Source of the DNA: Cryobacterium arcticum | GTDB lineage: Bacteria > Actinomycetota > Actinomycetes > Actinomycetales > Microbacteriaceae | Reading direction: 5' to 3' | DNA length: 64,000 nucleotides | Assembly (NCBI RefSeq): GCF_001679725.1 | Contig: NZ_CP016282.1 | Location: 3,782,001 to 3,846,000 of the forward strand | Shown here: positions 1-64,000 of the stretch, piece by piece | Layout: the number at the start of each line of letters is the position of its first letter | How positions within the stretch are numbered: position 1 is the stretch's first letter | Program-made: the position numbers and the translations under genes | The notes under the pieces: model-generated | What the model was told of the DNA's origin: nothing | What the model saw: only the letters and a program-made list of their open reading frames with translations | Databases searched by the model: none

Positions 1-103
1 CCTCGTCGGCCTCGGGTGCCGCGACCGCACGGTCCCGGCGCGAGATGCCGTGGTCGCCGGTCGTGACCCAGGCTTCGGTGATGATCACGAGCGCCTCCAG
101 CAT
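1..103 (-). CDS. 5' end of an unidentified protein, cut by the window edge
   Basis: An open frame starts at an ATG at 103 and reads off the left edge; the visible residues begin MLEALVIITEAWVTTGDHG. A purine-rich AGGGA lies about 7 bases upstream of the ATG, which favours a real start. The gene would diverge from the ROK kinase at 236, so 104-235 would hold both promoters. Only about 34 residues are visible and I do not recognise the family. Confidence 0.35.
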   Translation of the reverse strand, partial: MLEALVIITEAWVTTGDHGISRRDRAVAAPEADE

Positions 104-159
104 CGGTGGATTCCCTGACGCCGCACACTGTACGCCGCGGGCCCAGACCGGGCGACTAA

Positions 160-178
160 TTGTTACCGACCTTTACAA
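160..178. promoter_or_regulatory. Imperfect palindrome upstream of the ROK kinase
   Basis: TTGTTACCGACCTTTACAA is an imperfect palindrome (TTGT and ACAA ends plus some inner matches) in the AT-richest part of the divergent intergenic region, 57 bases before the kinase start. It could be a repressor site. No second copy was found, so this is a weak call. Confidence 0.3.
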
Positions 179-235
179 ACACGATCTGTGCGTGGGAGAA
201 TTGGCACACCAATCGACCGCTGAGGAGCCCCCGCC

Positions 236-1189
236 ATGACCCTCGCCTCGATGGTCGACCAGGCTCTCCCGCTCGGCTCCGGCGAGGCCGTGATCGCGGT
301 CGACGTGGGCGGCACCGACACCAAGGCAGCCCTCTTCGACGAGGCAGGTCGCATGCTCGGGCTCAGCCGCACGCCCACTCCTCGCAGGGGCGACGGCACC
401 GCGCTCGCGGTGGTGCACCGGGTGGAGGAGCTGCGGCTGCAGTTCGCCGCGGACTTCCCTTCCATTCACCCGCGCGCGGTGGGGCTGCTGGTTCCGGGAG
501 TTGTCGATGACGACGCCGGCATCGGCGTGCTGTCCACGAACCTGCACTGGTCGAACGTGCCCTTCGCGCAGCTCACCAAGGAACACATCCACTTGCCCAC
601 CACGTTCTCGCACGACGTGCGGGCCGCCGGCGAGGCCGAGTTCCGGCTCGGCGCGGCTCGGCCGTTTGGCACCGTGGTGGTGTTGGTCATCGGCACCGGC
701 ATCGCCGGGTCCCTGTTCATCGACTCCCGGGCGCACACCGGAGGCGGGTACGCCGGCGAGATCGGTCACTCCATCGTCGATCCGGCCGGCCCGCTCTGCG
801 GCTGCGGCGCGCGCGGCTGCCTGGAGACCATCGCCTCGGCGGGCGCCATCGTGCGCCGCTACGAGCAGCGCACCGGCACGCCGGTCACGGGCGCACGCGA
901 GGTGCTGGCCAGGGCCGAGGCAGGCGACAAGGCGGCGACCGCGATCTGGAGCGAGGCGCTGGATGCCCTCGCGCTCAGCATCGCCCAGCTCGCCGCGGTC
1001 CTCGCCCCGGAGGCCGTGGTGATCGGGGGCGGGCTGGCCCAGGCCGGCGATCGCCTCTTCGTTCCGCTGCGCGAGCGGGTGGACGCCCTGCTGAGCTTCC
1101 ACCGTCGGCCCCGGATCGTGCCGGCGTCGATCGGCGAGAACGCCGGCCTGCTCGGCGGCGCCCTGCGCGCCCGCGACCTGGTCAGGTGA
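236..1189 (+). CDS. ROK family sugar kinase
   Basis: A 317-residue cytoplasmic sugar kinase of the ROK family without a DNA-binding domain. The ATP phosphate-binding motif DVGGTDTK is at residues 23-30, the likely catalytic Asp is D127 (SHDVRAAG), and the zinc site is formed by GH at 177-178 with CGCGARGC at 188-195. VIGGGLAQAGD near the C-terminus is also typical. The start follows GAGGAGCCCCCGCC. It converges on, and overlaps by 8 bp, the GH3 glycosidase gene of the amino-sugar uptake operon, so phosphorylation of GlcNAc or a related hexosamine released by that enzyme is the likely role. Substrate cannot be set from sequence; glucokinase-like activity is the alternative. Confidence 0.88.
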   Translation: MTLASMVDQALPLGSGEAVIAVDVGGTDTKAALFDEAGRMLGLSRTPTPRRGDGTALAVVHRVEELRLQFAADFPSIHPRAVGLLVPGVVDDDAGIGVLSTNLHWSNVPFAQLTKEHIHLPTTFSHDVRAAGEAEFRLGAARPFGTVVVLVIGTGIAGSLFIDSRAHTGGGYAGEIGHSIVDPAGPLCGCGARGCLETIASAGAIVRRYEQRTGTPVTGAREVLARAEAGDKAATAIWSEALDALALSIAQLAAVLAPEAVVIGGGLAQAGDRLFVPLRERVDALLSFHRRPRIVPASIGENAGLLGGALRARDLVR

Positions 1190-2735
1190 CCGGCGCGAGC
1201 AGCTCGAGCAGGGCCCGGCCGACGAGCCGGGAGGCGCCGAAGGTGGCGATGTCCGCATAGGCGAGGTCGTCCGACGGCCAGCCCATGTCGATCACGAGCA
1301 CGTCGTCGCGCTGGGTGCGCAGCAGATCGATCAGGTCGCAGGCGAACGGATGCCGGTGGTTGTCCTTGCCGATCACCAGCACCGGTATCCCGGCGGCAGG
1401 TTCGGGCGCGGAGGACTGAGCGCTCGCCCGTGTCAGGGGGCCGGCCTGCCAGAACGCCGCCGGGCGTGAACCCGGGTCGACGAGCACCTCGGAGAACGGT
1501 CCCCACGGGGCGCCGCCCACCGCGATGTTGCTCTCGGTGTCGATCCGCACCACCGTCACGGACGGCGCCGCCGCCGCCAGCCAGCGCCGGGCCTGCGCGT
1601 TCACGGCGAAGGAGGCCGTGATGCGCGCGGTGTCGAAGGCCGGCTCGGCCGCCGTCAGCGCGGCATCCGGCAGCTGCACCTGCCGGGCCTCCTCGAGCAG
1701 CCCTGCGGCCAGCCCGCGCACCCGGTTGGCGGCCTCGGCGAGCCGGTCGCCGCTCAGGCGGCCGGTTTCGACGGCGGCGAGCACCGCGGCCTCGATCCGG
1801 TCGAGCTGCTCGGCCGTGTTCTCGGTGCCGAGGCAGAGCAGGTCGCAGCCCGCGGCGAGGGCGGCCGCGGCCGCCCCGGGCACGCCGAGGGTGCCGCTGG
1901 CGCCCGTCATGTCGAGGGCGTCGCTGACGATGACACCGCCGAAGCCCAGTTCATCGCGCAGCAGCCCGCCGAGCACGCCGGGCGAGAGGGTCGCCGGGTT
2001 CTCCGGGTCGATCCGGGGCAACAGGATGTGCGAGGTCATGATGGTCTTGGCCCCCGCGGCGATCGCGGCCTGGAACGGCACCAACTCCCGCTCCCGCAGG
2101 GTCGCCAGCGGCACATCCACCACCGGCATGGCCAAGTGGGAGTCCAGCGCGGTGTCGCCGTGGCCCGGGAAGTGCTTGGGGCACGCCGCCACCCCGGTGG
2201 ACTGCACGCCCCGCACCCAGGCGGCGGTGTGCCGGGCAGTCGTGGCCGGGTCGGCGCCGAAGCTGCGCACGCCGATCACCGGGTTGAGCGGGTTGGAGTT
2301 CACGTCGGCGTCCGGCGCGAAGGTCACGGTGCAGCCGACTTTCCGCAACTCCCAACCGACCTGGCGGGCCACCTCCTCGGTGTAGCCGACGTCGTCGATG
2401 CGGCCGAGGATGGCGTTGCCGGGGTAGGGCGAACCCGAGGAGAAGTAGAGCCGGGTGACGTCGCCGCCCTCCTCGTCGATCGCGATGACCGCGAGCGGGT
2501 TGGCGGCGCGGATGGCGTCGGTGAGCGCACGCAGCTGCCCGGTCGAGACGATGTTCTGCCCGAACAGGCAGACGGCGCCGAGCCCGTCGCGCAGGCGTTC
2601 GGCCAGCCAGCCGGGCAGCTCGGTGCCGACGAAGCCGGGCATCAGGGTGGTCCGGATGTGCCGGCGCAGGTCGGCGTCAACGGGCCCGGCGATTGGCTCG
2701 GCGGCGGAACCGGCGGCGGCCTCGTTCGCGCTCAT
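1182..2735 (-). CDS. GH3 family beta-N-acetylhexosaminidase (NagZ/Nag3-like)
   Basis: A 517-residue glycoside hydrolase family 3 enzyme that should release terminal beta-linked GlcNAc. The NagZ-type loop KHFPGHGDTALDSH at 187-200 supplies the His-Asp acid/base pair, and VIVSD ends at the nucleophile Asp272. No signal peptide is visible, so it acts in the cytoplasm on imported material. It is longer than minimal NagZ (about 340 residues) because of a second C-terminal domain, as in two-domain actinobacterial Nag3-type enzymes, some of which have been reported to act as phosphorylases. The start overlaps the upstream permease stop (ATGA), making it the last gene of a transporter operon and arguing for chitobiose or a muropeptide disaccharide as substrate. 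Confidence 0.88.
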   Translation of the reverse strand: MSANEAAAGSAAEPIAGPVDADLRRHIRTTLMPGFVGTELPGWLAERLRDGLGAVCLFGQNIVSTGQLRALTDAIRAANPLAVIAIDEEGGDVTRLYFSSGSPYPGNAILGRIDDVGYTEEVARQVGWELRKVGCTVTFAPDADVNSNPLNPVIGVRSFGADPATTARHTAAWVRGVQSTGVAACPKHFPGHGDTALDSHLAMPVVDVPLATLRERELVPFQAAIAAGAKTIMTSHILLPRIDPENPATLSPGVLGGLLRDELGFGGVIVSDALDMTGASGTLGVPGAAAAALAAGCDLLCLGTENTAEQLDRIEAAVLAAVETGRLSGDRLAEAANRVRGLAAGLLEEARQVQLPDAALTAAEPAFDTARITASFAVNAQARRWLAAAAPSVTVVRIDTESNIAVGGAPWGPFSEVLVDPGSRPAAFWQAGPLTRASAQSSAPEPAAGIPVLVIGKDNHRHPFACDLIDLLRTQRDDVLVIDMGWPSDDLAYADIATFGASRLVGRALLELLAPVT

Positions 2736-3622
2736 CCCTTGACCGCCCCGCTGACCAGTCCGCTGGTCATCCGGCCCTGCACGATGAGGAAGAAGATGAT
2801 CACCGGGATGGCCACCAGCGTCGAGGCCGCCATCACCTGGCCCCAGTCGGTGGCCCGGCTCGCGCTGGCCTGGATGAAGCCGCGGAGCCACAGCGGCAGC
2901 GTCTGGCTGGAGTTGTCCTGCAGCAGCACCAGGGCCACGGTGAATTCGTTCCAGGCCTGCAGGAAGGCGTACACGCCGGAGGCCACGAGACCGGGGGCGA
3001 GGAGCGGAAAGGTGATGCGTAGGAACGCCTGGGTGCGGCTCAGGCCGTCGATCATGGCCGCCTCCTCGAGATCGGCCGGCACCCCGGCGACAAAACCGCG
3101 CAGCATCCAGATGGTGAACGGCACCACGGCGGCGATGTAGATGACGCTCACCCCCACGATCGAGTTGAGCAGGTTGAGGCTGCCCATGAGCTTGTACTGG
3201 GCGATGAAGAGGCCCTCGGCGGGCAGCATCTGGATGAGCAGCACGGCCAGCACGAACCCCGTGCGGCCGCGGAAGCGGAACCGGCTGATCGCCAGGGCGC
3301 CGAGGAAGGCGAAGAACAGGCAGAACACCACGGTGATGCCGGCGATCGCGGTGCTCATGCCCAGGGCGGGCAGGAAGGTGCCGCCCGCGAACACGGCGGC
3401 GAAGTTGTCGAACGACCCGCCGAACGGCAGCCAGGTGGGAGTGCTGCTCTGCAGCACCACGTTGGGCAGCAGCGCCGAATTGAGCATCCAGTAGACCGGG
3501 AACGCCCAGACCAGCGCGACCACGATGCCCAGGAGCCCGAGAATGATCCGGACCGGGCGGATGCGGCGCCGAACTGTGCTGGCAGGCCGAACTGTGCCGG
3601 CGGCCTGAACTGTCGCGGTCAT
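2732..3622 (-). CDS. Carbohydrate ABC transporter permease, MalG type
   Basis: An inner-membrane permease subunit of about 296 residues, beginning MTATVQAAGTV, with six predicted helices. The cytoplasmic loop EEAAMIDGLSRTQAFLRI matches the EAA motif that docks the ATPase. The start overlaps the stop of the MalF-type permease (ATGA), and its own stop overlaps the GH3 start, so all three are translationally coupled. No ATPase gene is present in this locus; a shared MsiK-type ATPase encoded elsewhere would be normal for actinobacterial sugar importers. Confidence 0.9.
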   Translation of the reverse strand: MTATVQAAGTVRPASTVRRRIRPVRIILGLLGIVVALVWAFPVYWMLNSALLPNVVLQSSTPTWLPFGGSFDNFAAVFAGGTFLPALGMSTAIAGITVVFCLFFAFLGALAISRFRFRGRTGFVLAVLLIQMLPAEGLFIAQYKLMGSLNLLNSIVGVSVIYIAAVVPFTIWMLRGFVAGVPADLEEAAMIDGLSRTQAFLRITFPLLAPGLVASGVYAFLQAWNEFTVALVLLQDNSSQTLPLWLRGFIQASASRATDWGQVMAASTLVAIPVIIFFLIVQGRMTSGLVSGAVKG

Positions 3623-4569
3623 GAGTCGTCCTCCTTGAGCATGCTGCGCACGTAGAACCAGCTCAGCGCCACGGTGAGCACGAGCACGAAGACCGACACG
3701 GCGCTGGCCATGGCGAAGTCGCTGGAGCCGACGCCGAGTTGGTAGATGTAGGTGCCGAGCAGGTTGGTCTCGGACGCAATCGAGCCGGCGTCCTGCAGCA
3801 GCCGGATCTGGGTGAAGACCCGCAGGTCCCAGATCACCTGCAGCAGCAGGATGATGGCGAGCACCGGCCGGATGATCGGCACGATGATGAACCGCAGCCG
3901 CTGGGCCAGCCCCGCTCCGTCGAGCTGGGCGGCTTCGAGCACCTCGGTGGAGACCTGGGTGAGGCCGGCGTAGATGGAGAAGGCCACGAACGGCACGCTC
4001 ATCCACACCACGATCACCAGGGCGATGAAGAAGAACGAGAGCGGCTCGGCCAGCCAGTTGTGGTTCTGGAAGTCCAGACCCATGCCCGTGAGCACGGTGT
4101 TCAGCACGCCGCGGCGCCAGTCGATCAGCCAGTTCCACACCGTCATGGCCGCCACGACTGGCATGGCCCAGGCCAGCAGCAGCGAGATCTGCAGGCTGAT
4201 GCGCACCGCGCCGGGCACGGCATCCATCAGCAGGGCCATCAGGGTGCCGATGGCCATGGTGACGCCGGCCGTGACTAGGCAGAAGGCCAGCGACCTGGCC
4301 ACCACGGTCCACATGTACGGGTCGGTGAAGAGGGTCACGTAGTTGTCGAACCAGACGAACTCCGGCGGCTGGCCGAACTGTTGGGAGAGCCCGAACTTCT
4401 GCATCGAGGTGACGAACTGCCAGACGAGCGGGTAGCCCAACGCCAGGATCAGGATGGCGCAGGCGAGGATCACGAGCAGGTACGGCGTGGACCTGCCGCG
4501 CTTGGGCGGGCGGGGTGGCGGCGGGCCCGCCGGAGCGGCCTGGTCCACCACGAGATTCTGCGTGCTCAC
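3619..4569 (-). CDS. Carbohydrate ABC transporter permease, MalF type
   Basis: A 316-residue inner-membrane permease. After a Pro-rich cytoplasmic N-terminus the first helix begins near residue 30 (TPYLLVILACAILILALG). The loop EAAQLDGAGLAQRLRFIIVP is the EAA motif that contacts the ATPase. It forms the heterodimeric channel with the MalG-type permease that follows with an ATGA overlap. A GC-rich hairpin separates it from the binding-protein gene, which would let the binding protein be made in excess. Confidence 0.9.
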   Translation of the reverse strand: MSTQNLVVDQAAPAGPPPPRPPKRGRSTPYLLVILACAILILALGYPLVWQFVTSMQKFGLSQQFGQPPEFVWFDNYVTLFTDPYMWTVVARSLAFCLVTAGVTMAIGTLMALLMDAVPGAVRISLQISLLLAWAMPVVAAMTVWNWLIDWRRGVLNTVLTGMGLDFQNHNWLAEPLSFFFIALVIVVWMSVPFVAFSIYAGLTQVSTEVLEAAQLDGAGLAQRLRFIIVPIIRPVLAIILLLQVIWDLRVFTQIRLLQDAGSIASETNLLGTYIYQLGVGSSDFAMASAVSVFVLVLTVALSWFYVRSMLKEDDS

Positions 4570-4601
4570 GCCGCTCTCCTTTCGGTACTGCCGGGTGGGG
4601 A

Positions 4602-4644
4602 GCCGGCCGGCCGCCCCTCGGGAGGAGGGGCGGGCCGGCCGGGC
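4602..4644 (-). promoter_or_regulatory. Intercistronic hairpin after the binding-protein gene
   Basis: The arms 4602-4619 and 4625-4644 pair almost completely (core GGCCGGCCGCCCCTC with its complement, two single-base bulges) around a 5-nt loop. It sits between the solute-binding protein stop and the permease start. Such hairpins protect the binding-protein mRNA or partly terminate transcription. There is no T tract. Confidence 0.5.
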
Positions 4645-4669
4645 CGGGGCCAGGACTGCTGACGGGAGG

Positions 4670-6019
4670 CTACTCGCCGTTCAGCATGGGCGTGAGCTTC
4701 TTGTCGTATTCCTGCGCGAGGGCCTTGAGATCGGTCGCGTCCTTGATCTTGCTGAAGAACTCTTCCATCACGAGCGAGCCCTCCACCGTGGCCCAGCCCG
4801 GCGCCGCCGGGGTGAGCTTGGAGTTCGACGCCGACGCGATCAGGGCCGTGGCGAACTGGTCGTCACCGAGCGAGTCGACGTAGTCGCTGTTCGCAGGTCC
4901 CAGCCCGTTCGTGCCGAGCATGGTCTGGTAGTCCTCCGAGAAGATGATCTTCATCAGGCTCTTGGCCAGGTCGGGGTGCTTGCTCGTGGCCGAGATACCG
5001 ATGTTGGATCCCCCGGCGAAGACCGGAGCGGGCTTGCCGTCGTTGCCGGGGAGAGCGAAGACGGTATTCTTTGTGTCGTCCCAGGTGCGAGTGGCCTTGC
5101 CGTCGGCGTCGGTGCCCAGGGTACCGATCGACCAGTGCGCCCAGGTGGGGGCCATGATCGTGGCGGCGGAGAGGGAGGTGTTCGCCGTGACGGCGCCCTC
5201 GGCATCCTTGATCTCGTCGCTGTCGTTGAGGTAGATGTACTGGTTGCTGTCCTTCGCGTCGTTGGGTGCGTTGGAGGCGGACCGGTACAGGTCCTGCAGC
5301 TGGGCGAGCCCGGTCAGGGTGTTCTCCGACGCGAGGGTCGAGGTCCAGGTGCCGTCCTTGACCGTGGCGAGTTCCCCGTCGTTGGCGAAGATCCACGAGA
5401 TGCCGTTCCGCCAGTCCTGGCCGCCCAGGTAGAACCCGGAGAAGCCGGGGATGTTCAGCGGGTTGGCCGCGTTGACCGCGGCGACGCCGGCGTTGAACTC
5501 GTCGAGGGTGGTGGGGGTGTCGACCCCGGCAGCCGCCCAGACATCGGAGCGGGCGAACACGGCGCGGGAGCCGAAGTAGTACGGCAGCACGAAGTTCTTG
5601 TCGCCCACCTTGCCGGCGTCGACGAACGACTGCAGCAGCTTGTCACCGCCGAGCTCGTCGTACATGTCGGTGATGTCGAGGAACGCGCCCACATTGGTGA
5701 ACGTCGAGGACTGGGTGTTGCCGAGCTCGGTCACGTCGGGGGTGTTGTTGGCATCGGGCAACGAGGTGGTCAGTTTGGTGACCAGGTCTCCCCAGTCCTG
5801 CTGCTGGATGTCCAGGTTCGCGCCGGTCTCCTTGGTGAACTCGGTCTTGAGGTAGTTGCGGAGCTCATCCGGGGTGTCACCGCCGGCCAGCCACAGCGTG
5901 ATGGTGGTGTCGCTGTTGTCCGCGGAGGGCTCACTGTCCGTGGCATCCGACGAACATCCTGCCAACACGAGAGCGGAGGCCGTGGCCAACGCGGCGAGAG
6001 ATACGAGCTGTCTCTTCAT
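4670..6019 (-). CDS. Extracellular sugar-binding lipoprotein of ABC transporter
   Basis: A 449-residue family 1 solute-binding protein. The start MKRQLVSLAALATASALVL is chosen because it begins a clean signal peptide, ends in the lipobox LAGC, and follows AAAGGAAG at good spacing; a frame start 14 residues earlier lacks these. The body ITLWLAGGDTPDELRNY is typical of oligosaccharide-binding proteins. It is the second gene of the operon, after the ROK repressor, and delivers substrate to the two permeases. The linked GH3 glycosidase and ROK kinase suggest a GlcNAc-containing disaccharide. Confidence 0.9.
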   Translation of the reverse strand: MKRQLVSLAALATASALVLAGCSSDATDSEPSADNSDTTITLWLAGGDTPDELRNYLKTEFTKETGANLDIQQQDWGDLVTKLTTSLPDANNTPDVTELGNTQSSTFTNVGAFLDITDMYDELGGDKLLQSFVDAGKVGDKNFVLPYYFGSRAVFARSDVWAAAGVDTPTTLDEFNAGVAAVNAANPLNIPGFSGFYLGGQDWRNGISWIFANDGELATVKDGTWTSTLASENTLTGLAQLQDLYRSASNAPNDAKDSNQYIYLNDSDEIKDAEGAVTANTSLSAATIMAPTWAHWSIGTLGTDADGKATRTWDDTKNTVFALPGNDGKPAPVFAGGSNIGISATSKHPDLAKSLMKIIFSEDYQTMLGTNGLGPANSDYVDSLGDDQFATALIASASNSKLTPAAPGWATVEGSLVMEEFFSKIKDATDLKALAQEYDKKLTPMLNGE

Positions 6020-6089
6020 GAGATCTTCCTTTCGTGGATTGCCGACGTTGGCGGTCGCCACATCGTTGGTGCCGGGTGGATCCGTCGGG

Positions 6090-7265
6090 TCAGGAGACCC
6101 CGAGTTGTGCGGAAAGAACCATGACGGCCGCGCCGCGCAGGACGATGTCTTCGCCTTGCTCGGTCATCCGGAGGGTGAGGTCGCCGGTTTCGGTGGCCAT
6201 GGTTCTGGCCAGGAGGGTCTCGACGGTGGCGGCAGAGAGGGTGCCGTCGAGGAGTTCGGGGGGTCCGCTGAGCACGATGTCGAGCAGGTTGAGTGCGCCA
6301 ACGACGGGGGCGAGGATGATGCCGAGGCGCCGGCCGGCCTCGGTGAGGACCCGGTCGACGGCCAATCCGGCCTCAGCCGGGGTGCGGGCCGAGACGGTGG
6401 CCTCCTGGATGGCGCTGGTCAGCCGGGGAACGGAGAGCCAGGCTTCGAGGCAGCCGAATTTGCCGCAGGCGCAGAGCGGGCCGTCGTCGGTGCCGACCAC
6501 GACGTGGCCGATTTCTCCGGCGGCGAAGCGCTCGCCGAAAATGGCCCGGCCGCCGACGAGCAGACCGGCGCCGACGCCGTGGCCGACCTTGACCAGCAGC
6601 AGGTCGTGGTCGGCGCCGCCGAAGCTGTGTTCGGCCAGGACCGCGGCGTTCGCGTCGTTGACCACCCGCACCGGCAGCCCGGTGGCCTCCTGCAGGCGGG
6701 CCTGCAGCGGCTGGTCGCGCCAGCCGAGGTTGGGGGCGTTGCGCACGACGCCGGCCCGGTCGACGATGCCGGGCGAACCGATCCCCACTCCGAGGATGGG
6801 CGCGGTGGCACCGGCGATGACGCGCTTGAGCAGTTCGGCGACGGTGTCGTAGGCCGCCTCCCCGCGCGCCCCGGACAGCTCGAGGTCGGAGCTGGACAGC
6901 ACGGCGCCGTCGAGGCTGAGCACGGCGCCCCGCAGCCGGGTGTGGCCGGACAGATCGAGCGAGACGATTTGGAACGCGGCCCGGTTGATGTCCAGCAGCG
7001 TGGCCGGCTTGCCGGGGCGAGGTTCCTGGCGCTGGCCGAGCTCGATGACGAGGTTCTCCCCCATCAGCTCGCTGATCAGATCGGACACCGTGACCCGGGT
7101 GAGCCCGGTTTCGCGGGCCAGGTCGGCGCGGCTCTGCAGGCCGGTGCGGTAGAGCGTCTGCAGCACCAGGGTGCGGTTGTTCAGGCGGATGTGCTCGGGC
7201 AGCACCTTGGTGGTCGGGCGCAGGGCCCGGTCCTGGATCGTCCGCGGGGTGCCGGTGGCTGTCAT
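6090..7265 (-). CDS. ROK family transcriptional repressor of the amino-sugar operon
   Basis: A 391-residue regulator. The N-terminal winged helix-turn-helix (SRADLARETGLTRVTVSDLI, about residues 45-64) is followed by a ROK sugar-binding domain with the zinc motif CACGKFGCLEA. It is the first gene of the transporter operon. A palindrome overlaps its promoter directly before the ATG, so autoregulation relieved by a sugar ligand is likely. No Shine-Dalgarno is visible; TTTACT lies 7 nt before the ATG with TTGCGC 17 bp further upstream, suggesting a leaderless mRNA. Confidence 0.88.
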   Translation of the reverse strand: MTATGTPRTIQDRALRPTTKVLPEHIRLNNRTLVLQTLYRTGLQSRADLARETGLTRVTVSDLISELMGENLVIELGQRQEPRPGKPATLLDINRAAFQIVSLDLSGHTRLRGAVLSLDGAVLSSSDLELSGARGEAAYDTVAELLKRVIAGATAPILGVGIGSPGIVDRAGVVRNAPNLGWRDQPLQARLQEATGLPVRVVNDANAAVLAEHSFGGADHDLLLVKVGHGVGAGLLVGGRAIFGERFAAGEIGHVVVGTDDGPLCACGKFGCLEAWLSVPRLTSAIQEATVSARTPAEAGLAVDRVLTEAGRRLGIILAPVVGALNLLDIVLSGPPELLDGTLSAATVETLLARTMATETGDLTLRMTEQGEDIVLRGAAVMVLSAQLGVS

Positions 7266-7270
7266 GTTTG

Positions 7271-7287
7271 TTAGTAAATCTTACGAA
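7271..7287. promoter_or_regulatory. Probable ROK operator overlapping the leaderless promoter
   Basis: TTAGTAAATCTTACGAA fits TTnGTAAnnnTTACnAA. It begins 5 bp upstream of the ROK repressor ATG and overlaps the presumed -10 TTTACT on the minus strand. A related everted TTAC-N6-GTAA occurs at 7329-7342. The position suits autorepression. Confidence 0.55.
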
Positions 7288-7346
7288 CTAAATGCGCGCA
7301 AGGGAGAACAAACTATTGGCCGGGTTGTTTACCAATTCGTAACGCA

Positions 7347-7372
7347 GCGACCGGTGCACCAGCACCGGTCGC
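7347..7372 (-). terminator. Terminator hairpin after the frc-like operon
   Basis: Perfect 10-bp arms GCGACCGGTG (7347-7356) and CACCGGTCGC (7363-7372) with a 6-nt loop lie 7 bp past the stop of the last operon gene (kinase, 7380). There is no T tract, as is common in actinobacteria. Confidence 0.72.
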
Positions 7373-7379
7373 CGCTCGG

Positions 7380-8048
7380 CTAGGACCGGGCGCCGCCGGA
7401 GACGATCAGATCGGCCCGTGTGCGTGTGGTCTCGATGAGCCGGGCGTTCGCCCCGTCCACCGAGTTCGCCCAGGTACGCGCCGCCTCGGGGCTGCGGCCG
7501 TGCCGGGTGTGCCGGTCGACCAGCCGGGTGAGCCGTTCGTCCGCGGCCGTCTCGCAGAACCAGGCCTCGGCCAGGAGTCCCGGAATCCGGTTCCACGGTT
7601 CCTGGTCGACCAGGAGGTAGTTGCCCTCCACGATCACGATTCTCGTGCCGGCCGGAATCGCGACCTCCCCCGCGATCCCCTCGTCGACGGTGCGCTCGAA
7701 GCTCGGGGCGTAGACGGTGTGGTCCTGCTCGTCGAGAACCCGGGCGAGCAGGGCCACGAACCCCCAGCCGTCGAAGGTGTCGACGGCTCCCTTGCGGCCG
7801 TGGATACCGAGCCGGTCGAGCGTGGCGTTGGCCAGGTGGAAGCCGTCCATCGGCAGGTACACCGCCCGAGCACCGTCGTCCCCGGCGTTCAGCCGGTCGA
7901 CGAGTTCCTTGGCCAAGGTGGTCTTGCCGGCGCCCGGGCTGCCGGTGATACCCACGATGATGCGGGGAGCGTCGCCCAGCAGGCCGACGGCCCGCGCGGC
8001 CAGGGCGTCGACGGTCGCCGGGTCAGGAGTAGACACGGGAGGCACCAT
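7380..8048 (-). CDS. P-loop carbohydrate/nucleoside kinase (FrcK-like)
   Basis: A kinase of about 222 residues related to uridine kinase, pantothenate kinase and FrcK. The Walker A loop is GSPGAGKTT; YLPMDGFHLAN and EGNYLLVDQEPW are typical of this P-loop group. It is the last gene of the sugar operon, and its start overlaps the end of the epimerase gene. ATG 8048 is used; GTG 8036 is an alternative, and neither has a strong ribosome site. It probably phosphorylates the sugar made by the two upstream epimerases, as proposed for FrcK in the frcBCAK operon. Substrate is unproven. Confidence 0.82.
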   Translation of the reverse strand: MVPPVSTPDPATVDALAARAVGLLGDAPRIIVGITGSPGAGKTTLAKELVDRLNAGDDGARAVYLPMDGFHLANATLDRLGIHGRKGAVDTFDGWGFVALLARVLDEQDHTVYAPSFERTVDEGIAGEVAIPAGTRIVIVEGNYLLVDQEPWNRIPGLLAEAWFCETAADERLTRLVDRHTRHGRSPEAARTWANSVDGANARLIETTRTRADLIVSGGARS

Positions 8049-8898
8049 CGATGGCGTGCACCATGTAGTCGTGGGCGTGCCGGGCCAGCTCGGGGCCGTC
8101 GTTCCAGAGGTTGCGCCAGATCGACAGGTCGTTCGACAGGGTGGGCGAGACCACGGCGGAGGAGAAGGACTCGAAGGTGATCGGGCCGCTGTAGTCGATG
8201 TCGGCGAGGGCGTGGAAAAAGGCGGAGAAGTCGATGTGGCCGCTGCCGAGATAGCCGCGGTGGTTCTCGCCGATGTGCACATAGCCGAGCCGGTCGCCGA
8301 CCAGCAGCACCGGCCGGGTGAAGTCGTCTTCTTCGATGTTCATGTGATAACTATCCAGGTGGATGAGCACATTGTCGTGACCGATGTCGTCGGCCAGGCG
8401 CAGCGCATCCGCCGCCGTGTTGATCACGTTGGTCTCGTACCGGTTGCAGATCTCCAGGCCCAGGGTCATGCCGCGGCCGGCGGCCTCGGTCGCCAGGTCC
8501 TTGAGCACGGCCACGACGTTGGCCCGGCCGGCGCTGGAGAGCGGCTGCATGTACTTGCCGAGGGCGCTGTACAGGGCTCCGGTGAAGTGGGTGCCGCCGA
8601 GCCCGGCGGTGATGGCCAGCGAGTCCTGCAGCAGGGTGGCGCCGCGGGCGACGGTGTCGGCGTCATCGCTCGACACATCCGCCGTGAACGACAGTCCGCG
8701 CGACGCGACGACACCCAGGCCGGCCTTGTCCAGGGCCGCCTTGGTAGCTGCCACGTCGAGCTGGGGCGAGTCGTGCAGCGAGAACTCGACGAGGTCGTAG
8801 CCGGCCTTCTTGGTCTCGGTGATGATGTACTCCACCTCGGTGGGGGTGGTGCCTCCGGCGAAGACGAGGGCGTGGACTCCGAGCTTGTTGACTGGCAT
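8023..8898 (-). CDS. Sugar isomerase/epimerase, D-tagatose 3-epimerase family (second copy)
   Basis: A 291-residue TIM-barrel enzyme of the AP-endonuclease-2/xylose isomerase-like family. The metal and catalytic residues of D-tagatose/D-allulose 3-epimerases can be followed: the Glu of LEICNRYETN, Asp and His of HLDSYHMN, His-Ile-Gly-Glu in HIGENHRG, and the Glu of TFESFSS. It should epimerise a ketose at C3 or isomerise a related sugar. The start MPVNKLGVHAL follows AAAGGAAG. It lies between a paralogous epimerase and the kinase, so the two epimerases may act in sequence or on different substrates. Confidence 0.85.
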   Translation of the reverse strand: MPVNKLGVHALVFAGGTTPTEVEYIITETKKAGYDLVEFSLHDSPQLDVAATKAALDKAGLGVVASRGLSFTADVSSDDADTVARGATLLQDSLAITAGLGGTHFTGALYSALGKYMQPLSSAGRANVVAVLKDLATEAAGRGMTLGLEICNRYETNVINTAADALRLADDIGHDNVLIHLDSYHMNIEEDDFTRPVLLVGDRLGYVHIGENHRGYLGSGHIDFSAFFHALADIDYSGPITFESFSSAVVSPTLSNDLSIWRNLWNDGPELARHAHDYMVHAIDGASRVYS

Positions 8899-8948
8899 GG
8901 TTCTTCCTTTGTAGGTCGTGTGGGTGGGTCGTGAGTGGGTGGTGCGGG

Positions 8949-9827
8949 TCACGCGGCGTGCGCCAGCGCCGCCGCGTCGAGCTGGGCGCGGAGGAAGGCG
9001 TACGCGTTCCGGGCCGCCAGAGCCGGGTCGGTCCACGGGTCGCGCCAGATGCCGATGGTGTCAGCGGTGTCGCGGGGGTGGATCGCGCTGGAGAACGACT
9101 CGAAGGTGATCGGCCCGGTGTAGCCGGAGAGGGCGAGCTGGCGGAACAGGCCGGGAAAGTCGAGGATCCCGGTGCCGAGGTGGCCGCGGTGGCTCTCGCT
9201 GGCGTGGATGTAGCCGAGCAGGGCGCCGGCGTCGCGCACCGCTTGGGCGAGCGAGAGCTCCTCGCTGTTGGCGTGGAAGGTGTCCAGGTGCAGCAACACG
9301 TTCTCGGCGTCGAGGTCCTCGATGAACCGCACGGTCTGCGCGGCGGTGTTCAGCAGGTTGCTCTCGTACCGGTTGACGTACTCCACCCCGATCGTGATGC
9401 CCGACGCCCGGGCCTTGTCGGCGATCCGCCGCAGCACGGCGAGTGAGTTCTGCCGCGACGCCTCGGTGGCTGGATGCGTGTACTTGACCATCGCCGAGTA
9501 CGTCACGCCGCCGATATAGCGGGCCCCGATGTCGCGGGCGAAGTCCACCGTGCGGCTCAGGAGCCGCTCGCCGTGGGCAGACACCTCGGCGTCCTCGGTG
9601 TTGATGTCGGTGCTGGCGTCGAGTGCCAGCGACACGACGGCGTCGAGACCGGTCTGCTCGAGCAGCCGAACGGTGAGCGCCAGATCGGTGGTTCGCGGAT
9701 CCACGGCGGGGATCTCGATCAGGTCGTAGCCGGCCTGGGCGCTCGACTCGATCGCGTAGCGCGCCGAGTCATCCGCCCAGTCGCCCACCCAGACCCCGGC
9801 GTGGATGCCGAGCAGGTTGCCCGTCAT
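8949..9827 (-). CDS. Sugar isomerase/epimerase, D-tagatose 3-epimerase family (first copy)
   Basis: A 292-residue paralogue of the downstream epimerase. The same active-site landmarks are present: VEYVNRYESN, HLDTFHANSEE, HASESHRG and TFESFSS. Relative to the second copy, HIGEN has become HASES, so the Glu position is kept but the loop differs and substrate choice may differ too. The start follows GGAGGCGTAGGCG and lies 3 bp past the ATPase stop, so it is translationally linked to the transporter. A ketose such as D-allulose, D-tagatose or D-fructose is the expected substrate class. Confidence 0.85.
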   Translation of the reverse strand: MTGNLLGIHAGVWVGDWADDSARYAIESSAQAGYDLIEIPAVDPRTTDLALTVRLLEQTGLDAVVSLALDASTDINTEDAEVSAHGERLLSRTVDFARDIGARYIGGVTYSAMVKYTHPATEASRQNSLAVLRRIADKARASGITIGVEYVNRYESNLLNTAAQTVRFIEDLDAENVLLHLDTFHANSEELSLAQAVRDAGALLGYIHASESHRGHLGTGILDFPGLFRQLALSGYTGPITFESFSSAIHPRDTADTIGIWRDPWTDPALAARNAYAFLRAQLDAAALAHAA

Positions 9828-9830
9828 CGC

Positions 9831-10616
9831 CTACGCCTCCTTCGCCCCGGTGATGAGCGCCACGAGCTCCTCGCCGGAGGTCTCAGCGGTGCGCCGGCCG
9901 GCCACGGCCAGGCCCGCCCGCATCACCCAGACGTGGTCGGAGAGCCGCATCACCTGGTCGAAGTTGTGGCTGATCAGCAGCACCGCCACCCCGTTGTCGC
10001 GCAGCGACTTGATGGTCTGCTCCACCTTCTCGGTCTCCTGCACGCCGAGCGCGGCGGTGGGCTCGTCCATGATCACGATCTTGCCGCCCCAGCCGGCGGC
10101 CCTGGCGATGGCCAGAGCCTGGCGCTGACCGCCGGAGAGCCGGCGCACCTTGCTGGCCACCGGCGGCACATTCACGGCCAGGTCGGTGATCAGGCGCTGC
10201 GCGGTGGACTTCATCAGTTTGCGGTTGAGGGTGCGGAACGGCCCCACGCCGTGGGTGAGTTCGCGGCCGAGGAAGAAGTTCTGCCAGACGGCGAGCTCCT
10301 CGACCAGGGCCAGGTTCTGCTGCACGGTTTCGATCTTGTGCTTCTGCGCCTCCTTGGGAGTGCCGAAGCTGACCACCTCTCCGTCGAGGGTGATGGTTCC
10401 GGAGTCCGGCGGGTGGATGCCGGAGAGGCAGCGGACGAGGGTGGACTTGCCGGCGCCGTTGTCGCCGATCAGCGCCGTGATCTCGCCGCGACGGAGTTCG
10501 ATGGAGGCGCCCTTGAGCGCGTGCACGCCGCCGAAGCTCTTCTTGATGTTGGTCGCGGAGAGCAGCACGTCGGAGTCGGTCGAGCCTGCGGCGGGGGTTG
10601 CCATGGTGTCGGTCAT
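9831..10616 (-). CDS. Sugar ABC transporter ATPase (FrcA-like, single domain)
   Basis: A 261-residue ATPase with Walker A GDNGAGKST (51-59), signature LSGGQRQ, Walker B KIVIMDEPTAAL and an H-loop ISHN. It has one nucleotide-binding domain, unlike RbsA and XylG which carry two in tandem; this matches FrcA of the fructose/ribose/mannose importer. The start overlaps the permease stop (ATGA). It energises the permease encoded just upstream. Confidence 0.9.
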   Translation of the reverse strand: MTDTMATPAAGSTDSDVLLSATNIKKSFGGVHALKGASIELRRGEITALIGDNGAGKSTLVRCLSGIHPPDSGTITLDGEVVSFGTPKEAQKHKIETVQQNLALVEELAVWQNFFLGRELTHGVGPFRTLNRKLMKSTAQRLITDLAVNVPPVASKVRRLSGGQRQALAIARAAGWGGKIVIMDEPTAALGVQETEKVEQTIKSLRDNGVAVLLISHNFDQVMRLSDHVWVMRAGLAVAGRRTAETSGEELVALITGAKEA

Positions 10617-11593
10617 TTCTTCTGGTACCTCGTGAGTAGGGCGGCCAGGACCACGACGAGTCCCACGGCGAGCGGCTGGTAGAACTGGCTCACCCCGAGC
10701 AGCGTGAGTCCGTTGGTGAGGGCGGTGAGCAGCAGGGCACCGATGATGGGGCCGACGATCTTGGCCTTGCCGCCGGTGAGGCTCACCCCACCGAGCACGA
10801 CGGCGGCGATGGCGTTGAGCAGGTACGCCGTGTTGATGGCCGGCTCGGCGGCGCCGACCCTGGCGACCAGCAGCAGCGAGGCGAGACCGGCCAGGCCGGC
10901 GCAGATGAGGTACACCGCGATGCGCACCTTCACGGCGCTGACCCCGTTGGCCACGGCGCTCTCCTCGCTGCCGCCGACCGCCTGGATGTGCAGGCCGAAG
11001 CGGGTGCGGAACATCACGAACCAGCCCGCGAGGCCCACGATCGCGGCGAGGATGATCGGGTAGCCGAACGGGCCGACCGAGCCGGAGGTGAGGGTGAGCA
11101 ACTCGGAGCTGTTCACCGTGATCGGCTTGCCGTCGGAGACGATCAGCGCGAGGCCCGTGGCCATCGACAGGGTGCCGAGGGTGACGATGAAGTCGGTCAC
11201 CTTGCCCTTGGCGATCAGCAGGCCGTTCAGGATGCCGATGATCAGGGCGGCCAGGATCGCGATCAGGGCGGAGGGAAGGAAGCCGAGCCCGGCCTGCCAG
11301 GCGATGCCGAAGCCGACAGCGCCGAAGGTCATCGTGGCCGAGATGGACAGGTCGATGCCGCCGGTGGTGATGACGAAGGCCTGTGCCACCGCGAGGATCA
11401 CGAGGATCGCGGCGGCCACGAGCATGGCCCTGATGTTGCCTAGGGTGAGGAAGCTGGGGCTCAGGATCGAGAAGACGATCACCAGGCCGACGAGGCCGAT
11501 CGGAGCGGCGTGTTCGGCCCAGAAGCTGAGCTGGCGGGTCTGGGCCAGCAGCGAGTGGAGGGCACTGGGGCGCTCGGTCGCGGTTGTTGTCAT
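10613..11593 (-). CDS. Sugar ABC transporter permease (FrcC/RbsC-like)
   Basis: A 326-residue BPD_transp_2 permease. Hydrophobic helices begin around residue 30, with the family motif VITTGGIDLSISATMTFGAV. It pairs with the single-domain ATPase and the upstream binding protein. ATG 11593 (MTTTATERPS) is used; no clear ribosome site precedes it. A short hairpin at 11642-11657 lies between it and the binding-protein gene. Confidence 0.9.
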   Translation of the reverse strand: MTTTATERPSALHSLLAQTRQLSFWAEHAAPIGLVGLVIVFSILSPSFLTLGNIRAMLVAAAILVILAVAQAFVITTGGIDLSISATMTFGAVGFGIAWQAGLGFLPSALIAILAALIIGILNGLLIAKGKVTDFIVTLGTLSMATGLALIVSDGKPITVNSSELLTLTSGSVGPFGYPIILAAIVGLAGWFVMFRTRFGLHIQAVGGSEESAVANGVSAVKVRIAVYLICAGLAGLASLLLVARVGAAEPAINTAYLLNAIAAVVLGGVSLTGGKAKIVGPIIGALLLTALTNGLTLLGVSQFYQPLAVGLVVVLAALLTRYQKK

Positions 11594-11675
11594 TGGGTGT
11601 CCATACTCGTGTGGGAAGTCGGTGCGGGGCCGGTACGCCCACCCGCTGAGGAGCGGGCGCACCGGGGTCGGGGTG

Positions 11676-12707
11676 CTACTTGTCGAGCAGGTCGGTCAGC
11701 GGGTTCTCGAAGTCTTCGAACGGCTGCGGGAACTTGGCCAGGGCGTCGGCGGCGACATCCGTGGTGACGAGAGCGGTGGGCGACTCGATAGTTGCGGGCA
11801 CGTCACCGCCACCGGCGAGGACCTCGCAGGCCTGCAGGCCCAGGGTGCCGATCGCGTAGGGGTACTGCGCCACCGTGGCGGTGAGGCCACCGTCGGCCAC
11901 CGACTGCAGGGCGTCCTTGTTGCCGTCGACGCTCACGACCACGATGGAACCAGTGAGACCGGCGTTCTCGATCGCCTTGACGATGCCGAGGCCCATGTCG
12001 TCATTGGCGGCGAAGAACGCCTTGACGTTCGGGTTGGCCGCGATGATGTCGGTCGCCGCCGTAAGGGCGAGCTCCCGCTTCCAGTCGGCGGCGGTCTCCT
12101 GGATGATGTCCAGCTTGCCGTCCACCGCGGCCTTGAAGCCGTCGATGCGGGCAGCGCTGGTGACGTCGCCGGCGATGCCGCCGATGACGGCTACCTCGCC
12201 GCTCCCCACCTGCTCGGCGATGAAGTCGCCGGCCTTGCCTCCGGCGGCCTCGTTGTCGGTGCCGATGTAGGTCTTGATGTCGATGTTGGCGGTCTTCGCG
12301 GCGTCGGCGTCGATGGGGTTGTCGATGTTGACGATGGGCGTGCCGGCCGTGGAGATCTGGCTGAGCGACTGCACGAGGTTGGTGCCGCTGATCGGGTTCA
12401 CGACGAAGCAGCCGAAGTTCTGCCCGGCGAGCGCGGTGAGTTTGTCGGCCTGGCCGGTGGTGTCGCCGATGTCGGCGGCGGCCTGAACGGTGACGTCAAC
12501 GCCGTCGGCGTCGGCCGTGTCGTTGATGCCGTCCTCCATGGCCTGGAAGAACGGGTTGTCGAGGCCCTTGATGACGGCCGCGACCTTCGCGCTGCCCTCT
12601 CCCGTCTCGGCGGCCGGGGTCGAGCATCCCGACAGGACAACGGCGATCGCCCCGAGGGAAACGACGACGCCGAGGGATCGCTTCAATGTTGCATCTTTGC
12701 GGAACAT
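11676..12707 (-). CDS. Sugar-binding lipoprotein of ABC transporter (FrcB/RbsB-like)
   Basis: A periplasmic-binding-protein family 4 lipoprotein of about 343 residues, with a signal peptide ending in the lipobox LSGC. Two ATGs lie 6 bp apart: at 12713 AAGG touches the ATG, while at 12707 AAGGATGAAG gives normal spacing, so 12707 is preferred. The motif KGLDNPFFQAMEDGI is the classic pentose/ketose-binding N-terminus. It is the first gene of the six-gene operon and divergent from a ROK repressor. The ligand is probably a ketose, given the two epimerase genes. Confidence 0.9.
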   Translation of the reverse strand: MFRKDATLKRSLGVVVSLGAIAVVLSGCSTPAAETGEGSAKVAAVIKGLDNPFFQAMEDGINDTADADGVDVTVQAAADIGDTTGQADKLTALAGQNFGCFVVNPISGTNLVQSLSQISTAGTPIVNIDNPIDADAAKTANIDIKTYIGTDNEAAGGKAGDFIAEQVGSGEVAVIGGIAGDVTSAARIDGFKAAVDGKLDIIQETAADWKRELALTAATDIIAANPNVKAFFAANDDMGLGIVKAIENAGLTGSIVVVSVDGNKDALQSVADGGLTATVAQYPYAIGTLGLQACEVLAGGGDVPATIESPTALVTTDVAADALAKFPQPFEDFENPLTDLLDK

Positions 12708-12753
12708 CTTCATCCTTGTGGATCTGGGGCACCACTGCGTGCCGGTAGATAAG

Positions 12754-12773
12754 AACTATCACTACTTTTAGTT
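12754..12773. promoter_or_regulatory. Inverted repeat in the divergent operon/ROK promoter region
   Basis: AACTATCACTACTTTTAGTT has 5-bp arms (AACTA/TAGTT) within the AT-rich 150-bp region between the frc-like operon and its divergent ROK repressor. It is a candidate operator for that repressor, placed in the operon's promoter zone. Confidence 0.4.
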
Positions 12774-12856
12774 TTCGGCAATACAAAAGTCTGGGCACTT
12801 TAGCGTGACAGATATGGCTATCATCGGATTAACCTCTTCGTCAGCTTTGGAGCGTC

Positions 12857-14068
12857 GTGAAAACTCAGGTGATCAGCTCGCATATTTCGGATGTGCTCGC
12901 GCTCTTCCGTGAGCATGGTGAACTCAGCCGCACCGACGTGATTGAGATCTCCGGTTTATCCAGGTCCACCGTCAACCAAAGGCTCACATCCCTGCACGAG
13001 GCGGGGCTGATCACGCCGGTCGGCGGCGGCGAGTCCACCGGCGGACGCCCGTCGAGCCGGTTCGCTTTCGCCCTCGATCGGGCGGTCATCCTCGCCGCCG
13101 ACATCGGCGCGTCCGGGTTCACGGTGGCCGTGTGCGACCTCGCCGGCACACCGCTGCGCGAGGCCAACCGCACCGTGAACGTGTGGGAGGGACCCGAACG
13201 CGTGCTGCAGGACGTGGTCGACTGCTTCGAGGAGCTGCGCGGAACGGCGATCGTCTGGGGCGTGGGTGTGGGGGTGCCGGGTCCGGTCGAGTTCAAGGCC
13301 GGTCGGGTGGTAAACCCGCCGATCATGACCGGCTGGGACCGTTTCGACATCGCCGGTTGGTTCGGCTCCCGGTACCGGGTTCCGGTTGTCGTGGAGAACG
13401 ACGCCAACGCGCGCGCCGTGGCCGAAGCGCGCCTGTCCGGCTCCGACAACCTGATCAGCCTCAAGCTCGGCACCGGTATCGGCTCCGGACTCTTCTTCAA
13501 CGGACAGATCGTGCGCGGCAACGACGGCGCCGCCGGCGACATCGGCCACACGCGGGCGGTGCTGGGCGATGAGGCGTCTCTGCTGCCGTGCCAGTGCGGC
13601 AACGTCGGTTGCGTCGAGGCCTACGCCGGGGGGTGGGCGCTCACCCGTGACCTCCTGGCGCTCGACATGGAGGTCGCCGGCGTCGCCGACATCGTGCGGC
13701 TCGTGAGGCAGGGCAATATCGACGCCTCCCGGCTGGTCCGGCAGGCCGGCCGGGTACTCGGCGATGCCGTGGCCGACCTCGTGAGCATTCTCAATCCGGC
13801 CCAAATCGTGATCTCGGGTCAGCTGGCCGAGTGCGAGGAGGTGCTACTCAGCGGCATCCGGGAGCGGATCTACCAGCGCACCTCGCCGCTGGCGACCCGC
13901 AACCTGCGCCTGCACACCTCGGACCTCGGCGAGTTCGTCGGCGTCACCGGGCTGGCCCTCATCACGGTCGACCGCATCCTCGACACCGACTCGATCGACG
14001 CGACCCTCTCGTCGCACGCGGGCGACGTCCCCTCACCCGGCGCCGCAGCGGTGGCAGGATTGGGCTGA
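12857..14068 (+). CDS. ROK family transcriptional repressor of the frc-like operon
   Basis: A 403-residue regulator that starts at GTG behind TTTGGAGCGTC. The winged helix-turn-helix (SRTDVIEISGLSRSTVNQRL, about residues 24-43) precedes a ROK domain with GH followed by the zinc motif CQCGNVGCVEA. It is transcribed divergently from the binding-protein gene, which suggests it represses that operon and is released by the imported or phosphorylated sugar. Confidence 0.88.
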   Translation: MKTQVISSHISDVLALFREHGELSRTDVIEISGLSRSTVNQRLTSLHEAGLITPVGGGESTGGRPSSRFAFALDRAVILAADIGASGFTVAVCDLAGTPLREANRTVNVWEGPERVLQDVVDCFEELRGTAIVWGVGVGVPGPVEFKAGRVVNPPIMTGWDRFDIAGWFGSRYRVPVVVENDANARAVAEARLSGSDNLISLKLGTGIGSGLFFNGQIVRGNDGAAGDIGHTRAVLGDEASLLPCQCGNVGCVEAYAGGWALTRDLLALDMEVAGVADIVRLVRQGNIDASRLVRQAGRVLGDAVADLVSILNPAQIVISGQLAECEEVLLSGIRERIYQRTSPLATRNLRLHTSDLGEFVGVTGLALITVDRILDTDSIDATLSSHAGDVPSPGAAAVAGLG

Positions 14069-14090
14069 ACCGAACTGGAGGGGATCCGTC

Positions 14091-14756
14091 GTGATCGAGG
14101 CTTTCGGCGCAGTCCTCCCGGTCGCCGTCGCGGTCGCGCTGAGCCCGTTCCCCATCATCGCCGTTGTTCTGGTGCTCTTGTCCCCGTCGGGTCGGTGGGC
14201 GGGGCTGGCGTTCCTGGCCGGACGGGTCGTCGGAGTGGCGGTGATAGTTCTGGCCGTGTCCGCGATCTCCGACCTCATCGAACGCTCAGAAGAGGCGTCA
14301 CCCCTCGTTGCGCTGCTTCGCGTGATCGTGGGCATCGCGCTCCTGGTGCTGGCGCTGTGGAAGTGGCGGGGCCGTCCCCGAACGGACGCCGACGCGGCCC
14401 TGCCCGGCTGGATGGGCGCGATCGAGGGCAGCTCGCCCGCCGGCGCGGCGCGGCTGGCGTTTCTGCTCTCGGTGGCCAACCCGAAGGAACTATTGCTCGG
14501 CGTGGGGGCCGGCATCACGATCGGCAGTTCCGGCCTCCCCCTGGTCGCGACGGTCACTGTGGCCGCCTGGTACACGATGGTCGCGTGTCTGAGCGTGATC
14601 GTGCCGGTGGTCCTCATCGTCGTTTCCGGCGACCGGATGCGCGGCCGGCTGGACGAGGCCAGGGGATTCCTGGTGCGCCACAACACGGCGATCATGAGCG
14701 TGGTGTTGATCGTCATCGGCGCCGCCCTCATCGGCGGCGGTCTGGCCGACCTGTGA
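14091..14756 (+). CDS. GAP/SfLAP family membrane protein
   Basis: A 221-residue integral membrane protein with about six hydrophobic segments, resembling the SfLAP/GAP family (sulfolipid-1-addressing protein Sap of mycobacteria), related to LysE-type exporters. Cues are LPVAVAVALSPFPIIAVVLV at the N-terminus and LSVANPKELLLGVGAGI mid-protein. The GTG start follows GGAGGGGATC. It lies 22 bp after the ROK repressor, so co-transcription is possible, but a functional link is not evident. Export of a lipid or small metabolite is the family inference. Confidence 0.75.
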   Translation: MIEAFGAVLPVAVAVALSPFPIIAVVLVLLSPSGRWAGLAFLAGRVVGVAVIVLAVSAISDLIERSEEASPLVALLRVIVGIALLVLALWKWRGRPRTDADAALPGWMGAIEGSSPAGAARLAFLLSVANPKELLLGVGAGITIGSSGLPLVATVTVAAWYTMVACLSVIVPVVLIVVSGDRMRGRLDEARGFLVRHNTAIMSVVLIVIGAALIGGGLADL

Positions 14757-14777
14757 GCGGTGCCCGGAGCGGGGAAG

Positions 14778-15530
14778 CTAACGAGGCAGGAGGAACTGCG
14801 CCGTGGGATCGCCGAGCGGCCCGGAAATCGTGCAGGTTGCGGTCTGCTCCGCCTCCGCCGACCCGAGGATATAGACGGTGAACACGCCATCGGAGTCCAC
14901 GACGAATTTCGGGTCGTAATCGTTGGTCGCGGTACCGGTTTCGCCCTCGAGGTTCAGAGGGATCCCTCGTTCGAAGCCCTTGCAGAGCGTCCACGCCGTG
15001 AGAGCGTCGATCGGGGTGCCCTCGGTGCGCTCCCCGCCCCCCGGCGCGAGAGCAGTGAAGGGAGCGCTGGGGGTGGAGTCGGCGGGGTCGGCCTGCAACA
15101 GGTGGAAGGTCGCGTGCGGGTCGCCGAACGTCCCGAAGACCTCGCACCAGGAATCGGTCGCGGCACGGGCACCGACCTCGCCGATGAGTTGTACGGTGAA
15201 GCCCCCGTCGGTCGAGGTGATGTTCCCGGGTCCGTAGATCCGGGTGACGGCGTGCACGCTCTGGTTGCCGTCATCACCGAAGGCCTTGCACATCGCCCAG
15301 GCGGCGAGGGCGTCGATCGGGGTGTCGGCGGTGGGAGCGGCGGTCGACGGCTCCGTGGGGGCCTGGGTGTCGGCAACGGATGCGACGGGCGCCGGAGTCG
15401 GTGCGACCATCGGCGCGCTGCACCCGGTGAGGACGATCCCCGCAACAGCGAATGCGGCCACGAGCGCTTGGCGGCGAACCCGGTCGAATCGACTGTGTGA
15501 ACGCGAATTTCCTGAACGTGAACTCGTCAT
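14778..15530 (-). CDS. Secreted lipoprotein with an internal domain duplication
   Basis: A 250-residue lipoprotein with a signal peptide ending in lipobox LTGC, then a Pro/Ala/Thr-rich linker. Two repeats of about 85 residues follow: TPIDALAAWAMCKAF and TPIDALTAWTLCKGF open them, and FGDPHATFHLLQ and LGDPTAQFLLPR close them. Each repeat has two Cys, which may form a disulfide. The start is placed at MTSSRSGNSRS. I do not recognise the family. It is monocistronic, convergent with the GAP protein and 22 bp from it. Confidence 0.75.
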   Translation of the reverse strand: MTSSRSGNSRSHSRFDRVRRQALVAAFAVAGIVLTGCSAPMVAPTPAPVASVADTQAPTEPSTAAPTADTPIDALAAWAMCKAFGDDGNQSVHAVTRIYGPGNITSTDGGFTVQLIGEVGARAATDSWCEVFGTFGDPHATFHLLQADPADSTPSAPFTALAPGGGERTEGTPIDALTAWTLCKGFERGIPLNLEGETGTATNDYDPKFVVDSDGVFTVYILGSAEAEQTATCTISGPLGDPTAQFLLPR

Positions 15531-15817
15531 GGCCCATCCCCCGCCCCGAACATCCGCAGTCCGGACAGCCACAGACTAGTGCCGGAGGAGCCTGCCGTGC
15601 ATCCTTTCTGCGGTCTCCCGGGCGGACTCGCCGCACAGCGGCCGCGCACGGCACCAGCACGCGCCACAAACGCGCGCGCACCCCGGCGGATGCGGCGATT
15701 CACTGCGGGACGCTGCATGAAAACGCCGCGAGGGCCCGGATACGCTGGTGGCGGCGCACAGCGGTGTGCGTCGCACGCACGTCGCGCCCGCGGCACTCAC
15801 GAGGACGGGAGGTTCCC

Positions 15818-17224
15818 ATGTCGAATTACATTGCAGATGCACTGGTCGGTGAGCCCGAGGTTCTCGAAGACACAGTTCTCGAAGACACGGCCGCCACCGA
15901 CCTCACCGGGTCGCCCGCGTGGCTCAGGCTCAAGCAGGCCGCCACCGCCCTGCAGGGCGTGCAGGCGCAGGACGGCTCGATCCCCGAGGCCGACGCTCAC
16001 GCGGATGCGCGGGGCTGGGTCGCCGAGATCACGGGCGCGGTCACCGAGCTGGCGCCGCGGTTCCCGCACGACGCGGAGTACCTGGCCGCGGTTGTGGTGG
16101 ACTTCGACCGCTGGGCGGCCGAGGACTTCAGCGTGCCCGACTTCTACGATTCGCTGATGGCCTTCCACCCCGAGCACCACCGGGTCGACCGCACCCGGCA
16201 CCTCGTGGTGTTCCCGATGTACACCCAGAACGGCAGTGCCAACCGGCTGGTCGAGGCCGTGCTGATCGAGGTGATCTGGCCGGAGTTCGTGGCCGAGCTG
16301 GAGCTGGAGTACACCAACAAGCTGTTCGTGCCCATCCGGTTCCTCGACTTCACGGCCGGGTACGACACCAACTCTGCGGTGCTGTTTCCCGAGACCGTGG
16401 CCATGCGGCAGATCCCCACGTTCACCTGGGGCGCGATCTTCGCCGACCGCGAAGCCGCGAGGTTCCGCACCGTGGTGAGGGCCGCGGCCGAGATCACCCG
16501 GCTGGAGCTGCCTGCCGAGGCCGTGGCGCTGCTGGATGACCAGCACCTCACCGAAGAGACCTTCGTGATGTGGGACCTCATCCACGACCGCACTCACATG
16601 CGCGGCGACCTGCCGTTCGACCCGTTCATGATCAAGCAGCGGATGCCGTTCTTCCTCTACTCGCTCGAGGAACTCCGCTGCGACCTCACCGCGTTCCGCG
16701 AATCGGTGAAGATCGAACGCGACGACTCCGCCAGCCCCGAGGCCCGCCGGCACGCCAAGCTCGTGCAGTACGCGGTGATCTTCGACCGGATCTTCCGGTT
16801 CGCGATCACCGGCACGAGGGTGCGCAACTACGACGGCCTGGGCGGACAACTGCTGTTCGCCTGGCTGCACCAGCACCACGTACTGCACTGGACCGACACG
16901 GCGCTGTCCTTCGACTGGGACGCGGTGCCCGACGTGGTCGTCGCGCTCGGCGCGCAGATCGACCAGCTGTACTGGGAGTCGATCGACCGGCCGAAGAAGG
17001 CGCACTGGCTGGCCGCCTACGAAATGCTCACGAAGACCCTCACGCCCAACCCCGCGTCCACCTGGGCTCGCGGGCTTCCGCTCGAGGTGCTCGCCGGGCC
17101 ACCCAAGGGCTACACCGACCTCGTTCTCGACGACGAGTTCCCGCTCTCGATGTTCTTCGAGGCACTCGACAAGAAGATGAAGTCGGTCATCGAGTCGACC
17201 GTGGGCATCACCGCGGATGCCTGA
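15818..17224 (+). CDS. DUF6421 family protein
   Basis: A 468-residue soluble protein of the actinobacterial DUF6421 family, function unknown. It starts MSNYIADALVGE behind ACGGGAGGTTCCC. Conserved-looking stretches are VVFPMYTQNGSANRLVEAV, WDLIHDRTHMRGDLPFDPF and RNYDGLGGQLLFAWLHQHH; the many His, Asp and Glu residues would suit a metal site, which is speculation. The stop overlaps the start of an SDR gene by 8 bp, an arrangement implying coupled expression. The 287 bp upstream (15531-15817) hold no other gene that I can support. Confidence 0.85.
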   Translation: MSNYIADALVGEPEVLEDTVLEDTAATDLTGSPAWLRLKQAATALQGVQAQDGSIPEADAHADARGWVAEITGAVTELAPRFPHDAEYLAAVVVDFDRWAAEDFSVPDFYDSLMAFHPEHHRVDRTRHLVVFPMYTQNGSANRLVEAVLIEVIWPEFVAELELEYTNKLFVPIRFLDFTAGYDTNSAVLFPETVAMRQIPTFTWGAIFADREAARFRTVVRAAAEITRLELPAEAVALLDDQHLTEETFVMWDLIHDRTHMRGDLPFDPFMIKQRMPFFLYSLEELRCDLTAFRESVKIERDDSASPEARRHAKLVQYAVIFDRIFRFAITGTRVRNYDGLGGQLLFAWLHQHHVLHWTDTALSFDWDAVPDVVVALGAQIDQLYWESIDRPKKAHWLAAYEMLTKTLTPNPASTWARGLPLEVLAGPPKGYTDLVLDDEFPLSMFFEALDKKMKSVIESTVGITADA

Positions 17225-17891
17225 CGCCGCCGGCACACCCGGCGCCGCCGGGCGCACGGTGCTCATCGCGGGTGCCACCAGCGCCGCCGGGGTGGCCGTC
17301 GCGGCCGCCCTGGCCGGCGCCGGTGCCACGGTGCTCGCCGTGGGCTCCAATGCGGAGCGCCTCGAGCGGGTGCTCGCGGTGGCGCCGGACGCATCCGTGT
17401 ACGTCTGCGATCTGGCCGACCCCGACCAGGTGACGGCCCTGGCCGAGACCGTGCACGCCGAGCACGCATCCGTGGATGGCCTGGTGCAGCTGGTCGGCGG
17501 GTGGCGGGGCGGCGGCGGGCTGGCCGGCCAGACCGACGCGGACTGGGACTTTCTGCACGAGCGCATCGTCACGACGTTGCGCAACACCACGCGCGCGTTC
17601 AACGCCGACCTGCTCGCCTCGGCCGCCGGCCGGTTGGCGATCGTGTCGTCGGTGTCGGTGGATGCGCCCACCCCCGGCGGCGCAAACTACGCGAGCGCCA
17701 AGGCAGCCGCCGAGACCTGGACCCGGGCGGTGGGCCACGGCTTCGCCACGTCCGGCGGCACCGCCGCGGCCGTGATCTTCGCGGTGCGCGCCCTCGAGGG
17801 ACTCGAATCCCGGCTGGCTACCGAGGTCGTGGCCCTCTGGGACTCCCCTGCGGATGCCCTGAACAACACCCGCCGCATCCTCGCTCCCTGA
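17217..17891 (+). CDS. Short-chain dehydrogenase/reductase
   Basis: A 224-residue Rossmann-fold oxidoreductase. The nucleotide-binding loop is GATSAAG near the N-terminus, and the active site shows a Ser run and YASAK (Tyr-xxx-Lys). NAD(P) preference cannot be read with confidence. It overlaps the DUF6421 gene by 8 bp and is presumably co-translated. The usual NNAG motif is replaced by LVGGWRGGGG, so this is a divergent SDR. Confidence 0.82.
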   Translation: MPDAAGTPGAAGRTVLIAGATSAAGVAVAAALAGAGATVLAVGSNAERLERVLAVAPDASVYVCDLADPDQVTALAETVHAEHASVDGLVQLVGGWRGGGGLAGQTDADWDFLHERIVTTLRNTTRAFNADLLASAAGRLAIVSSVSVDAPTPGGANYASAKAAAETWTRAVGHGFATSGGTAAAVIFAVRALEGLESRLATEVVALWDSPADALNNTRRILAP

Positions 17892-17929
17892 CCGCGCCGC
17901 CCTCCCAGTTGCTCCGGCGCGCCACGCGC

Positions 17930-17987
17930 GTCAGGCGCCGCTGCGCGGGTGGCGCGCCAGGCGCGAGCCGGCGCCTGACCCGCGCAG
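17930..17987. terminator. Overlapping inverted repeats between convergent genes
   Basis: GTCAGGCGCCG (17930-17940) pairs with CGGCGCCTGAC (17969-17979). The adjacent CTGCGCGGGT (17941-17950) pairs with ACCCGCGCAG (17978-17987). The order A-B-A'-B' allows alternative hairpins or a pseudoknot. Placement between the convergent SDR and oxidoreductase genes suits a bidirectional terminator. Confidence 0.6.
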
Positions 17988-17996
17988 GGCGACAGG

Positions 17997-19043
17997 TCAC
18001 GGCAGCAGGATGACCTTGCCGTTGAGGGTGCGGGACTCGGCGAGGGTGAGCGCCGCGGCCGCCTCGGTGAGGGGAAAAGTCGCGGCGATGTTCGCGGTGA
18101 GCACGCCATCGGCCACGAGGCCGAAGACGGTGCCCAGGTCCTCCTCGAGGTGCCGACGGAAGTGAGCCGGCCGGAGCGAGTGACCGGACCACAGGTCGTA
18201 GAAGGTGGCGCGCTTGCCGTTGGGCAGGGCGCTCCAGAGCAGGGCCTGACCGATGGCCGCGACGAACGGCATCAGCAGGCTCCGCTGCCCGCCGAGCGCG
18301 GAGATGAGCGAATATGACACCAGGGCCCCGCCGGAGGCCAGAAGCTTCCAGGAGGCTTTTGTGATCTCGCCGCCGATGTTGTCGAAGACGGCGTCGACGC
18401 CACCGGGCGCGATCTGGCGCACCCGGCCCGCGAGGTCGGGGTCGTTGTAGTCGACGGGGGTGACGCCGGCGGCGCGCAGGGCGTCATGGTGCCGGGGTGA
18501 GGCCGCTCCGATCACGTGGATGCCGGCGTGCCGGGCCAGCTGGATCAGGATGCCGCCGACACCGCCGTTGGCCCCGAAGAGCAGGATCGTCTGCCCCGGC
18601 TGCACCCGGGCGGCGCGATGCAGCATCTGCCAGGCGGTGACTCCGTTGACGACGACGGTTTCCGCATCCGCCGAGCTGACGGTCTCGGGAACGACGACGC
18701 TGTCGCGTGCCGCGACGACGGCGTGCGTCGCCCAGGCTCCGGTCTTGGTCAGGGTGGCGACCCGGCGCCCGACGAGTCCGGCGTCACCGGGCGATCCGGC
18801 GGCCAGCACCCGCCCGACCAGGTCGTAGCCCGGCGTGAAGGGGAAGTCGGGTTGGCCGAAATAGCGACCCCGTCGCATGGCCTGTTCCGCGTAGGAGATT
18901 CCGGTGGCCTCGACGGCTACGAGGAGCTGGCCGGCCGCGGGCGCCGGCATCGGATCGGTCTGCAGTTGCAGTCCGTCGGGTTCCACCAGCCCGGGCAGCA
19001 CGACGCGCACGGTGGTGGCCGGGGTGAGGTTGAGAGTGTTCAT
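17997..19043 (-). CDS. Zinc-free MDR oxidoreductase (quinone reductase-like)
   Basis: A 348-residue medium-chain dehydrogenase/reductase. The NADP-binding motif is FGANGGVGGILIQLA. The catalytic zinc-site Cys and the structural four-Cys lobe are absent, so it belongs with the NADPH:quinone/enone reductases. The start follows AAGGAG, preceded by five ACAACC repeats in the mRNA. It lies downstream of a TetR gene, with a perfect 18-bp palindrome upstream matching the one at the TetR promoter, so it is almost certainly the TetR target. Confidence 0.88.
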   Translation of the reverse strand: MNTLNLTPATTVRVVLPGLVEPDGLQLQTDPMPAPAAGQLLVAVEATGISYAEQAMRRGRYFGQPDFPFTPGYDLVGRVLAAGSPGDAGLVGRRVATLTKTGAWATHAVVAARDSVVVPETVSSADAETVVVNGVTAWQMLHRAARVQPGQTILLFGANGGVGGILIQLARHAGIHVIGAASPRHHDALRAAGVTPVDYNDPDLAGRVRQIAPGGVDAVFDNIGGEITKASWKLLASGGALVSYSLISALGGQRSLLMPFVAAIGQALLWSALPNGKRATFYDLWSGHSLRPAHFRRHLEEDLGTVFGLVADGVLTANIAATFPLTEAAAALTLAESRTLNGKVILLP

Positions 19044-19056
19044 CGGGGTGCTCCTT

Positions 19057-19086
19057 GGTTGTGGTTGTGGTTGTGGTTGTGGTTGT
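19057..19086. repeat. GGTTGT x5 hexanucleotide repeat in a 5' leader
   Basis: Five exact GGTTGT copies read as (ACAACC)5 in the mRNA of the MDR gene and overlap the 5' edge of its CCAAGGAG ribosome site. The run is unstructured and could change in copy number, altering leader length. Confidence 0.85.
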
Positions 19087-19107
19087 GGTGATGGGTGGTG
19101 CTACGTG

Positions 19108-19125
19108 TGTGACTGATCAGTCACA
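19108..19125. promoter_or_regulatory. TetR operator upstream of the MDR gene
   Basis: TGTGACTGATCAGTCACA is a perfect 18-bp palindrome, 65-82 nt upstream of the MDR start codon. It differs at only two positions from the palindrome over the tetR promoter (19765-19782). Confidence 0.78.
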
Positions 19126-19164
19126 TTTTCGGGTATAGAAAGTGCCCGTGCGGGGCGCCAGCCC

Positions 19165-19761
19165 TCAGCGGGCGGCCTGAGGTCCGTTGTGACGCATGCC
19201 GTCGGTCAGCGTTTCGGCCCAGCTGTCGGTCAGGTCGTGCAGATCCGCCTGCACGATCAGGTGGCACAGCTGTCCGTAGGCGATGAACCGCTGCACGGCC
19301 GCCGGCTCGGCGCCGGACACCCGTGCCACCGCCCGCACGACCAGGGAGACCCCCGCGCGCACCGCCTCGCGGATCTCGGGGATGTCACACGCGCTCTGGG
19401 CGTGCACCTGAAGCATGATCAGGTCGCGATCGCCGATGAGGTCCACGTAGGCGTCGGTCATGGCGTCGAGGATTCCGTCGGGCCCGACCGGGCCGGCCGC
19501 CTCTCCGCCGGCGACCAGAGCATCGGCAACCTGTGCATAACACTGGTTCACCGCCGCCACGAAGAGGGCGAGCTTGCCCGGAAAGAGCCTGAAGACATAG
19601 GCCGGGGAGACCGCGGCCTTCTCCGCAATCTCCGTCACCGGGGTGGCGTGATAGCCCGCATGGGCGAAGACCGCCACGGCGCTCTGCAGGATTCGTGTGC
19701 GCTGCTGCTCGGCGGTGGACCTGGAACGGCCGGGAATCACACGTTGCGGAGTGGAGGTCAT
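19165..19761 (-). CDS. TetR family transcriptional regulator
   Basis: A 198-residue regulator starting MTSTPQRVIPGRS. The helix-turn-helix TPVTEIAEKAAVSPAYVFRL lies at about residues 40-60, with a ligand-binding helical domain after it. There is no Shine-Dalgarno: TTGACA, 17 bp, TTCAAT, 7 nt and then ATG indicate a leaderless transcript. An operator-like palindrome covers the -10, and a perfect version precedes the oxidoreductase gene 121 bp downstream, pointing to autorepression plus control of that gene, probably in response to an electrophile or quinone. Confidence 0.9.
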   Translation of the reverse strand: MTSTPQRVIPGRSRSTAEQQRTRILQSAVAVFAHAGYHATPVTEIAEKAAVSPAYVFRLFPGKLALFVAAVNQCYAQVADALVAGGEAAGPVGPDGILDAMTDAYVDLIGDRDLIMLQVHAQSACDIPEIREAVRAGVSLVVRAVARVSGAEPAAVQRFIAYGQLCHLIVQADLHDLTDSWAETLTDGMRHNGPQAAR

Positions 19762-19764
19762 GTA

Positions 19765-19797
19765 TGTGATTGAACAGTCACAAGTGCCGGATGTCAA
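19765..19797 (-). promoter_or_regulatory. tetR leaderless promoter with overlapping operator
   Basis: On the minus strand the -35 TTGACA (19797-19792), a 17-bp spacer and the -10 TTCAAT (19774-19769) would start RNA at the ATG (19761). The operator half-sites TGTGA and TCACA at 19765-19782 straddle the -10. Confidence 0.7.
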
Positions 19798-19859
19798 GCC
19801 CGCGGCCGGAATCGGTCCACGGTGGCTGCGACCCAACCGGGAGCGTGCGTCGCCAGATA

Positions 19860-19903
19860 CCACGATGCGACCCAGTCCGGGAGAGGACTGGGCCGCATCG
19901 TGG
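19860..19903 (-). terminator. Strong terminator hairpin after the MMPL gene
   Basis: The 19-nt arms CCACGATGCGACCCAGTCC (19860-19878) and 19885-19903 pair at 18 of 19 positions around a GGGAGA loop. It lies 24 bp beyond the MMPL stop and separates it from tetR. There is no T tract. Confidence 0.8.
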
Positions 19904-19926
19904 TCAGCTCGCTGCGCTATCGCCGA

Positions 19927-22461
19927 TTAGCTCTGCGGTGCCGCAACGGGCTCGGGCTCGGCTTCAGCCGTGGGGTGTACCGGGTGGGTGCGCTCCAGCG
20001 AGGCGCCCTCGACATCCACGTTGGGCAGTATGCGGTCGAGCCACTTCGGCAGCCACCAGGCCGCGTCACCCAGCAGGTGCATCACGGCCGGGATGATGAG
20101 CAGCCGCACGACGAACGCATCCAGCAGCACGCCGACCGCCAGGCCGAAACCGATCGACTGGATCATCACGGAGTTCGAGAAGACGAAGCCGGAGAACACC
20201 GAGGCCATGATCAACGCGGCCGCGATCACCACGGTGCGCCCGGCGTGGAAACCGCGCTGCACCGCCAACCGCGCCGGCGCGCCGTGCGTGTACGCCTCAC
20301 GCATCCCGCTCACCAGGAACAGCTGATAGTCCATGGCCAGGCCGAACAGCACACCGACCACGAGGATCGGCAGGAAGCTCAGGATGGGCCCCGGATCGTG
20401 GATGCCGAAGAGGAATCCGAGCCAGCCCCACTGGAAGACCGCCGTGATGGCGCCGAACGCCGCGAACAGTGACAGCACGAAGCCCAGCGTGGCGGTGACC
20501 GGCACCAGGATCGACCGGAACACGAAGATCAGGATGATCAGCGAGAGCCCCACGACCACGAGCAGGTAGAGCGGCAGCGCGTCGGCGAGCTTTTCGCTCA
20601 CGTCGATGTTGCCGGATGCGTTGCCGGCGACGCCGAGTGCGCTCACGCCGTCGACGTCGAGGTCGCGCAGGTCGCGCACGAGCTGCTCGGTCGATTCGCT
20701 GGTCGGGCCCTCCTCGGGGATGACCTGGAAGGCCAGCAGCAGGTCGTCGTCTGAGGCACCGATCGGCGCGACCGCGACGACGTCGTTCACGGCCTTGAGG
20801 GCCGTTCCGATGCGCACCTGTTCGGCGAGGAGATCGTCATCGGTAATGGCCGAGTCGAGGTCGGCCACCACGAGCAGCGGGCCGTTGATGCCGGCGCCGA
20901 ACTTGTCGTCGACGAGCTTGTAGGCGCGGTAGGCGCTCGAGTCGAGCGGCTCGGACGAGCCCGCCGGGAGGCCCAGGCGCATCGATAGGGCGGGAATCGC
21001 CACGATCAGCAGCACCGCGATGCCGGCGATCACGGTCACGACCGCGCGCACCGTGTTCATCGGCTTGTCGGGCGCCACGACCTTGACCTCGGGAGTGCCC
21101 AGGTGTGCGCGGGCCTTCTTGGTGAGGATCTTCGTGCCCACCAGGCCGAGCAGTGCCGGCGTGAGGGTGATCGCGATGAGGATCGCGACGAAGACGCAGA
21201 CGGCGCCGACGGTACCCATCAGCCCGAGGAACGGGATGCCGGTGAGGTTGAGGGCGAGCAGCGCGATGAGCACTGTGGCGCCGGCGAACACCACGGCGTT
21301 ACCCGAGGTGCCGTTCGCCAGGCCGATCGACTCCTGCATCGGCACCCCGTTGCGCAGCTGGGTGCGGTGCCGGTTGAGGATGAACAGCGAGTAGTCGATA
21401 CCGACCGCGAGGCCGAGCATCACACCCAGGACCGGGGTGACGGAAAGCATCTCGATGGAGCCGGACAGCGCGAGCGAGGCGAGCACGCCGACGCCGACTC
21501 CGACGAGCGCATTGAGGAGCGGGAGGCCGGCGCCGATGAGCGTGCCGAGCATGATGAACAGCACGACGGCCGCGATGAGCACGCCGCCGATCTCGCCCGG
21601 GCCGAGGATCTCGGGGATACTGGCGGCGATGTCGTTGGACACCTCGGCCGTGACGTTGTCGATCCCGGCGTTGTCCATCTCCTCGACAATCGCCTCCTTC
21701 GACTCGGCCGGCACCTGGTTGAGCGAGGTGTCGAACTGGATGCTGGCGACGGCGGTGGTCTCATCGGTCGAGACCTGGCGGATGCCCTCGGTCAGGTCGA
21801 GCAGGTCGGAGCCCTGCTCGAGCGTGGCGCTCTGGGCCTCCAGCTCGGTGCGGCTCGCATCGAGCGTGGCCTGCTGCTGGGCGATCGCCGCAGTGCCCGC
21901 GTCGAGCTGGGCCTGCTGTGCGTCGAGCGTCGCCTGGGCGGCGTCGAGCTGACCGGCGGCGTCCGCTTGGGCGCGGGCTGCGTCGAGCTGCGCCTGGCCG
22001 GCGGTGAGCTGGGCCGTGGCTGCGTCGATCTGCGCCTGTCCGGCGTCGATCTGGGTGGTGCCGTCCGCGATCTGCTGGCGGCCGTCCACGACCTTCTGCG
22101 CCTGATCGTCGATCTGGGCCTGGGTGTCGAAGGGGTTCGTCACCGACTTCACATGATCGCTTCCGACGAGGCCGGTGAGCAGCTCACCGACCGCTGTCTT
22201 CTGCTCGTCCGTGAACGCGGAGTCGTCTGTGGTGGTGAACACGACGGTGCCCCGTCCGCCGCTGGCGGCGGGGAACTTCTCGGCGAGCTCGTCGCTGACC
22301 GCCTGGGTGGCGGTGCCGGGGATGCTGACGGAGGAGGTGAGAGTTCCGCCGAAGAGCGCGAACGCGCCCCCGGCAAGGCCCAGGATGACCACCCAGGCGA
22401 CGATGACCAGCCACGCTCGGTGCGCGGAGAACCGACCGAGTCGGTAGAGAAGGGATGCCAT
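19927..22461 (-). CDS. MMPL family RND-type exporter
   Basis: An 844-residue inner-membrane transporter of the MMPL group, with 11-12 hydrophobic segments in two halves. The motif GLAVGIDYSLFILNRHR in the first half and GLAMDYQLFLVSGMRE in the second mark the proton-relay helices. The first extracytoplasmic loop (about residues 120-215) holds a long Gln/Ala-rich coiled coil with repeated AQLDA-type heptads. It is the second gene of a TetR-MMPL unit (96-bp gap), suggesting drug or lipid efflux controlled by that TetR. Confidence 0.9.
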   Translation of the reverse strand: MASLLYRLGRFSAHRAWLVIVAWVVILGLAGGAFALFGGTLTSSVSIPGTATQAVSDELAEKFPAASGGRGTVVFTTTDDSAFTDEQKTAVGELLTGLVGSDHVKSVTNPFDTQAQIDDQAQKVVDGRQQIADGTTQIDAGQAQIDAATAQLTAGQAQLDAARAQADAAGQLDAAQATLDAQQAQLDAGTAAIAQQQATLDASRTELEAQSATLEQGSDLLDLTEGIRQVSTDETTAVASIQFDTSLNQVPAESKEAIVEEMDNAGIDNVTAEVSNDIAASIPEILGPGEIGGVLIAAVVLFIMLGTLIGAGLPLLNALVGVGVGVLASLALSGSIEMLSVTPVLGVMLGLAVGIDYSLFILNRHRTQLRNGVPMQESIGLANGTSGNAVVFAGATVLIALLALNLTGIPFLGLMGTVGAVCVFVAILIAITLTPALLGLVGTKILTKKARAHLGTPEVKVVAPDKPMNTVRAVVTVIAGIAVLLIVAIPALSMRLGLPAGSSEPLDSSAYRAYKLVDDKFGAGINGPLLVVADLDSAITDDDLLAEQVRIGTALKAVNDVVAVAPIGASDDDLLLAFQVIPEEGPTSESTEQLVRDLRDLDVDGVSALGVAGNASGNIDVSEKLADALPLYLLVVVGLSLIILIFVFRSILVPVTATLGFVLSLFAAFGAITAVFQWGWLGFLFGIHDPGPILSFLPILVVGVLFGLAMDYQLFLVSGMREAYTHGAPARLAVQRGFHAGRTVVIAAALIMASVFSGFVFSNSVMIQSIGFGLAVGVLLDAFVVRLLIIPAVMHLLGDAAWWLPKWLDRILPNVDVEGASLERTHPVHPTAEAEPEPVAAPQS

Positions 22462-22557
22462 GTGTCTTCAGGTTCTTTCTTGATGTCGGGTTGTCACTGC
22501 TGGATCTCGCATCGCGTCATCGGGAAGAGAGCTGGTCGGGCGGAGGAAGAGGGGGAG

Positions 22558-23202
22558 TCAGCTGCCGGCAGGGTAGCCGGCGCGGATCGAGGCGATCAGG
22601 CGGTCGACCAGGTCGTCCCACACGATCCGGGAGGACGCGTCGAGCAGCCCACCGGTGCGGGTGATCCAGTGGCCGGAGATCACGGCGACACCGTTCATCA
22701 CCGAGCTGAGGAGAATCGCGACTTCGAAACTGTCGATCGCGGGGTTGCGGTCGGCGATCTCCAGCGAAAGCTGCTCGGTGGCCCGGGTGAAGACGTCGCT
22801 GAGGGCGTGCGGGGAGCGTCCGTTCTCGCGTTCCTCCGCGAGCACACCCCACAGGTAGGCCACCACGGTCGGGAGGTCGATCGCGCGCACCGCCGAGGTG
22901 ATCTCGTCGAAGAGGGCCACAAGGCTGCCGTCGGCCGCGGGTGCCGTCTGCGTCGCTGCCCGGAAGTCGTTGACGACGTCGCTGAGCAGCCGCGTGCAGG
23001 TGGTCATGAGCACATCGTCGAGCGACGAGAAGTGGTTGAACACGGTGCGGCGGGAGACATCCGCTCGCTCCGCGAGCTCGTCGACACTGAACTGCGGCTT
23101 GCCCCGCTCACGAATGAGCGCGTCGGCGGCATCCAGGATGGCCTCACGGTGCCGCGCCTTGAGTTCGGCACGGCGATCGGGGGCGATAAGACGAGGACTC
23201 AC
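22558..23202 (-). CDS. TetR family regulator of the MMPL exporter
   Basis: A 214-residue TetR protein starting at GTG (MSPRLIAPDRR). The helix-turn-helix FSVDELAERADVSRRTVFNHF lies near residues 38-58. No ribosome site is visible; TAGTGT lies 6 nt before the GTG and TTGCAC 18 bp further upstream, so a leaderless start is possible. A 15-bp palindrome overlaps this promoter. The MMPL exporter follows on the same strand. Confidence 0.9.
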   Translation of the reverse strand: MSPRLIAPDRRAELKARHREAILDAADALIRERGKPQFSVDELAERADVSRRTVFNHFSSLDDVLMTTCTRLLSDVVNDFRAATQTAPAADGSLVALFDEITSAVRAIDLPTVVAYLWGVLAEERENGRSPHALSDVFTRATEQLSLEIADRNPAIDSFEVAILLSSVMNGVAVISGHWITRTGGLLDASSRIVWDDLVDRLIASIRAGYPAGS

Positions 23203-23206
23203 ATGA

Positions 23207-23221
23207 TTACACTAAGTGCAA
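23207..23221. promoter_or_regulatory. Candidate TetR operator
   Basis: TTACACTAAGTGCAA fits TTnCACTnAGTGnAA (13 of 15 symmetric including the centre). It starts 5 bp upstream of the tetR GTG, over the predicted -10. Confidence 0.55.
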
Positions 23222-23331
23222 CGACGCACGGGGTGCAACCGGATGCGTCGAGATCGGCGTGTTCTGTCGCGATCCGGTTCCTCCCCCGCAGGGCTGAGGT
23301 GCTCGGGGACGCACGGCGCTAGCGTGGTCGC

Positions 23332-24762
23332 ATGAGCATCCAGACCCTCCCGACCGAGTCCATCGACCCGTTGGCCGACGGCTGGCGGCGGCCGCGCGGG
23401 CCGAGGTCCGGCTACCGGGTGGATGCCTGGGTGGCCCTGGCACTGGCCGGTTTCACGGCGCTGAGCCTCACGCTCACACGCAGCGCCGGCATCATGGACG
23501 AGGCGCCCTGGTGGCTCGCGGCCTGGTGGGTGGTGCTGATCGCGCTGCCGCTGGCCGGCCGGCGCCGTTGGCCGGAGGCCGTGGCGCTGGTGGTCTCGCT
23601 GGTGTTCGGCATCTTCGGCAGCATGGGGGTGTCCGACCCGCTCTTCTCGAGCATCTGCCTCTATGTCGCGATCTACTCGGTGGGCGCATGGAGCCACCGC
23701 CGCACTGTGGCCCGCTGGACGCGCCTGGGCATCATCGCGAGCATGTTCGTCTGGTTGTTCTGGACCCTGCTCGAGCACGCCAACCAGGCCACCGCGATCC
23801 CCGAGCTCTCCCGCGAGGGTTTCTTCTCGCCCTACGCCGCCTACGGCCTTCTGCAGGTGCTGATCAACCTGGTCTACTTCTGGGCCGCGTACCACTTCGG
23901 TGACACGGCCTGGCAGGCGGCCCGGCGCTCCGACGCGCTCGAGACCCGCACCCGCGAGCTGGCCACCGAACGGGAACGCACGGCCACCCAGGCCGTCACG
24001 CTGGAGCGGGTGCGGATCGCCCGTGAACTGCACGACGTGGTGGCCCACCACGTCTCATTGATGGGGGTGCAGGCCGGAGCCGCGCGGCGCATCCTCGACC
24101 GTGATCCCGCTGCCGCCGCCCGGGCGATCACGGTGATCGAGGATAGCGCCCGCACCGCCGTGGAGGAGCTGCACACCATGCTCGGCGCCCTGCGTGCCGA
24201 CGAGAACGACTGCGAGGGCACCCAGCCCGCGCACCAGACCACCAGCACCCGTGGAGTCGACCAGCTCGCCGAGCTCGCCCTGGAGACCACCAATGCCGGC
24301 CTATCCGTGCGGGTGCAGGTGATCGGCGACCCCCGTCCGGTGCCGGGCACCATCGGGCTCAGCCTGTACCGGATCGCGCAGGAGGCCCTCACCAACACCC
24401 GCAAGCACGCCGGCGCGGGCGCCACGGCCGAGGTGAGGCTGCGCTATGAAGCGGATGCCGTGGAGCTCGAGGTCACCGACACCGGCCGGGGCGCCCGGCC
24501 GGCAGGTGGGCCTGGGGCCGGTGGGCTTGGGCCAGGTGGGCTTGGGGCAGGCCTGGGCCAGCGCGGCATGCGCGAGCGGATCGCGGCCGTGGGCGGCAGC
24601 CTCGAACTCGCCAACCGTCCGCGCGGCGGCTACCTCGTGCGAGCCCGGGTTCCCCTGGCATCACCCCGGCCCGGCGTTCCATCCGAGCGGGGCAGCATCG
24701 AACACGACAGGAACGAACACGACAGGAACGAACACGATATGAGCGCAGGGACGCAGGCATGA
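23332..24762 (+). CDS. NarL-type sensor histidine kinase with expanded ATP lid
   Basis: A 476-residue membrane sensor kinase. Several N-terminal helices (about residues 31-190) precede a HisKA_3 domain with phospho-accepting His234 in RIARELHDVVAHH, then HATPase_c with the G1 box DTGRG and G2 box GLGQRGMRER. Between the two boxes a Gly/Leu/Pro repeat from three 15-bp units lengthens the ATP lid. The C-terminus has a repeated EHDRN tail. No Shine-Dalgarno; TAGCGT lies 6 nt before the ATG, so a leaderless mRNA is likely. The stop overlaps the regulator start (ATGA). Confidence 0.9.
   Translation: MSIQTLPTESIDPLADGWRRPRGPRSGYRVDAWVALALAGFTALSLTLTRSAGIMDEAPWWLAAWWVVLIALPLAGRRRWPEAVALVVSLVFGIFGSMGVSDPLFSSICLYVAIYSVGAWSHRRTVARWTRLGIIASMFVWLFWTLLEHANQATAIPELSREGFFSPYAAYGLLQVLINLVYFWAAYHFGDTAWQAARRSDALETRTRELATERERTATQAVTLERVRIARELHDVVAHHVSLMGVQAGAARRILDRDPAAAARAITVIEDSARTAVEELHTMLGALRADENDCEGTQPAHQTTSTRGVDQLAELALETTNAGLSVRVQVIGDPRPVPGTIGLSLYRIAQEALTNTRKHAGAGATAEVRLRYEADAVELEVTDTGRGARPAGGPGAGGLGPGGLGAGLGQRGMRERIAAVGGSLELANRPRGGYLVRARVPLASPRPGVPSERGSIEHDRNEHDRNEHDMSAGTQA
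24505..24549. repeat. Three 15-bp tandem repeats in the kinase ATP lid
   Basis: The units GGTGGGCCTGGGGCC, GGTGGGCTTGGGCCA and GGTGGGCTTGGGGCA follow each other, then a partial fourth. They encode a Gly-rich insert between the G1 and G2 boxes. Confidence 0.85.
24699..24738. repeat. 15-bp tandem repeat at the kinase C-terminus
   Basis: CGAACACGACAGGAA occurs twice and a third copy is partial (CGAACACGAT). It encodes the EHDRN repeats at the end of the kinase, 21-60 bp before the response regulator start. Confidence 0.8.
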
Positions 24763-25463
24763 CCGCGCCGATCCGGGTGCTCCTGGTCGACGACCAGGCG
24801 CTGGTGCGCGCGGGTTTCCGCATCATCCTCGAGTCCGAACCGGGCATCGAGGTGGTGGGCGACGCCGCCGACGGTGCCGCCGCCATCCGTCAGGCAGCGA
24901 TTCTGCAACCCGACGTGATCTGCATGGATGTGCAGATGCCCGGCATGGACGGGCTCACCGCCACCCGCGCGATCGTCGCCGACCCGGCCAGCCGGGCCGC
25001 CGTGCTCGTGCTCACCACCTTCGACCGCGAGGACTACCTGTTCCAGGCGTTGCAGCACGGCGCCAGTGGGTTCCTGCTCAAGAACTCGACGCCCGAGGCG
25101 CTGGTGGAGGCCGTGCAGGTGCTGGCCCGCGGCGATGCCCTGCTCTCCCCCGAGATCACCCGCCGGGTGATCGAACGGTTCGCCGATTCCGGGCCGGCGG
25201 ATGCCCACTCGATTGAGCGCGGACGTCCGCCAGAGCCGTCGGCCGTGGGCGAGCTCACCGACCGGGAGCGCGAGGTCTTCGAGTTGCTCGCGCTGGGCCT
25301 GGCCAATTCCGAGATCGCCGGTCGCCTCTACCTCGGCGAGGCCACCGTCAAGACCCACGTCTCCAAGGTGCTGCAGAAACTGCAGCTTCGCGACCGCATC
25401 CAGGCCGTCGTGTACGCCTACGAGCACGGGATCGTCGTACCCGGCGCCGGCAGGCCGCGCTGA
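24759..25463 (+). CDS. NarL/LuxR family response regulator
   Basis: A 234-residue regulator. The receiver domain has the acidic pair D11-D12, phospho-acceptor Asp57 (CMDVQMPGMDG), a Thr-Thr switch in VLTTFDRED and Lys in FLLKNSTPE. The C-terminal LuxR-type helix-turn-helix is LTDREREVFELLALGLANSE through EATVKTHVSKVLQKL. The start overlaps the kinase stop, so the pair is translationally coupled. The regulated genes are unknown. Confidence 0.93.
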   Translation: MTAPIRVLLVDDQALVRAGFRIILESEPGIEVVGDAADGAAAIRQAAILQPDVICMDVQMPGMDGLTATRAIVADPASRAAVLVLTTFDREDYLFQALQHGASGFLLKNSTPEALVEAVQVLARGDALLSPEITRRVIERFADSGPADAHSIERGRPPEPSAVGELTDREREVFELLALGLANSEIAGRLYLGEATVKTHVSKVLQKLQLRDRIQAVVYAYEHGIVVPGAGRPR

Positions 25464-25594
25464 CCGTCGCTCGTGCGACCCAACGGCCGCTGCACTCGGC
25501 CGCGCGACTCCTCCACAGGCGGCAGCTTGAACGGGTTCTCCACCGCTGATTCATTGGGATGCGGGGTGTCAGTGGCTAGTGCTTCACTGTCCCT

Positions 25595-27211
25595 ATGGCC
25601 ACCTCGAATGCCACACCAGACAGCGCCCCGGACGACACCCCGGACGCTGCCGGACGCCTCACCGGACACTCCGCCACGGCCGGCGCTGCCGCTGAGCTGG
25701 ACGACTATGCCGACCCGGTCGCCGAAGCCATCAGAGCGGTCATCGACCCGCTGATCGCCAACGCAAAGGTCATCGCCGCCGCGTACGCCGAGCGCACCCG
25801 GCTGCTGGCCGGGCTGGACCGCCTCGGCCACGACCGCTGGATCATCGCCGGCCTCGCCGGTGACCCGATCGAGTCCGGCCGCAACGACCCCGACACCCAG
25901 AAACACGGCCCGGCGTTGAACGACGAGGAGCTCGCCCGTCGAGCGATGGCCGCCGAGGTCGGCTGCGCGCTGCGGATGAACTTCCAAACCGCAGCGATGA
26001 TGATCTGTGACGCCGCCCGCTTCACAGAGCAACTCCCCCTTTTCCAGCGGGCACTGGCCGAGGGCCGGATCGGCTGGGGTCACGTCATGAAGATGATGGA
26101 GGTCACGGCATCACTTCCGGTGGACCTGCCCGAGCATGTGCTGCCGCGACTGGAAGAGATGACGCTGACCGCGGCCGAGAAGCTCACTCCCGGCAAGTTC
26201 GCCAAGGTCGCCCGGGAACTCAGGGAATCCCTCCACCCCATCCCCTTGCAGGACCGTGTCAACGCGGGTATCCGCGAGCGCCGCGTCGTGCTCCGCCCCG
26301 ACATCAACGGAATGTCCTGGCTCAACGCCTATCTGAAGGCCGACGAAGCCGCAGCGATCTACGAACGCCTCACCCAGATCGCCAAGACCCTCAACGACGA
26401 AGACGACACAGAAGCCAGCTCAGCCGACACGGACAGCGTCGCGGACACTGGCACTGGCACTGGCACTGGCACTGGCACTGGCACTGGCACTGACGGCGCG
26501 TTCACCCCACCGCAGCCGGACGCCATCGTGTGCCGCACCCGCGACCAGCGCCGCGCCGACACCTACCGCGACCTCCTGCTGGACGGCATCGGCGCCGACG
26601 GAAAACTCGGCCGCGGCATCCGCGGCACCGTGAACATCACCGTCCCGGTCCTCACCCTCCTCGGCCACAGCGACCAACCCGCCATCCTCGACGGCTACGG
26701 ACCCATCGACCTCGAAACCGCCCGGCGCCTCACCGGCACAGCGACGAGTTTCACCCGCATCCTCACCCACCCGCACACCGGGACCATCCTCTCCGTCGAC
26801 CGCGACTCGTACACCCCGCCCGCCGACCTTCGCCGGTACGTGCAAATCCGCGACAACACCTGCCAAACCCCTGGCTGCAACCGCCAGGCCGTCAAGAGCG
26901 AGATCGACCACACCCAAGCCTGGAACGCCGGCGGAACCACCAGCGCTGACAACCTCGTCAGCCTCTGCCGACCCGACCACCGCCTCAAACACCAATCCAG
27001 CTTCAGCACCCGCCAATCACCCGACGGCACCCTCACCTGGACCACCCCCGGCGGCAAAACCTACACAAACCCCCGCGCCCACGACCTCGTCCGCGCCGCC
27101 CTGCAACCGGTCGTGCCCAGGAAGCCGGAGGCACAGGGGCTCACATCACCACCTCCGGTGCCTCCAACGTCCGGGCCACCTCCTCTAGACGAAGAAGAGC
27201 CACCCTTCTAG
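25595..27211 (+). CDS. DUF222 and HNH endonuclease domain protein (13E12 type)
   Basis: A 538-residue protein of the DUF222 plus HNH family that is multi-copy in many actinobacteria; cellular function is unclear. The helical DUF222 part covers roughly residues 50-380. The C-terminal HNH nuclease reads CQTPGCNRQ, KSEIDHTQAWNAGG, and NLVSLCRPDHRLKH, with Cys pairs likely to hold zinc. A (Gly-Thr)n linker encoded by ACTGGC repeats separates the two parts. No clear ribosome site precedes the ATG. It could be a DNA repair or recombination nuclease or a domesticated mobile-element protein. Confidence 0.85.
   Translation: MATSNATPDSAPDDTPDAAGRLTGHSATAGAAAELDDYADPVAEAIRAVIDPLIANAKVIAAAYAERTRLLAGLDRLGHDRWIIAGLAGDPIESGRNDPDTQKHGPALNDEELARRAMAAEVGCALRMNFQTAAMMICDAARFTEQLPLFQRALAEGRIGWGHVMKMMEVTASLPVDLPEHVLPRLEEMTLTAAEKLTPGKFAKVARELRESLHPIPLQDRVNAGIRERRVVLRPDINGMSWLNAYLKADEAAAIYERLTQIAKTLNDEDDTEASSADTDSVADTGTGTGTGTGTGTGTDGAFTPPQPDAIVCRTRDQRRADTYRDLLLDGIGADGKLGRGIRGTVNITVPVLTLLGHSDQPAILDGYGPIDLETARRLTGTATSFTRILTHPHTGTILSVDRDSYTPPADLRRYVQIRDNTCQTPGCNRQAVKSEIDHTQAWNAGGTTSADNLVSLCRPDHRLKHQSSFSTRQSPDGTLTWTTPGGKTYTNPRAHDLVRAALQPVVPRKPEAQGLTSPPPVPPTSGPPPLDEEEPPF
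26447..26494. repeat. ACTGGC x7 hexanucleotide repeat
   Basis: Seven perfect ACTGGC units (26447-26488) and one ACTGAC follow in frame and encode a Gly-Thr linker in the DUF222/HNH protein. Unit gain or loss would keep the frame. Confidence 0.9.
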
Positions 27212-27236
27212 ACCTGTGGCTGGGGCGTGCACGGGC

Positions 27237-27266
27237 CCGGCAGTCACGGGGCCGGCAGTCACGGGG
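27237..27266. repeat. Two 15-bp direct repeats before the GrpB gene
   Basis: CCGGCAGTCACGGGG occurs twice head-to-tail in the intergenic stretch upstream of the GrpB-family gene promoter. Confidence 0.8.
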
Positions 27267-27291
27267 CCGGCCCTGCGAGGATGTTCTGGTG

Positions 27292-27870
27292 ATGAAACAT
27301 CGAGAACAGCGACGCCCCGACGTCACGGCACTCGACCTGGTCGGGGGTCCCGAGCGAGTCGAGATCCATCTGCACAGTTATGACGACGGGTGGCCAGGCT
27401 CCTATCTCGAGCATCGGTCGCGCATCCGGGCGGCTCTCACCGCATCCGGCGTCGATGTCGAACACCTTCTCATCGAACACATCGGGTCGACCTCGGTTCC
27501 CGGCCTGGCCGCGAAACCGATCATCGACATCGTCGTCGCGGTGGACGACATCACGGCCGAGGAGGACTACCTCGAACCGCTCCTGACCGCCGGATACGAG
27601 CTGCGGGTACGCGAACCCAGGCATCGCCTCGTGCGTACGCCGGCCCGAGACGTGCATGTGCACCTCTACGACCGAGATGATCCCGCAGTGACGGAGTACC
27701 TCCTTCTCCGGGATCATCTCCGCACCGATGCGGGCGACCGCGCCCTGTACGAGAGCACCAAGAGAGCCCTGCTCGACAAGAAATGGGACGACATGAACGA
27801 CTACGCCGACGCGAAGTCCGACGTCATCCTGGCGATCAAGGCGCGAGCCCGGGCGGCTCTCGGACGCTGA
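27292..27870 (+). CDS. GrpB family (UPF0157) nucleotidyltransferase-like protein
   Basis: A protein of about 192 residues. The family signature HIGSTSVPGLAAKPIIDIVV gives the nucleotidyltransferase-fold GS motif and a downstream Asp pair; LRDHLRTDAGDRALYESTK is also typical. The activity is unproven for the family; linkage to CoA-kinase-like domains elsewhere suggests nucleotide transfer. GATGTT lies 6 nt before ATG 27292, so a leaderless start is favoured over GTG 27289. Confidence 0.85.
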   Translation: MKHREQRRPDVTALDLVGGPERVEIHLHSYDDGWPGSYLEHRSRIRAALTASGVDVEHLLIEHIGSTSVPGLAAKPIIDIVVAVDDITAEEDYLEPLLTAGYELRVREPRHRLVRTPARDVHVHLYDRDDPAVTEYLLLRDHLRTDAGDRALYESTKRALLDKKWDDMNDYADAKSDVILAIKARARAALGR

Positions 27871-27978
27871 TCTGGTCAGGTACCTGTCTTCGCGGCCGCG
27901 CTCCCCGGTAGTGTCGGAGGGAGAGCCCGGAACCGGGTGATCCGGCACCCCGGGGCCCTCCTTCGCAAAGGAGCTGCC

Positions 27979-28485
27979 ATGGTGCGTGTGCCACCACCTG
28001 TCGTCGTCGGCGTCACCTCGGGCCAGCCGGACGCGGTGGTGCTGGCGGCCTCCGAGTTCGCCGCAATGTTCGGCGCCGAGTTGATCTGCGCATCCGTGGA
28101 CCCGAGCCGTTACATGCTCGAGGAGCTCCCCGATGGCAGTATGACCTCGGCCTCGTTCGACCCCGATTCGCTGGAGCAGCAGACGACGGTCTTCGATGAG
28201 GGACTGCGCGCGCAGATCGAACGCGTGCTGGCCGGACGGAAGGTCACCTGGTCTACGCGCGCCCTGGCTGGAGACCCGGCGAGGGCCCTGGGCACCCTCG
28301 CGGGTACCGTGCGGGCCGTGATGATCATCGTGGGATCCCGAGAACCCACCATCCGGCACAACCTGCGGACGTTCTTCACCGGCTCGGTGGCCGTGCGGCT
28401 CGCCCACGGCCAGCAGCGCCCGGTGGTGATCATCCCGCTGAACCCCGTGCCGTTCGGCACCGAACTGCCCTGGGAGGAGGCGTGA
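27979..28485 (+). CDS. Universal stress protein family protein
   Basis: A 168-residue USP-fold protein starting MVRVPPPVVVGVTSG behind AAAGGAG. The ATP-binding-like loop is VGSREPTIRHNLRTFFTGSV, a variant of G-2X-G-9X-G(S/T). A TAGTGT element 60 bp upstream could be its -10. It is monocistronic or ends just before the ABC transporter promoter. Confidence 0.82.
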   Translation: MVRVPPPVVVGVTSGQPDAVVLAASEFAAMFGAELICASVDPSRYMLEELPDGSMTSASFDPDSLEQQTTVFDEGLRAQIERVLAGRKVTWSTRALAGDPARALGTLAGTVRAVMIIVGSREPTIRHNLRTFFTGSVAVRLAHGQQRPVVIIPLNPVPFGTELPWEEA

Positions 28486-28604
28486 GCGCGGGTGCCTCCC
28501 CCCACCGCCTCCCCCGCGGGGCTGACGCGCACGCTCCGTCCCGCGGCGGATGTGGCGGCCTGCGGCCATCCTTAGCGTTAGAGTCACGCGACGAAAGGGC
28601 ACCC

Positions 28605-29489
28605 ATGCTCGAGATCAGGGGAATCAACAAGCACTACGGTGCGCATCAGGTACTCACAGATGTGGGCTTCACCGTGGGCAGCGGCCGGATGACCGGGTTC
28701 GTCGGCGCGAACGGCGCCGGCAAGACCACCACCATGCGCATCATCCTCGGCGTGCTCTCGGCCGACTCGGGCGAGGTGCTGCTCGACGGCACGCCGCTCA
28801 CCGACGGCGACCGGCGCCGCTTCGGATACATGCCTGAAGAACGCGGCCTGTACCCGAAGATGAAGGTGGGTGAACAGCTCGTCTACCTGGCTCGGCTGCA
28901 CGGCCTGAGCCCGGCCGCCGCCAAGCGCAACACCGACGACCTGCTCGAGCGGCTCGGTCTCGGCGAGCGCGCCGGCGACCTGGTCGAGGCCCTCTCCCTG
29001 GGCAACCAGCAGCGCGCCCAGATCGCGGCCGCGCTGGTGCACGACCCCGAGTTCCTGGTGCTCGACGAACCGTTCTCCGGCCTCGACCCGATCGCCGTCG
29101 AGGTGGTGCTCACCGTACTGCAGGAGCATGCAGCCGCCGGCGCCCCCGTGCTTTTCTCCTCCCACCAGCTCGACCTCGTCGAGCGGCTCTGCGACGACCT
29201 GGTGATCATCGCCGCCGGCGAGATCCGTGCCAACGGCTCCCGCGAGCGCCTGCGCGACCAGTTCAGCACCCCGCGTTTCGAGATCAGCACCGACGCCGAC
29301 GCCGGCTGGATGCGCGCCGTCGAGGGCATCACCGTCATCGACTTCGACGGCGGAGAGGCGGTCTTCGAGGCCGACTCGGATGCCGCCAGCCAGGCCGTGC
29401 TCCGCGAGGCCCTCTCGCGCGGCGCGGTGCACTCCTTCGGCCATCTCCGGCCCACCCTCGCCAGCATCTTCAAGGAGGTCGTGCAGTGA
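28605..29489 (+). CDS. ABC transporter ATPase (NatA-like)
   Basis: A 294-residue ATPase. Walker A GANGAGKT (34-41), signature variant LSLGNQQR and Walker B FLVLDEPFSGLDP are clear, and the C-terminal domain is of the DUF4162 type seen in NatA/CcmA-like exporters. The start MLEIRGINKHYG follows GAAAGGG. It is coupled to the next gene by a GTGA overlap. Confidence 0.9.
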   Translation: MLEIRGINKHYGAHQVLTDVGFTVGSGRMTGFVGANGAGKTTTMRIILGVLSADSGEVLLDGTPLTDGDRRRFGYMPEERGLYPKMKVGEQLVYLARLHGLSPAAAKRNTDDLLERLGLGERAGDLVEALSLGNQQRAQIAAALVHDPEFLVLDEPFSGLDPIAVEVVLTVLQEHAAAGAPVLFSSHQLDLVERLCDDLVIIAAGEIRANGSRERLRDQFSTPRFEISTDADAGWMRAVEGITVIDFDGGEAVFEADSDAASQAVLREALSRGAVHSFGHLRPTLASIFKEVVQ

Positions 29490-30646
29490 GCACCGACATC
29501 ACACCGGGCACCGACACCGACATCCGTCAGGACTCCCCCGCCCAGCCCCGCACCCGCGCCACCCACAGCGCTCCCGGCTTCTGGAGCAGCGTGTGGCTCG
29601 TGGCCACCCGCGAGATCACGGCGCGCATGCGCAGCAAGGCGTTCCTCATCTCCACCGGCATCCTGCTGCTGCTGGCCATCGGCTCGGTCGTGGCCGGCGG
29701 TCTGCTCAGCGCCAACCCGTCGAGCACCCAGGTGGCCGTGGTCGGCTCTGCCAGTGCCGTGGTCGGGCAGGCCGACGGGCTCACCGCTGTAGCCGCCGAC
29801 AACGTGGCAGACGCCGAGGCCCTCGTGCGTGACGGCACCGTGGCTGCCGCCATCGTGCCGGCCGACGATTCGCTGCTCGGCGTCTCCGTGATCGCCCTCG
29901 ACTCCGCCCCCATGGACGTCATCAACGCGCTCAGCGTCTCGCCCAGCGTGCAGCTGCTCGACCCGGCCGCGCAGGGTGGCTTCCTGGTCTACCTGGTCGC
30001 AATCGGATTCGGGCTGGTGTTCTTCATGTCGGCGCTCACCTTCGGGTCCACCATCGCGCAGAGCGTCGTCGAGGAGAAGCAGACCCGGGTGGTCGAGATC
30101 CTGATGAGCACCATCCCGGTGCGCGCCCTGCTGGCCGGCAAGGTGCTGGGCAACTCGATCATGGCGTTCGGTCAGATCGTGGCGATAGCCCTGCTCGTGG
30201 CCATCGGCATGGCCGTCACTGGTCAACGGGTGCTGCTGGCCGACCTGGGCCCGGCCATCGGCTGGTTCGCGGTGTTCTTCGCCTTCGGCTTCGTGATGCT
30301 CGCCTCGCTCTACGCGGCGACGGCATCCATGGTGTCCCGGCAGGAAGACGTGGGAACCGCCACCTCCCCGGTGGCCTACCTGGTGATGATCCCCTACTTC
30401 GCGGTGATCTTCTTCAACGACAACCCGCTCGTGCTCGGCATCATGTCGTACGTTCCGTTCGCGGCGCCGGTCGGGATGCCTGTGCGCATCTTCCTGGGCA
30501 CGGCCGAATGGTGGGAGCCGCTTCTGTCGCTGGCGCTCCTGCTGGTGACCACGGCGGGCGTGATCCTGTTCGGCTCCCGCATCTACCGCAACTCACTGCT
30601 GCGGATGGGCGGACGGGTCACCTACAAGCAGGCGCTGCGCGGCTGA
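29486..30646 (+). CDS. ABC-2 type permease (NatB-like)
   Basis: A 386-residue permease that starts at GTG overlapping the ATPase stop. One helix near residue 50 precedes an extracytoplasmic domain of about 100 residues, then five to six helices; SVVEEKQTRVVEILMSTIPV is the ABC-2 family motif. Together with the ATPase it resembles NatAB sodium exporters, though the substrate cannot be set from sequence. Confidence 0.9.
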   Translation: MSTDITPGTDTDIRQDSPAQPRTRATHSAPGFWSSVWLVATREITARMRSKAFLISTGILLLLAIGSVVAGGLLSANPSSTQVAVVGSASAVVGQADGLTAVAADNVADAEALVRDGTVAAAIVPADDSLLGVSVIALDSAPMDVINALSVSPSVQLLDPAAQGGFLVYLVAIGFGLVFFMSALTFGSTIAQSVVEEKQTRVVEILMSTIPVRALLAGKVLGNSIMAFGQIVAIALLVAIGMAVTGQRVLLADLGPAIGWFAVFFAFGFVMLASLYAATASMVSRQEDVGTATSPVAYLVMIPYFAVIFFNDNPLVLGIMSYVPFAAPVGMPVRIFLGTAEWWEPLLSLALLLVTTAGVILFGSRIYRNSLLRMGGRVTYKQALRG

Positions 30647-30654
30647 CGCACCGA

Positions 30655-31914
30655 TCAGTCGATCGCGTCGGTGCCGGTGATGATCCAGGCCCGGGCCCGT
30701 CCGAGCAGGTCGGCGTACGCGGCCGGAATCCGGTCGGCAGGCAACGAGGTGAAGTCGGCGGCGTGCGAGTAGCCGGCCACCCGGCGCACCGCTTCGACTC
30801 CGGCGAATCGCCAGGCGTCGCTGCGGATGCGGGCGAGCCAGGCGTCGAGGTCCAAGCCGTTGGGAGCGCCCAGGCGTTGTGGCCAGCGTTCGGCGACCAC
30901 GGCCACGAAAGCGCTCCAGCTCGACTCGATCGCCGAGGTGCGGGCTGCGGCGAGGTCGACGGCATCCACCTGGGTCGCCGCGATAGCCGCGATAGTGAGG
31001 TTGGCCCAGAACAAACCCAGGTCCATGCCGGCGGGACCGACGAAGCTGAACTCGGGGTCGAAGACCTTGGTGGCCTGCTCGCCGTCTCGCACGCCGACCA
31101 TGAGCGAGCCGGAGTGCAGGTCACCGTGGATGAGGGCCTCGGCACGCGTGGCAAAGATGTCCCGCACCTGCATCACCGCCGCGAGCAGCTCAGCGTCCGT
31201 GTACAGCGCGCGCACCTCGGCGTCGAGCTCGGGGATCCAGTGATTGTGGTCGTTCAGACGGTAGGGCTCGTCGAGGACGGCGTCAACCGTCAGGGCGCAC
31301 AGCTCCGGGTTGGCCGCGGTCTCGATGAGCGCGGCGTGCTCATCCGGTCCGAGGCCCACGAGGCTCGTGGCCAGGGTGAGTTCAGCGCTGAAGCGCCCCA
31401 CGACGGTGCCGAGGGTCTCGAAGTCGAGGGGAACCGGCTCGGCGCCGGCGACGACATCCGCCACCTGACGCACGAGCGCATCGCGCAGCACGTCGAGGTC
31501 GGAGAGGTCTTCCATCACCAGCACGTAGCGCTCGAGGTCGACCGGCTCGACGGCCGGCACGCTCGCCGGCGCGAGGTCGGCGAGCATCGCGTAGGCACGA
31601 GCCTCCGAGGCGATCCGGTTGGGATCGACCGGCCAGTCGGGACCGACGGCCTGCACCCACGGTGGCGCCTGCTTGACGGCCAGGCTGCCCAGGGGTCCTC
31701 GGGCGATGAAGACCCGGTTCATATTGCCCGCGGTGACCTCGTCGACCTCGATCTCGTCGGCGGCTGCGGCCAGGCGGGGCAGGTAACCGGCCCCGTCGAG
31801 GTACGCCACGACGTCGTCACGGTCGACCAGTAGTTCATAGGGGCTCAGGGACGAGCGGAGAGCCCCTCCCGCGATCTCCGACAGGTCGCTGGTCTGAGAA
31901 TCAGGATCGGTCAC
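30655..31914 (-). CDS. mtnK: S-methyl-5-thioribose kinase
   Basis: A 419-residue kinase of the choline/aminoglycoside kinase fold that phosphorylates methylthioribose at C1 in methionine salvage. Support comes from MEDLSDLDVLRDAL, the catalytic loop LIHGDLHSGSLMV and the metal loop VFDPEFSFVGPAGMDLG. The GTG start follows GGAGGCTCCC. No other methionine-salvage gene is in the window, so it acts with genes elsewhere or has another thio-sugar substrate. It diverges from the threonine aldolase-like gene. Confidence 0.78.
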   Translation of the reverse strand: MTDPDSQTSDLSEIAGGALRSSLSPYELLVDRDDVVAYLDGAGYLPRLAAAADEIEVDEVTAGNMNRVFIARGPLGSLAVKQAPPWVQAVGPDWPVDPNRIASEARAYAMLADLAPASVPAVEPVDLERYVLVMEDLSDLDVLRDALVRQVADVVAGAEPVPLDFETLGTVVGRFSAELTLATSLVGLGPDEHAALIETAANPELCALTVDAVLDEPYRLNDHNHWIPELDAEVRALYTDAELLAAVMQVRDIFATRAEALIHGDLHSGSLMVGVRDGEQATKVFDPEFSFVGPAGMDLGLFWANLTIAAIAATQVDAVDLAAARTSAIESSWSAFVAVVAERWPQRLGAPNGLDLDAWLARIRSDAWRFAGVEAVRRVAGYSHAADFTSLPADRIPAAYADLLGRARAWIITGTDAID

Positions 31915-32104
31915 GGGAGCCTCCGGGTGTCGGGCGGTGCACCCGTCGAATCGGGGCGGTCTGACGAGAATACCCGCGGAGCTAGATCCAACGTGATTCT
32001 CACGGACGACGCTCCAGCGGCCTGTCGGCCGGGACCGACGACTCAGGTGCCGCCGCAAGGCGGACACACAGATGCGCTGCATCCGTTTGCGCCAAGATAG
32101 TGAG

Positions 32105-33175
32105 GTGACTTCCCTCCATGACCTGTTCTCCCGTGGCTTCGCCTCCGACAACTACTCGGGCGTACACCCGGAGATCCTCGACGCGATCGTGCGCGCCAAC
32201 GGCGCCCACCAGATCGCCTACGGCGACGACGTGTACACGGCCGAACTGCAGCGGGTCTTCGCCCGGCACTTCGGCGAGGGCGTCGAGGCGTTCCCGGTGT
32301 TCAACGGCACCGGAGCGAACGTCACCGGCCTGCAGTCGATGCTGCCGCGTTGGGGAGCGGTGATCTGCGCGAGCACTGCGCACATCAACACCGACGAGGG
32401 CGGAGCCCCGGAGCGGGTCGGCGGCCTCAAGCTTCTGCCCGTGCAGACGCCCGACGGCAAGCTCACCCCCGAGCTGATCGACCAGGAGGCCTGGGGCTGG
32501 GGGGACGAGCACCGCGCGCAGCCGCTCGTGGTGTCGATCACCCAGACCACCGAGCTCGGCACGCTGTATACCCCGGCCGAGGTGCGCGCCATCGCCGACC
32601 ACGCGCACGCCAAGGGCATGCTGCTGCACATGGACGGCGCCCGCATCTCCAACGCCGCCGCGGCCCTCGGCGTGCCGTTCCGCGAATTCACCCGCGACGC
32701 CGGCGTCGACGTGCTCAGCTTCGGCGGCACCAAGAACGGCATGATGCTCGGCGAGTGCATCGTGGTGCTCAACCCCGACGCATCCACAGGCCTGAAATAC
32801 CTGCGCAAGCTCAACATGCAGCTCTCCTCGAAGATGCGCTTCATCTCCGCCCAGTTGATCGCCCTACTCGACGGGGACCTGTGGCTGCGCAACGCCGACC
32901 ACGCCAACGCCATGGCCGCGCGCCTGCGTGGTGCGCTTGAAGAGGGCCTGGCGGATGGCTCGATCACCGGGGTCTCGTTCAGCCAGCCCACCCAGGCCAA
33001 CGCGATCTTCGCCGTGCTGCCCGCGGGCGTGGCCGACAAGGTGCGCGAGCTGTACCGTTTCTACGACTGGAACCCGGCCACCGGCGAGGTGCGCTGGATG
33101 TGCGGGTTCGACACCACCCCCGAGGACGTCGACGACTTTGTCGCGGCCCTGACGAAGGAGCTGGCCGCAGCATGA
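32105..33175 (+). CDS. Threonine aldolase-like PLP enzyme
   Basis: A 356-residue fold-type I PLP enzyme of the beta-eliminating lyase group, close to low-specificity L-threonine aldolase. The PLP lysine is in SFGGTKNGMMLGE, and HMDGARISNAAAALG supplies the Asp contacting the pyridine ring. GTG 32105 is used because CAAGAT lies 6 nt before it, suggesting a leaderless start; an upstream in-frame ATG at 32072 gives an unlikely Arg-rich extension. Its stop overlaps the acyl-CoA ligase start. Confidence 0.85.
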   Translation: MTSLHDLFSRGFASDNYSGVHPEILDAIVRANGAHQIAYGDDVYTAELQRVFARHFGEGVEAFPVFNGTGANVTGLQSMLPRWGAVICASTAHINTDEGGAPERVGGLKLLPVQTPDGKLTPELIDQEAWGWGDEHRAQPLVVSITQTTELGTLYTPAEVRAIADHAHAKGMLLHMDGARISNAAAALGVPFREFTRDAGVDVLSFGGTKNGMMLGECIVVLNPDASTGLKYLRKLNMQLSSKMRFISAQLIALLDGDLWLRNADHANAMAARLRGALEEGLADGSITGVSFSQPTQANAIFAVLPAGVADKVRELYRFYDWNPATGEVRWMCGFDTTPEDVDDFVAALTKELAAA

Positions 33176-34872
33176 ACGTCTTCGCGAGCAAGCCGTGGCT
33201 GAGTTCCTACGCGGTGGGCGTGCCCAACGCCATCGCGGACCCCACCGAGACCCTGGTCGACATGATCGAGGGCTCCGCCCGTCGATTTGCCGACAAGGTG
33301 GCGCTGGACTTCTTCGGCGGCACCATGACCTACGGCCAGCTCGGTGACGAGATCTCCCGGGTGGCCAATGGGCTGCGCCGGCTCGGAGTGAAGCCCGGCG
33401 ACCGGGTGGCGCTCGTGCTGCCGAACTGCCCGCAGCACATCGTGGCGTTCTACGCCGTGCTGCGCCTCGGCGCGATCGTCGTGGAGCACAATCCGCTCTA
33501 CACCGAACGTGAACTGCGCCACCAGTTCGAGGACCACGGCGCGAGCGTCGCCATCGTCTGGGACAAGGTCTACTCCATGGTGCGCGGGTTCCCGCGCGAC
33601 ATGGGCCTGCACACCGTCGTGGCCGTGGACGTCACCAAGTCGATGCCGCTGGCCACCCGGCTGGCCCTGCGCCTGCCGATCCCCAAGTCCCGCACCGCCC
33701 GTGCCGCCCTCACGGTGACCCAGCCGCTCAAGGACGCCATCGAGTGGCCGGCCCTGGTGGGCTCGCGCCGGTTGCGCACCGCGCATCCGCGCCCGCTGCT
33801 CGGCGACACCGCCGTGCTGCAGTACACCAGCGGCACCACCGGGGCGCCCAAGGGCGCCATCCTCACCCACTTCAACCTGCAGGCCAACGCGCAGCAAAGC
33901 GAGGCCTGGGTGCCCGGGCTCGAGCGCGGCAAGGAAGTCTTCTACGGCGTGCTGCCGATGTTCCACGCCTACGGCCTCACCCTGTGCCTCACCGTCGCCA
34001 TGTCCATCGGCGCCCGCCTGGTCCTCTTCCCCAAGTTCGACGTGGGCCTGGTACTCAACGCTGTCAAGCGCACCCCGCCTACCTTCCTGCCCGCCGTCCC
34101 GCCGATCTACGAGAAGCTCGTCACGGCCGCGAACGACAAGGGCATCAGCCTGCACGGCACCAAGTACGCCATCTCCGGCGCGATGAGCCTGCCGCTGAAG
34201 ACCGTCGAGCTGTGGGAGACCGCCACCGACGGCCTCCTCGTGGAGGGCTACGGCATGACCGAGTGCTCACCCATCGCGGTGGGCAACCCGATGGGCCCGA
34301 GCCGGCGGCCCGGCACCGTGGGGGTGCCGTTCCCCAGCACCGAGATCCGCGTGGTCGACCCCTCCGACCCCACCGTGGACCGCGGCTTCGACGAAGAGGG
34401 CGAGCTGCTCGTGCGCGGCCCGCAGGTCTTCTCCGGCTACTGGGACCGCCCCACCGAGACCGCCCAGACCCTCCTGGCGGATGGCTGGCTGCGCACCGGC
34501 GACATCGTCACGGTATCCTCCGACGGCTACGTCACCATCGTTGACCGCATCAAGGAACTCATCATCACCGGGGGTTTCAACGTGTCGCCGTCCGAGGTTG
34601 AGGCCGCGCTGCTGTCGCACCCCGACATCGCCGACGCCGCCGTGGTGGGGCTCAAGAGCGCCGGCGGCGGCGAGGATGTCGTGGCCGCCGTCGTGCTCAT
34701 CGCCGGCGCCACCCTCGATGTGGACGGCCTGCGCGAGTACTGCCGCACCCGCATCTCCGCCTACAAGGTGCCGCGCCGCATCGTCGAGGTCGACGACCTG
34801 CCCCGGTCGCTGATCGGCAAGGTCATGCGCCGCCAGGTGCGCGACAGCCTGGCTGACACCCCGGCAAGCTGA
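33172..34872 (+). CDS. Long-chain fatty acid-CoA ligase / AMP-binding protein
   Basis: A 566-residue adenylate-forming enzyme. Motifs are YTSGTTGAPKGA (ATP phosphate loop), GYGMTECSP, the RTGDI hinge and GKVMRR with the C-terminal catalytic Lys. It activates a carboxylic acid, probably a fatty acid, to acyl-CoA through acyl-AMP. The start ATG overlaps the aldolase stop (ATGA), although the pathways do not obviously connect. No membrane segment is seen. Confidence 0.9.
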   Translation: MNVFASKPWLSSYAVGVPNAIADPTETLVDMIEGSARRFADKVALDFFGGTMTYGQLGDEISRVANGLRRLGVKPGDRVALVLPNCPQHIVAFYAVLRLGAIVVEHNPLYTERELRHQFEDHGASVAIVWDKVYSMVRGFPRDMGLHTVVAVDVTKSMPLATRLALRLPIPKSRTARAALTVTQPLKDAIEWPALVGSRRLRTAHPRPLLGDTAVLQYTSGTTGAPKGAILTHFNLQANAQQSEAWVPGLERGKEVFYGVLPMFHAYGLTLCLTVAMSIGARLVLFPKFDVGLVLNAVKRTPPTFLPAVPPIYEKLVTAANDKGISLHGTKYAISGAMSLPLKTVELWETATDGLLVEGYGMTECSPIAVGNPMGPSRRPGTVGVPFPSTEIRVVDPSDPTVDRGFDEEGELLVRGPQVFSGYWDRPTETAQTLLADGWLRTGDIVTVSSDGYVTIVDRIKELIITGGFNVSPSEVEAALLSHPDIADAAVVGLKSAGGGEDVVAAVVLIAGATLDVDGLREYCRTRISAYKVPRRIVEVDDLPRSLIGKVMRRQVRDSLADTPAS

Positions 34873-35029
34873 GCCACGCGATCGCGGCAGGCGCGGCAGG
34901 GTCTCACTCGCAGCGCGTGCCGGATGCGAACGCATGGAATAACTTGGCGCGCTGTGCGTTGACATGACATGGGTCGATGGAGCCCCGCACCCGTTCCACT
35001 TCCACAGGCAACACAGAAAGCCGGGCACC

Positions 35030-35605
35030 ATGACCCTCATCACCGACACCCACAGCCGTTCCGCCGACACCACGTCACCGATCCTGCCCGCGCTCGCCGC
35101 GCGCTGGAGCCCCCGCGGATTCGACCCCACCGCCGTCATCGACGAAGACACCCTCACCACCGTGCTCGAGGCCGCCCGCTGGGCGCCGTCCGGCAACAAC
35201 AACCAGCCGGCCCGCTTCATCGTCGCCCGCCGCGGCTCCGAGAGCTTCCGCAAGATCCACTCCCACCTGATGGGCTTCAACCAGGCCTGGGCCGACAAAG
35301 CCTCCGTGCTGATCCTCAACATCGCCGAGGGTGACAACCCCTGGGCCCAGTACGACCTCGGCCAGGCTGTCGCGCACCTCACCATCCAGGCGCAGCACGA
35401 GGGCCTGTTCACCCACCAGCTCGGCGGCATCGACCGCAAGGGCCTGGCCGACGCGTTCCACCTCAAGGCCGGCCAGGACGCCGTCACCGTGACGGTGCTC
35501 GGTGTGCTCGGCGACGCCGACTCGCTCAGCCCCGAGCTTCTCGAGCGCGAGATCGCCCCGCGCACCCGCAAGCCGCTCTCCGAAGTGCTGCTCGTCAACG
35601 ACTAG
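35030..35605 (+). CDS. Nitroreductase family protein
   Basis: A 191-residue FMN-dependent nitroreductase-fold protein starting MTLITDTHSRS. RWSPRGFDP and ARWAPSGNNNQPARFIVARR form the FMN-binding N-terminal signature. The likely activity is NAD(P)H-dependent reduction of nitro compounds or quinones. It is monocistronic and ends at a strong bidirectional terminator. The 157 bp upstream show no gene. Confidence 0.88.
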   Translation: MTLITDTHSRSADTTSPILPALAARWSPRGFDPTAVIDEDTLTTVLEAARWAPSGNNNQPARFIVARRGSESFRKIHSHLMGFNQAWADKASVLILNIAEGDNPWAQYDLGQAVAHLTIQAQHEGLFTHQLGGIDRKGLADAFHLKAGQDAVTVTVLGVLGDADSLSPELLEREIAPRTRKPLSEVLLVND

Positions 35606-35661
35606 GTCGTTCCCCGAGTGCCAGTTGGGTGCACCTCGGCACGACGCATCCCAGGTACATG

Positions 35662-35698
35662 ACGAACGCCCCCTCGCAGTGCGCGAGGGGGCGTTCGT
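35662..35698. terminator. Bidirectional terminator hairpin
   Basis: The perfect 16-bp stem ACGAACGCCCCCTCGC (35662-35677) with 35683-35698 and loop AGTGC lies between the convergent nitroreductase and alcohol dehydrogenase genes. It is symmetric and can serve both strands. Confidence 0.87.
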
Positions 35699-35714
35699 GG
35701 TGAAACCGTGCGGA

Positions 35715-36764
35715 CTACGGGCGCAGCAGCACCTTGATGGCGCGGCGTTCGTCCATCGCGGCGTAGGCCTCGGCGACCTCGGTCAGCGGCAGCTGCAGGT
35801 CGAAGACCCGGCCGGGGTTGATCGCTCCGCTGAGCACCTCGGGCAGCAGCTCTTCGACGTAGCCGCGCACGGATGCGACGCCGCCGTTCACGCCGACGTT
35901 GCGGCCGAAGAGCGCCTTGATCGGCAGCTCGGCGCCACCGTTCGGCACGCCCACGTAGCCCACCATGCCGCCGGGGCGGGCCGAGCGGATCGCCTGGTCC
36001 ATCGATTCCTGGGTGCCGACGCACTCGAGCACGCAGTCAGCGCCGACGCCGTCGAACATCTCGTGGATGCGCTCAACGCCCGCGTCGCCGCGCTCCTCGA
36101 CGATGTCGGTGGCCCCGAATTCGCGGGCCACGGCCTGCCGGTCGGCGTGCCGGGACATCGCGACGATCCGGGAGGCGCCGAGGCGCTTGGCGGCGATGAT
36201 GGCGCAGAGGCCCACGGCCCCGTCGCCGACCACCACGACGGTGCTGCCGGTGGTGACGCCGGCCGAGACGGCGGCGTGGTGCCCGGTGCCCATGACATCG
36301 GCCAGGGTGAGGAGGCCCGGAACCTGGGCATCCGTCGGCTGCACGGGGGTGGCGACGAGCGAGCCGTCGGCGTGCGGAACCCGCACGCGCTCGCCCTGGG
36401 CGCCGTCGGCGAAGCCGCCGAGCCTGTCGTCGGAGCCCCACCAGCCGCCGTTCAGGCAGGAGGTACTGACGCCGTTGCGGCAGTTGACGCAGGTGTTGTC
36501 GCAGTCGTAGAACGGGGCGATGACGAAGTCGCCCACCTTGACGGTCTGCACATCGGGCCCGATTTCGTCGACGATGCCGACGAACTCATGGCCGATCCGG
36601 TGCGGTTCGTTCGTGGGGGTCACTCCGCGGTACGGCCAGAGGTCTGAGCCGCAGACGCAGGCCGCGACGACCCGCACGATGGCGTCGCCGCCGGTGGAGA
36701 GGATGGGGTTGGGTACTTCTTCGAGTCGGATGTCCCGCTCGCCGTAAATCACTGTTGCACGCAT
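35715..36764 (-). CDS. Zinc-dependent alcohol dehydrogenase
   Basis: A 349-residue MDR enzyme. Catalytic zinc ligands are in ACVCGSDLWPYRG and GHEFVG; the structural zinc lobe has the four Cys of DCDNTCVNCRNGVSTSC; the Rossmann motif is VVVGDGAVGLCAI. The substrate is unknown. No Shine-Dalgarno is visible, but TAGGCT stands 6 nt before the ATG, a leaderless arrangement. Confidence 0.9.
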   Translation of the reverse strand: MRATVIYGERDIRLEEVPNPILSTGGDAIVRVVAACVCGSDLWPYRGVTPTNEPHRIGHEFVGIVDEIGPDVQTVKVGDFVIAPFYDCDNTCVNCRNGVSTSCLNGGWWGSDDRLGGFADGAQGERVRVPHADGSLVATPVQPTDAQVPGLLTLADVMGTGHHAAVSAGVTTGSTVVVVGDGAVGLCAIIAAKRLGASRIVAMSRHADRQAVAREFGATDIVEERGDAGVERIHEMFDGVGADCVLECVGTQESMDQAIRSARPGGMVGYVGVPNGGAELPIKALFGRNVGVNGGVASVRGYVEELLPEVLSGAINPGRVFDLQLPLTEVAEAYAAMDERRAIKVLLRP

Positions 36765-36849
36765 CCAAAAAGCCTAACGCCGAGCCCGCGCCCGCGCCCA
36801 GGCGGAGCCCACGACTGGGCATCTTCTCAGACCCCCGACCCCGGATGCG

Positions 36850-37362
36850 TCAGTACCAGTCGGTCTGGCTCAGGAGCCGAGCGACGATGACGGGCGAGCC
36901 ACCCATGCGGGCCGACAACACCTGGGCCTGGCCCACGGCACCGCCGATCGTATAGAACAGCTGCACCCTCAAATGGCTGAAGATGGAGCCCTCGGTGATG
37001 GCGAAATATCCCGAATCCCGAGGGGCGAGCGCGGTCTCGTACCGCAGCGGCCAGAGCCGCGCCACCTCTCCCCCGACGATGACCGCGCGCTTTTCGAAGA
37101 GACCCAGAAACGTCCGGTCCGGTGGGATCGACGCTCGCGGTTGTTCCGGGTCGAACTGACCGAGGATCGTCGGCGAGACGCCCGAGTTCGTCTCGTAGAA
37201 GCGAGCCGTTTCCCGGTGCTGGACGTCGAAGGGCGATGGGGCGTCGCTCAACCAGTCGCTGTCATAGATGCAGCTTCGCAGCTTCGCGTCGATCTGCGGC
37301 AGCACATCCGCACGCCATTCGCTGCTGTCGGTCAGTGAGTAGCTCGGTGGCAATGACGTCAT
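36850..37362 (-). CDS. Hypothetical protein
   Basis: A 170-residue open frame starting MTSLPPSYSLTDSSEWRADV, with an upstream alternative at 37380. It is soluble, rich in aromatic residues, and has no recognisable domain. It follows the broken histidine kinase on the same strand and lies upstream of the alcohol dehydrogenase. Codon positions look ordinary for this genome. I do not recognise the family. Confidence 0.6.
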   Translation of the reverse strand: MTSLPPSYSLTDSSEWRADVLPQIDAKLRSCIYDSDWLSDAPSPFDVQHRETARFYETNSGVSPTILGQFDPEQPRASIPPDRTFLGLFEKRAVIVGGEVARLWPLRYETALAPRDSGYFAITEGSIFSHLRVQLFYTIGGAVGQAQVLSARMGGSPVIVARLLSQTDWY

Positions 37363-37381
37363 CAGTTCAGTCAACAGCACG

Positions 37382-39067
37382 TCACGAGTGTTGTGGGGAA
37401 CTCGCGAGGACAGGGGCGGGAGCCTCGTCGGCGGGGGCGGCGGGGCGGAGCGGGAGGCGCACGGTGACGGTGGTGCCCTCGCCGAGGACGCTGCTGAGCT
37501 CGACCACGCCGGAATGCGCGGTGACGAAAGCGCGCACGATCGCCAGGCCCAGGCCCATTCCGGGGATCGCCAGCTCGGTGGAGGTGCGGGCGCGGAAGAA
37601 CCTGTCGAAGACCTGCCGCGCGTCCTCCGCGCTGAGGCCCACGCCGTTGTCGGTCACGCGCAGCACCGCATCCGTGCCCTCGATGTCGACGCTGAGCGTG
37701 ACGGCGCCCTGCGGCCGGGAGAACTTGATGGCGTTGGTGAGCAGGTTGTCGATGACCTGTTCGATGGCCACCGGGTCGACCTCGGCGAACACCACCGCGC
37801 CCGGCCGGGCGCTGATGGTCACGCCGGCGGACTGCGCGCGCGGCATGGCGGTGTCCAGGCACGACTGCAGGATGAGGCCGAGGTCGGCGTCGACCCGGTG
37901 GATCGCCGGCTGGCCGTCGGTGGCGCTGAGAAGATGCGCGATCACCGAGAGCAGGCGCTCGGCGTTCCGCTCGATCACACCGATCTCCATGGTGATGCCG
38001 AGCTCCTCGGCGTCGATGAGGTCGAGGTAGCCGATGATCGACGTGAGCGGGGTGCGCAGCTCGTGCGACACGGTGGCGAGGAAGTCGTCGCGCACGGCGA
38101 TCGCTTCCACCAGCGGGGTGACGTCGGTGGCGACCACGACCGTGCCGAGGGCGTACCCGTTCTCCCGTTCGACCACCCCGGAGGAGGCGATGATGGCGCT
38201 CTGATCGTCGTGTCCGCCGACCCAGTAGACCCGCTTGGCCACGAGATCGCCGCGCAGGGCCCTGGCGGCGATCTGGTCGTCGAGGGAGACGAGGGTGGTG
38301 CGGTCCACGTCGAAGACCAGGGAGGCGTCCCTGCCGTAGCCGCCGGTGGCCGAGTCGGTGCGCACGGCCAACCTGCGGGCGGCGGCGTTGCTCAGCACCA
38401 CCTCGCCCTGCGGGTTGTAGAGCTCGATCCCGGCATCGACGGTGTCCATCACCGCCTCGAAGGTGGCCTGCCGGTCGGTGGTCTCGAGCAACGCGTCCCG
38501 CAGCTCCCGGGACACCACCACCAGCCGGCGTTGCTGGGCGCGCAGACCGTTGGCGGCGACCCGGGCCGTGATGGCGATGAACGACGTCGTGATCGGCAGC
38601 AGCAGGACGTTCGCCCAGCCGATCGCATCCGTGGGCAGCTCGCCGATCTGGAACAGGGGGAAGACGCCGACGAAGAACGCGCCGACCAGCGCCAGGCCGA
38701 GCGCCCACCAGGCGAAACCGTAGGCCAGTCACAGCACCGGCACGACGACGAGCATGCTCACGGCCGGCAGGGTTTCCCGCACACCGTCGCGGAGGAAGGC
38801 GACCACGAGCACGTCCACGAGCGGCACGATCACGAGCCACTGATAGCCGTGCCGTTCCCACGGCACGACCAGGCCCGCCACGGTCACGGCGACAGCGAGG
38901 GCCAGCCCCACCAGGAATCCGGTCTTGGACAGGGTGTCCGGTGCGCCGGCGGCGGCGAACGCCACGATGACGAGTACCCCGGCGAGGAACGGGATCTGCG
39001 CATAGGGAACTTCCCGCGTGCGCGGCTCCACAAAATCAGGAACGGGCCACTCAGGGGCTTGCGACAA
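37382..39067 (-). pseudogene. Membrane histidine kinase split by an in-frame TGA
   Basis: One reading frame runs from TTG 39067 (after GAGGATCG) to 37382, interrupted only by TGA at 38729-38731. The upstream part encodes a membrane sensor (helices through VVVPVL); after the stop the same frame continues with more helices (LAYGFAWWALGLALVGAFF), a PAS-like region, HisKA with His in ATVSHELRTPLTSIIGYL (codon 335 if read through) and HATPase_c with DNGVGLS and GMGLGLAI. TGG to TGA would explain it. Either a real nonsense mutation or a sequencing error; the core from 38521 could still be made. No regulator gene adjoins it. Confidence 0.82.
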
Positions 39068-39145
39068 TCGACGATCCTCACGCTGGCTGAGGCGTCACCG
39101 GCGCACTCGCCCGCCCTCTTCAGCATTCAAGCAGGTCCGGGCGCA

Positions 39146-39169
39146 AATGTCCCCCTTTTCGGGGACATT
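39146..39169 (-). terminator. Terminator hairpin after clpB
   Basis: Perfect 9-bp arms AATGTCCCC (39146-39154) and GGGGACATT (39161-39169) with a 6-nt loop lie 22 bp past the clpB stop. Confidence 0.72.
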
Positions 39170-39190
39170 CTTCCGCCGGGGAAGCGTACC

Positions 39191-41353
<2,163 letters not shown>

Positions 41354-41375
41354 GTACAAACATCCTTCGCAAATA

Positions 41376-41396
41376 CTTGAGTTGACTCGACTCAAG
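41376..41396. promoter_or_regulatory. HAIR operator (HspR binding site)
   Basis: CTTGAGT-N7-ACTCAAG matches the HspR-associated inverted repeat exactly in both arms and spacing. It lies 23-43 bp upstream of the clpB ATG, over the expected promoter, so heat-shock induction by release of HspR is expected. Confidence 0.93.
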
Positions 41397-41440
41397 TTTA
41401 CAGCGAGGGCGGCGGATGCGCTAGCGGTCGCGAGCGCACC

Positions 41441-42766
41441 TCACTTGGCAGCGACAGTGATGAGTTCGTCCCAGTGCGTGGTGGCCCGTGGGGACACCAT
41501 CTCGCGGCGCATGGTCCAGGCCCGGTTGGTCTTGAGGCCGGCCCGGCCGAGACCCAGGTTCTCCTGGCCGTACTTGGCGGCGATGGAGTCGAGCACCGCG
41601 CCGGCCGCGAACGGGGCCGGCGCGGTGCCGAAGATGTCGAGGCTGGCGTGCGAGTCGCGCGACGAGAACTCGTACAGGCTCACGCCCACCCGCACGTACT
41701 GCTGGCCGGCCTGCAGCTGCGGGCCGAGCGCGGTGATGGCGGCCCGGTACATCTGCACCGGGTCGTCGGTGGGGTCGGGGAACGCGAGCGAGACGGCGTG
41801 GCTGACATGGTTGTCCCGGAACGGCGATGTCGAGGCCGTGCAGCCCATCATGCGGGCCAGCGAGCCCTGCTCGCGCAGCCGGGCGGCGGCCCGCTGCGTG
41901 TAGACCGAGAGCACCTCTTCGAGCTCGGCCACGGTGCTGATCGGCACGGCGAACGAACGGGAGAACTGGATCTGCTCCCGGTCCGACCGTTCCTCCTCCA
42001 GCGGCAGACAGTCGACGCCGCGCAGCTCCTGCACCACCCGCTCCTGGTTCACCCCGAACCGCCGGCGCAGTTGCACGGCGTCGGTGTCGCGCAGGTCGGC
42101 CGCCGTGTGGATGCCCATCCCCGCCAGCTTCTGTGCCGTGCGGGAGCCGATCCCCCACACGTCGCTCGCGTCCACCGACGCGAGAATCGCGGTGACCTGC
42201 GCCGGGGCATAGGAACCCAAGTTGCAGACCCCCTGCAGCGCCGCGGATGACTTGGAGCCCCGGTTCGCCAGCTTGGCCAGGGTCTTGCTCGACGCGATGC
42301 CGATGCTCACCGGCAGGCCGATCATCTTCTTGGTGGCCACGCGGATCTCCCGGGCGATCCCGCTGACCTGCTCGGCGCTGCCGGTGAGCCGGATGAAGCT
42401 CTCGTCGATGGAGTACACCTCCTGCGAGGAGGTGAACCGGCCGAGCAGCTCCACGCATCGGGCGGAGATGTCGCCGTAGAGCTCGTAGTTGCTGGAGCGA
42501 GCGATGACGCCCTTGGCTGCGGCTTCGGCGGCGATGCTCTGCCACGACGCCGCCATGTCGATGCCGAGGGTCTTCGCTTCCTGCGAGCGGGCGATGACGC
42601 ATCCGTCGTTGTTCGACAACACGACCACCGGCTTGCCCTCGAGGCGCGGGTCGAAGATGCGCTCGCAGGAGACGTAGAAATTGTTCGCGTCGACGATCGC
42701 GATGGAGGGCGGCTGGGACCCGGTACGGCTAGACCCGGTATGGCTAGACACGGTATGGCTAGACAC
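41441..42766 (-). CDS. umuC: Y-family DNA polymerase, catalytic subunit of Pol V type
   Basis: A translesion DNA polymerase of about 441 residues. The palm-domain carboxylates are in [16 protein letters not shown] and [10 protein letters not shown]; helix-hairpin-helix [16 protein letters not shown] and little-finger domain follow. The GTG start at 42766 overlaps the umuD stop by 8 bp; a 15-bp tandem repeat encodes a Ser/His/Thr-rich N-terminal extension with several in-frame GTGs, so the true start is uncertain. UmuD' partners it in the error-prone polymerase. Confidence 0.92.
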
Positions 42767-42770
42767 GGTG
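42718..42770. repeat. 15-bp tandem repeat across the umuD-umuC junction
   Basis: Three units (42718-42732, 42733-42747, 42748-42762; for example ACCCGGTATGGCTAG) and a partial fourth overlap the umuC start and the umuD stop. Each unit contains TAG on one strand and, in the later units, an in-frame GTG for umuC. Confidence 0.85.
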
Positions 42771-43202
42771 CAGGCACCTGGTGACGACGCCCCACACCGA
42801 CAGTTCGCTCAGCTCGTGCAGCACGATGTCGGGGTAGGCCGGGTTCTCGGGCACCAGGCGCACGGTGTCGCCGTCGAGGCGGAGCCGCTTGATGGTGAGT
42901 TCGTTGTCGACCACCGCGATCACCACGCTGCCGTCGCGGGCCTCGAGGGACCGGTCGACGATGACCTCGTCGCCGTCGAAGATTCCGGCGCCGGTCATGC
43001 TGTCGCCGCTCACCCGCACGATGAACGTGGAGGTGGGATCCCGGATCAGATGCCGGTTGAGGTCGACAGGGCCGTTGTAGTAGCCCTGCGCCGGGGAGGG
43101 GAAACCGGCGTGTACGGACTCGAGTGCTTCCTGGATGAAGCGCTGGCCGGTATCCGCCGACACCCCGGAGACCGGCCGGACGATCGGGTTCACTGCGTGC
43201 AC
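42759..43202 (-). CDS. umuD: UmuD-type self-cleaving polymerase subunit
   Basis: A 147-residue S24/LexA-like protein. The cleavage site is Ala32-Gly33 in HAGFPSPA; the catalytic Ser is in SGDSMTGAG and the Lys in ELTIKRL. RecA-stimulated self-cleavage would yield UmuD', which joins UmuC. The GTG start follows GAAGGGAA. I did not find a convincing actinobacterial SOS box (CGAAC-N4-GTTCG) upstream. Confidence 0.92.
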
Positions 43203-43287
43203 GGCGTGATTCCCTTCTGCGACGCTGCCAGTCGTTCGCGCTCCTCCTATTGTCTCGCGTGCCGGTCGACCTTGACGCAGGAAGCCG

Positions 43288-43941
43288 TCATCCGACGGTG
43301 ACGGATTCGGCGCCGGCGTTCAGCGCCAGGAACGACCGCACGTCGTCGATCTCGGCGGCGTTGATTCCGTGCGCCAGGCCCGGGTATCTCCGCTCGACCA
43401 GGCTCGAGTGGGTCGGCAGGAACGCGCTCGTACGCGCGATCGCGGGCTCCCCGATGACGCGGTCGTCGGTGCCGCGGCCCCAGAACACCGGTGGGCGGGT
43501 CCCGGCGAGGGTCGCGTCGCCGGGCTGGTCCGCACCGAGCACGAAGCCGCCGAGCACGACGGGCGCCAGGACCCGCTCGGGCCGGGTGCGCAGAAGTTGG
43601 CTGGTCATCAGGCCACCCTGCGAGAAGCCGATGGGGATCACCAAGGTGGTGGAGGCCAGGTTGGCGTCGACCCAGCCCCAGATCGCGTCCGTGGCCTGGG
43701 CGACGGGCTCCGCGTCCGGGTTTCCGGGGGTCGTGATGGTGAACCACGCCGCGCCCCCGTTGCCCAGCTCGAGCGGGGCGCGCAGGGCCGCCCACGGCAG
43801 GGCGAGCCTCAGCGCCGGCGCGAGCCCGGCCAGGTCGGACTCGTTCGACCCATAGCCGTGCAGCAGCAGGACCACGGCGGATGCCTCGGCCGCATTCGCG
43901 GCCCATCCGGGCGAACGGATGCCGGAGCGCTGCGCGATCAT
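43288..43941 (-). CDS. Carboxylesterase/phospholipase family hydrolase (MhqD-like)
   Basis: A 217-residue alpha/beta hydrolase. The oxyanion motif is LLHGYGSNESDLAGL, the nucleophile Ser is in GFSQGG, and Asp and His follow in GRGTDDRVIG and GLAHGI. The start overlaps the VOC dioxygenase stop (ATGA). This pairing of a small esterase with a two-domain VOC protein matches MhqD and MhqO of Firmicutes, which act in hydroquinone/quinone resistance; function here is by analogy. Confidence 0.85.
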   Translation of the reverse strand: MIAQRSGIRSPGWAANAAEASAVVLLLHGYGSNESDLAGLAPALRLALPWAALRAPLELGNGGAAWFTITTPGNPDAEPVAQATDAIWGWVDANLASTTLVIPIGFSQGGLMTSQLLRTRPERVLAPVVLGGFVLGADQPGDATLAGTRPPVFWGRGTDDRVIGEPAIARTSAFLPTHSSLVERRYPGLAHGINAAEIDDVRSFLALNAGAESVTVG

Positions 43942-44852
43942 CGGGCGATGAGTTCGTCGGTGGAGACGTCGGGCAGCGAGACCGTGACCTGCGTGCCCCA
44001 GGGGTCGGTGATCGACACCGAGCGGCCGTCACCGGCGAATGGGATCGAGCGGGCGGTCAGGCGCGCGGTCAGGGACTGCAGGTCGGCCGGCGTGGGCACG
44101 GTCACCGAGACATCACCGAGGCCCAGGCTCGCCGCGCGCGGACCCGAGCCGCGGCTGTTCCAGGTGTTCATGGCGATGTGGTGGTGGTAGCCGCCGGCCG
44201 AGGCGAAGAGCGCGCCCGGGTAGCTACCCTGGGTGGCCTCGAATCCGATCGCGTCGACGTAGAACGCCCGCGCGGTCTGCAGGTCGCCGACTTGCAGGTG
44301 CACGTGGCCAACGACGCCGGGTAGGGCGGGGCCGGCATCCATGGCCCTCTGGTCGAGGTGCGTCTGCAGGTAGGCGTTGGGATCGAGGTACTCGGTGGCC
44401 ATCCGGATCTGCTCGCCGTCGTGGATCCAGGTGTCGCGGTCACGGTCGGTGTACAGCTCCACGCCGTTGCCCTCCGGGTCGGTGAAGTAGAACGCCTCGC
44501 TCACGAGGTGGTCGCTGGATCCGATGAAGCGGCTGCGCGGGTCCTGTGCGGCACGGTAGACCGTGGCGGCGAGGCTTTCGGGAGTCTCGAAGAGGAACGC
44601 GGTGTGGAACAGTCCGGCCTGGCGGGGGTCCACGCCGGGCAGGTCCGGAGTGTGGATCAGCCGCACGAGCGGCGTCGCGCCCCGCCCGAGCACACGGTGC
44701 ACCTCGCGGGAGCGGCTGCGCTCCTCAAAGGGCTCCATGGCGAACGCCCGGGAGTAGTAGTCCGACATCGTCTCGAGATCGCCGACCCGCAGCGTCACCG
44801 CGCCCATCGAGGTGTCGGCGTTGAGAATCCGCTGGTTCAGGTCGACGCTCAT
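43938..44852 (-). CDS. VOC family ring-cleaving dioxygenase-like protein (MhqO/CatE-like)
   Basis: A 304-residue protein with two VOC modules. The first runs from MGAVTLRVGDLETMSDYY to GNGVELYTDRDRDTW; the second from GHVHLQVGDLQTARAFY through GYHHHIAMNTW to ITDPWGTQV. His and Glu residues suit a metal site of extradiol-type dioxygenases. The start follows GGGAGCGAAATC. It leads an operon with the MhqD-like hydrolase and diverges from an SDR gene across two TTGTA-type palindromes. Confidence 0.85.
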   Translation of the reverse strand: MSVDLNQRILNADTSMGAVTLRVGDLETMSDYYSRAFAMEPFEERSRSREVHRVLGRGATPLVRLIHTPDLPGVDPRQAGLFHTAFLFETPESLAATVYRAAQDPRSRFIGSSDHLVSEAFYFTDPEGNGVELYTDRDRDTWIHDGEQIRMATEYLDPNAYLQTHLDQRAMDAGPALPGVVGHVHLQVGDLQTARAFYVDAIGFEATQGSYPGALFASAGGYHHHIAMNTWNSRGSGPRAASLGLGDVSVTVPTPADLQSLTARLTARSIPFAGDGRSVSITDPWGTQVTVSLPDVSTDELIAR

Positions 44853-44885
44853 GATTTCGCTCCCGGCTGTGGTGGATGGCGTTGC

Positions 44886-44924
44886 TTGTATCTACAACCA
44901 TATCAGAGATGCTTGTAGCTGCAA
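44886..44924. promoter_or_regulatory. Pair of TTGTA-type palindromes (MarR-like operators)
   Basis: TTGTATCTACAA (44886-44897) and TTGTAGCTGCAA (44913-44924) are near-identical 12-bp palindromes with centres 27 bp apart in the divergent VOC/SDR region. They resemble sites for MarR-type quinone sensors. No regulator gene adjoins. Confidence 0.6.
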
Positions 44925-45052
44925 CTAATGTGACAGTCGGCCAGAGTCGTGTCGGAATAGGGCGAGGCCGATCACGGTTTCCTCTATACGAACGCATGCA
45001 GTTCAACGCTGTGCGAAGTACATCTATACAGATCAGATTGGAAGTGGTCATC

Positions 45053-45805
45053 ATGACCAGGTTCGAGAACAAGGTAGCGATCGTCACCGGCGGCGGAAGC
45101 GGTATCGGCGCGGAAATCTCCCGGGAGCTTGCCGCTGAGGGTGCCTCGGTCGTGGTCACCGACATCAAGCTCGAGGCCGCGCAGAGCGTCGTCGACGAGA
45201 TCATCGCCGCCGGCGGGAAGGCAGCCGCCTTCAGCCAGAACACCGCGAAGTGGGAGGACTCCGAAGCGGCCGTGGCGTTCGCCCAGACGACCTTCGGCGC
45301 CCTGCACCTGGCCGTGAACAACGCCGGCATCGGTGCCGCACCGCAGAAGATCGGCGACTACGACATCGCCGCCTGGGACCGCGTGCGCGCGGTGGACCTC
45401 GACGGCGTCTTCTACGGCCTCAAGTTCCAGCTGCCTGCGATCGTCGCCGCCGGCGGCGGCGCCGTGGTGAACATGGCCAGCGTGCTCGGCTCGGTCGGCA
45501 TCGCGGAGAACGCCGCCTACGTCACCAGCAAGCACGCGCTGATCGGCCTCACCAAGGTCGCCGCCCTCGAATACACGGCGGATGGCGTGCGCACGAACGC
45601 CGTCGGACCCGGCTTCATCGACACCCCGCTGGTGCGCTCGAGCCTCTCCCCCGAGGCGCTGACCGCCCTCGAGGCACAGCACGCCTCCCGCCGCCTCGGC
45701 ACCGACAAGGAGGTCGCCGCGCTCACGCTGTTCCTGCTCAGTGACGCCGCCTCCTTCATCTCCGGCAGCTACCACCTCGTCGACGGCGGCTACTCCGCCC
45801 AGTAA
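45053..45805 (+). CDS. Short-chain dehydrogenase/reductase
   Basis: A 250-residue classical SDR starting MTRFENKVAIVTGGGSG after GGAAGTGG. Cofactor motif TGGGSGIG, NNAG, catalytic Ser and YVTSK are present, and VTDIK suggests an acidic residue favouring NAD. The C-terminus SGSYHLVDGGYSAQ is standard. It diverges from the VOC dioxygenase and probably shares the palindromic operators, so a role with aromatic or quinone substrates is possible. Confidence 0.9.
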   Translation: MTRFENKVAIVTGGGSGIGAEISRELAAEGASVVVTDIKLEAAQSVVDEIIAAGGKAAAFSQNTAKWEDSEAAVAFAQTTFGALHLAVNNAGIGAAPQKIGDYDIAAWDRVRAVDLDGVFYGLKFQLPAIVAAGGGAVVNMASVLGSVGIAENAAYVTSKHALIGLTKVAALEYTADGVRTNAVGPGFIDTPLVRSSLSPEALTALEAQHASRRLGTDKEVAALTLFLLSDAASFISGSYHLVDGGYSAQ

Positions 45806-45817
45806 CCCCACGGCGGT

Positions 45818-45878
45818 CGCGAAAGCGGCCATGTGGTTGCTTCGGGTGACCCGAAGTGACCATATGGCCGCTTTCGCG
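45818..45878. repeat. Palindromic 61-bp intergenic element, copy 1
   Basis: Perfect 15-bp outer arms CGCGAAAGCGGCCAT and ATGGCCGCTTTCGCG enclose an inner CTTCGGGT/ACCCGAAG stem. It starts 12 bp past the SDR stop. A second 61-bp copy with 53 identical positions is at 49068-49128. It could act as a terminator here or be a REP-like mobile palindrome. Confidence 0.85.
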
Positions 45879-45937
45879 TGACCGGCGGGGGTACCGCTGC
45901 CCATGGTGAGGAGCGACGTGCCCCGATACCGTGAACC

Positions 45938-46366
45938 ATGATCATCTGGACCCGCTGGGGCATTCTCGTCTTCGTCTTCTTCGGCCTGTCGGTCGGGCTC
46001 GGATTCGCCCTCAAGGGCGTGTTCGCCCCTGCCGTCGGTTCGAACGAGCCGGCCACGAACACATTCCTCGGCACCGGCTTCGTTCTCGGCGCCGCGGCCC
46101 TGTGGGCCTTCTCGAAGTACGTGTTACCGCGCCTCGACAAGGCCCGGCCGTCGTTCGTCTACCAGCAGCTGCCCGAACCCGCAATCAACGAGCGTGGTGT
46201 GAAAGTCACCCACCGACCCGTGGCCGTGGTGAACCAGGAGACCGGCCAGCAGATCTGGACGCGCCCGTCATCGACGTTCTTCTTCATCCCCGTGCGCTTC
46301 TGGCCCTACCCGATCGCCGCGATCGGGGTCGTCAACCTGATCATCGGCATCATCGGACGAGGCTGA
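45938..46366 (+). CDS. Hypothetical membrane protein
   Basis: A 142-residue protein with hydrophobic segments at about residues 5-30, 45-60 and a C-terminal pair, separated by a soluble loop (RPSFVYQQLPEPAINERG). The family is not recognised. TACCGT lies 5 nt before the ATG and no Shine-Dalgarno is present, consistent with a leaderless mRNA. The 3' end overlaps tatB by 17 bp in convergent orientation. Confidence 0.72.
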   Translation: MIIWTRWGILVFVFFGLSVGLGFALKGVFAPAVGSNEPATNTFLGTGFVLGAAALWAFSKYVLPRLDKARPSFVYQQLPEPAINERGVKVTHRPVAVVNQETGQQIWTRPSSTFFFIPVRFWPYPIAAIGVVNLIIGIIGRG

Positions 46367-46835
46367 CCTCCCCGACCGCGACAACCTCGACCGAGCCCGC
46401 GCTCTCCGGGAGGGGAACGGCGTCGGCGGCCGATGCGGCGGCAGGTCGCTCGACGGTTCGCTCGGCGGTTTCGGCCGCGCGGCTGAGCGAGGTGCGCATG
46501 AGCCGGGCAATGCTCGACTCCGGTTGCGGTTGCGGTTGTGGTTCCTGTCGCGGCTGAGGCTCAGGCTGCGTCATGGGGGCGGGCTGCTCTGCGAGCGCCT
46601 CGCGGATGATGCGGCGCGGGTCGTACTGACGCGGGTCGAGCTGTTTCCACTCTGCGATGTCGAAGTCGTCGCCGAGTTCCTGCTTGACCCGGGCCTTGGC
46701 GGCGTCGGTGCGCCCCCGCAGGCTCTGCACGAGCGCCGCCAGCTTGCCGGCATAGAGGGGCAGGCGGTCGGGGCCGAGGACGAAGACGGCGATCATCGCG
46801 ACGACGATGAGTTTCTCAAAGCTGAGGCCGAGCAT
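46350..46835 (-). CDS. tatB: Sec-independent translocase protein TatB
   Basis: A 161-residue single-span protein. The N-terminal helix (LSFEKLIVVAMIAVFVLGPDRLPLYAGKLA) is followed by an amphipathic helix and a long charged tail with a Pro-Gln repeat. The GPDRLP motif distinguishes TatB from TatA. It works with TatC as the receptor for folded twin-arginine precursors. It is the third gene of tatA-tatC-tatB. Confidence 0.9.
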   Translation of the reverse strand: MLGLSFEKLIVVAMIAVFVLGPDRLPLYAGKLAALVQSLRGRTDAAKARVKQELGDDFDIAEWKQLDPRQYDPRRIIREALAEQPAPMTQPEPQPRQEPQPQPQPESSIARLMRTSLSRAAETAERTVERPAAASAADAVPLPESAGSVEVVAVGEVSLVR

Positions 46836-46876
46836 GGGGTCTCCTTGTCTGGCGGGCGTGAGGGCGGTAGGAACGG

Positions 46877-47674
46877 TCAGGCTGTCACGGACGCGCGCGC
46901 TCCGGCAGCGAGTGCGGCAACCCGGCGGGCGGCCCGACGGTCATGGAGTAGGGCGATCCCGGCCGCGGCGGCGAAGAGCGCCGCCATGGGCACCGCGAGC
47001 AGGAACATCGACATGACATCGGCGGCCGGAGTAGCCAGGGCGCAGAACAGCACGATGGCCACCAGCACCACGCGCCAGCCGCGCACGATCGAGATGCCCG
47101 GCAGCACGCCCATGAAGTTCAGGAGCACCACGAACACCGGGAGCACGAACGCCACACCCACCGCGAGCACGAGCTTCATGACGAAGTCGAAGTAGTAGGA
47201 GGCCTCCAGGATGGTGCTGTCCGAGGTGGAGGCGAATCCGGCGAGCAGTTCCACGACGTGCGGGAATAGCCAGAACCCGGCGACGCATCCGGCCAGGAAC
47301 AGCGGGACGGCGGAAGCCACGAACCCGACGGTGTACCGCTTCTCCCGCCGGGTCAGGGCGGGTGCGAAGAAGGCGAAGAGCTGGTACAGCCATACCGGGC
47401 TGGCCAGCACGAGGCCGGCGTAAAGGGCGATCTTCACCTTGAGCTCGAAGGCGCCGCTGACGCTGCCGTAGTTGAGGGTGGCGTTACGCGACTCGGCCAG
47501 GGCCACGACGGGGCCGCGGAGCACGTCGAGGATCAGGTCGGAGAAGAGGTAGCCGGCGACCACGGCGACCGCGACCGCGATGGACGCGCGGAAGAGACGC
47601 GTGCGAGCCTCGATCAGATGCCCAGCGAGGGGCATCAGTCCCGGCTCGGTCGCCGGCGACGTCCGCACGCCCAT
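46877..47674 (-). CDS. tatC: Sec-independent translocase protein TatC
   Basis: A 265-residue six-helix membrane protein, the core receptor of the Tat pathway. The N-terminal PLAGHLIEARTRLFRAS is the signal-binding cytoplasmic region (H-L-E-R), and FAFFAPALTRREKRYTVGFV is the conserved central loop. The start (MGVRTSPATEP) lies 5 bp past the tatA stop. Confidence 0.93.
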   Translation of the reverse strand: MGVRTSPATEPGLMPLAGHLIEARTRLFRASIAVAVAVVAGYLFSDLILDVLRGPVVALAESRNATLNYGSVSGAFELKVKIALYAGLVLASPVWLYQLFAFFAPALTRREKRYTVGFVASAVPLFLAGCVAGFWLFPHVVELLAGFASTSDSTILEASYYFDFVMKLVLAVGVAFVLPVFVVLLNFMGVLPGISIVRGWRVVLVAIVLFCALATPAADVMSMFLLAVPMAALFAAAAGIALLHDRRAARRVAALAAGARASVTA

Positions 47675-47679
47675 CCCGA

Positions 47680-47919
47680 TCAGCGCCCGTCGATCGCGAC
47701 GACCGGCCGCGCCGCCGGTTCGCCGACGGGCTCGTCGGGCTCGACAGCCGTCTCGGCGTCGGCCGGTGTCTTGGCCTCGCGGATCTCTGTCTTGAAGATC
47801 TTCATCGACTGCCCGACACTCTTGGCCAGAGCGGGGAGCTTGGTCGAGCCGAAGAGCAGCAGGATGACGACGAGGATGATGATGGCGTGCCATCCGGTGA
47901 GGTTCTGGAGCAGTCCCAT
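47680..47919 (-). CDS. tatA: Sec-independent translocase protein TatA
   Basis: A 79-residue pore-forming subunit. The transmembrane helix WHAIIILVVILLLFGSTKLP, with FGSTKLP hinge, precedes amphipathic ALAKSVGQSMKIFKTEI. The ATG follows AAGGACCCCGAGCTC. It heads tatA-tatC-tatB, 36 bp downstream of the Tat-type dioxygenase gene, so the substrate and translocase may be co-transcribed. Confidence 0.93.
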   Translation of the reverse strand: MGLLQNLTGWHAIIILVVILLLFGSTKLPALAKSVGQSMKIFKTEIREAKTPADAETAVEPDEPVGEPAARPVVAIDGR

Positions 47920-47955
47920 GAGCTCGGGGTCCTTATCTAAGAGGTATCTGGTCGA

Positions 47956-48948
47956 TTACTGGCTGGGCGGGGTTCCGCCGCCGCCCGCGCCGCCGCTCGG
48001 CGGGGTGCCGCCACCACCGCCGCCGTCGGGCGAGGAGCCCGCGGTGGGTGTGGTGGTGGTGTCCACGCGGGCGGTGAGGTTGACGATGTAGCCGGAGGTG
48101 CTGTCGCCGGTCACGCTGGCGAGCTGGAGGGCCCCGCCGTCGTCACCGAAGACGTTGTCATTGTCGAGGGTGACCTGCGCGAGGTTCGCGGTCGATCCGG
48201 CGTAGGCGGCCAGCTCGTAGACGGTGCTGCTGATGTCTTCGGGCAGCGCCGCCTGCGACGTGGCGATGGCGTTGGCGGCATCCGAGATCGAGTCGATGTC
48301 CGGGTAGACCTCGAAGTGGATGTGCGGCCAGCGTCCCGTGTAACAGGCTGGGTAAATCGAGGTGAAGCTGACCTTCCCGTCGTTGTCGGCGACCTGCACG
48401 CCGCGCAGGTAGGTCTCGTCCTCGATGCCGTCGGAATACATCGAGTACCCACCGGCCGCGTCGCAGTGCCAGACGTACACCGCGGTGTCCGCGAAGGGGG
48501 CATCGTCGTTGTTCATGTCGAGCACCGTGAGGGTGAACGTCATGGGCACACCCTCGGCGGTCAGCCCGCCGCCGATGCTGGAGCGGATGTCGCTGCGCAC
48601 GATGCCGGATTCCTCGAGCACGTTCACCCCGTTGGAGCCGTCGCCCGGGTACGGGCCGGCCGTCTCATCGGGGATCTCGCCGGTGGCGGTCGTGGCGGTG
48701 CCCGTCGATGTGCCCGTCGCTGCGGCCGTCGAGGTGGAGCTGCTCCCGGAGGCATCCGTGGTGCAGGCCGCCAACGCCACGGCGCCCGCGCCGACACCGA
48801 TCAGGCTGAGGACATTGCGGCGGCTGATCAGGGTGCGAATGTCGAAGGCGACGCCATGGTCGACGACCTCGTCGTCGACGCGGTCGAGCAGGCGGCCCTC
48901 GTAGGCGGGGCCGTCCGGGGTTGATTCGGGTTCAGGGATGCGGCTCAT
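47956..48948 (-). CDS. Tat-exported intradiol ring-cleavage dioxygenase-like protein
   Basis: A 330-residue protein of the intradiol dioxygenase (protocatechuate 3,4-dioxygenase) fold. A 43-residue N-region leads to the twin-arginine signal SRRNVLSLIGVGAGAVALAAC, with a Cys fitting a lipobox. DETAGPYPGDG and the ferric ligands in YVWHCDAAGGYS and CYTGRWPHIHFEVYP (Tyr, His-x-His) are visible. The C-terminus is a Gly/Pro/Ser tail. The ATG follows GAGAGGCAGCC. It lies just upstream of tatA, tatC and tatB. A role in extracellular aromatic cleavage is likely but substrate is unknown. Confidence 0.85.
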   Translation of the reverse strand: MSRIPEPESTPDGPAYEGRLLDRVDDEVVDHGVAFDIRTLISRRNVLSLIGVGAGAVALAACTTDASGSSSTSTAAATGTSTGTATTATGEIPDETAGPYPGDGSNGVNVLEESGIVRSDIRSSIGGGLTAEGVPMTFTLTVLDMNNDDAPFADTAVYVWHCDAAGGYSMYSDGIEDETYLRGVQVADNDGKVSFTSIYPACYTGRWPHIHFEVYPDIDSISDAANAIATSQAALPEDISSTVYELAAYAGSTANLAQVTLDNDNVFGDDGGALQLASVTGDSTSGYIVNLTARVDTTTTPTAGSSPDGGGGGGTPPSGGAGGGGTPPSQ

Positions 48949-49067
48949 GGCTGCCTCTCGAATAGGTGGCGGTCGTTCTTGCGTGTCACCTATCCTGGGG
49001 ATCTGTCCAGGCAGCCTGCTATGGCCCGGCTATGCCTTTCCTATGGAGCGTGTCCGCGGAACAGTTG

Positions 49068-49128
49068 CGCGAAAGCGGCCGTGTGGTCGCCTCGGGTGTC
49101 CCCAAGTGACCACACGACCGCTTTCGCG
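49068..49128. repeat. Palindromic 61-bp intergenic element, copy 2
   Basis: Arms 49068-49088 and 49108-49128 pair at 20 of 21 positions (CGCGAAAGCGGCCGTGTGGTC with its complement). It is 53/61 identical to copy 1. It lies 35 bp past the metQ stop and 120 bp upstream of the dioxygenase start. Confidence 0.85.
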
Positions 49129-49162
49129 AGGTTCACAGCCGCATTCGCGGGATGTGCGCGGG

Positions 49163-50074
49163 TTATTTCGCGTCGATGGGGAGCAGGATGCCCTTCACGG
49201 TGGGGTCGGTGGCCAGGAACTCCTGCACCGCCGGGTCCTTGAAGGCGGCGACGAGGTTCTTGATGTTCTCGGTGTCGGCGAAGTCGCTGCCGATGGTGAG
49301 CTGGCCGGCGAACTCGTCGGGCGCGGCCGGGGCGAAGATCTGCTGCTCGATCGGGATGCTCGCGGCCAGGTAGTACTCGGTGTAGCCGGCCGCGAGGTCG
49401 AGGTCGGGCAGGGCGCGGGACTGCGCGGCGAAGTCGAGCAGGGTGAACTTCAGGTTCTTCGGGTTGGTGGCGATGTCGTCCTGGGTGGCGGTGCCGGCGG
49501 TGGTGCCGTCCTTCAACGTGATGAGTCCGGCCTCCTGCAGCAGCCACAGGCCCTGGGCCTCGTTGGCGGGATCGGAGTACAGCGACACGGTACCGCCGTC
49601 GGGCACCTGGTCGACGCTGGTGTACTTGTCGCTCCACAGCCCGAAGCCCCAGCGGAACACCGGGGTGGCGGCGGTTTCCTTGAAGTCGGGGTTGGACTCG
49701 AGAACCTGGCTGAGCCAGAGCTTGTGCTGGTAGACCGTGCCGGCTACCTCGCCCTCGCTCACGGCGCGGTTGATGGTGTTGCTGTCGGAGAGGCCCTTGA
49801 ACTTCACGGTGATGCCGTACTTGGGCGCGACCTCCTCGGCGACGAAGTTGACCAGTGCCTGCTCGGCGGCGTTGCCCTCGGCGGTGGCGACGATGAGGGT
49901 GGCGCCCTCGGTGGCGTTGGCGGAGGTGGGCGGGTTGAGCAGCGGGACGGTGATCGCCGCGGCGGCGCCGACGACCACGACGGCGATACCGGCGACCCAG
50001 GGCCAGCGGCGGCGCTTCTTGAGTGCGAAGCCGTGCGGCTCGGCGGCGGGCGTGGAGGAGGTGGGAGTAGACAT
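49163..50074 (-). CDS. metQ: MetQ/NlpA family substrate-binding protein, membrane anchored
   Basis: A 303-residue NlpA-type binding protein for methionine or a related sulfur compound. SIAAS-type family features include TLIVATAEGNAAEQALVNFV, FKGLSDSNTINRAVSEGEV and AGYTEYYLAASI. Instead of a lipobox it has a cytoplasmic KKRRR stretch and one helix (WVAGIAVVVVGAAAAITV), so it appears to be anchored by the helix or secreted. The start follows GAAGGAAACCCC. It is the last gene of the monooxygenase-metN-metI-metQ unit. Confidence 0.88.
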   Translation of the reverse strand: MSTPTSSTPAAEPHGFALKKRRRWPWVAGIAVVVVGAAAAITVPLLNPPTSANATEGATLIVATAEGNAAEQALVNFVAEEVAPKYGITVKFKGLSDSNTINRAVSEGEVAGTVYQHKLWLSQVLESNPDFKETAATPVFRWGFGLWSDKYTSVDQVPDGGTVSLYSDPANEAQGLWLLQEAGLITLKDGTTAGTATQDDIATNPKNLKFTLLDFAAQSRALPDLDLAAGYTEYYLAASIPIEQQIFAPAAPDEFAGQLTIGSDFADTENIKNLVAAFKDPAVQEFLATDPTVKGILLPIDAK

Positions 50075-50228
50075 GGGGTTTCCTTCGGAGTGGTCTGCGT
50101 GCTGTGCAGGGGTGCGGGGTGGGAAAACGGGTGAGAAAAGCGCGGGCGGGCGCGGGAAGCGCGCGCAGGCGAGTGCCGGCCCGCCGGGCGGGTCAGTCAG
50201 GTGAGAGGGGGCGGGTCGGGCCGGGCGC

Positions 50229-50321
50229 TCAGGAGATGCAGCAGGCCGGACAGGTCGCCCCGGGCATTCGGCGCGGCGAGACGGCGGGCATCCGCGTCGT
50301 CACGGCAGCCGGCCGGTTCAT
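50229..50321 (-). CDS. Cys-rich 30-residue ORF between metI and metQ
   Basis: An ORF starting at the ATGA overlap with the metI stop encodes 30 residues and ends in ATCPACCIS, with three Cys in the last seven residues. It is followed by about 155 bp of GC-rich, hairpin-prone sequence before metQ. Short Cys-rich ORFs act as cysteine-responsive attenuators in mycobacteria; this may be similar, or a chance ORF. Confidence 0.4.
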   Translation of the reverse strand: MNRPAAVTTRMPAVSPRRMPGATCPACCIS

Positions 50322-51082
50322 ACCAGGCTCGCTTCGCGGCGGGCGGCGCGAGGTGCGCGAGCCTCGGTGCGGGCGTGCGGGGTGGTCAGGCGCACCAGGC
50401 GGTCGCCGATCAGCTGCACCGACGCGACCGTCGCCACGAGGATCACGATCGTGGCGAGCATCACGGTGTTGTCGAAGCGCTGGTAGCCGTAGGTGACCGC
50501 GACGTAGCCGATGCCGCCGGCGCCGATGGTGCCGGCGATGGCGGAGTACTCGATCATGGCAATGGTGTTGATGGTGAGGCCGCCGATGATCGACGGCAGG
50601 GCCTCGCTGAGCTGGGCGGTGCGGATGATCTGCAACGGCGACGCCCCCGAGGCCTTGGCGACCCGCACCAGGGTGGGCGGCACACCGCGCAGGGAGTTCT
50701 CCACGATGCGGGTGAAGAACGCGATTCCGGCGATCGACATGGGCACGACGGCCGCCGCGATGCCGATGTTGGTGCCCGTGATGAACCGGGTGAACGGCAC
50801 GATCGCGGCCATCAGGATCAGGAACGGCAGCGAGCGCCCGATGCTCACGATCCAGCTGAGCGTGGTGTGCAGGGCGGGGTTCTCGAACAGGCCGCCGGGG
50901 GCGAGGTTGTGCACCAGGGCGCCGAGCGGGATGCCGACGAGCACGACGATCGCCATGACGATGCCCACCATGATCAGGGTGTCGAGCAGCGCGGGGAAGA
51001 CCAGCGCGGGGATCTCGGCCAGCGGGACGTTGTTGTTCAGGTGCACGCTGTTCAGGTGCACGACGCCGTTCAGGATGCTCAT
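50318..51082 (-). CDS. metI: Methionine ABC transporter permease
   Basis: A 254-residue MetI-type permease with five predicted helices. LRGVPPTLVRVAKASGASPLQII is the EAA-like coupling loop, and AMIEYSAIAGTIGAGGIGYVA is a MetI signature. The start overlaps the metN stop (ATGA). The first residues contain a direct repeat (VHLNSVHLNNN). Confidence 0.93.
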   Translation of the reverse strand: MSILNGVVHLNSVHLNNNVPLAEIPALVFPALLDTLIMVGIVMAIVVLVGIPLGALVHNLAPGGLFENPALHTTLSWIVSIGRSLPFLILMAAIVPFTRFITGTNIGIAAAVVPMSIAGIAFFTRIVENSLRGVPPTLVRVAKASGASPLQIIRTAQLSEALPSIIGGLTINTIAMIEYSAIAGTIGAGGIGYVAVTYGYQRFDNTVMLATIVILVATVASVQLIGDRLVRLTTPHARTEARAPRAARREASLV

Positions 51083-52101
51083 GCGACCTTCTCCAGGATC
51101 TCGGCCGGCCGGGACTCACCGGCTGGCTCCGGGCGGGCGTCGAGCCCCAGGCTGCGGGCCACCGTGATGAGGTGCTCGCGGTCGGCGCCGGTGACACCGA
51201 TGCTGGCGTGCCCCACCGTGGCGCCGTCGACGGTCTCGATGGAGGCGCCGAGCAGCGACACCGTGGTGCCGAGCTGGTCGGCGAGCCGGGTGAGCCAGTC
51301 GGCCGGCACGTGCGCGGAGGTGTAGCTGACGAACCATTCGGTGGCGTCGGCAGGAGCGCTCTCGTGCGCGCGCGCCGGGCGCAGCGCCCGGCCGAGCCCC
51401 GACGCTGGATTGCGCAGCAGCTCGACGATGCGGCCGCTTTCCACGATGCGACCGTGGTCGAGGCGCGCGACGGAGTCGGCGACCTGCAGCACGGTGTCCA
51501 TCTCGTGGGTGATGAAGAGGATCGACAGGCCCAGGTCGTCGCGGAGCTCCTTGAGCAGCGCCACGATCGACCGGGTGGAGTCGGGGTCGAGGCCCGAGGT
51601 GGCTTCGTCGCTGAGCAGCACACTGGGGCGCAGCGCCAGCGCGCGGGCGATGCCCACCCGCTGCCGCTGGCCGCCGGAGAGCTGGTGCGGGTAGTGCCCG
51701 GCCTTGTTCGAGAGCCCGACGCGGTCGAGCAGTTCGGCCACCCGGGCGCGGGTCTCCGCGGCGGTCACACCGAGGTACTCCAACGGCAGCGCCACGTTCG
51801 CAGCGGCGGTGCGCCGCGAGTAGAGGCCATCCGACTGGAAGATGGTGCCGATGCGGCGGCGCGCCACCCGCAGCTGCTTCTCGCTGAGCTGGGAGAGGTT
51901 CTCGCCGTTCACCAGCACCGACCCGCTGGTGGGACGCTCGAGCAGGTTGACGCACTGCGCCAGGGTGCTCTTGCCGGCCCCGCTCGGGCCGACGACGGCG
52001 AAGATCTCGCCGGCGTCGACGCTGAAGTCGAGGCGGTCGAGCACCACGGTTTGCGCGTCACCGTGGCCGTAGACCTTGGTCAGCTGTTCGAGGCTGATCA
52101 T
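51079..52101 (-). CDS. metN: Methionine ABC transporter ATPase
   Basis: A 340-residue ATPase with Walker A GPSGAGKST, signature LSGGQRQRVGIARAL, Walker B VLLSDEATSGLDPDSTRSI, and a C-terminal NIL domain (about residues 245-325) that senses methionine in MetN homologues. The start MISLEQLTKVYGHG follows AGGAGCCCCGC. It lies 37 bp after the monooxygenase gene. Confidence 0.93.
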   Translation of the reverse strand: MISLEQLTKVYGHGDAQTVVLDRLDFSVDAGEIFAVVGPSGAGKSTLAQCVNLLERPTSGSVLVNGENLSQLSEKQLRVARRRIGTIFQSDGLYSRRTAAANVALPLEYLGVTAAETRARVAELLDRVGLSNKAGHYPHQLSGGQRQRVGIARALALRPSVLLSDEATSGLDPDSTRSIVALLKELRDDLGLSILFITHEMDTVLQVADSVARLDHGRIVESGRIVELLRNPASGLGRALRPARAHESAPADATEWFVSYTSAHVPADWLTRLADQLGTTVSLLGASIETVDGATVGHASIGVTGADREHLITVARSLGLDARPEPAGESRPAEILEKVA

Positions 52102-52138
52102 GCGGGGCTCCTGTCGAGCGGATGGGTGGGCTGGCGAA

Positions 52139-53518
52139 TCAGACGACGGGCACGCCGACGCGGTAGTTCGCGCCGCGGTGCTCGTCGGGGAGGCGGTCGC
52201 CGCGGCCGTGCAGCTTCTGCCGCAGCGTGCCCTCGGTGTACTCGGTGGGGTACACGCCGCGTTTCTGCAGCTCGGGCACCACCCAGGTGACCACATCTTC
52301 GAAGGTGCCGGGCGTGATGGCGTAGGCCAGGTTGAACCCGTCCACATCCGTCTCGTCGGCCCACTCCTCGAGCTGGTCGGCGATCTCGCTGCCGGAGCCG
52401 ACGATGAACGGGCCGAGTCCGCCGATCGCGCCGGCGCGGGCGATGTCCCCTACCGTCCACTCGGAGCCGTCGTGGTTCGCGGCCTGGAAGTTGGCCACGG
52501 TGGACTGGATGGCGTTGCTCTTGACGTTGCCGATGGGCTCGTCGAGGGCGTAGCCGGAGAGATCCACGCCCATCCAGCCGGACATGAAGACCAGGGCGCC
52601 TTCTTCGCTGGCGTAGCTGAGGTAGTCGAGGTACTTGGCCTGGGCCTTCTCGCTGGTCTCGTCGGTGATGATCGTGAGCAACGTGTAGATCTTGGCCGAG
52701 TAGCGGTCGCGGCCGGCGGCCTCGAGGGCGTCGCGCAGCTTGGTGACGGTGTCCTTGAGCACATGCTTGGTCGACGCGGCCACGAAGATCGCCTCGGCGT
52801 TGCCCGCGGCGAACGCGATGCCGCGGCTGGAGGCGCCGGCCTGGTAGATCACGGGCGAGCGCTGGGGCGAGGGCTCGGAGAGGTGGATGCCGGGCACCTG
52901 GAAGTGCTTGCCGGAGTGGCCGATGGAGTGCACCTTGCTCGGGTCGGTGAAGACGCCGGTCTCGGTGTCGCGCACGACGGCGTCGTCCTCCCAGGAGCCC
53001 TCCCACAACTTGTAGAGCACCTCGAGGTACTCGTCGGCGTAGTCGTAGCGGTCGTCGTGCTCGAGCTGGTCGTCCTGGCCCATGTTGCGAGCGGCGGAGG
53101 GCAGGTACCCGGTGACGACGTTCCAGCCGACCCGTCCCTTGGTGAGGTGGTCGAGCGTGGACATGCGCCGGGCGAACGGGTACGGGTGCTCGTACGCGGT
53201 GCCGGCGGTGACGCCGAAGCCGAGGTGCTCGGTGACGTAGGCCATCGCGGGGATCACCAGCAGCGGGTCGGCGACGGGGATCTGCGCGCCGTTGCGGATC
53301 GCCGCCTCGTTGGTGCCGCCGTAGACGTCGTAGGTGCCCAGCACATCGGCGAGGAAGATGCCGTCGAAGCGGCCCTTCTCGAGCAGCTTGGCGAGTTCGG
53401 TCCAGTAGGCGAGGTCGGTGTAGCTCTGCGACCGGTCGTCGGGGTGGCGCCACAGGCCGGAGGACTGGTGGGCGACGCAGTTCATGTCGAAGGCGTTGAA
53501 GCGGATCTGTCTGGGCAT
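52139..53518 (-). CDS. LLM-class flavin-dependent monooxygenase (NtaA/SnaA/DszA family)
   Basis: A 459-residue FMNH2-dependent monooxygenase starting MPRQIRFNAFDMNCVAHQSS. The motif HLTKGRVGWNVVTGYLPSAARNMG is the family core. It needs a separate flavin reductase, not found nearby. Linkage to metN-metI-metQ suggests oxidation of an organosulfur compound imported by that transporter, providing sulfur or a sulfur amino acid. No ribosome site is clear; GAGCAT lies 6 nt before the ATG. Confidence 0.88.
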   Translation of the reverse strand: MPRQIRFNAFDMNCVAHQSSGLWRHPDDRSQSYTDLAYWTELAKLLEKGRFDGIFLADVLGTYDVYGGTNEAAIRNGAQIPVADPLLVIPAMAYVTEHLGFGVTAGTAYEHPYPFARRMSTLDHLTKGRVGWNVVTGYLPSAARNMGQDDQLEHDDRYDYADEYLEVLYKLWEGSWEDDAVVRDTETGVFTDPSKVHSIGHSGKHFQVPGIHLSEPSPQRSPVIYQAGASSRGIAFAAGNAEAIFVAASTKHVLKDTVTKLRDALEAAGRDRYSAKIYTLLTIITDETSEKAQAKYLDYLSYASEEGALVFMSGWMGVDLSGYALDEPIGNVKSNAIQSTVANFQAANHDGSEWTVGDIARAGAIGGLGPFIVGSGSEIADQLEEWADETDVDGFNLAYAITPGTFEDVVTWVVPELQKRGVYPTEYTEGTLRQKLHGRGDRLPDEHRGANYRVGVPVV

Positions 53519-53553
53519 GGACCTATGCTCACGTTTTCGCAGACCGGGCACAT
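53482..53553 (-). CDS. Candidate leaderless Cys-containing upstream ORF
   Basis: An ATG at 53553 opens a 23-codon ORF (MCPVCENVSIGPCPDRSAST...) that overlaps the monooxygenase start out of frame. TTTCAT (53565-53560) lies 6 nt upstream, the spacing of leaderless starts. Cys is at positions 2, 5 and 13. It may be an attenuating or coupling peptide, or chance. Confidence 0.3.
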   Translation of the reverse strand: MCPVCENVSIGPCPDRSASTPST

Positions 53554-53668
53554 CCCATCATGAAACACGGCGTCACACTGGGCGACACCGAAGCATCTGC
53601 ATTCCGGACCCGCTCTTGGGTGCGCGGATGCAAGATCCTTCGGTTTCGCTATCCCGACAGGCTTCAGA

Positions 53669-53707
53669 GGCACCTGCCTTTTTGCCCGGCCAGGTGCCAT
53701 ACTGGCC
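53669..53707 (+). promoter_or_regulatory. Two mutually exclusive hairpins upstream of the amine operon
   Basis: GGCACCTG (53669-53676) can pair with CAGGTGCC (53691-53698), or GGCCAG (53688-53693) with CTGGCC (53702-53707); the two share bases, so only one can form. They lie 73-111 nt before the aldehyde dehydrogenase start. Confidence 0.45.
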
Positions 53708-53779
53708 GAGAAATATCTTGCCTGCGGTGTTGCGGGAGACCGCGGCACCGACACGATTTCTCTGTCGATGAGGAGCACC

Positions 53780-55210
53780 GTGAGCACCCCGATCCTGTCT
53801 AATTTCATCAACGGCCAATTTGTCACGCCGGCCGGAACCGCTCATCTCGACGTGATCGATCCGACCACGGGCACCATCGTCGCCCGGGCGCCGATCTCCA
53901 CGGCGGCGGATGTGGACGACGCCATGCGCGCCGCCGCGGCCGCGTTCCCGGCCTGGGGCCACGGCACTCCCTCCGACCGGCAGCGCGCGCTGTTGCTGCT
54001 CGCCGATGCGGTGGAGGCGAACAGCGACGCCATCGTGGAGGCCCAGCACCGCAACACCGGGCAACCCCGGGCCACGATCGCCTCCGACGAGGTGGCCGCC
54101 GGCGCCGATCAGCTGCGCTTCTTCGCCGGGGCGGCCCGGCTGCTCGAGGGCCGTTCGGCCGGCGAGTACCTCGAGGGCATGACCTCGTGGGTGCGCCGGG
54201 AGCCCATCGGGGTGGTGGGCCAGGTCACCCCGTGGAACTTCCCCTTCCTGATGGCCGTGTGGAAGATCGGGCCGGCCCTGGCGGCCGGGAACACCCTGGT
54301 GCTCAAGCCCAGCGACACCACCCCGGAGTCCACCCTGGAGCTGGCCCGCATCAGTCAGGGCATCCTGCCCGACGGGGTGATGAACATCGTGCTCGGCGAC
54401 GCCACGACCGGCGCGTTCATCGTGGAGCATCCGGTGCCCGGCCTGGTGTCGATCACGGGCAGCGTGCGGGCGGGCATGGCCGTGGCCTCCGGTGCCGCGC
54501 ACACCCTCAAGCGCGCCCACCTCGAGCTCGGCGGCAAGGCGCCCGCGCTGGTGTTCCCCGACGTGGACGTGGCCAAGGTGGCGTCCGCCATCGCCGACTT
54601 CGCCTTCTACAACGCCGGCCAGGACTGCACCGCCATCACCCGGGTGCTCGTGCACGAGACCATCCACGACAAGTTCGTGGACGCCTTCTCGGCGGAAGCC
54701 GCGCTGCGCACCACCGGCTCCGCCGACGACGCCGACAACTACTTCGGCCCGCTCAACAATGTGCGGCACTTCACCGATGTGGTCGAAAAGGTCGAAGCTC
54801 TGCCGGCCCACGCCGTGATCAGCACGGGCGGCCACCGGGTGGGTGAGGCGGGCTACTTCTTCGAACCCACCGTGGTGACCCAGGTGCGGCAGCGGGATGC
54901 GATCGTGCAGGACGAGACGTTCGGTCCGGTGATCACCGTGCAGAGTTTCGGCACCGAGGCCGAGGCCATCGCCATGGCCAACGACGTGCGGTACGCGCTC
55001 GCATCGAGCGTCTGGACTCGCGACCACGCCCGGGCGCTGCGGGTCTCCCGCGACCTCGATTTCGGAGCCGTGTGGATCAACACCCACATCTTGCTCACGG
55101 CCGAGATGCCGCACGGCGGATTCAAGTACTCCGGCTACGGCAAGGACCTGTCCATGTACGGCGTGGAGGACTACACCCGCATCAAGCACGTGATGAGCGC
55201 ACTCGAATGA
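53780..55210 (+). CDS. Aldehyde dehydrogenase (aminobutyraldehyde dehydrogenase-like)
   Basis: A 476-residue NAD-dependent aldehyde dehydrogenase. TPWNFPFLMAVWKIGPALA, catalytic Glu in LELGGKAP and catalytic Cys in NAGQDCTAITR are present; GQDCTA resembles PatD/YdcW, which oxidises 4-aminobutanal. GTG 53780 is chosen because GAGGAG lies just upstream; ATG 53768 is 5' of that site. It is the first gene of an amine-degradation operon and should oxidise the aldehyde released by the copper amine oxidase. The next gene overlaps or closely follows. Confidence 0.9.
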   Translation: MSTPILSNFINGQFVTPAGTAHLDVIDPTTGTIVARAPISTAADVDDAMRAAAAAFPAWGHGTPSDRQRALLLLADAVEANSDAIVEAQHRNTGQPRATIASDEVAAGADQLRFFAGAARLLEGRSAGEYLEGMTSWVRREPIGVVGQVTPWNFPFLMAVWKIGPALAAGNTLVLKPSDTTPESTLELARISQGILPDGVMNIVLGDATTGAFIVEHPVPGLVSITGSVRAGMAVASGAAHTLKRAHLELGGKAPALVFPDVDVAKVASAIADFAFYNAGQDCTAITRVLVHETIHDKFVDAFSAEAALRTTGSADDADNYFGPLNNVRHFTDVVEKVEALPAHAVISTGGHRVGEAGYFFEPTVVTQVRQRDAIVQDETFGPVITVQSFGTEAEAIAMANDVRYALASSVWTRDHARALRVSRDLDFGAVWINTHILLTAEMPHGGFKYSGYGKDLSMYGVEDYTRIKHVMSALE

Positions 55211-55260
55211 GCGCGCCCGCCGACTCCAGCCCCACGCACGCCGACCAGAAGAGGGATTCA

Positions 55261-57288
55261 ATGACTTTCCACCCGCTCGACCCGCTCACCGGCGCGGAGT
55301 TCACCCAGGCCGCCGCCATCCTCACCCGGGAGCACGGAGTGGGTGAGGGCTGGCGCTTCGCCTCCATCGAACTCGTCGAACCGGCCAAGGCCGCCGTCGC
55401 CGCATTCGAGACCACCGGGGTCGCCCCCGAGCGCCGCGCCCGGCTCGTGGTGCTGCACCGCGCGGAGAACCGCACCTGGGTGGCCGTGGTCTCGCTCGAC
55501 ACCGATGCGCTGCTCGAGTGGGAGCAGGTGCCCGGCGTGCAGGCCAACTTCACGGTCGACGAGTGGGAGGAGGCGGACGCGGCGCTGCGGGCGCATCCGG
55601 AGGTCGTGGCGGCCCTCGCCAAACGCGGCATCACCGACCTCAGCAACGTCTTCATCGACACCTGGACCTACGGCGACGCCGTGATCCCCGAGGTCTACCA
55701 GGGGCTGCGGCTGGGCTGGGCGGATGTCTGGGTGCGCGCCCAGGCCGGGGCTAACCCCTACGCCGGGCCGGTCAGCGGGCTGCACTTCGTGATCGATGTG
55801 AACACCATGAACCTGCTCGAGATCGAGGACACTTTCACGGTGGACCCGCCGAACGGGATGGGCGAGTACGTGCCGCACCTGGTGCCCGAGCGCATCCGCA
55901 ACGCCAGTACCCGACCACCGTTGAAGCCGCTGGACATCGTGCAGCCCGAGGGTCCGAGCTTCACCGTGGACGGCAACCTGGTGCGCTGGCAGAACTGGTC
56001 GCTGCGGGTGGGCTTCAACTACCGCGAGGGCATGACCCTGCACCGGGTGACCTACACGGATGCCGGCCGCGAGCGCCCGGTCGCCAACCGGTTGTCGTTC
56101 GCCGAGATGGTGGTGCCGTACCGTGACCCGAGCGTCGACCACTTCCGCCGCACGGCGTTCGACATCGGCGAGTGGGGACTGGGCTTCATGACCACCTCGC
56201 TCGAGCTCGGCTGCGACTGCCTGGGCGAGATCCGGTACATCGACGCCGTGCTGCACAACAGTGCCGGGGAGCCGTACTCGATCCCCAACGCGTTCTGCAT
56301 CCACGAGGAGGACAACGCCGTGCTGTGGAAGCACGTGGACCACGACGGCGGCGCCGAGGTGCGCCGGATGCGCCGGCTGGTGGTCTCCTTCCACGTCACC
56401 GTGGCCAACTACGAGTACCTCGTCTACTGGCGGTTCTACCAGGACGGCAACATCGAGTGCGAGGTGCGCGCGACCGGGATCATGGTGGTCACCCACCTCG
56501 AACCCGGCCAGCCGCATCCGAACGGCACCCTGGTCGACGAGCGCACCTATGCGCCCTTCCACCAGCACTTCCTGGTGGCGCGGATGGACCTGGACATCGA
56601 CGGCCCGGCCAACACCGTGTACCGCAGCGAGACCCGCATCGAACCGATCGACAAGGCCAACCCGCTCGGGCTGGCGATCACCCAGCAGAACACCCCGATC
56701 GAGACCGAGGGGTTCGACGACTTCGACTGGAACACCCAGCGGGCCTGGAAGGTGGTGAACGAGCAGACCCTGAACGGGCTCGGCACCCCGGTGTCGTACA
56801 AGCTCGTGCCGGGCGGAGCGATCCCGTCGTTCTTCCACCCCACGGCGCCCGCGCTGCTCCGCGCTCAGGTGATCGGCCACACGGTGTGGGTCACCCCCAA
56901 CGATGAGAGCGAACGGTGGCCCTGCGGCGAGTTCGTCAACCAGAGCGGCGTCGACCACGGCCTGCCCGAGTGGATCACAGCGGGCCGGTCGGTGCGCGAC
57001 ACCGACGTGGTGCTCTGGTACACCTTCGGCATCCACCACATCACCCGGCCGGAGGAATGGCCCGTGATGCCGGCCGACATCGTGTCGTTCTGGCTCAAGC
57101 CGGTGGGCTTCTTCGACCGCAACCCCTCGCTCGACGTGGAGCCGAGCCCGGCGCACTGCGCACCGGGAATGGAGCACGCCGGGCATGACCACGGCGAGCA
57201 CGATCACAGCGAGCACGAGCACGCCGGGCACGAGCACGGCAGCCATGAGCCGGATGCGCCCGGCACCGAACCGAGGAGAACAGCGTGA
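55261..57288 (+). CDS. Copper-containing primary amine oxidase with a His-rich tail
   Basis: A 675-residue oxidase that deaminates primary amines to aldehyde, ammonia and H2O2. The topaquinone Tyr384 lies in VANYEYLVYW; the catalytic base is Asp301 in FDIGEWG; copper ligands are His434 and His436 plus His592 or 593, spacing as in Arthrobacter phenylethylamine/histamine oxidases. Residues 639-663 carry ten His. ATG 55261 follows AGAGGGA; ATG 55207, overlapping the ALDH stop, is the alternative. No signal peptide is visible. The amine may be tyramine, phenylethylamine, histamine or putrescine. Confidence 0.93.
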   Translation: MTFHPLDPLTGAEFTQAAAILTREHGVGEGWRFASIELVEPAKAAVAAFETTGVAPERRARLVVLHRAENRTWVAVVSLDTDALLEWEQVPGVQANFTVDEWEEADAALRAHPEVVAALAKRGITDLSNVFIDTWTYGDAVIPEVYQGLRLGWADVWVRAQAGANPYAGPVSGLHFVIDVNTMNLLEIEDTFTVDPPNGMGEYVPHLVPERIRNASTRPPLKPLDIVQPEGPSFTVDGNLVRWQNWSLRVGFNYREGMTLHRVTYTDAGRERPVANRLSFAEMVVPYRDPSVDHFRRTAFDIGEWGLGFMTTSLELGCDCLGEIRYIDAVLHNSAGEPYSIPNAFCIHEEDNAVLWKHVDHDGGAEVRRMRRLVVSFHVTVANYEYLVYWRFYQDGNIECEVRATGIMVVTHLEPGQPHPNGTLVDERTYAPFHQHFLVARMDLDIDGPANTVYRSETRIEPIDKANPLGLAITQQNTPIETEGFDDFDWNTQRAWKVVNEQTLNGLGTPVSYKLVPGGAIPSFFHPTAPALLRAQVIGHTVWVTPNDESERWPCGEFVNQSGVDHGLPEWITAGRSVRDTDVVLWYTFGIHHITRPEEWPVMPADIVSFWLKPVGFFDRNPSLDVEPSPAHCAPGMEHAGHDHGEHDHSEHEHAGHEHGSHEPDAPGTEPRRTA

Positions 57289-58157
57289 CCCGCACACCGA
57301 ACTACGTGGTGGCCTACGAAGCCACCGCCCACGGCCGCGACGCCCTCGAGCTGGGCATCGCCATGGCCCGGCTCACCGCGGCGGAGTTGCGCATCTGCCT
57401 GGTGTTGCAACGGGTCAGCGCCGCCCCGGCGAAGATCCACGCCGCGAGCAGTGACTACGAGATCCTGCTCGCCGACCAGGCCAAGGCGTGGCTGGAGCAG
57501 GCCGCCGGCTGGGTTCCCGCCGATGTCACGGCCAGTACCCACCTGCTCTGGGCGGACTCCACCTCGGAGGGCCTGATCCAGGCCGCCGACGACCTCGACT
57601 CCGACCGAATCGTGGTGGGCGCAGCCCGCGGCGGCATCCTGAACCGGTTCACCATCGGCAGCGTCGCGAACGCGCTGCTGCACGCCTCCCCGGTGCCCGT
57701 CGCGCTCGCCCCGCACGGCTACCGCGCTCCCGCGCGGCTCAGCCGGATCACCTGCGCCATCGGCACCCGGCCCGGCTGGGAGGCCCTGCTGGACTCGCTC
57801 GTGGCGTTCACCGAGAACCTCGACGTCAGCCTGCGGTTCGTCACCCTGGTGGAGGTGGACGCCAGCCGCGAGAAGCAGTCGCCGGCCGCGGCCGGCAGCA
57901 CCGCGCACCTCGACGCCGTCCTGGCGTACTACGAACGGCACTCCCGCAGCCACGGCACCATCACCACCGAGGTCGGCACCGGCAAGAACGTGGAGGACGC
58001 CGTGGAGGCGCTGGACTGGCGCACCGACGAGATCGCCTTCGTGGGCTCCAGCCGGTTGGCGGCGCCGCGCACGATCTTCCTCGGCATCACCGCGCACCGC
58101 ATGCTGCATGCCTTGCCGGTTCCGCTCGTTGTCGTTCCGACTTCGCTGCGCAGCTGA
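57285..58157 (+). CDS. Tandem universal stress protein
   Basis: A 290-residue protein of two USP modules. The first ends with VVGAARGGILNRFTIGSVANALL, the ATP-binding G-2X-G-9X-G(S/T) pattern; the second with FVGSSRLAAPRTIFLGITAHRML, a less perfect loop. The GTG start overlaps the amine oxidase stop (GTGA), so it is made together with the oxidase. USPs sit beside APC permeases in several actinobacteria; regulation or protection against oxidative by-products is possible. Confidence 0.85.
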   Translation: MTRTPNYVVAYEATAHGRDALELGIAMARLTAAELRICLVLQRVSAAPAKIHAASSDYEILLADQAKAWLEQAAGWVPADVTASTHLLWADSTSEGLIQAADDLDSDRIVVGAARGGILNRFTIGSVANALLHASPVPVALAPHGYRAPARLSRITCAIGTRPGWEALLDSLVAFTENLDVSLRFVTLVEVDASREKQSPAAAGSTAHLDAVLAYYERHSRSHGTITTEVGTGKNVEDAVEALDWRTDEIAFVGSSRLAAPRTIFLGITAHRMLHALPVPLVVVPTSLRS

Positions 58158-58192
58158 CCCGCACCCCTTCGATCCGAACAAAGGACGAGACC

Positions 58193-59734
58193 ATGGCCCA
58201 GTCATCCGCTTCGAATGCCACGCCCGCAGCGGCTCAGAGCGCCGGCGGTCTCTCCGCCAAGGGGCTCAGCGCCGGTTCGGTGGGCCTGCTCGGCGCCACC
58301 GTTATCGGCATCTCCTGCATTGCCCCGGCCTACACGCTCACGGCCTCGCTCGGCCCAACGGTCGCGGCGGTGGGCACCCAGATGCCGGGCATCTTCATGG
58401 TCGGGTTCATCCCGATGCTGCTCGTGGCGCTCGGCTACCGTGAGCTCAACAACTCCATGCCGGATGCCGGCACCTCCTTCACCTGGGCGACGCGAGCGTT
58501 CGGCCCCTGGCTGGGCTGGATGGGCGGCTGGGGCCTGATCGTGGCCACCGTGGTGGTGCTCTCGAACTTGGCCGGGGTGGCGGTGGACTTCTTCTACCTC
58601 ATGCTCGCCCAGTTGTTCGGTAACCCGGATCTGGCCGACCTGGCCGCGAACGTGTGGATCAACATCTTCACCTGTCTGGTCTTCATGGTGTTGGCCTGTT
58701 ATGTCTCCTATCGGGGCATGGAGACCACCAAGATGGTGCAGTACGTGCTCGTGGCGTTCCAACTCCTCGTGCTGATCTGGTTCAGCGTGGCCGCGTTGGT
58801 GCACTTCGCCGACGGCACCGCCTTCGACGCGCTCGGCTTCAGCGCCAGCTGGTTCAACCCGTTCCTCACCCCGTCGTTCTCCGCGTTCGCCGCGGGGGTG
58901 TCGCTGTCGATCTTCATCTACTGGGGCTGGGACGTGACCCTCACCATGAACGAGGAGACCAAGGACCCGGAGCGCACCCCTGGACGGGCGGCCACCCTCA
59001 CGGTGGGCATCATCTTCGTGCTGTACATCCTGGTCTCGGTCTCGGCGCTGATGTTCTCCGGCGTCGGAACCGGCGAGCTGGGCCTCGGTAACGAGGACAT
59101 CCAGGGCAACGTCTTCGCGGCGCTGGCCGGGCCGGTGATGGGCCCGTTCGCGATCCTGATGTCGCTGGCCGTGCTGTCCAGCTCGGCCGCGTCGCTGCAG
59201 TCCACCTTTGTGGGGCCGGCGCGCACCATGCTCTCGATGGGCCACTACCGGGCCTTCCCCAAGCGCTTTGCGGCGATCAGCCCGCGGTTCAGGTCGCCGG
59301 GCTTCGCCACGGTGATCGCCGGGGTCGTGGCGTGGGTCTTCTACGCGGTGATGCGGGTGCTCAGCACGGATGTGCTCACCGACACCATCCTCACCCTGGG
59401 CATCATGATCTGCTTCTACTACGGCGTGACGGCGTTCGCCTGTGTCTGGTTCTTCCGCCGGGAGGTGTTCTCCAGCACCCGGGCGTTCCTGCTCAAGCTG
59501 CTTGCGCCGCTCATCGGCGGCATCATCCTGGCCGTGATCTTCGCCACCACCCTGATCGACAGCACCAACCCCGAGTACGGCAGCGGGTCGGAGATCGGCG
59601 GCGTCGGCCTGGTCTTCATCCTGGCGATGGTGCTCTTCATCGCCGGCATCGTGCTGATGTTCATCATGCGGGCCGTCGACCCGGCGTTCTTCCAGGGCAA
59701 GACCCTCACGAAGGGCACCTCGCGCGACACCTGA
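58193..59734 (+). CDS. APC family amino acid/amine permease
   Basis: A 513-residue transporter with 12 predicted helices. LSAGSVGLLGATVIGISCIA is the helix-1 region with the conserved Gly-rich unwound segment, and FIYWGWDVTLTMNEETKDP is typical of helix 6-7 in amine permeases. The ATG follows AAAGGACGAG. It closes the ALDH-amine oxidase-USP operon and probably imports the amine substrate. Confidence 0.9.
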   Translation: MAQSSASNATPAAAQSAGGLSAKGLSAGSVGLLGATVIGISCIAPAYTLTASLGPTVAAVGTQMPGIFMVGFIPMLLVALGYRELNNSMPDAGTSFTWATRAFGPWLGWMGGWGLIVATVVVLSNLAGVAVDFFYLMLAQLFGNPDLADLAANVWINIFTCLVFMVLACYVSYRGMETTKMVQYVLVAFQLLVLIWFSVAALVHFADGTAFDALGFSASWFNPFLTPSFSAFAAGVSLSIFIYWGWDVTLTMNEETKDPERTPGRAATLTVGIIFVLYILVSVSALMFSGVGTGELGLGNEDIQGNVFAALAGPVMGPFAILMSLAVLSSSAASLQSTFVGPARTMLSMGHYRAFPKRFAAISPRFRSPGFATVIAGVVAWVFYAVMRVLSTDVLTDTILTLGIMICFYYGVTAFACVWFFRREVFSSTRAFLLKLLAPLIGGIILAVIFATTLIDSTNPEYGSGSEIGGVGLVFILAMVLFIAGIVLMFIMRAVDPAFFQGKTLTKGTSRDT

Positions 59735-59743
59735 CACGCCACT

Positions 59744-59773
59744 CGGGCCCCGCCACATGCGCGACGGGACCCG
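59744..59773. terminator. Weak hairpin between convergent genes
   Basis: CGGGCCCCGCC and the following GACGGGACCCG pair at 10 of 13 positions around ATGC, between the convergent permease and phosphatase genes. A terminator is plausible but the stem is imperfect. Confidence 0.4.
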
Positions 59774-59815
59774 TGTTCGGTGTCGAATGTTCCGTGTTGA
59801 CCGGGACCGGCCGGG

Positions 59816-62800
59816 CTACTTCTCCGACCGGTGCAGAGCGATCAGGCCGGTGGGGAACCGGTCCCGGGCGGAGACGTAGACCACGCCCTTCGCCGCATCC
59901 ACCGAGACGCCGTAGACCTTGTTGCCGTAGGCGGTCTTCGGGTAGTCCTTGATGGTCGTGAGGTCGGTGCTGGAGAGCACCAGCACACCACTGGCATCGA
60001 ACGCATCGCTCTGGTGCCCCAGGTAGAGGCGCTTGGCGATCGGGTCGACCGCGACGCTGCGCAGGTCGGGCGCGGCCGACGTCAGCACCTCGGCTTCCAC
60101 CGTGAACGTAGCCGGGTCGTACACCCGCACGGATGCCGTGGCTCCGGACACGTCGGAGTTGCTGACGTACACCCGCTGGGCGACCGGGTCCCAGGCAATG
60201 CCGTGTGAGCGCCAGTTGGCGCCGTCCGTCGTCACCGTCTGGATCAGGGCGCCCGTGCTGGCGTCCATGACGTCGAACCCGGTTCCACGGGTGGTGCCGA
60301 AGACCCGCCCGTTGGCGAGGTCGACGTCCAGGCCGCGCACGTTCCCGGAGAACGCGAACGGTCCGCGCACCACACTGTCGTCGCTCAGTTTCACGACGGC
60401 CCAGGCGGCACCGTAGGCGACGTAGAGCTCGTCCTTCGCGGTGTCGATGGCCACGTCACGCACTCCCTCGGCGGTGCCGCCCGGGATGAGGTGCGTCGCC
60501 ACGACGGTGTCGGTGACCGGGTCGATCTCCAGCACCCGCGCCGGGCGCTGCTCGTTGCCCACGAACAGGTGCCCGGTGTCGGGGTCGACGACCGAGCCGA
60601 CCGGCTTGGTGTCGGCGTCGGGGTTGGCGGCCGCGGAAGCGATCGCGGTGAGGGCGACCGGGGTGTAGTCCAGCCCGGACGGCGCCCCAGGCTCGGTCGG
60701 GTCCGTCGGGTCCGTCGGGTCCGTCGGGTCCGTCGGATCGGTGGGATCGGTCGGGTCCGTCGGATCGGTCGGGTCCGTCGGGTCCGTGGGGTCGGTCGGG
60801 GTGGCGGCACCGACGCGCTGCGACACCGTGACGGCCACGGCGTCGAGTTCGGAGCCGGGCGGGTTGAGCCGGAAGTCGCGGTTGGACACGAAGACCCGCT
60901 GGGTCTCCTCGTCCACCGAGATGCCGTAGCCGTCCTTACCGAAGGCCGGGTCGGCCTTGTCGACCAGCAGTTCGCCGGTCTTCGGGTCGTGCACGCTGAA
61001 CCCGCCGGACCCGGCACCGGTTCCCGTGTATCCCACGTAGAGCAGCCCGTTGGTCGAGTCCGCGTCGAGTTGACGCGGGCTGGCCCGGCTGGTCTTCTCC
61101 CAGAGCGAGACGAAGCCGTTGTCCACGTCGAACGCCTCGATGTTGACCGCGTCCGGCACATCACTGAAGTACACCGTGGAAACGATCCCGTTGGCCGGGT
61201 CGGCCGCCACGTAGTACGAGTCGGCCGTGCCGTCGATGACACCGACCGACTCACCGGTCACCGCGTCGAGCACCTCGATACCTCGGGACGGAATCGCCCC
61301 ATAGACGTAACCGCGCACCGGGTCGACGTCGATCGACCGGTTCGACTCGATGAACGGGAACGGGCCCCGCACGATCTGGCCGAACGTGGCATCCGCGATC
61401 GACACCACCACCCAATTGCGGTTCTGTTGCCCCACATAAAGCAACTCGTTCGCGTCGTCGATGCCCAGGTCGCGGATATTCTCCGGCAGGGTCATCTGCC
61501 GGGTCACCTCGTCGGTGTCCGCATCCAACTCGAAGATCGTCCGGCCGTTCTGGTCACCCAGATACAGGCGGTCCTTCTCCTGCGAGAACGCCGACCCGGC
61601 CGGCAGCTTCGCATTGGTCTTGTTGACCGAGTCGAGGCTGGCGACCTGGGTGAAGTCCAGCGTCTCGTCCAGGACACGCTCGCTGATGGTCACGGCCATC
61701 GCGTCCAGTTCGGAGCCGGGCGGGTTGAGCCTGAAGTCGCGGTTGGACACGAAGACCCGCTGGGTCTCCTCGTCCACCGAGATTCCGTAGCCGTCCTTGC
61801 CATAGGAGGGATCCGCGAAGTCGCCCAGGAGGGCGCCGGTCTTGGGGTCGTGCACCGAGAAGCCGCCTGAACCCGCGGCCGTGCCGGTGTAACCCACGTA
61901 GAGCAGTCCGTTTGTCGAGTCCGCGTCCAGCTGACGCGGGCTGGCCCGGCTGGTCTTCTCCCACAGCGACACGAAGCCGTTGTCCACGTCGAACGCCTCG
62001 ATGTTGACTGCATCCGGCACATCACTGAAGTACACCGTCGAGACGATCCCGTTGGCCGGGTCCGCCGCCACGTAGTACGAGTCGGCCGTGCCGTCGATGA
62101 CACCGACCGACTCACCGGTCACCGCGTCGAGCACCTCGATACCTCGGGACGGAATCGCCCCATAGACGTAACCGCGCACCGGGTCGACGTCGATCGACCG
62201 GTTCGACTCGATGAACGGGAACGGGCCCCGCACGATCTGGCCGAACGTGGCATCCGCGATCGACACCACCACCCAATTGCGGTTCTGTTGCCCCACATAA
62301 AGCAACTCGTTCGCGTCGTCGATGCCCAGGTCGCGGATATTCTCCGGCAGAGTCATCTGCCGGGTCACCTCGTCGGTGTCCGCATCCAACTCGAAGATCG
62401 TCCGGCCGTTCTGGTCACCCAGATACAGGCGGTCCTTCTCCTGCGAGAACGCCGACCCGGCCGGCAGCTTCGCATTGGTCTTGTTCACCGAATCGAGTCC
62501 GCCGACGACCGTGTAGTCCACGGATGCGACGGGTTCGCCGGGGTCGGTGGGGTCGGTTCCGGGGTCGGGGTTCGGGTTGCAGCCCAGGCACGGCTGACCG
62601 GTTCCGGGGTCGATGACCTGCGGAGCGGTGTCGTCGGTGACGGCCTTGCCCGCGTCGTTCTTCACGATGGTGAGCCCGTCGTAGTACTCGCCGTCGGCGG
62701 TGCGGGACTCGTACCGCAGTTCGTCGCCGGAGACGTCGATCAGCTGGTAGAGCTCGATTCCACCGCCGAGCTTCTTCAGCGTGGCGCCGTTCTCGGTCCA

Positions 62801-63991
62801 CAGGCGCGGGCCGGCACCGGAGTACATCTTGGAGCCCACGACGGAGACGGCGTAGACCGGACCGTCGTAGTTCAGCTCCGCGTTCCAATCGGCGGGGTTG
62901 CCTTCCTCGGCGGCCGAGGTGTTGCCGCGGCCGTAGTTGTGGTCGTGGCCCTGCAGCACGAGGTCCACGTTGTTCGCCTCGAACAACGGCACCCACGCCT
63001 CGCGGATGGCGCGGTTGTTGCGTCCCTCGTCGAGGGAGAACACCGGGTGGTGGAAGAAGACCACGGTCCACTTGTTCGGGTTGGTCTCGAGGGTCTCCTT
63101 GAGCCACTGCGTCTGCACGGCCAGGGCGGATGCCTCGGTGACGTTGCTGTTCAGGGAGATGAACCGCACGCCCTGGTAGTCGCTGTAGTACACGGTGCCG
63201 TCCAGCAGCGCCGAGACCTCCGGCGCCGTCGGGCCGTTGTCGGGGTACTCGAACTGCGCCTGCCACTGGCGGGAGAGTTCCTCGCCGCTGTACTCGTGGT
63301 TGCCGGCCGCCGACAGGAAGTTCTGGGTGCCGAAATTGTAGCCGGCCGCGTCGAACACCTCGCCCCACTGGGCGTCGTTGTTGGCGTCGTCGATCAGGTC
63401 ACCGGCCTGCAGCACGATCTTGGCATCCGGTCGGTCGCGGAAGGCGTTGCGGATGACCCGGGACGCGTCGGACTTGATGCCGTTCTGCACGTCGCCGAGG
63501 TAGATGAAGGAGAAGTCCTCCGCGGTTGCGGCGGCGGTGGTGAAGTGCTGCCACTCGCTGAAGTTGGTGCCGTCGCCGACCCGGTACTGGTACTGGGTGG
63601 CCTCGCTCAGGCCGGTGAAGTTGACGGTGTGGAAGGACTCCTCCCAGCCCTCCTCCGTGGTGACCTTCTCGGTGTCGGTGGACTTCACCACGGTGTAGTC
63701 GATTCGGTACGGCTCGGCCGTGGCCACCCGGATCTGGGCCTGCGCGGTGGTGACGTCGGTGCTGGTGCGCCAGGTCACCGCCTGCGAGGTGGCCAGGTCG
63801 GCTGCCGGCGTGAGCACGATCCGGTCGGGGATGCGTGACGGCCCGTGCTGCACGATCGGGGTGACCGTGGCGGCGGATGCGGGTGCGGTAACACCAACGA
63901 TGGGCGCGAGCAGGGCACCCGCCACGGTCGCCACCGTGAGCGCGGCGATCAGGCCGCGCCTCCGGGTGCGCCGGGAGGACGAATTCGCCAT
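59816..63991 (-). CDS. Secreted purple acid phosphatase-like protein with three propeller-like repeats
   Basis: A 1391-residue exported protein. The signal peptide has a possible twin-arginine motif (TRRRGLIA) and an APASA cleavage site. A fibronectin-like PAP domain (about 50-150) precedes a calcineurin-like phosphoesterase with metal motifs GDVQNG, GDLIDD, GNHEYS, HHP and GHDHNYGR. Three repeats of lactonase/NHL-like beta-propeller character follow; the first two are near-identical, the third divergent and joined by a (Thr-Asp-Pro)n linker. No sortase signal is present. It may release phosphate from organic esters while the repeats bind a polymer. Confidence 0.88.
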   Translation of the reverse strand: MANSSSRRTRRRGLIAALTVATVAGALLAPIVGVTAPASAATVTPIVQHGPSRIPDRIVLTPAADLATSQAVTWRTSTDVTTAQAQIRVATAEPYRIDYTVVKSTDTEKVTTEEGWEESFHTVNFTGLSEATQYQYRVGDGTNFSEWQHFTTAAATAEDFSFIYLGDVQNGIKSDASRVIRNAFRDRPDAKIVLQAGDLIDDANNDAQWGEVFDAAGYNFGTQNFLSAAGNHEYSGEELSRQWQAQFEYPDNGPTAPEVSALLDGTVYYSDYQGVRFISLNSNVTEASALAVQTQWLKETLETNPNKWTVVFFHHPVFSLDEGRNNRAIREAWVPLFEANNVDLVLQGHDHNYGRGNTSAAEEGNPADWNAELNYDGPVYAVSVVGSKMYSGAGPRLWTENGATLKKLGGGIELYQLIDVSGDELRYESRTADGEYYDGLTIVKNDAGKAVTDDTAPQVIDPGTGQPCLGCNPNPDPGTDPTDPGEPVASVDYTVVGGLDSVNKTNAKLPAGSAFSQEKDRLYLGDQNGRTIFELDADTDEVTRQMTLPENIRDLGIDDANELLYVGQQNRNWVVVSIADATFGQIVRGPFPFIESNRSIDVDPVRGYVYGAIPSRGIEVLDAVTGESVGVIDGTADSYYVAADPANGIVSTVYFSDVPDAVNIEAFDVDNGFVSLWEKTSRASPRQLDADSTNGLLYVGYTGTAAGSGGFSVHDPKTGALLGDFADPSYGKDGYGISVDEETQRVFVSNRDFRLNPPGSELDAMAVTISERVLDETLDFTQVASLDSVNKTNAKLPAGSAFSQEKDRLYLGDQNGRTIFELDADTDEVTRQMTLPENIRDLGIDDANELLYVGQQNRNWVVVSIADATFGQIVRGPFPFIESNRSIDVDPVRGYVYGAIPSRGIEVLDAVTGESVGVIDGTADSYYVAADPANGIVSTVYFSDVPDAVNIEAFDVDNGFVSLWEKTSRASPRQLDADSTNGLLYVGYTGTGAGSGGFSVHDPKTGELLVDKADPAFGKDGYGISVDEETQRVFVSNRDFRLNPPGSELDAVAVTVSQRVGAATPTDPTDPTDPTDPTDPTDPTDPTDPTDPTDPTDPTEPGAPSGLDYTPVALTAIASAAANPDADTKPVGSVVDPDTGHLFVGNEQRPARVLEIDPVTDTVVATHLIPGGTAEGVRDVAIDTAKDELYVAYGAAWAVVKLSDDSVVRGPFAFSGNVRGLDVDLANGRVFGTTRGTGFDVMDASTGALIQTVTTDGANWRSHGIAWDPVAQRVYVSNSDVSGATASVRVYDPATFTVEAEVLTSAAPDLRSVAVDPIAKRLYLGHQSDAFDASGVLVLSSTDLTTIKDYPKTAYGNKVYGVSVDAAKGVVYVSARDRFPTGLIALHRSEK
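60695..60801. repeat. 9-bp tandem repeat encoding a Thr-Asp-Pro linker
   Basis: Units like GGGTCCGTC and GGATCGGTC repeat with a 9-bp period and encode about eleven TDP triplets between propeller repeats two and three of the phosphatase. Confidence 0.9.
60814..61639 (-). repeat. Internal tandem duplication, C-terminal copy
   Basis: This 826-bp block matches 61675-62500 almost base for base, with a period of 861 bp (287 codons). Long stretches are identical, including synonymous positions, so the duplication is recent or kept alike by gene conversion. Confidence 0.9.
61675..62500 (-). repeat. Internal tandem duplication, N-terminal copy
   Basis: The partner of 60814-61639. Both copies begin LDSVNKTNAKLPAGSAFSQE and end near a VTI/VSxRV segment. 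The junction between copies encodes ERVLDETLDFTQVAS. Confidence 0.9.
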
Positions 63992-64000
63992 GGGATGACG

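Follow-up and report, generated by a model that had tools for sequence, protein, structure and literature searches.

Two copies of a 61-bp palindrome lie close to gene ends in the 64,000-nt stretch of the Cryobacterium arcticum chromosome analysed here (the window), and they raise the question of what such elements are and what keeps them in the genome.

Two strong palindromes in intergenic DNA

Both palindromes, together with the neighbouring open reading frames and a nuclease gene considered below, are listed in Table 1, where G000 denotes this Cryobacterium genome.

Table 1. Palindromes, neighbouring open reading frames and the nuclease gene
Feature	Window position	Genome position	Strand	Remarks
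Palindrome copy 1, 61 bp	45818..45878	G000:C1:3827818-3827878	.	covariance-model match, E 2.3e-16
Palindrome copy 2, 61 bp	49068..49128	G000:C1:3831068-3831128	.	covariance-model match, E 8.4e-15
ORF, stop just before copy 1	44876..45805		+	presumably short-chain-dehydrogenase-like (SDR-like); possibly starts further in
ORF, 142 aa, downstream of copy 1	45938..46366		+	
ORF, 330 aa	47956..48948		-	start 120 bp left of copy 2
ORF, 303 aa	49163..50074		-	copy 2 beyond its stop; presumably substrate-binding-lipoprotein-like
Nuclease gene		G000:C1:3596899-3597813		304-aa protein

A preliminary description had placed two 61-mers here, both folding end to end in intergenic DNA near gene ends, and this proved accurate. 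Copy 1 begins 13 bp past the stop of a plus-strand gene, and copy 2 lies 35 bp past the stop of one minus-strand gene and before the start of the next. The copies are 87% identical across the 61 aligned positions and fold far better than their shuffled versions, copy 1 at -56.0 kcal/mol on the plus strand (z -12.2) and copy 2 at -53.7 kcal/mol on the minus strand (z -11.4) and -45.3 kcal/mol on the plus strand (z -7.9). The window has seven inverted repeats of at least 18 nt whose arms lie within 60 bp of each other, these two included, and a scan for palindromes ranked them as the two strongest of 12. An Rfam search of the window at gathering thresholds gave no matches.

The differences between the copies had been described as compensatory at three pairs. 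This applied to pair 14/48, the only one changed on both sides, but not to pairs 16/46 and 21/41, at each of which a G-T wobble in copy 1 corresponds to G-C in copy 2. The pairing was then evaluated on 13 aligned copies against 500 shuffles. Across these copies 88.4% of cells pair, a value reached by 2 of the 500 shuffles, and sliding the partners by 1-3 columns lowered the pairing to 37-47%. The covariation score was 0.242 versus 0.184 in shuffles (1/500), with 16 two-sided cells versus 9.4 (17/500) and 24 further pair types versus 21.2 (40/500), whereas the number of pairs with a two-sided change showed no excess (7 versus 6.0, 185/500). Conservation of the hairpin thus has moderate support. 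For the excess of paired substitutions, whose lack was to speak against it, the result is mixed, an excess being seen for two-sided cells and not for changed pairs.

Dispersal and turnover of the palindromes in Cryobacterium

A covariance-model search of the genome and its relatives revealed at least 13 copies in G000 and matches in 49 of 57 Cryobacterium genomes, so the family is not confined to the two window copies and the earlier idea of a dispersed REP/MITE-like family was right as to kind. Nine of the G000 copies are solitary and four lie beside the nuclease gene; copies of the family are sometimes paired.

Orthologous sites vary between species: the palindrome is present in some and absent in others, and three of these sites hold a palindrome of another family in other species. 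At the place orthologous to copy 2, G044 has a model match (G044:C1:3814590-3814651), whereas the scan detected no such palindrome in six loci with the same gene, L199 (G041), L200 (G031), L201 (G017), L202 (G016), L204 (G018) and L205 (G046); in L200 an unlike palindrome (score 19.0) lies about 200 bp off this place. Within one genome the palindrome arms are nearly identical, and the 7-nt loop is locus-specific, inherited and once inverted. In the alignments of seven sites where a copy is missing, the intergenic flanks have diverged, and because of this neither an exact boundary nor a target-site duplication can be read there. Several of the 'empty' sites still have a single TCGCG-like remnant and could be deletions.

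A gene for a probable two-domain nuclease, bracketed by palindromes

The four non-solitary copies bracket, two on each side, a gene for a probable nuclease located outside the window, about 184 kb to its left. In the predicted structure, the N-terminal half of its product (residues 2-192) has an AbiEi-like fold and probably binds DNA; the PADLOC AbiEi profile matched two of the three proteins, weakly in one case. The C-terminal, DUF559/Vsr-like domain resembles Vsr and EDxHD homing endonucleases in fold. The catalytic residues E, D, H and D, in that order, were invariant in all 68 proteins compared, and cutting is therefore probably under selection. Homologues at E <= 1e-10 were found in 206 of 296 genomes of the class. 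Among the names given to these proteins are hypothetical protein, DUF559 domain-containing protein and very-short-patch-repair endonuclease. In G000, G031, G035, G056, G017 and G044 the gene lies 34-44 kb from the same orthologous palindrome site, which suggests vertical inheritance and little mobility of the gene itself.

A REP-associated tyrosine transposase (RAYT) had been suggested as the partner of the palindromes. The Y1_Tnp profile PF01797 gave no matches in G000, whereas the control matched 5 of 14 genomes, E. coli included, and the partner gene is instead this nuclease. Classical REP sequences moved by a Y1/HUH transposase, or MITEs of an insertion sequence, would account for palindromic, intergenic and dispersed elements that are sometimes paired like BIMEs, and the copies are indeed MITE-like in being short, dispersed and non-autonomous-looking inverted repeats. 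However, besides the unmatched transposase, the GTAG/CGTC tag was present at the hairpin foot in just 2 of 13 copies and absent from 11, and the bracketed gene encodes a nuclease of another fold, which leaves this explanation with hardly any probability.

Association of the gene with palindromes across relatives

Three overlapping sets of homologue loci were inspected: 90 from Cryobacterium, 80 named and 30 class-wide. A strong palindrome was found near the homologous gene at 71/90, 66/80 and 26/30 loci, respectively, with palindromes on both sides at 36/90, 37/80 and 12/30; by the criteria used, 19/90, 14/80 and 4/30 loci had none. For comparison, 29 loci around other genes yielded four palindromes in 115 kb. 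The ratio of palindrome densities is inflated because the flanks are intergenic and the outer zone is mostly coding. The left- and right-side palindromes at a gene tend to be alike and those of different gene clades unlike, and across genera unrelated palindromes bracket members of this one nuclease gene family. Palindrome similarity tracked protein similarity (Mantel rho 0.51, 0/500, uncorrected for genome relatedness). Abundance was linked to the gene in counts by gene class, likewise uncorrected for relatedness, and the pattern was present in 7 of 57 genomes. The association between nuclease and palindrome across relatives is thus well supported. At shared sites in G036, G014, G016 and G041 the palindromes are unlike those beside the examined gene loci of these genomes, as is one of two shared-site palindromes in G010.

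These data bear on the possibility that the palindromes are intergenic terminators or mRNA 3'-end hairpins turned repeats, in which case the two at the nuclease gene would be no more than any isolated gene possesses. All nine solitary copies in G000 follow at least one gene end, as terminators do, mismatches on the transcribed strand of five co-directional copies comprise 13 G-U versus 4 A-C, and 9 bp past one gene end 7 of 10 relatives retain the hairpin. On the other hand, no U-tract follows either window copy, two G000 copies sit upstream of the nuclease gene in the gap between divergently oriented genes, and palindromes were sparse around other genes. Moreover, hairpins that match on both sides of a gene family, differ by clade and track its sequence are not what one expects of terminators. 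A terminator origin of the family was judged unlikely, although some copies may have a terminator or RNA role.

Alternatively, the palindromes could be binding sites of the AbiEi-like domain, operators or chromosomal landmarks, with autoregulation from the flanks and dispersed sites serving regulation, chromosome organisation or defence, no movement being involved. The AbiEi-like fold and the profile matches agree with such a role, as does the coevolution of palindrome and protein, and AbiEi binds inverted repeats according to PMC7319586. Nevertheless, the invariant catalytic residues suggest that cutting is selected, and presence/absence, together with the occupation of one site by differing families in close species, suits turnover better than conserved regulation, which makes pure binding sites a rather improbable explanation.

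It could also be supposed that some other, unrecognised enzyme spreads the palindromes and that the nuclease gene is cargo caught between two copies. The bracketing by two copies on each side resembles a composite element, and some genomes hold many copies but no close gene: G041 and G042 have 20 and 53 R1 matches, respectively, with the best gene 43-44% identical, and G047 carries the G018 palindrome as an orphan, with weak gene matches only (best E 2.2e-7). Yet across genera this one gene family has unrelated palindromes on its flanks, and the palindrome sequence follows the protein, neither of which fits cargo, and this explanation appears very unlikely.

A proposed nuclease-palindrome system

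The reading that we favour, and consider probable, is that a two-part repeat system, selfish or domesticated, has the 61-bp elements as its target palindromes. One part would be the chromosomal gene for a nuclease with AbiEi-like and Vsr/EDxHD-type domains, bracketed by palindrome copies; the other would be solitary copies of the same palindrome scattered through intergenic DNA, the two window copies being such non-autonomous elements. A nuclease dimer might recognise the inverted repeat of about 60 bp, one AbiEi-like domain per arm, and cut or nick it, whereupon repair would copy the palindrome to new places or rewrite existing copies. The palindromes would then follow the specificity of the resident nuclease, which would thereby spread or maintain them. 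Weighing against this reading are the loci that have no palindrome, the orphan palindromes of G047 and those at shared sites in G036, G014, G016, G041 and G010, the vertically inherited look of the gene, the possible deletions at 'empty' sites, and the terminator-like position of solitary copies after gene ends. More tentatively, the system may be class-wide, a previously unrecognised repeat system of Actinomycetes that arose independently of RAYTs, in which a nuclease formed by fusion of AbiEi and Vsr domains would home onto its cognate palindromes of about 60 bp and spread them or rewrite them in place through cutting and templated repair. Such homing and rewriting would account for the near identity of arms within a genome and their agreement with the resident nuclease, for the different palindromes that one orthologous site holds in different species, and for a loop that is locus-specific, inherited and once inverted.

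In its anatomy the system corresponds to REP/RAYT, but with an unrelated enzyme. As in the REPtrons described in PMC2817692, a gene is bracketed by palindromes of one family, cognate palindromes are dispersed, gene and palindrome coevolve and abundance is tied to the gene. The enzyme here, however, combines an AbiEi-like half with a Vsr/EDxHD nuclease in place of Y1/HUH, the tag is mostly missing, and the palindromes measure about 60 bp as opposed to the 20-40 bp given for REPs in PMC3733652. With the EDxHD homing endonuclease I-Bth0305I, whose target is reported to be near 60 bp, and with the Vsr mismatch endonuclease, the protein shares the catalytic fold and the conserved order of E, D, H and D, but it differs from both in its AbiEi-like N-terminal half, and from the homing endonucleases in its proposed target, a repeated palindrome and not one conserved gene; nor was an intron or intein noticed around the G000 gene. 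The N-terminal half shares the fold of AbiEi antitoxins of type IV toxin-antitoxin systems, from which the protein is set apart by the fusion to a nuclease and the bracketing palindromes. Nothing like this pairing of palindrome and nuclease was found in the open-access literature searched.

The findings point to an unrecognised partnership of enzyme and palindrome that would spread or maintain genomic repeats. The link to palindromes gives a testable function to proteins named hypothetical, DUF559 or very-short-patch-repair, and it explains a set of actinobacterial intergenic hairpins that are easily mistaken for terminators. The many enzyme-palindrome pairs are also a natural data set from which nuclease specificity could be read. 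The system would also provide a second, non-homologous answer to the question posed by RAYTs and REPs, namely how bacterial palindromic repeats arise, persist and come to fit an enzyme.

Dispersed palindromes in C. arcticum and its genus

The two 61-bp palindromes (copies 1 and 2) lie where the preliminary description had placed them, with a mutual identity of 87% and, as it held, in intergenic DNA near gene ends. Against dinucleotide-preserving shuffles, the fold of the better strand gave z -12.2 for copy 1 and z -11.4 for copy 2. Of three changes between them that had been read as paired, only one is two-sided. The suspected REP/MITE-like family is real: with copy 1 as the query, 13 palindromic copies were detected in the genome (4.35 Mb, three contigs; the window spans C1:3782001-3846000), a set leaving out one place listed by R1, the covariance model of this family. 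R1 gave 33 strand-wise matches there, so the family exceeds 13 copies, and it matched 49 of 57 genus genomes, the highest count for any one genome being at least 95 strand-wise matches (the two strands taken together, no more than 95 candidates scored for each genome, and high counts therefore lower bounds). The majority consensus is nCGCGAAAGCGGTCGTGTGGTTGCCTCAGnnnGCTGAGGTGACCAnnTGGCCGCTTTCGCG; its outer arm is almost invariant and its inner arm variable with pairing mostly kept, pairing cells making up 88.4% in the aligned own-genome copies. The proposed excess of paired substitutions was upheld by the covariation score, equalled by 1 of 500 shuffles, and not by the number of two-sided pairs, which was not in excess.

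Coordinates of palindromes, nuclease gene and other features (C1, contig of C. arcticum, genome G000; other G-numbers, relatives; L-numbers, fetched loci)
Feature	Position	Remark
Copy 1	window 45818-45878; C1:3827818-3827878	13 bp past a gene end
Copy 2	window 49068-49128; C1:3831068-3831128	35 bp past a gene end
Family copy	C1 662736	
Family copy	C1 1283464	
Family copy	C1 2302718	9 bp past a gene end
Family copy	C1 2529045	
Family copy	C1 2992543	
Family copy	C1 3553791	
Family copy	C1 3596680	
Family copy	C1 3596772	
Family copy	C1 3597828	
Family copy	C1 3597900	
Family copy	C1 4013775	
Model-listed place	C1 2491590	outside the 13
Nuclease gene	C1:3596899-3597813	304 aa
Other dispersed repeat	C1 ~1283527-1283657 (L018)	beside one copy
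tat-like block	window 46350-47919	between copies 1 and 2
Further palindrome	window 17915-17994	score ~19-22
Further palindrome	window 19859-19904	score ~19-22
Further palindrome	window 59721-59796	score ~19-22
Further palindrome	window 60707-60786	score ~19-22
Third palindrome, G018	L113 3541-3607	~1.1 kb past gene
Third palindrome, G010	L117 3548-3614	~1.1 kb past gene
Apparently inverted palindrome, G018	L396 979-1041	
Apparently inverted palindrome, G010	L464 from 790	

Copies 1 and 2 lie close to a rearranged segment, whose genes we take from their sequences to be tatB, tatC and tatA; the block is missing in G041, where its flanking genes are adjacent, and present in G004 and G044. The other dispersed repeat has the form GTCGAGC..TGTCGAGACC and many matching places.

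Palindromes beside a predicted nuclease gene

Four of the 13 copies flank one gene, two per side. Pfam detected DUF559 above and MTES_1575 below cut-off in the final quarter of its product, the latter domain being classed as a Vsr-family REase in PMC3710099. The gene has a homologue in all genus genomes but one (56 of 57; E <= 1e-3). Of the loci of the top 30 homologues in the genus, drawn from 30 genomes, 23 carried R1 family palindromes and in the other seven palindromes of different sequence adjoined the gene (model-free scan).

Three overlapping locus sets were compared, in which the near/far density ratio is partly raised because gene flanks are intergenic: 90 Cryobacterium loci (the 30 best and 60 nearly in list order, down to ~32% identity) had 118 palindromes in the 46.6 kb lying no more than 200 bp from the gene, 42 in 218.7 kb beyond and 5 in 82.4 kb within genes; the best 80 of at least 577 confirmed named loci (21 from Cryobacterium, overlapping the first set) had 107 in 51.5 kb near the gene versus 40 in 249.4 kb further out; and 30 fetched class-wide best-match loci (including the own gene and one further Cryobacterium) had 42 in 19.8 kb versus 11 in 70.2 kb. 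The background was 0.035 per kb in 29 loci around other genes and 0.19 per kb in the whole window. Palindromes occupied at least one side in 71/90, 66/80 and 26/30 loci, and both sides in 36/90, 37/80 and 12/30, respectively. The 59 non-Cryobacterium named loci, from Agromyces, Agreia, Herbiconiux, Leifsonia, Curtobacterium, Rathayibacter, Subtercola, Agrococcus and others, had a palindrome in 48 cases, two-sided in 28.

A third same-family palindrome lies beyond the gene in G018 and G010. Large-genome actinobacteria of family f26 have GTTGATCATGG-type palindromes in common around their nuclease genes (L373, L376, L378, L381, L383, L384, L388 and L392). Some nuclease genes contain an internal stop codon (L107, L279, L311, L334 and L343), several retaining an adjoining palindrome, which suggests gene decay.

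Coevolution of palindrome and gene

In the 90 Cryobacterium loci palindromes differ by gene clade (e.g., GCGAAAGCGGYC, CGCGAGAGTGCACTTTT, GCGCAAAAAGTGCCCGATTG, CGCGAAACCGCAGTTGTGC, CGAACTGTGAGTTAAGCACC, TGAGTTGCGGAGAAAGCACC and TCAGTAGACAA). Their similarity was 0.54 between two sides of one gene versus 0.10 between loci and tracked protein similarity (rho 0.51, 0/500 permutations as high), both comparisons being independent of the intergenic-flank bias. Where the proteins were >80% identical, a fraction of 0.88 of locus pairs had similar palindromes, against 0.08 where identity was 60-80% and 0.00 where it was <60%.

Palindrome copy number follows the gene, kinship being ignored: median R1 matches were 71 in 7 genomes with a best gene identity >=84%, 18 in 22 genomes at 53-64% and 7 in the other 28, which include G052 and G055, whose 54-55% matches cover part of the protein only (p 2.8e-5 for count against gene class, 57 genomes, with a model built from own-genome copies). 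The GCGCAAAAAGTGCCCGATTG arm was present in 7 of 57 genomes (G018 27, G010 15, G026 6, G034 6, G047 5, G033 1, G049 1), its reversed control in none. GCGCAAAAAGTGCCCGATTG palindromes bracket the gene in G018, G010 and G026; G047 has the arm with weak gene matches only, as expected from gene loss.

Turnover of sites, arms and loops

Site 2302718 holds a palindrome in seven of ten relatives (G044, G017, G038, G016, G004, G056 and G035), none in G042 and the GTCGAGC..TGTCGAGACC-type repeat in G041 (L257) and G031 (L258). Eleven G018 sites were queried in ten genomes, and each of the seven with a match spanning the site had a palindrome-free relative (in order, G019; G033; G047; G036; G036, with a remnant in G014; G047; G026). 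One TCGCG-like motif was left at several of these, so that loss through slippage between CGCG ends and a state before insertion are equally possible. In other species, three of the seven sites are occupied by a palindrome from a different family, through either repeated hits on the same spots or rewriting of existing palindromes. The site palindrome resembles those at the genome's own gene in G005, G034 and G049 (top match, joint top, or behind a sister genome); in G036 and G014 it is unlike those beside the single gene locus compared for each, and one of the two in G010 is unlike its gene-side ones (0.25).

The arms of 15 GCGCAAAAAGTGCCCGATTG-family copies in G018 are near-identical and their 7-nt loops mostly different: with loops compared in both orientations, agreement at 6 or 7 positions is limited to 6 of 105 pairs, three of which are formed by the three gene-side copies. 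Of six pairs judged orthologous from flanks (L402/L410 and L401/L413 by eye; a G026 place at which the outer flanks of the two L396 sites meet was left out), loops match at 6-7 positions in four (L396 first site/G047, second site/G047, second site/G010 inverted, L402/L410) and at 4 in two (L401/L413, L403/L412). Judging by its asymmetric loop, the palindrome at one orthologous site appears inverted between G018 and G010. Although the numbers are small, loops seem to be inherited as a marker of the locus while arms are common to the copies within a genome; this pattern suggests that arms are homogenised.

A probable mechanism and its relation to REP/RAYT

The sequence data show that the gene is associated and coevolves with the palindrome, that palindromes turn over and that the catalytic residues are intact. 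Most probably, a nuclease dimer would bind the palindrome via its AbiEi-like domains and cut near the middle or at arm mismatches; repair templated by another copy or by the other arm would then spread and perfect it. Arm perfecting alone would yield the paired changes between copies 1 and 2.

The overall anatomy is that of REP/RAYT systems as outlined in PMC2817692. However, the RAYT partner envisaged earlier did not materialise: Y1_Tnp is absent from the own genome and 11 of 13 own-genome copies lack the GTAG/CGTC tag, so the palindrome-nuclease system is not a member. No comparable system came up among the open papers searched. We rate the arrangement of a palindrome with its cognate enzyme as known in kind, the enzyme here being non-homologous to RAYT.
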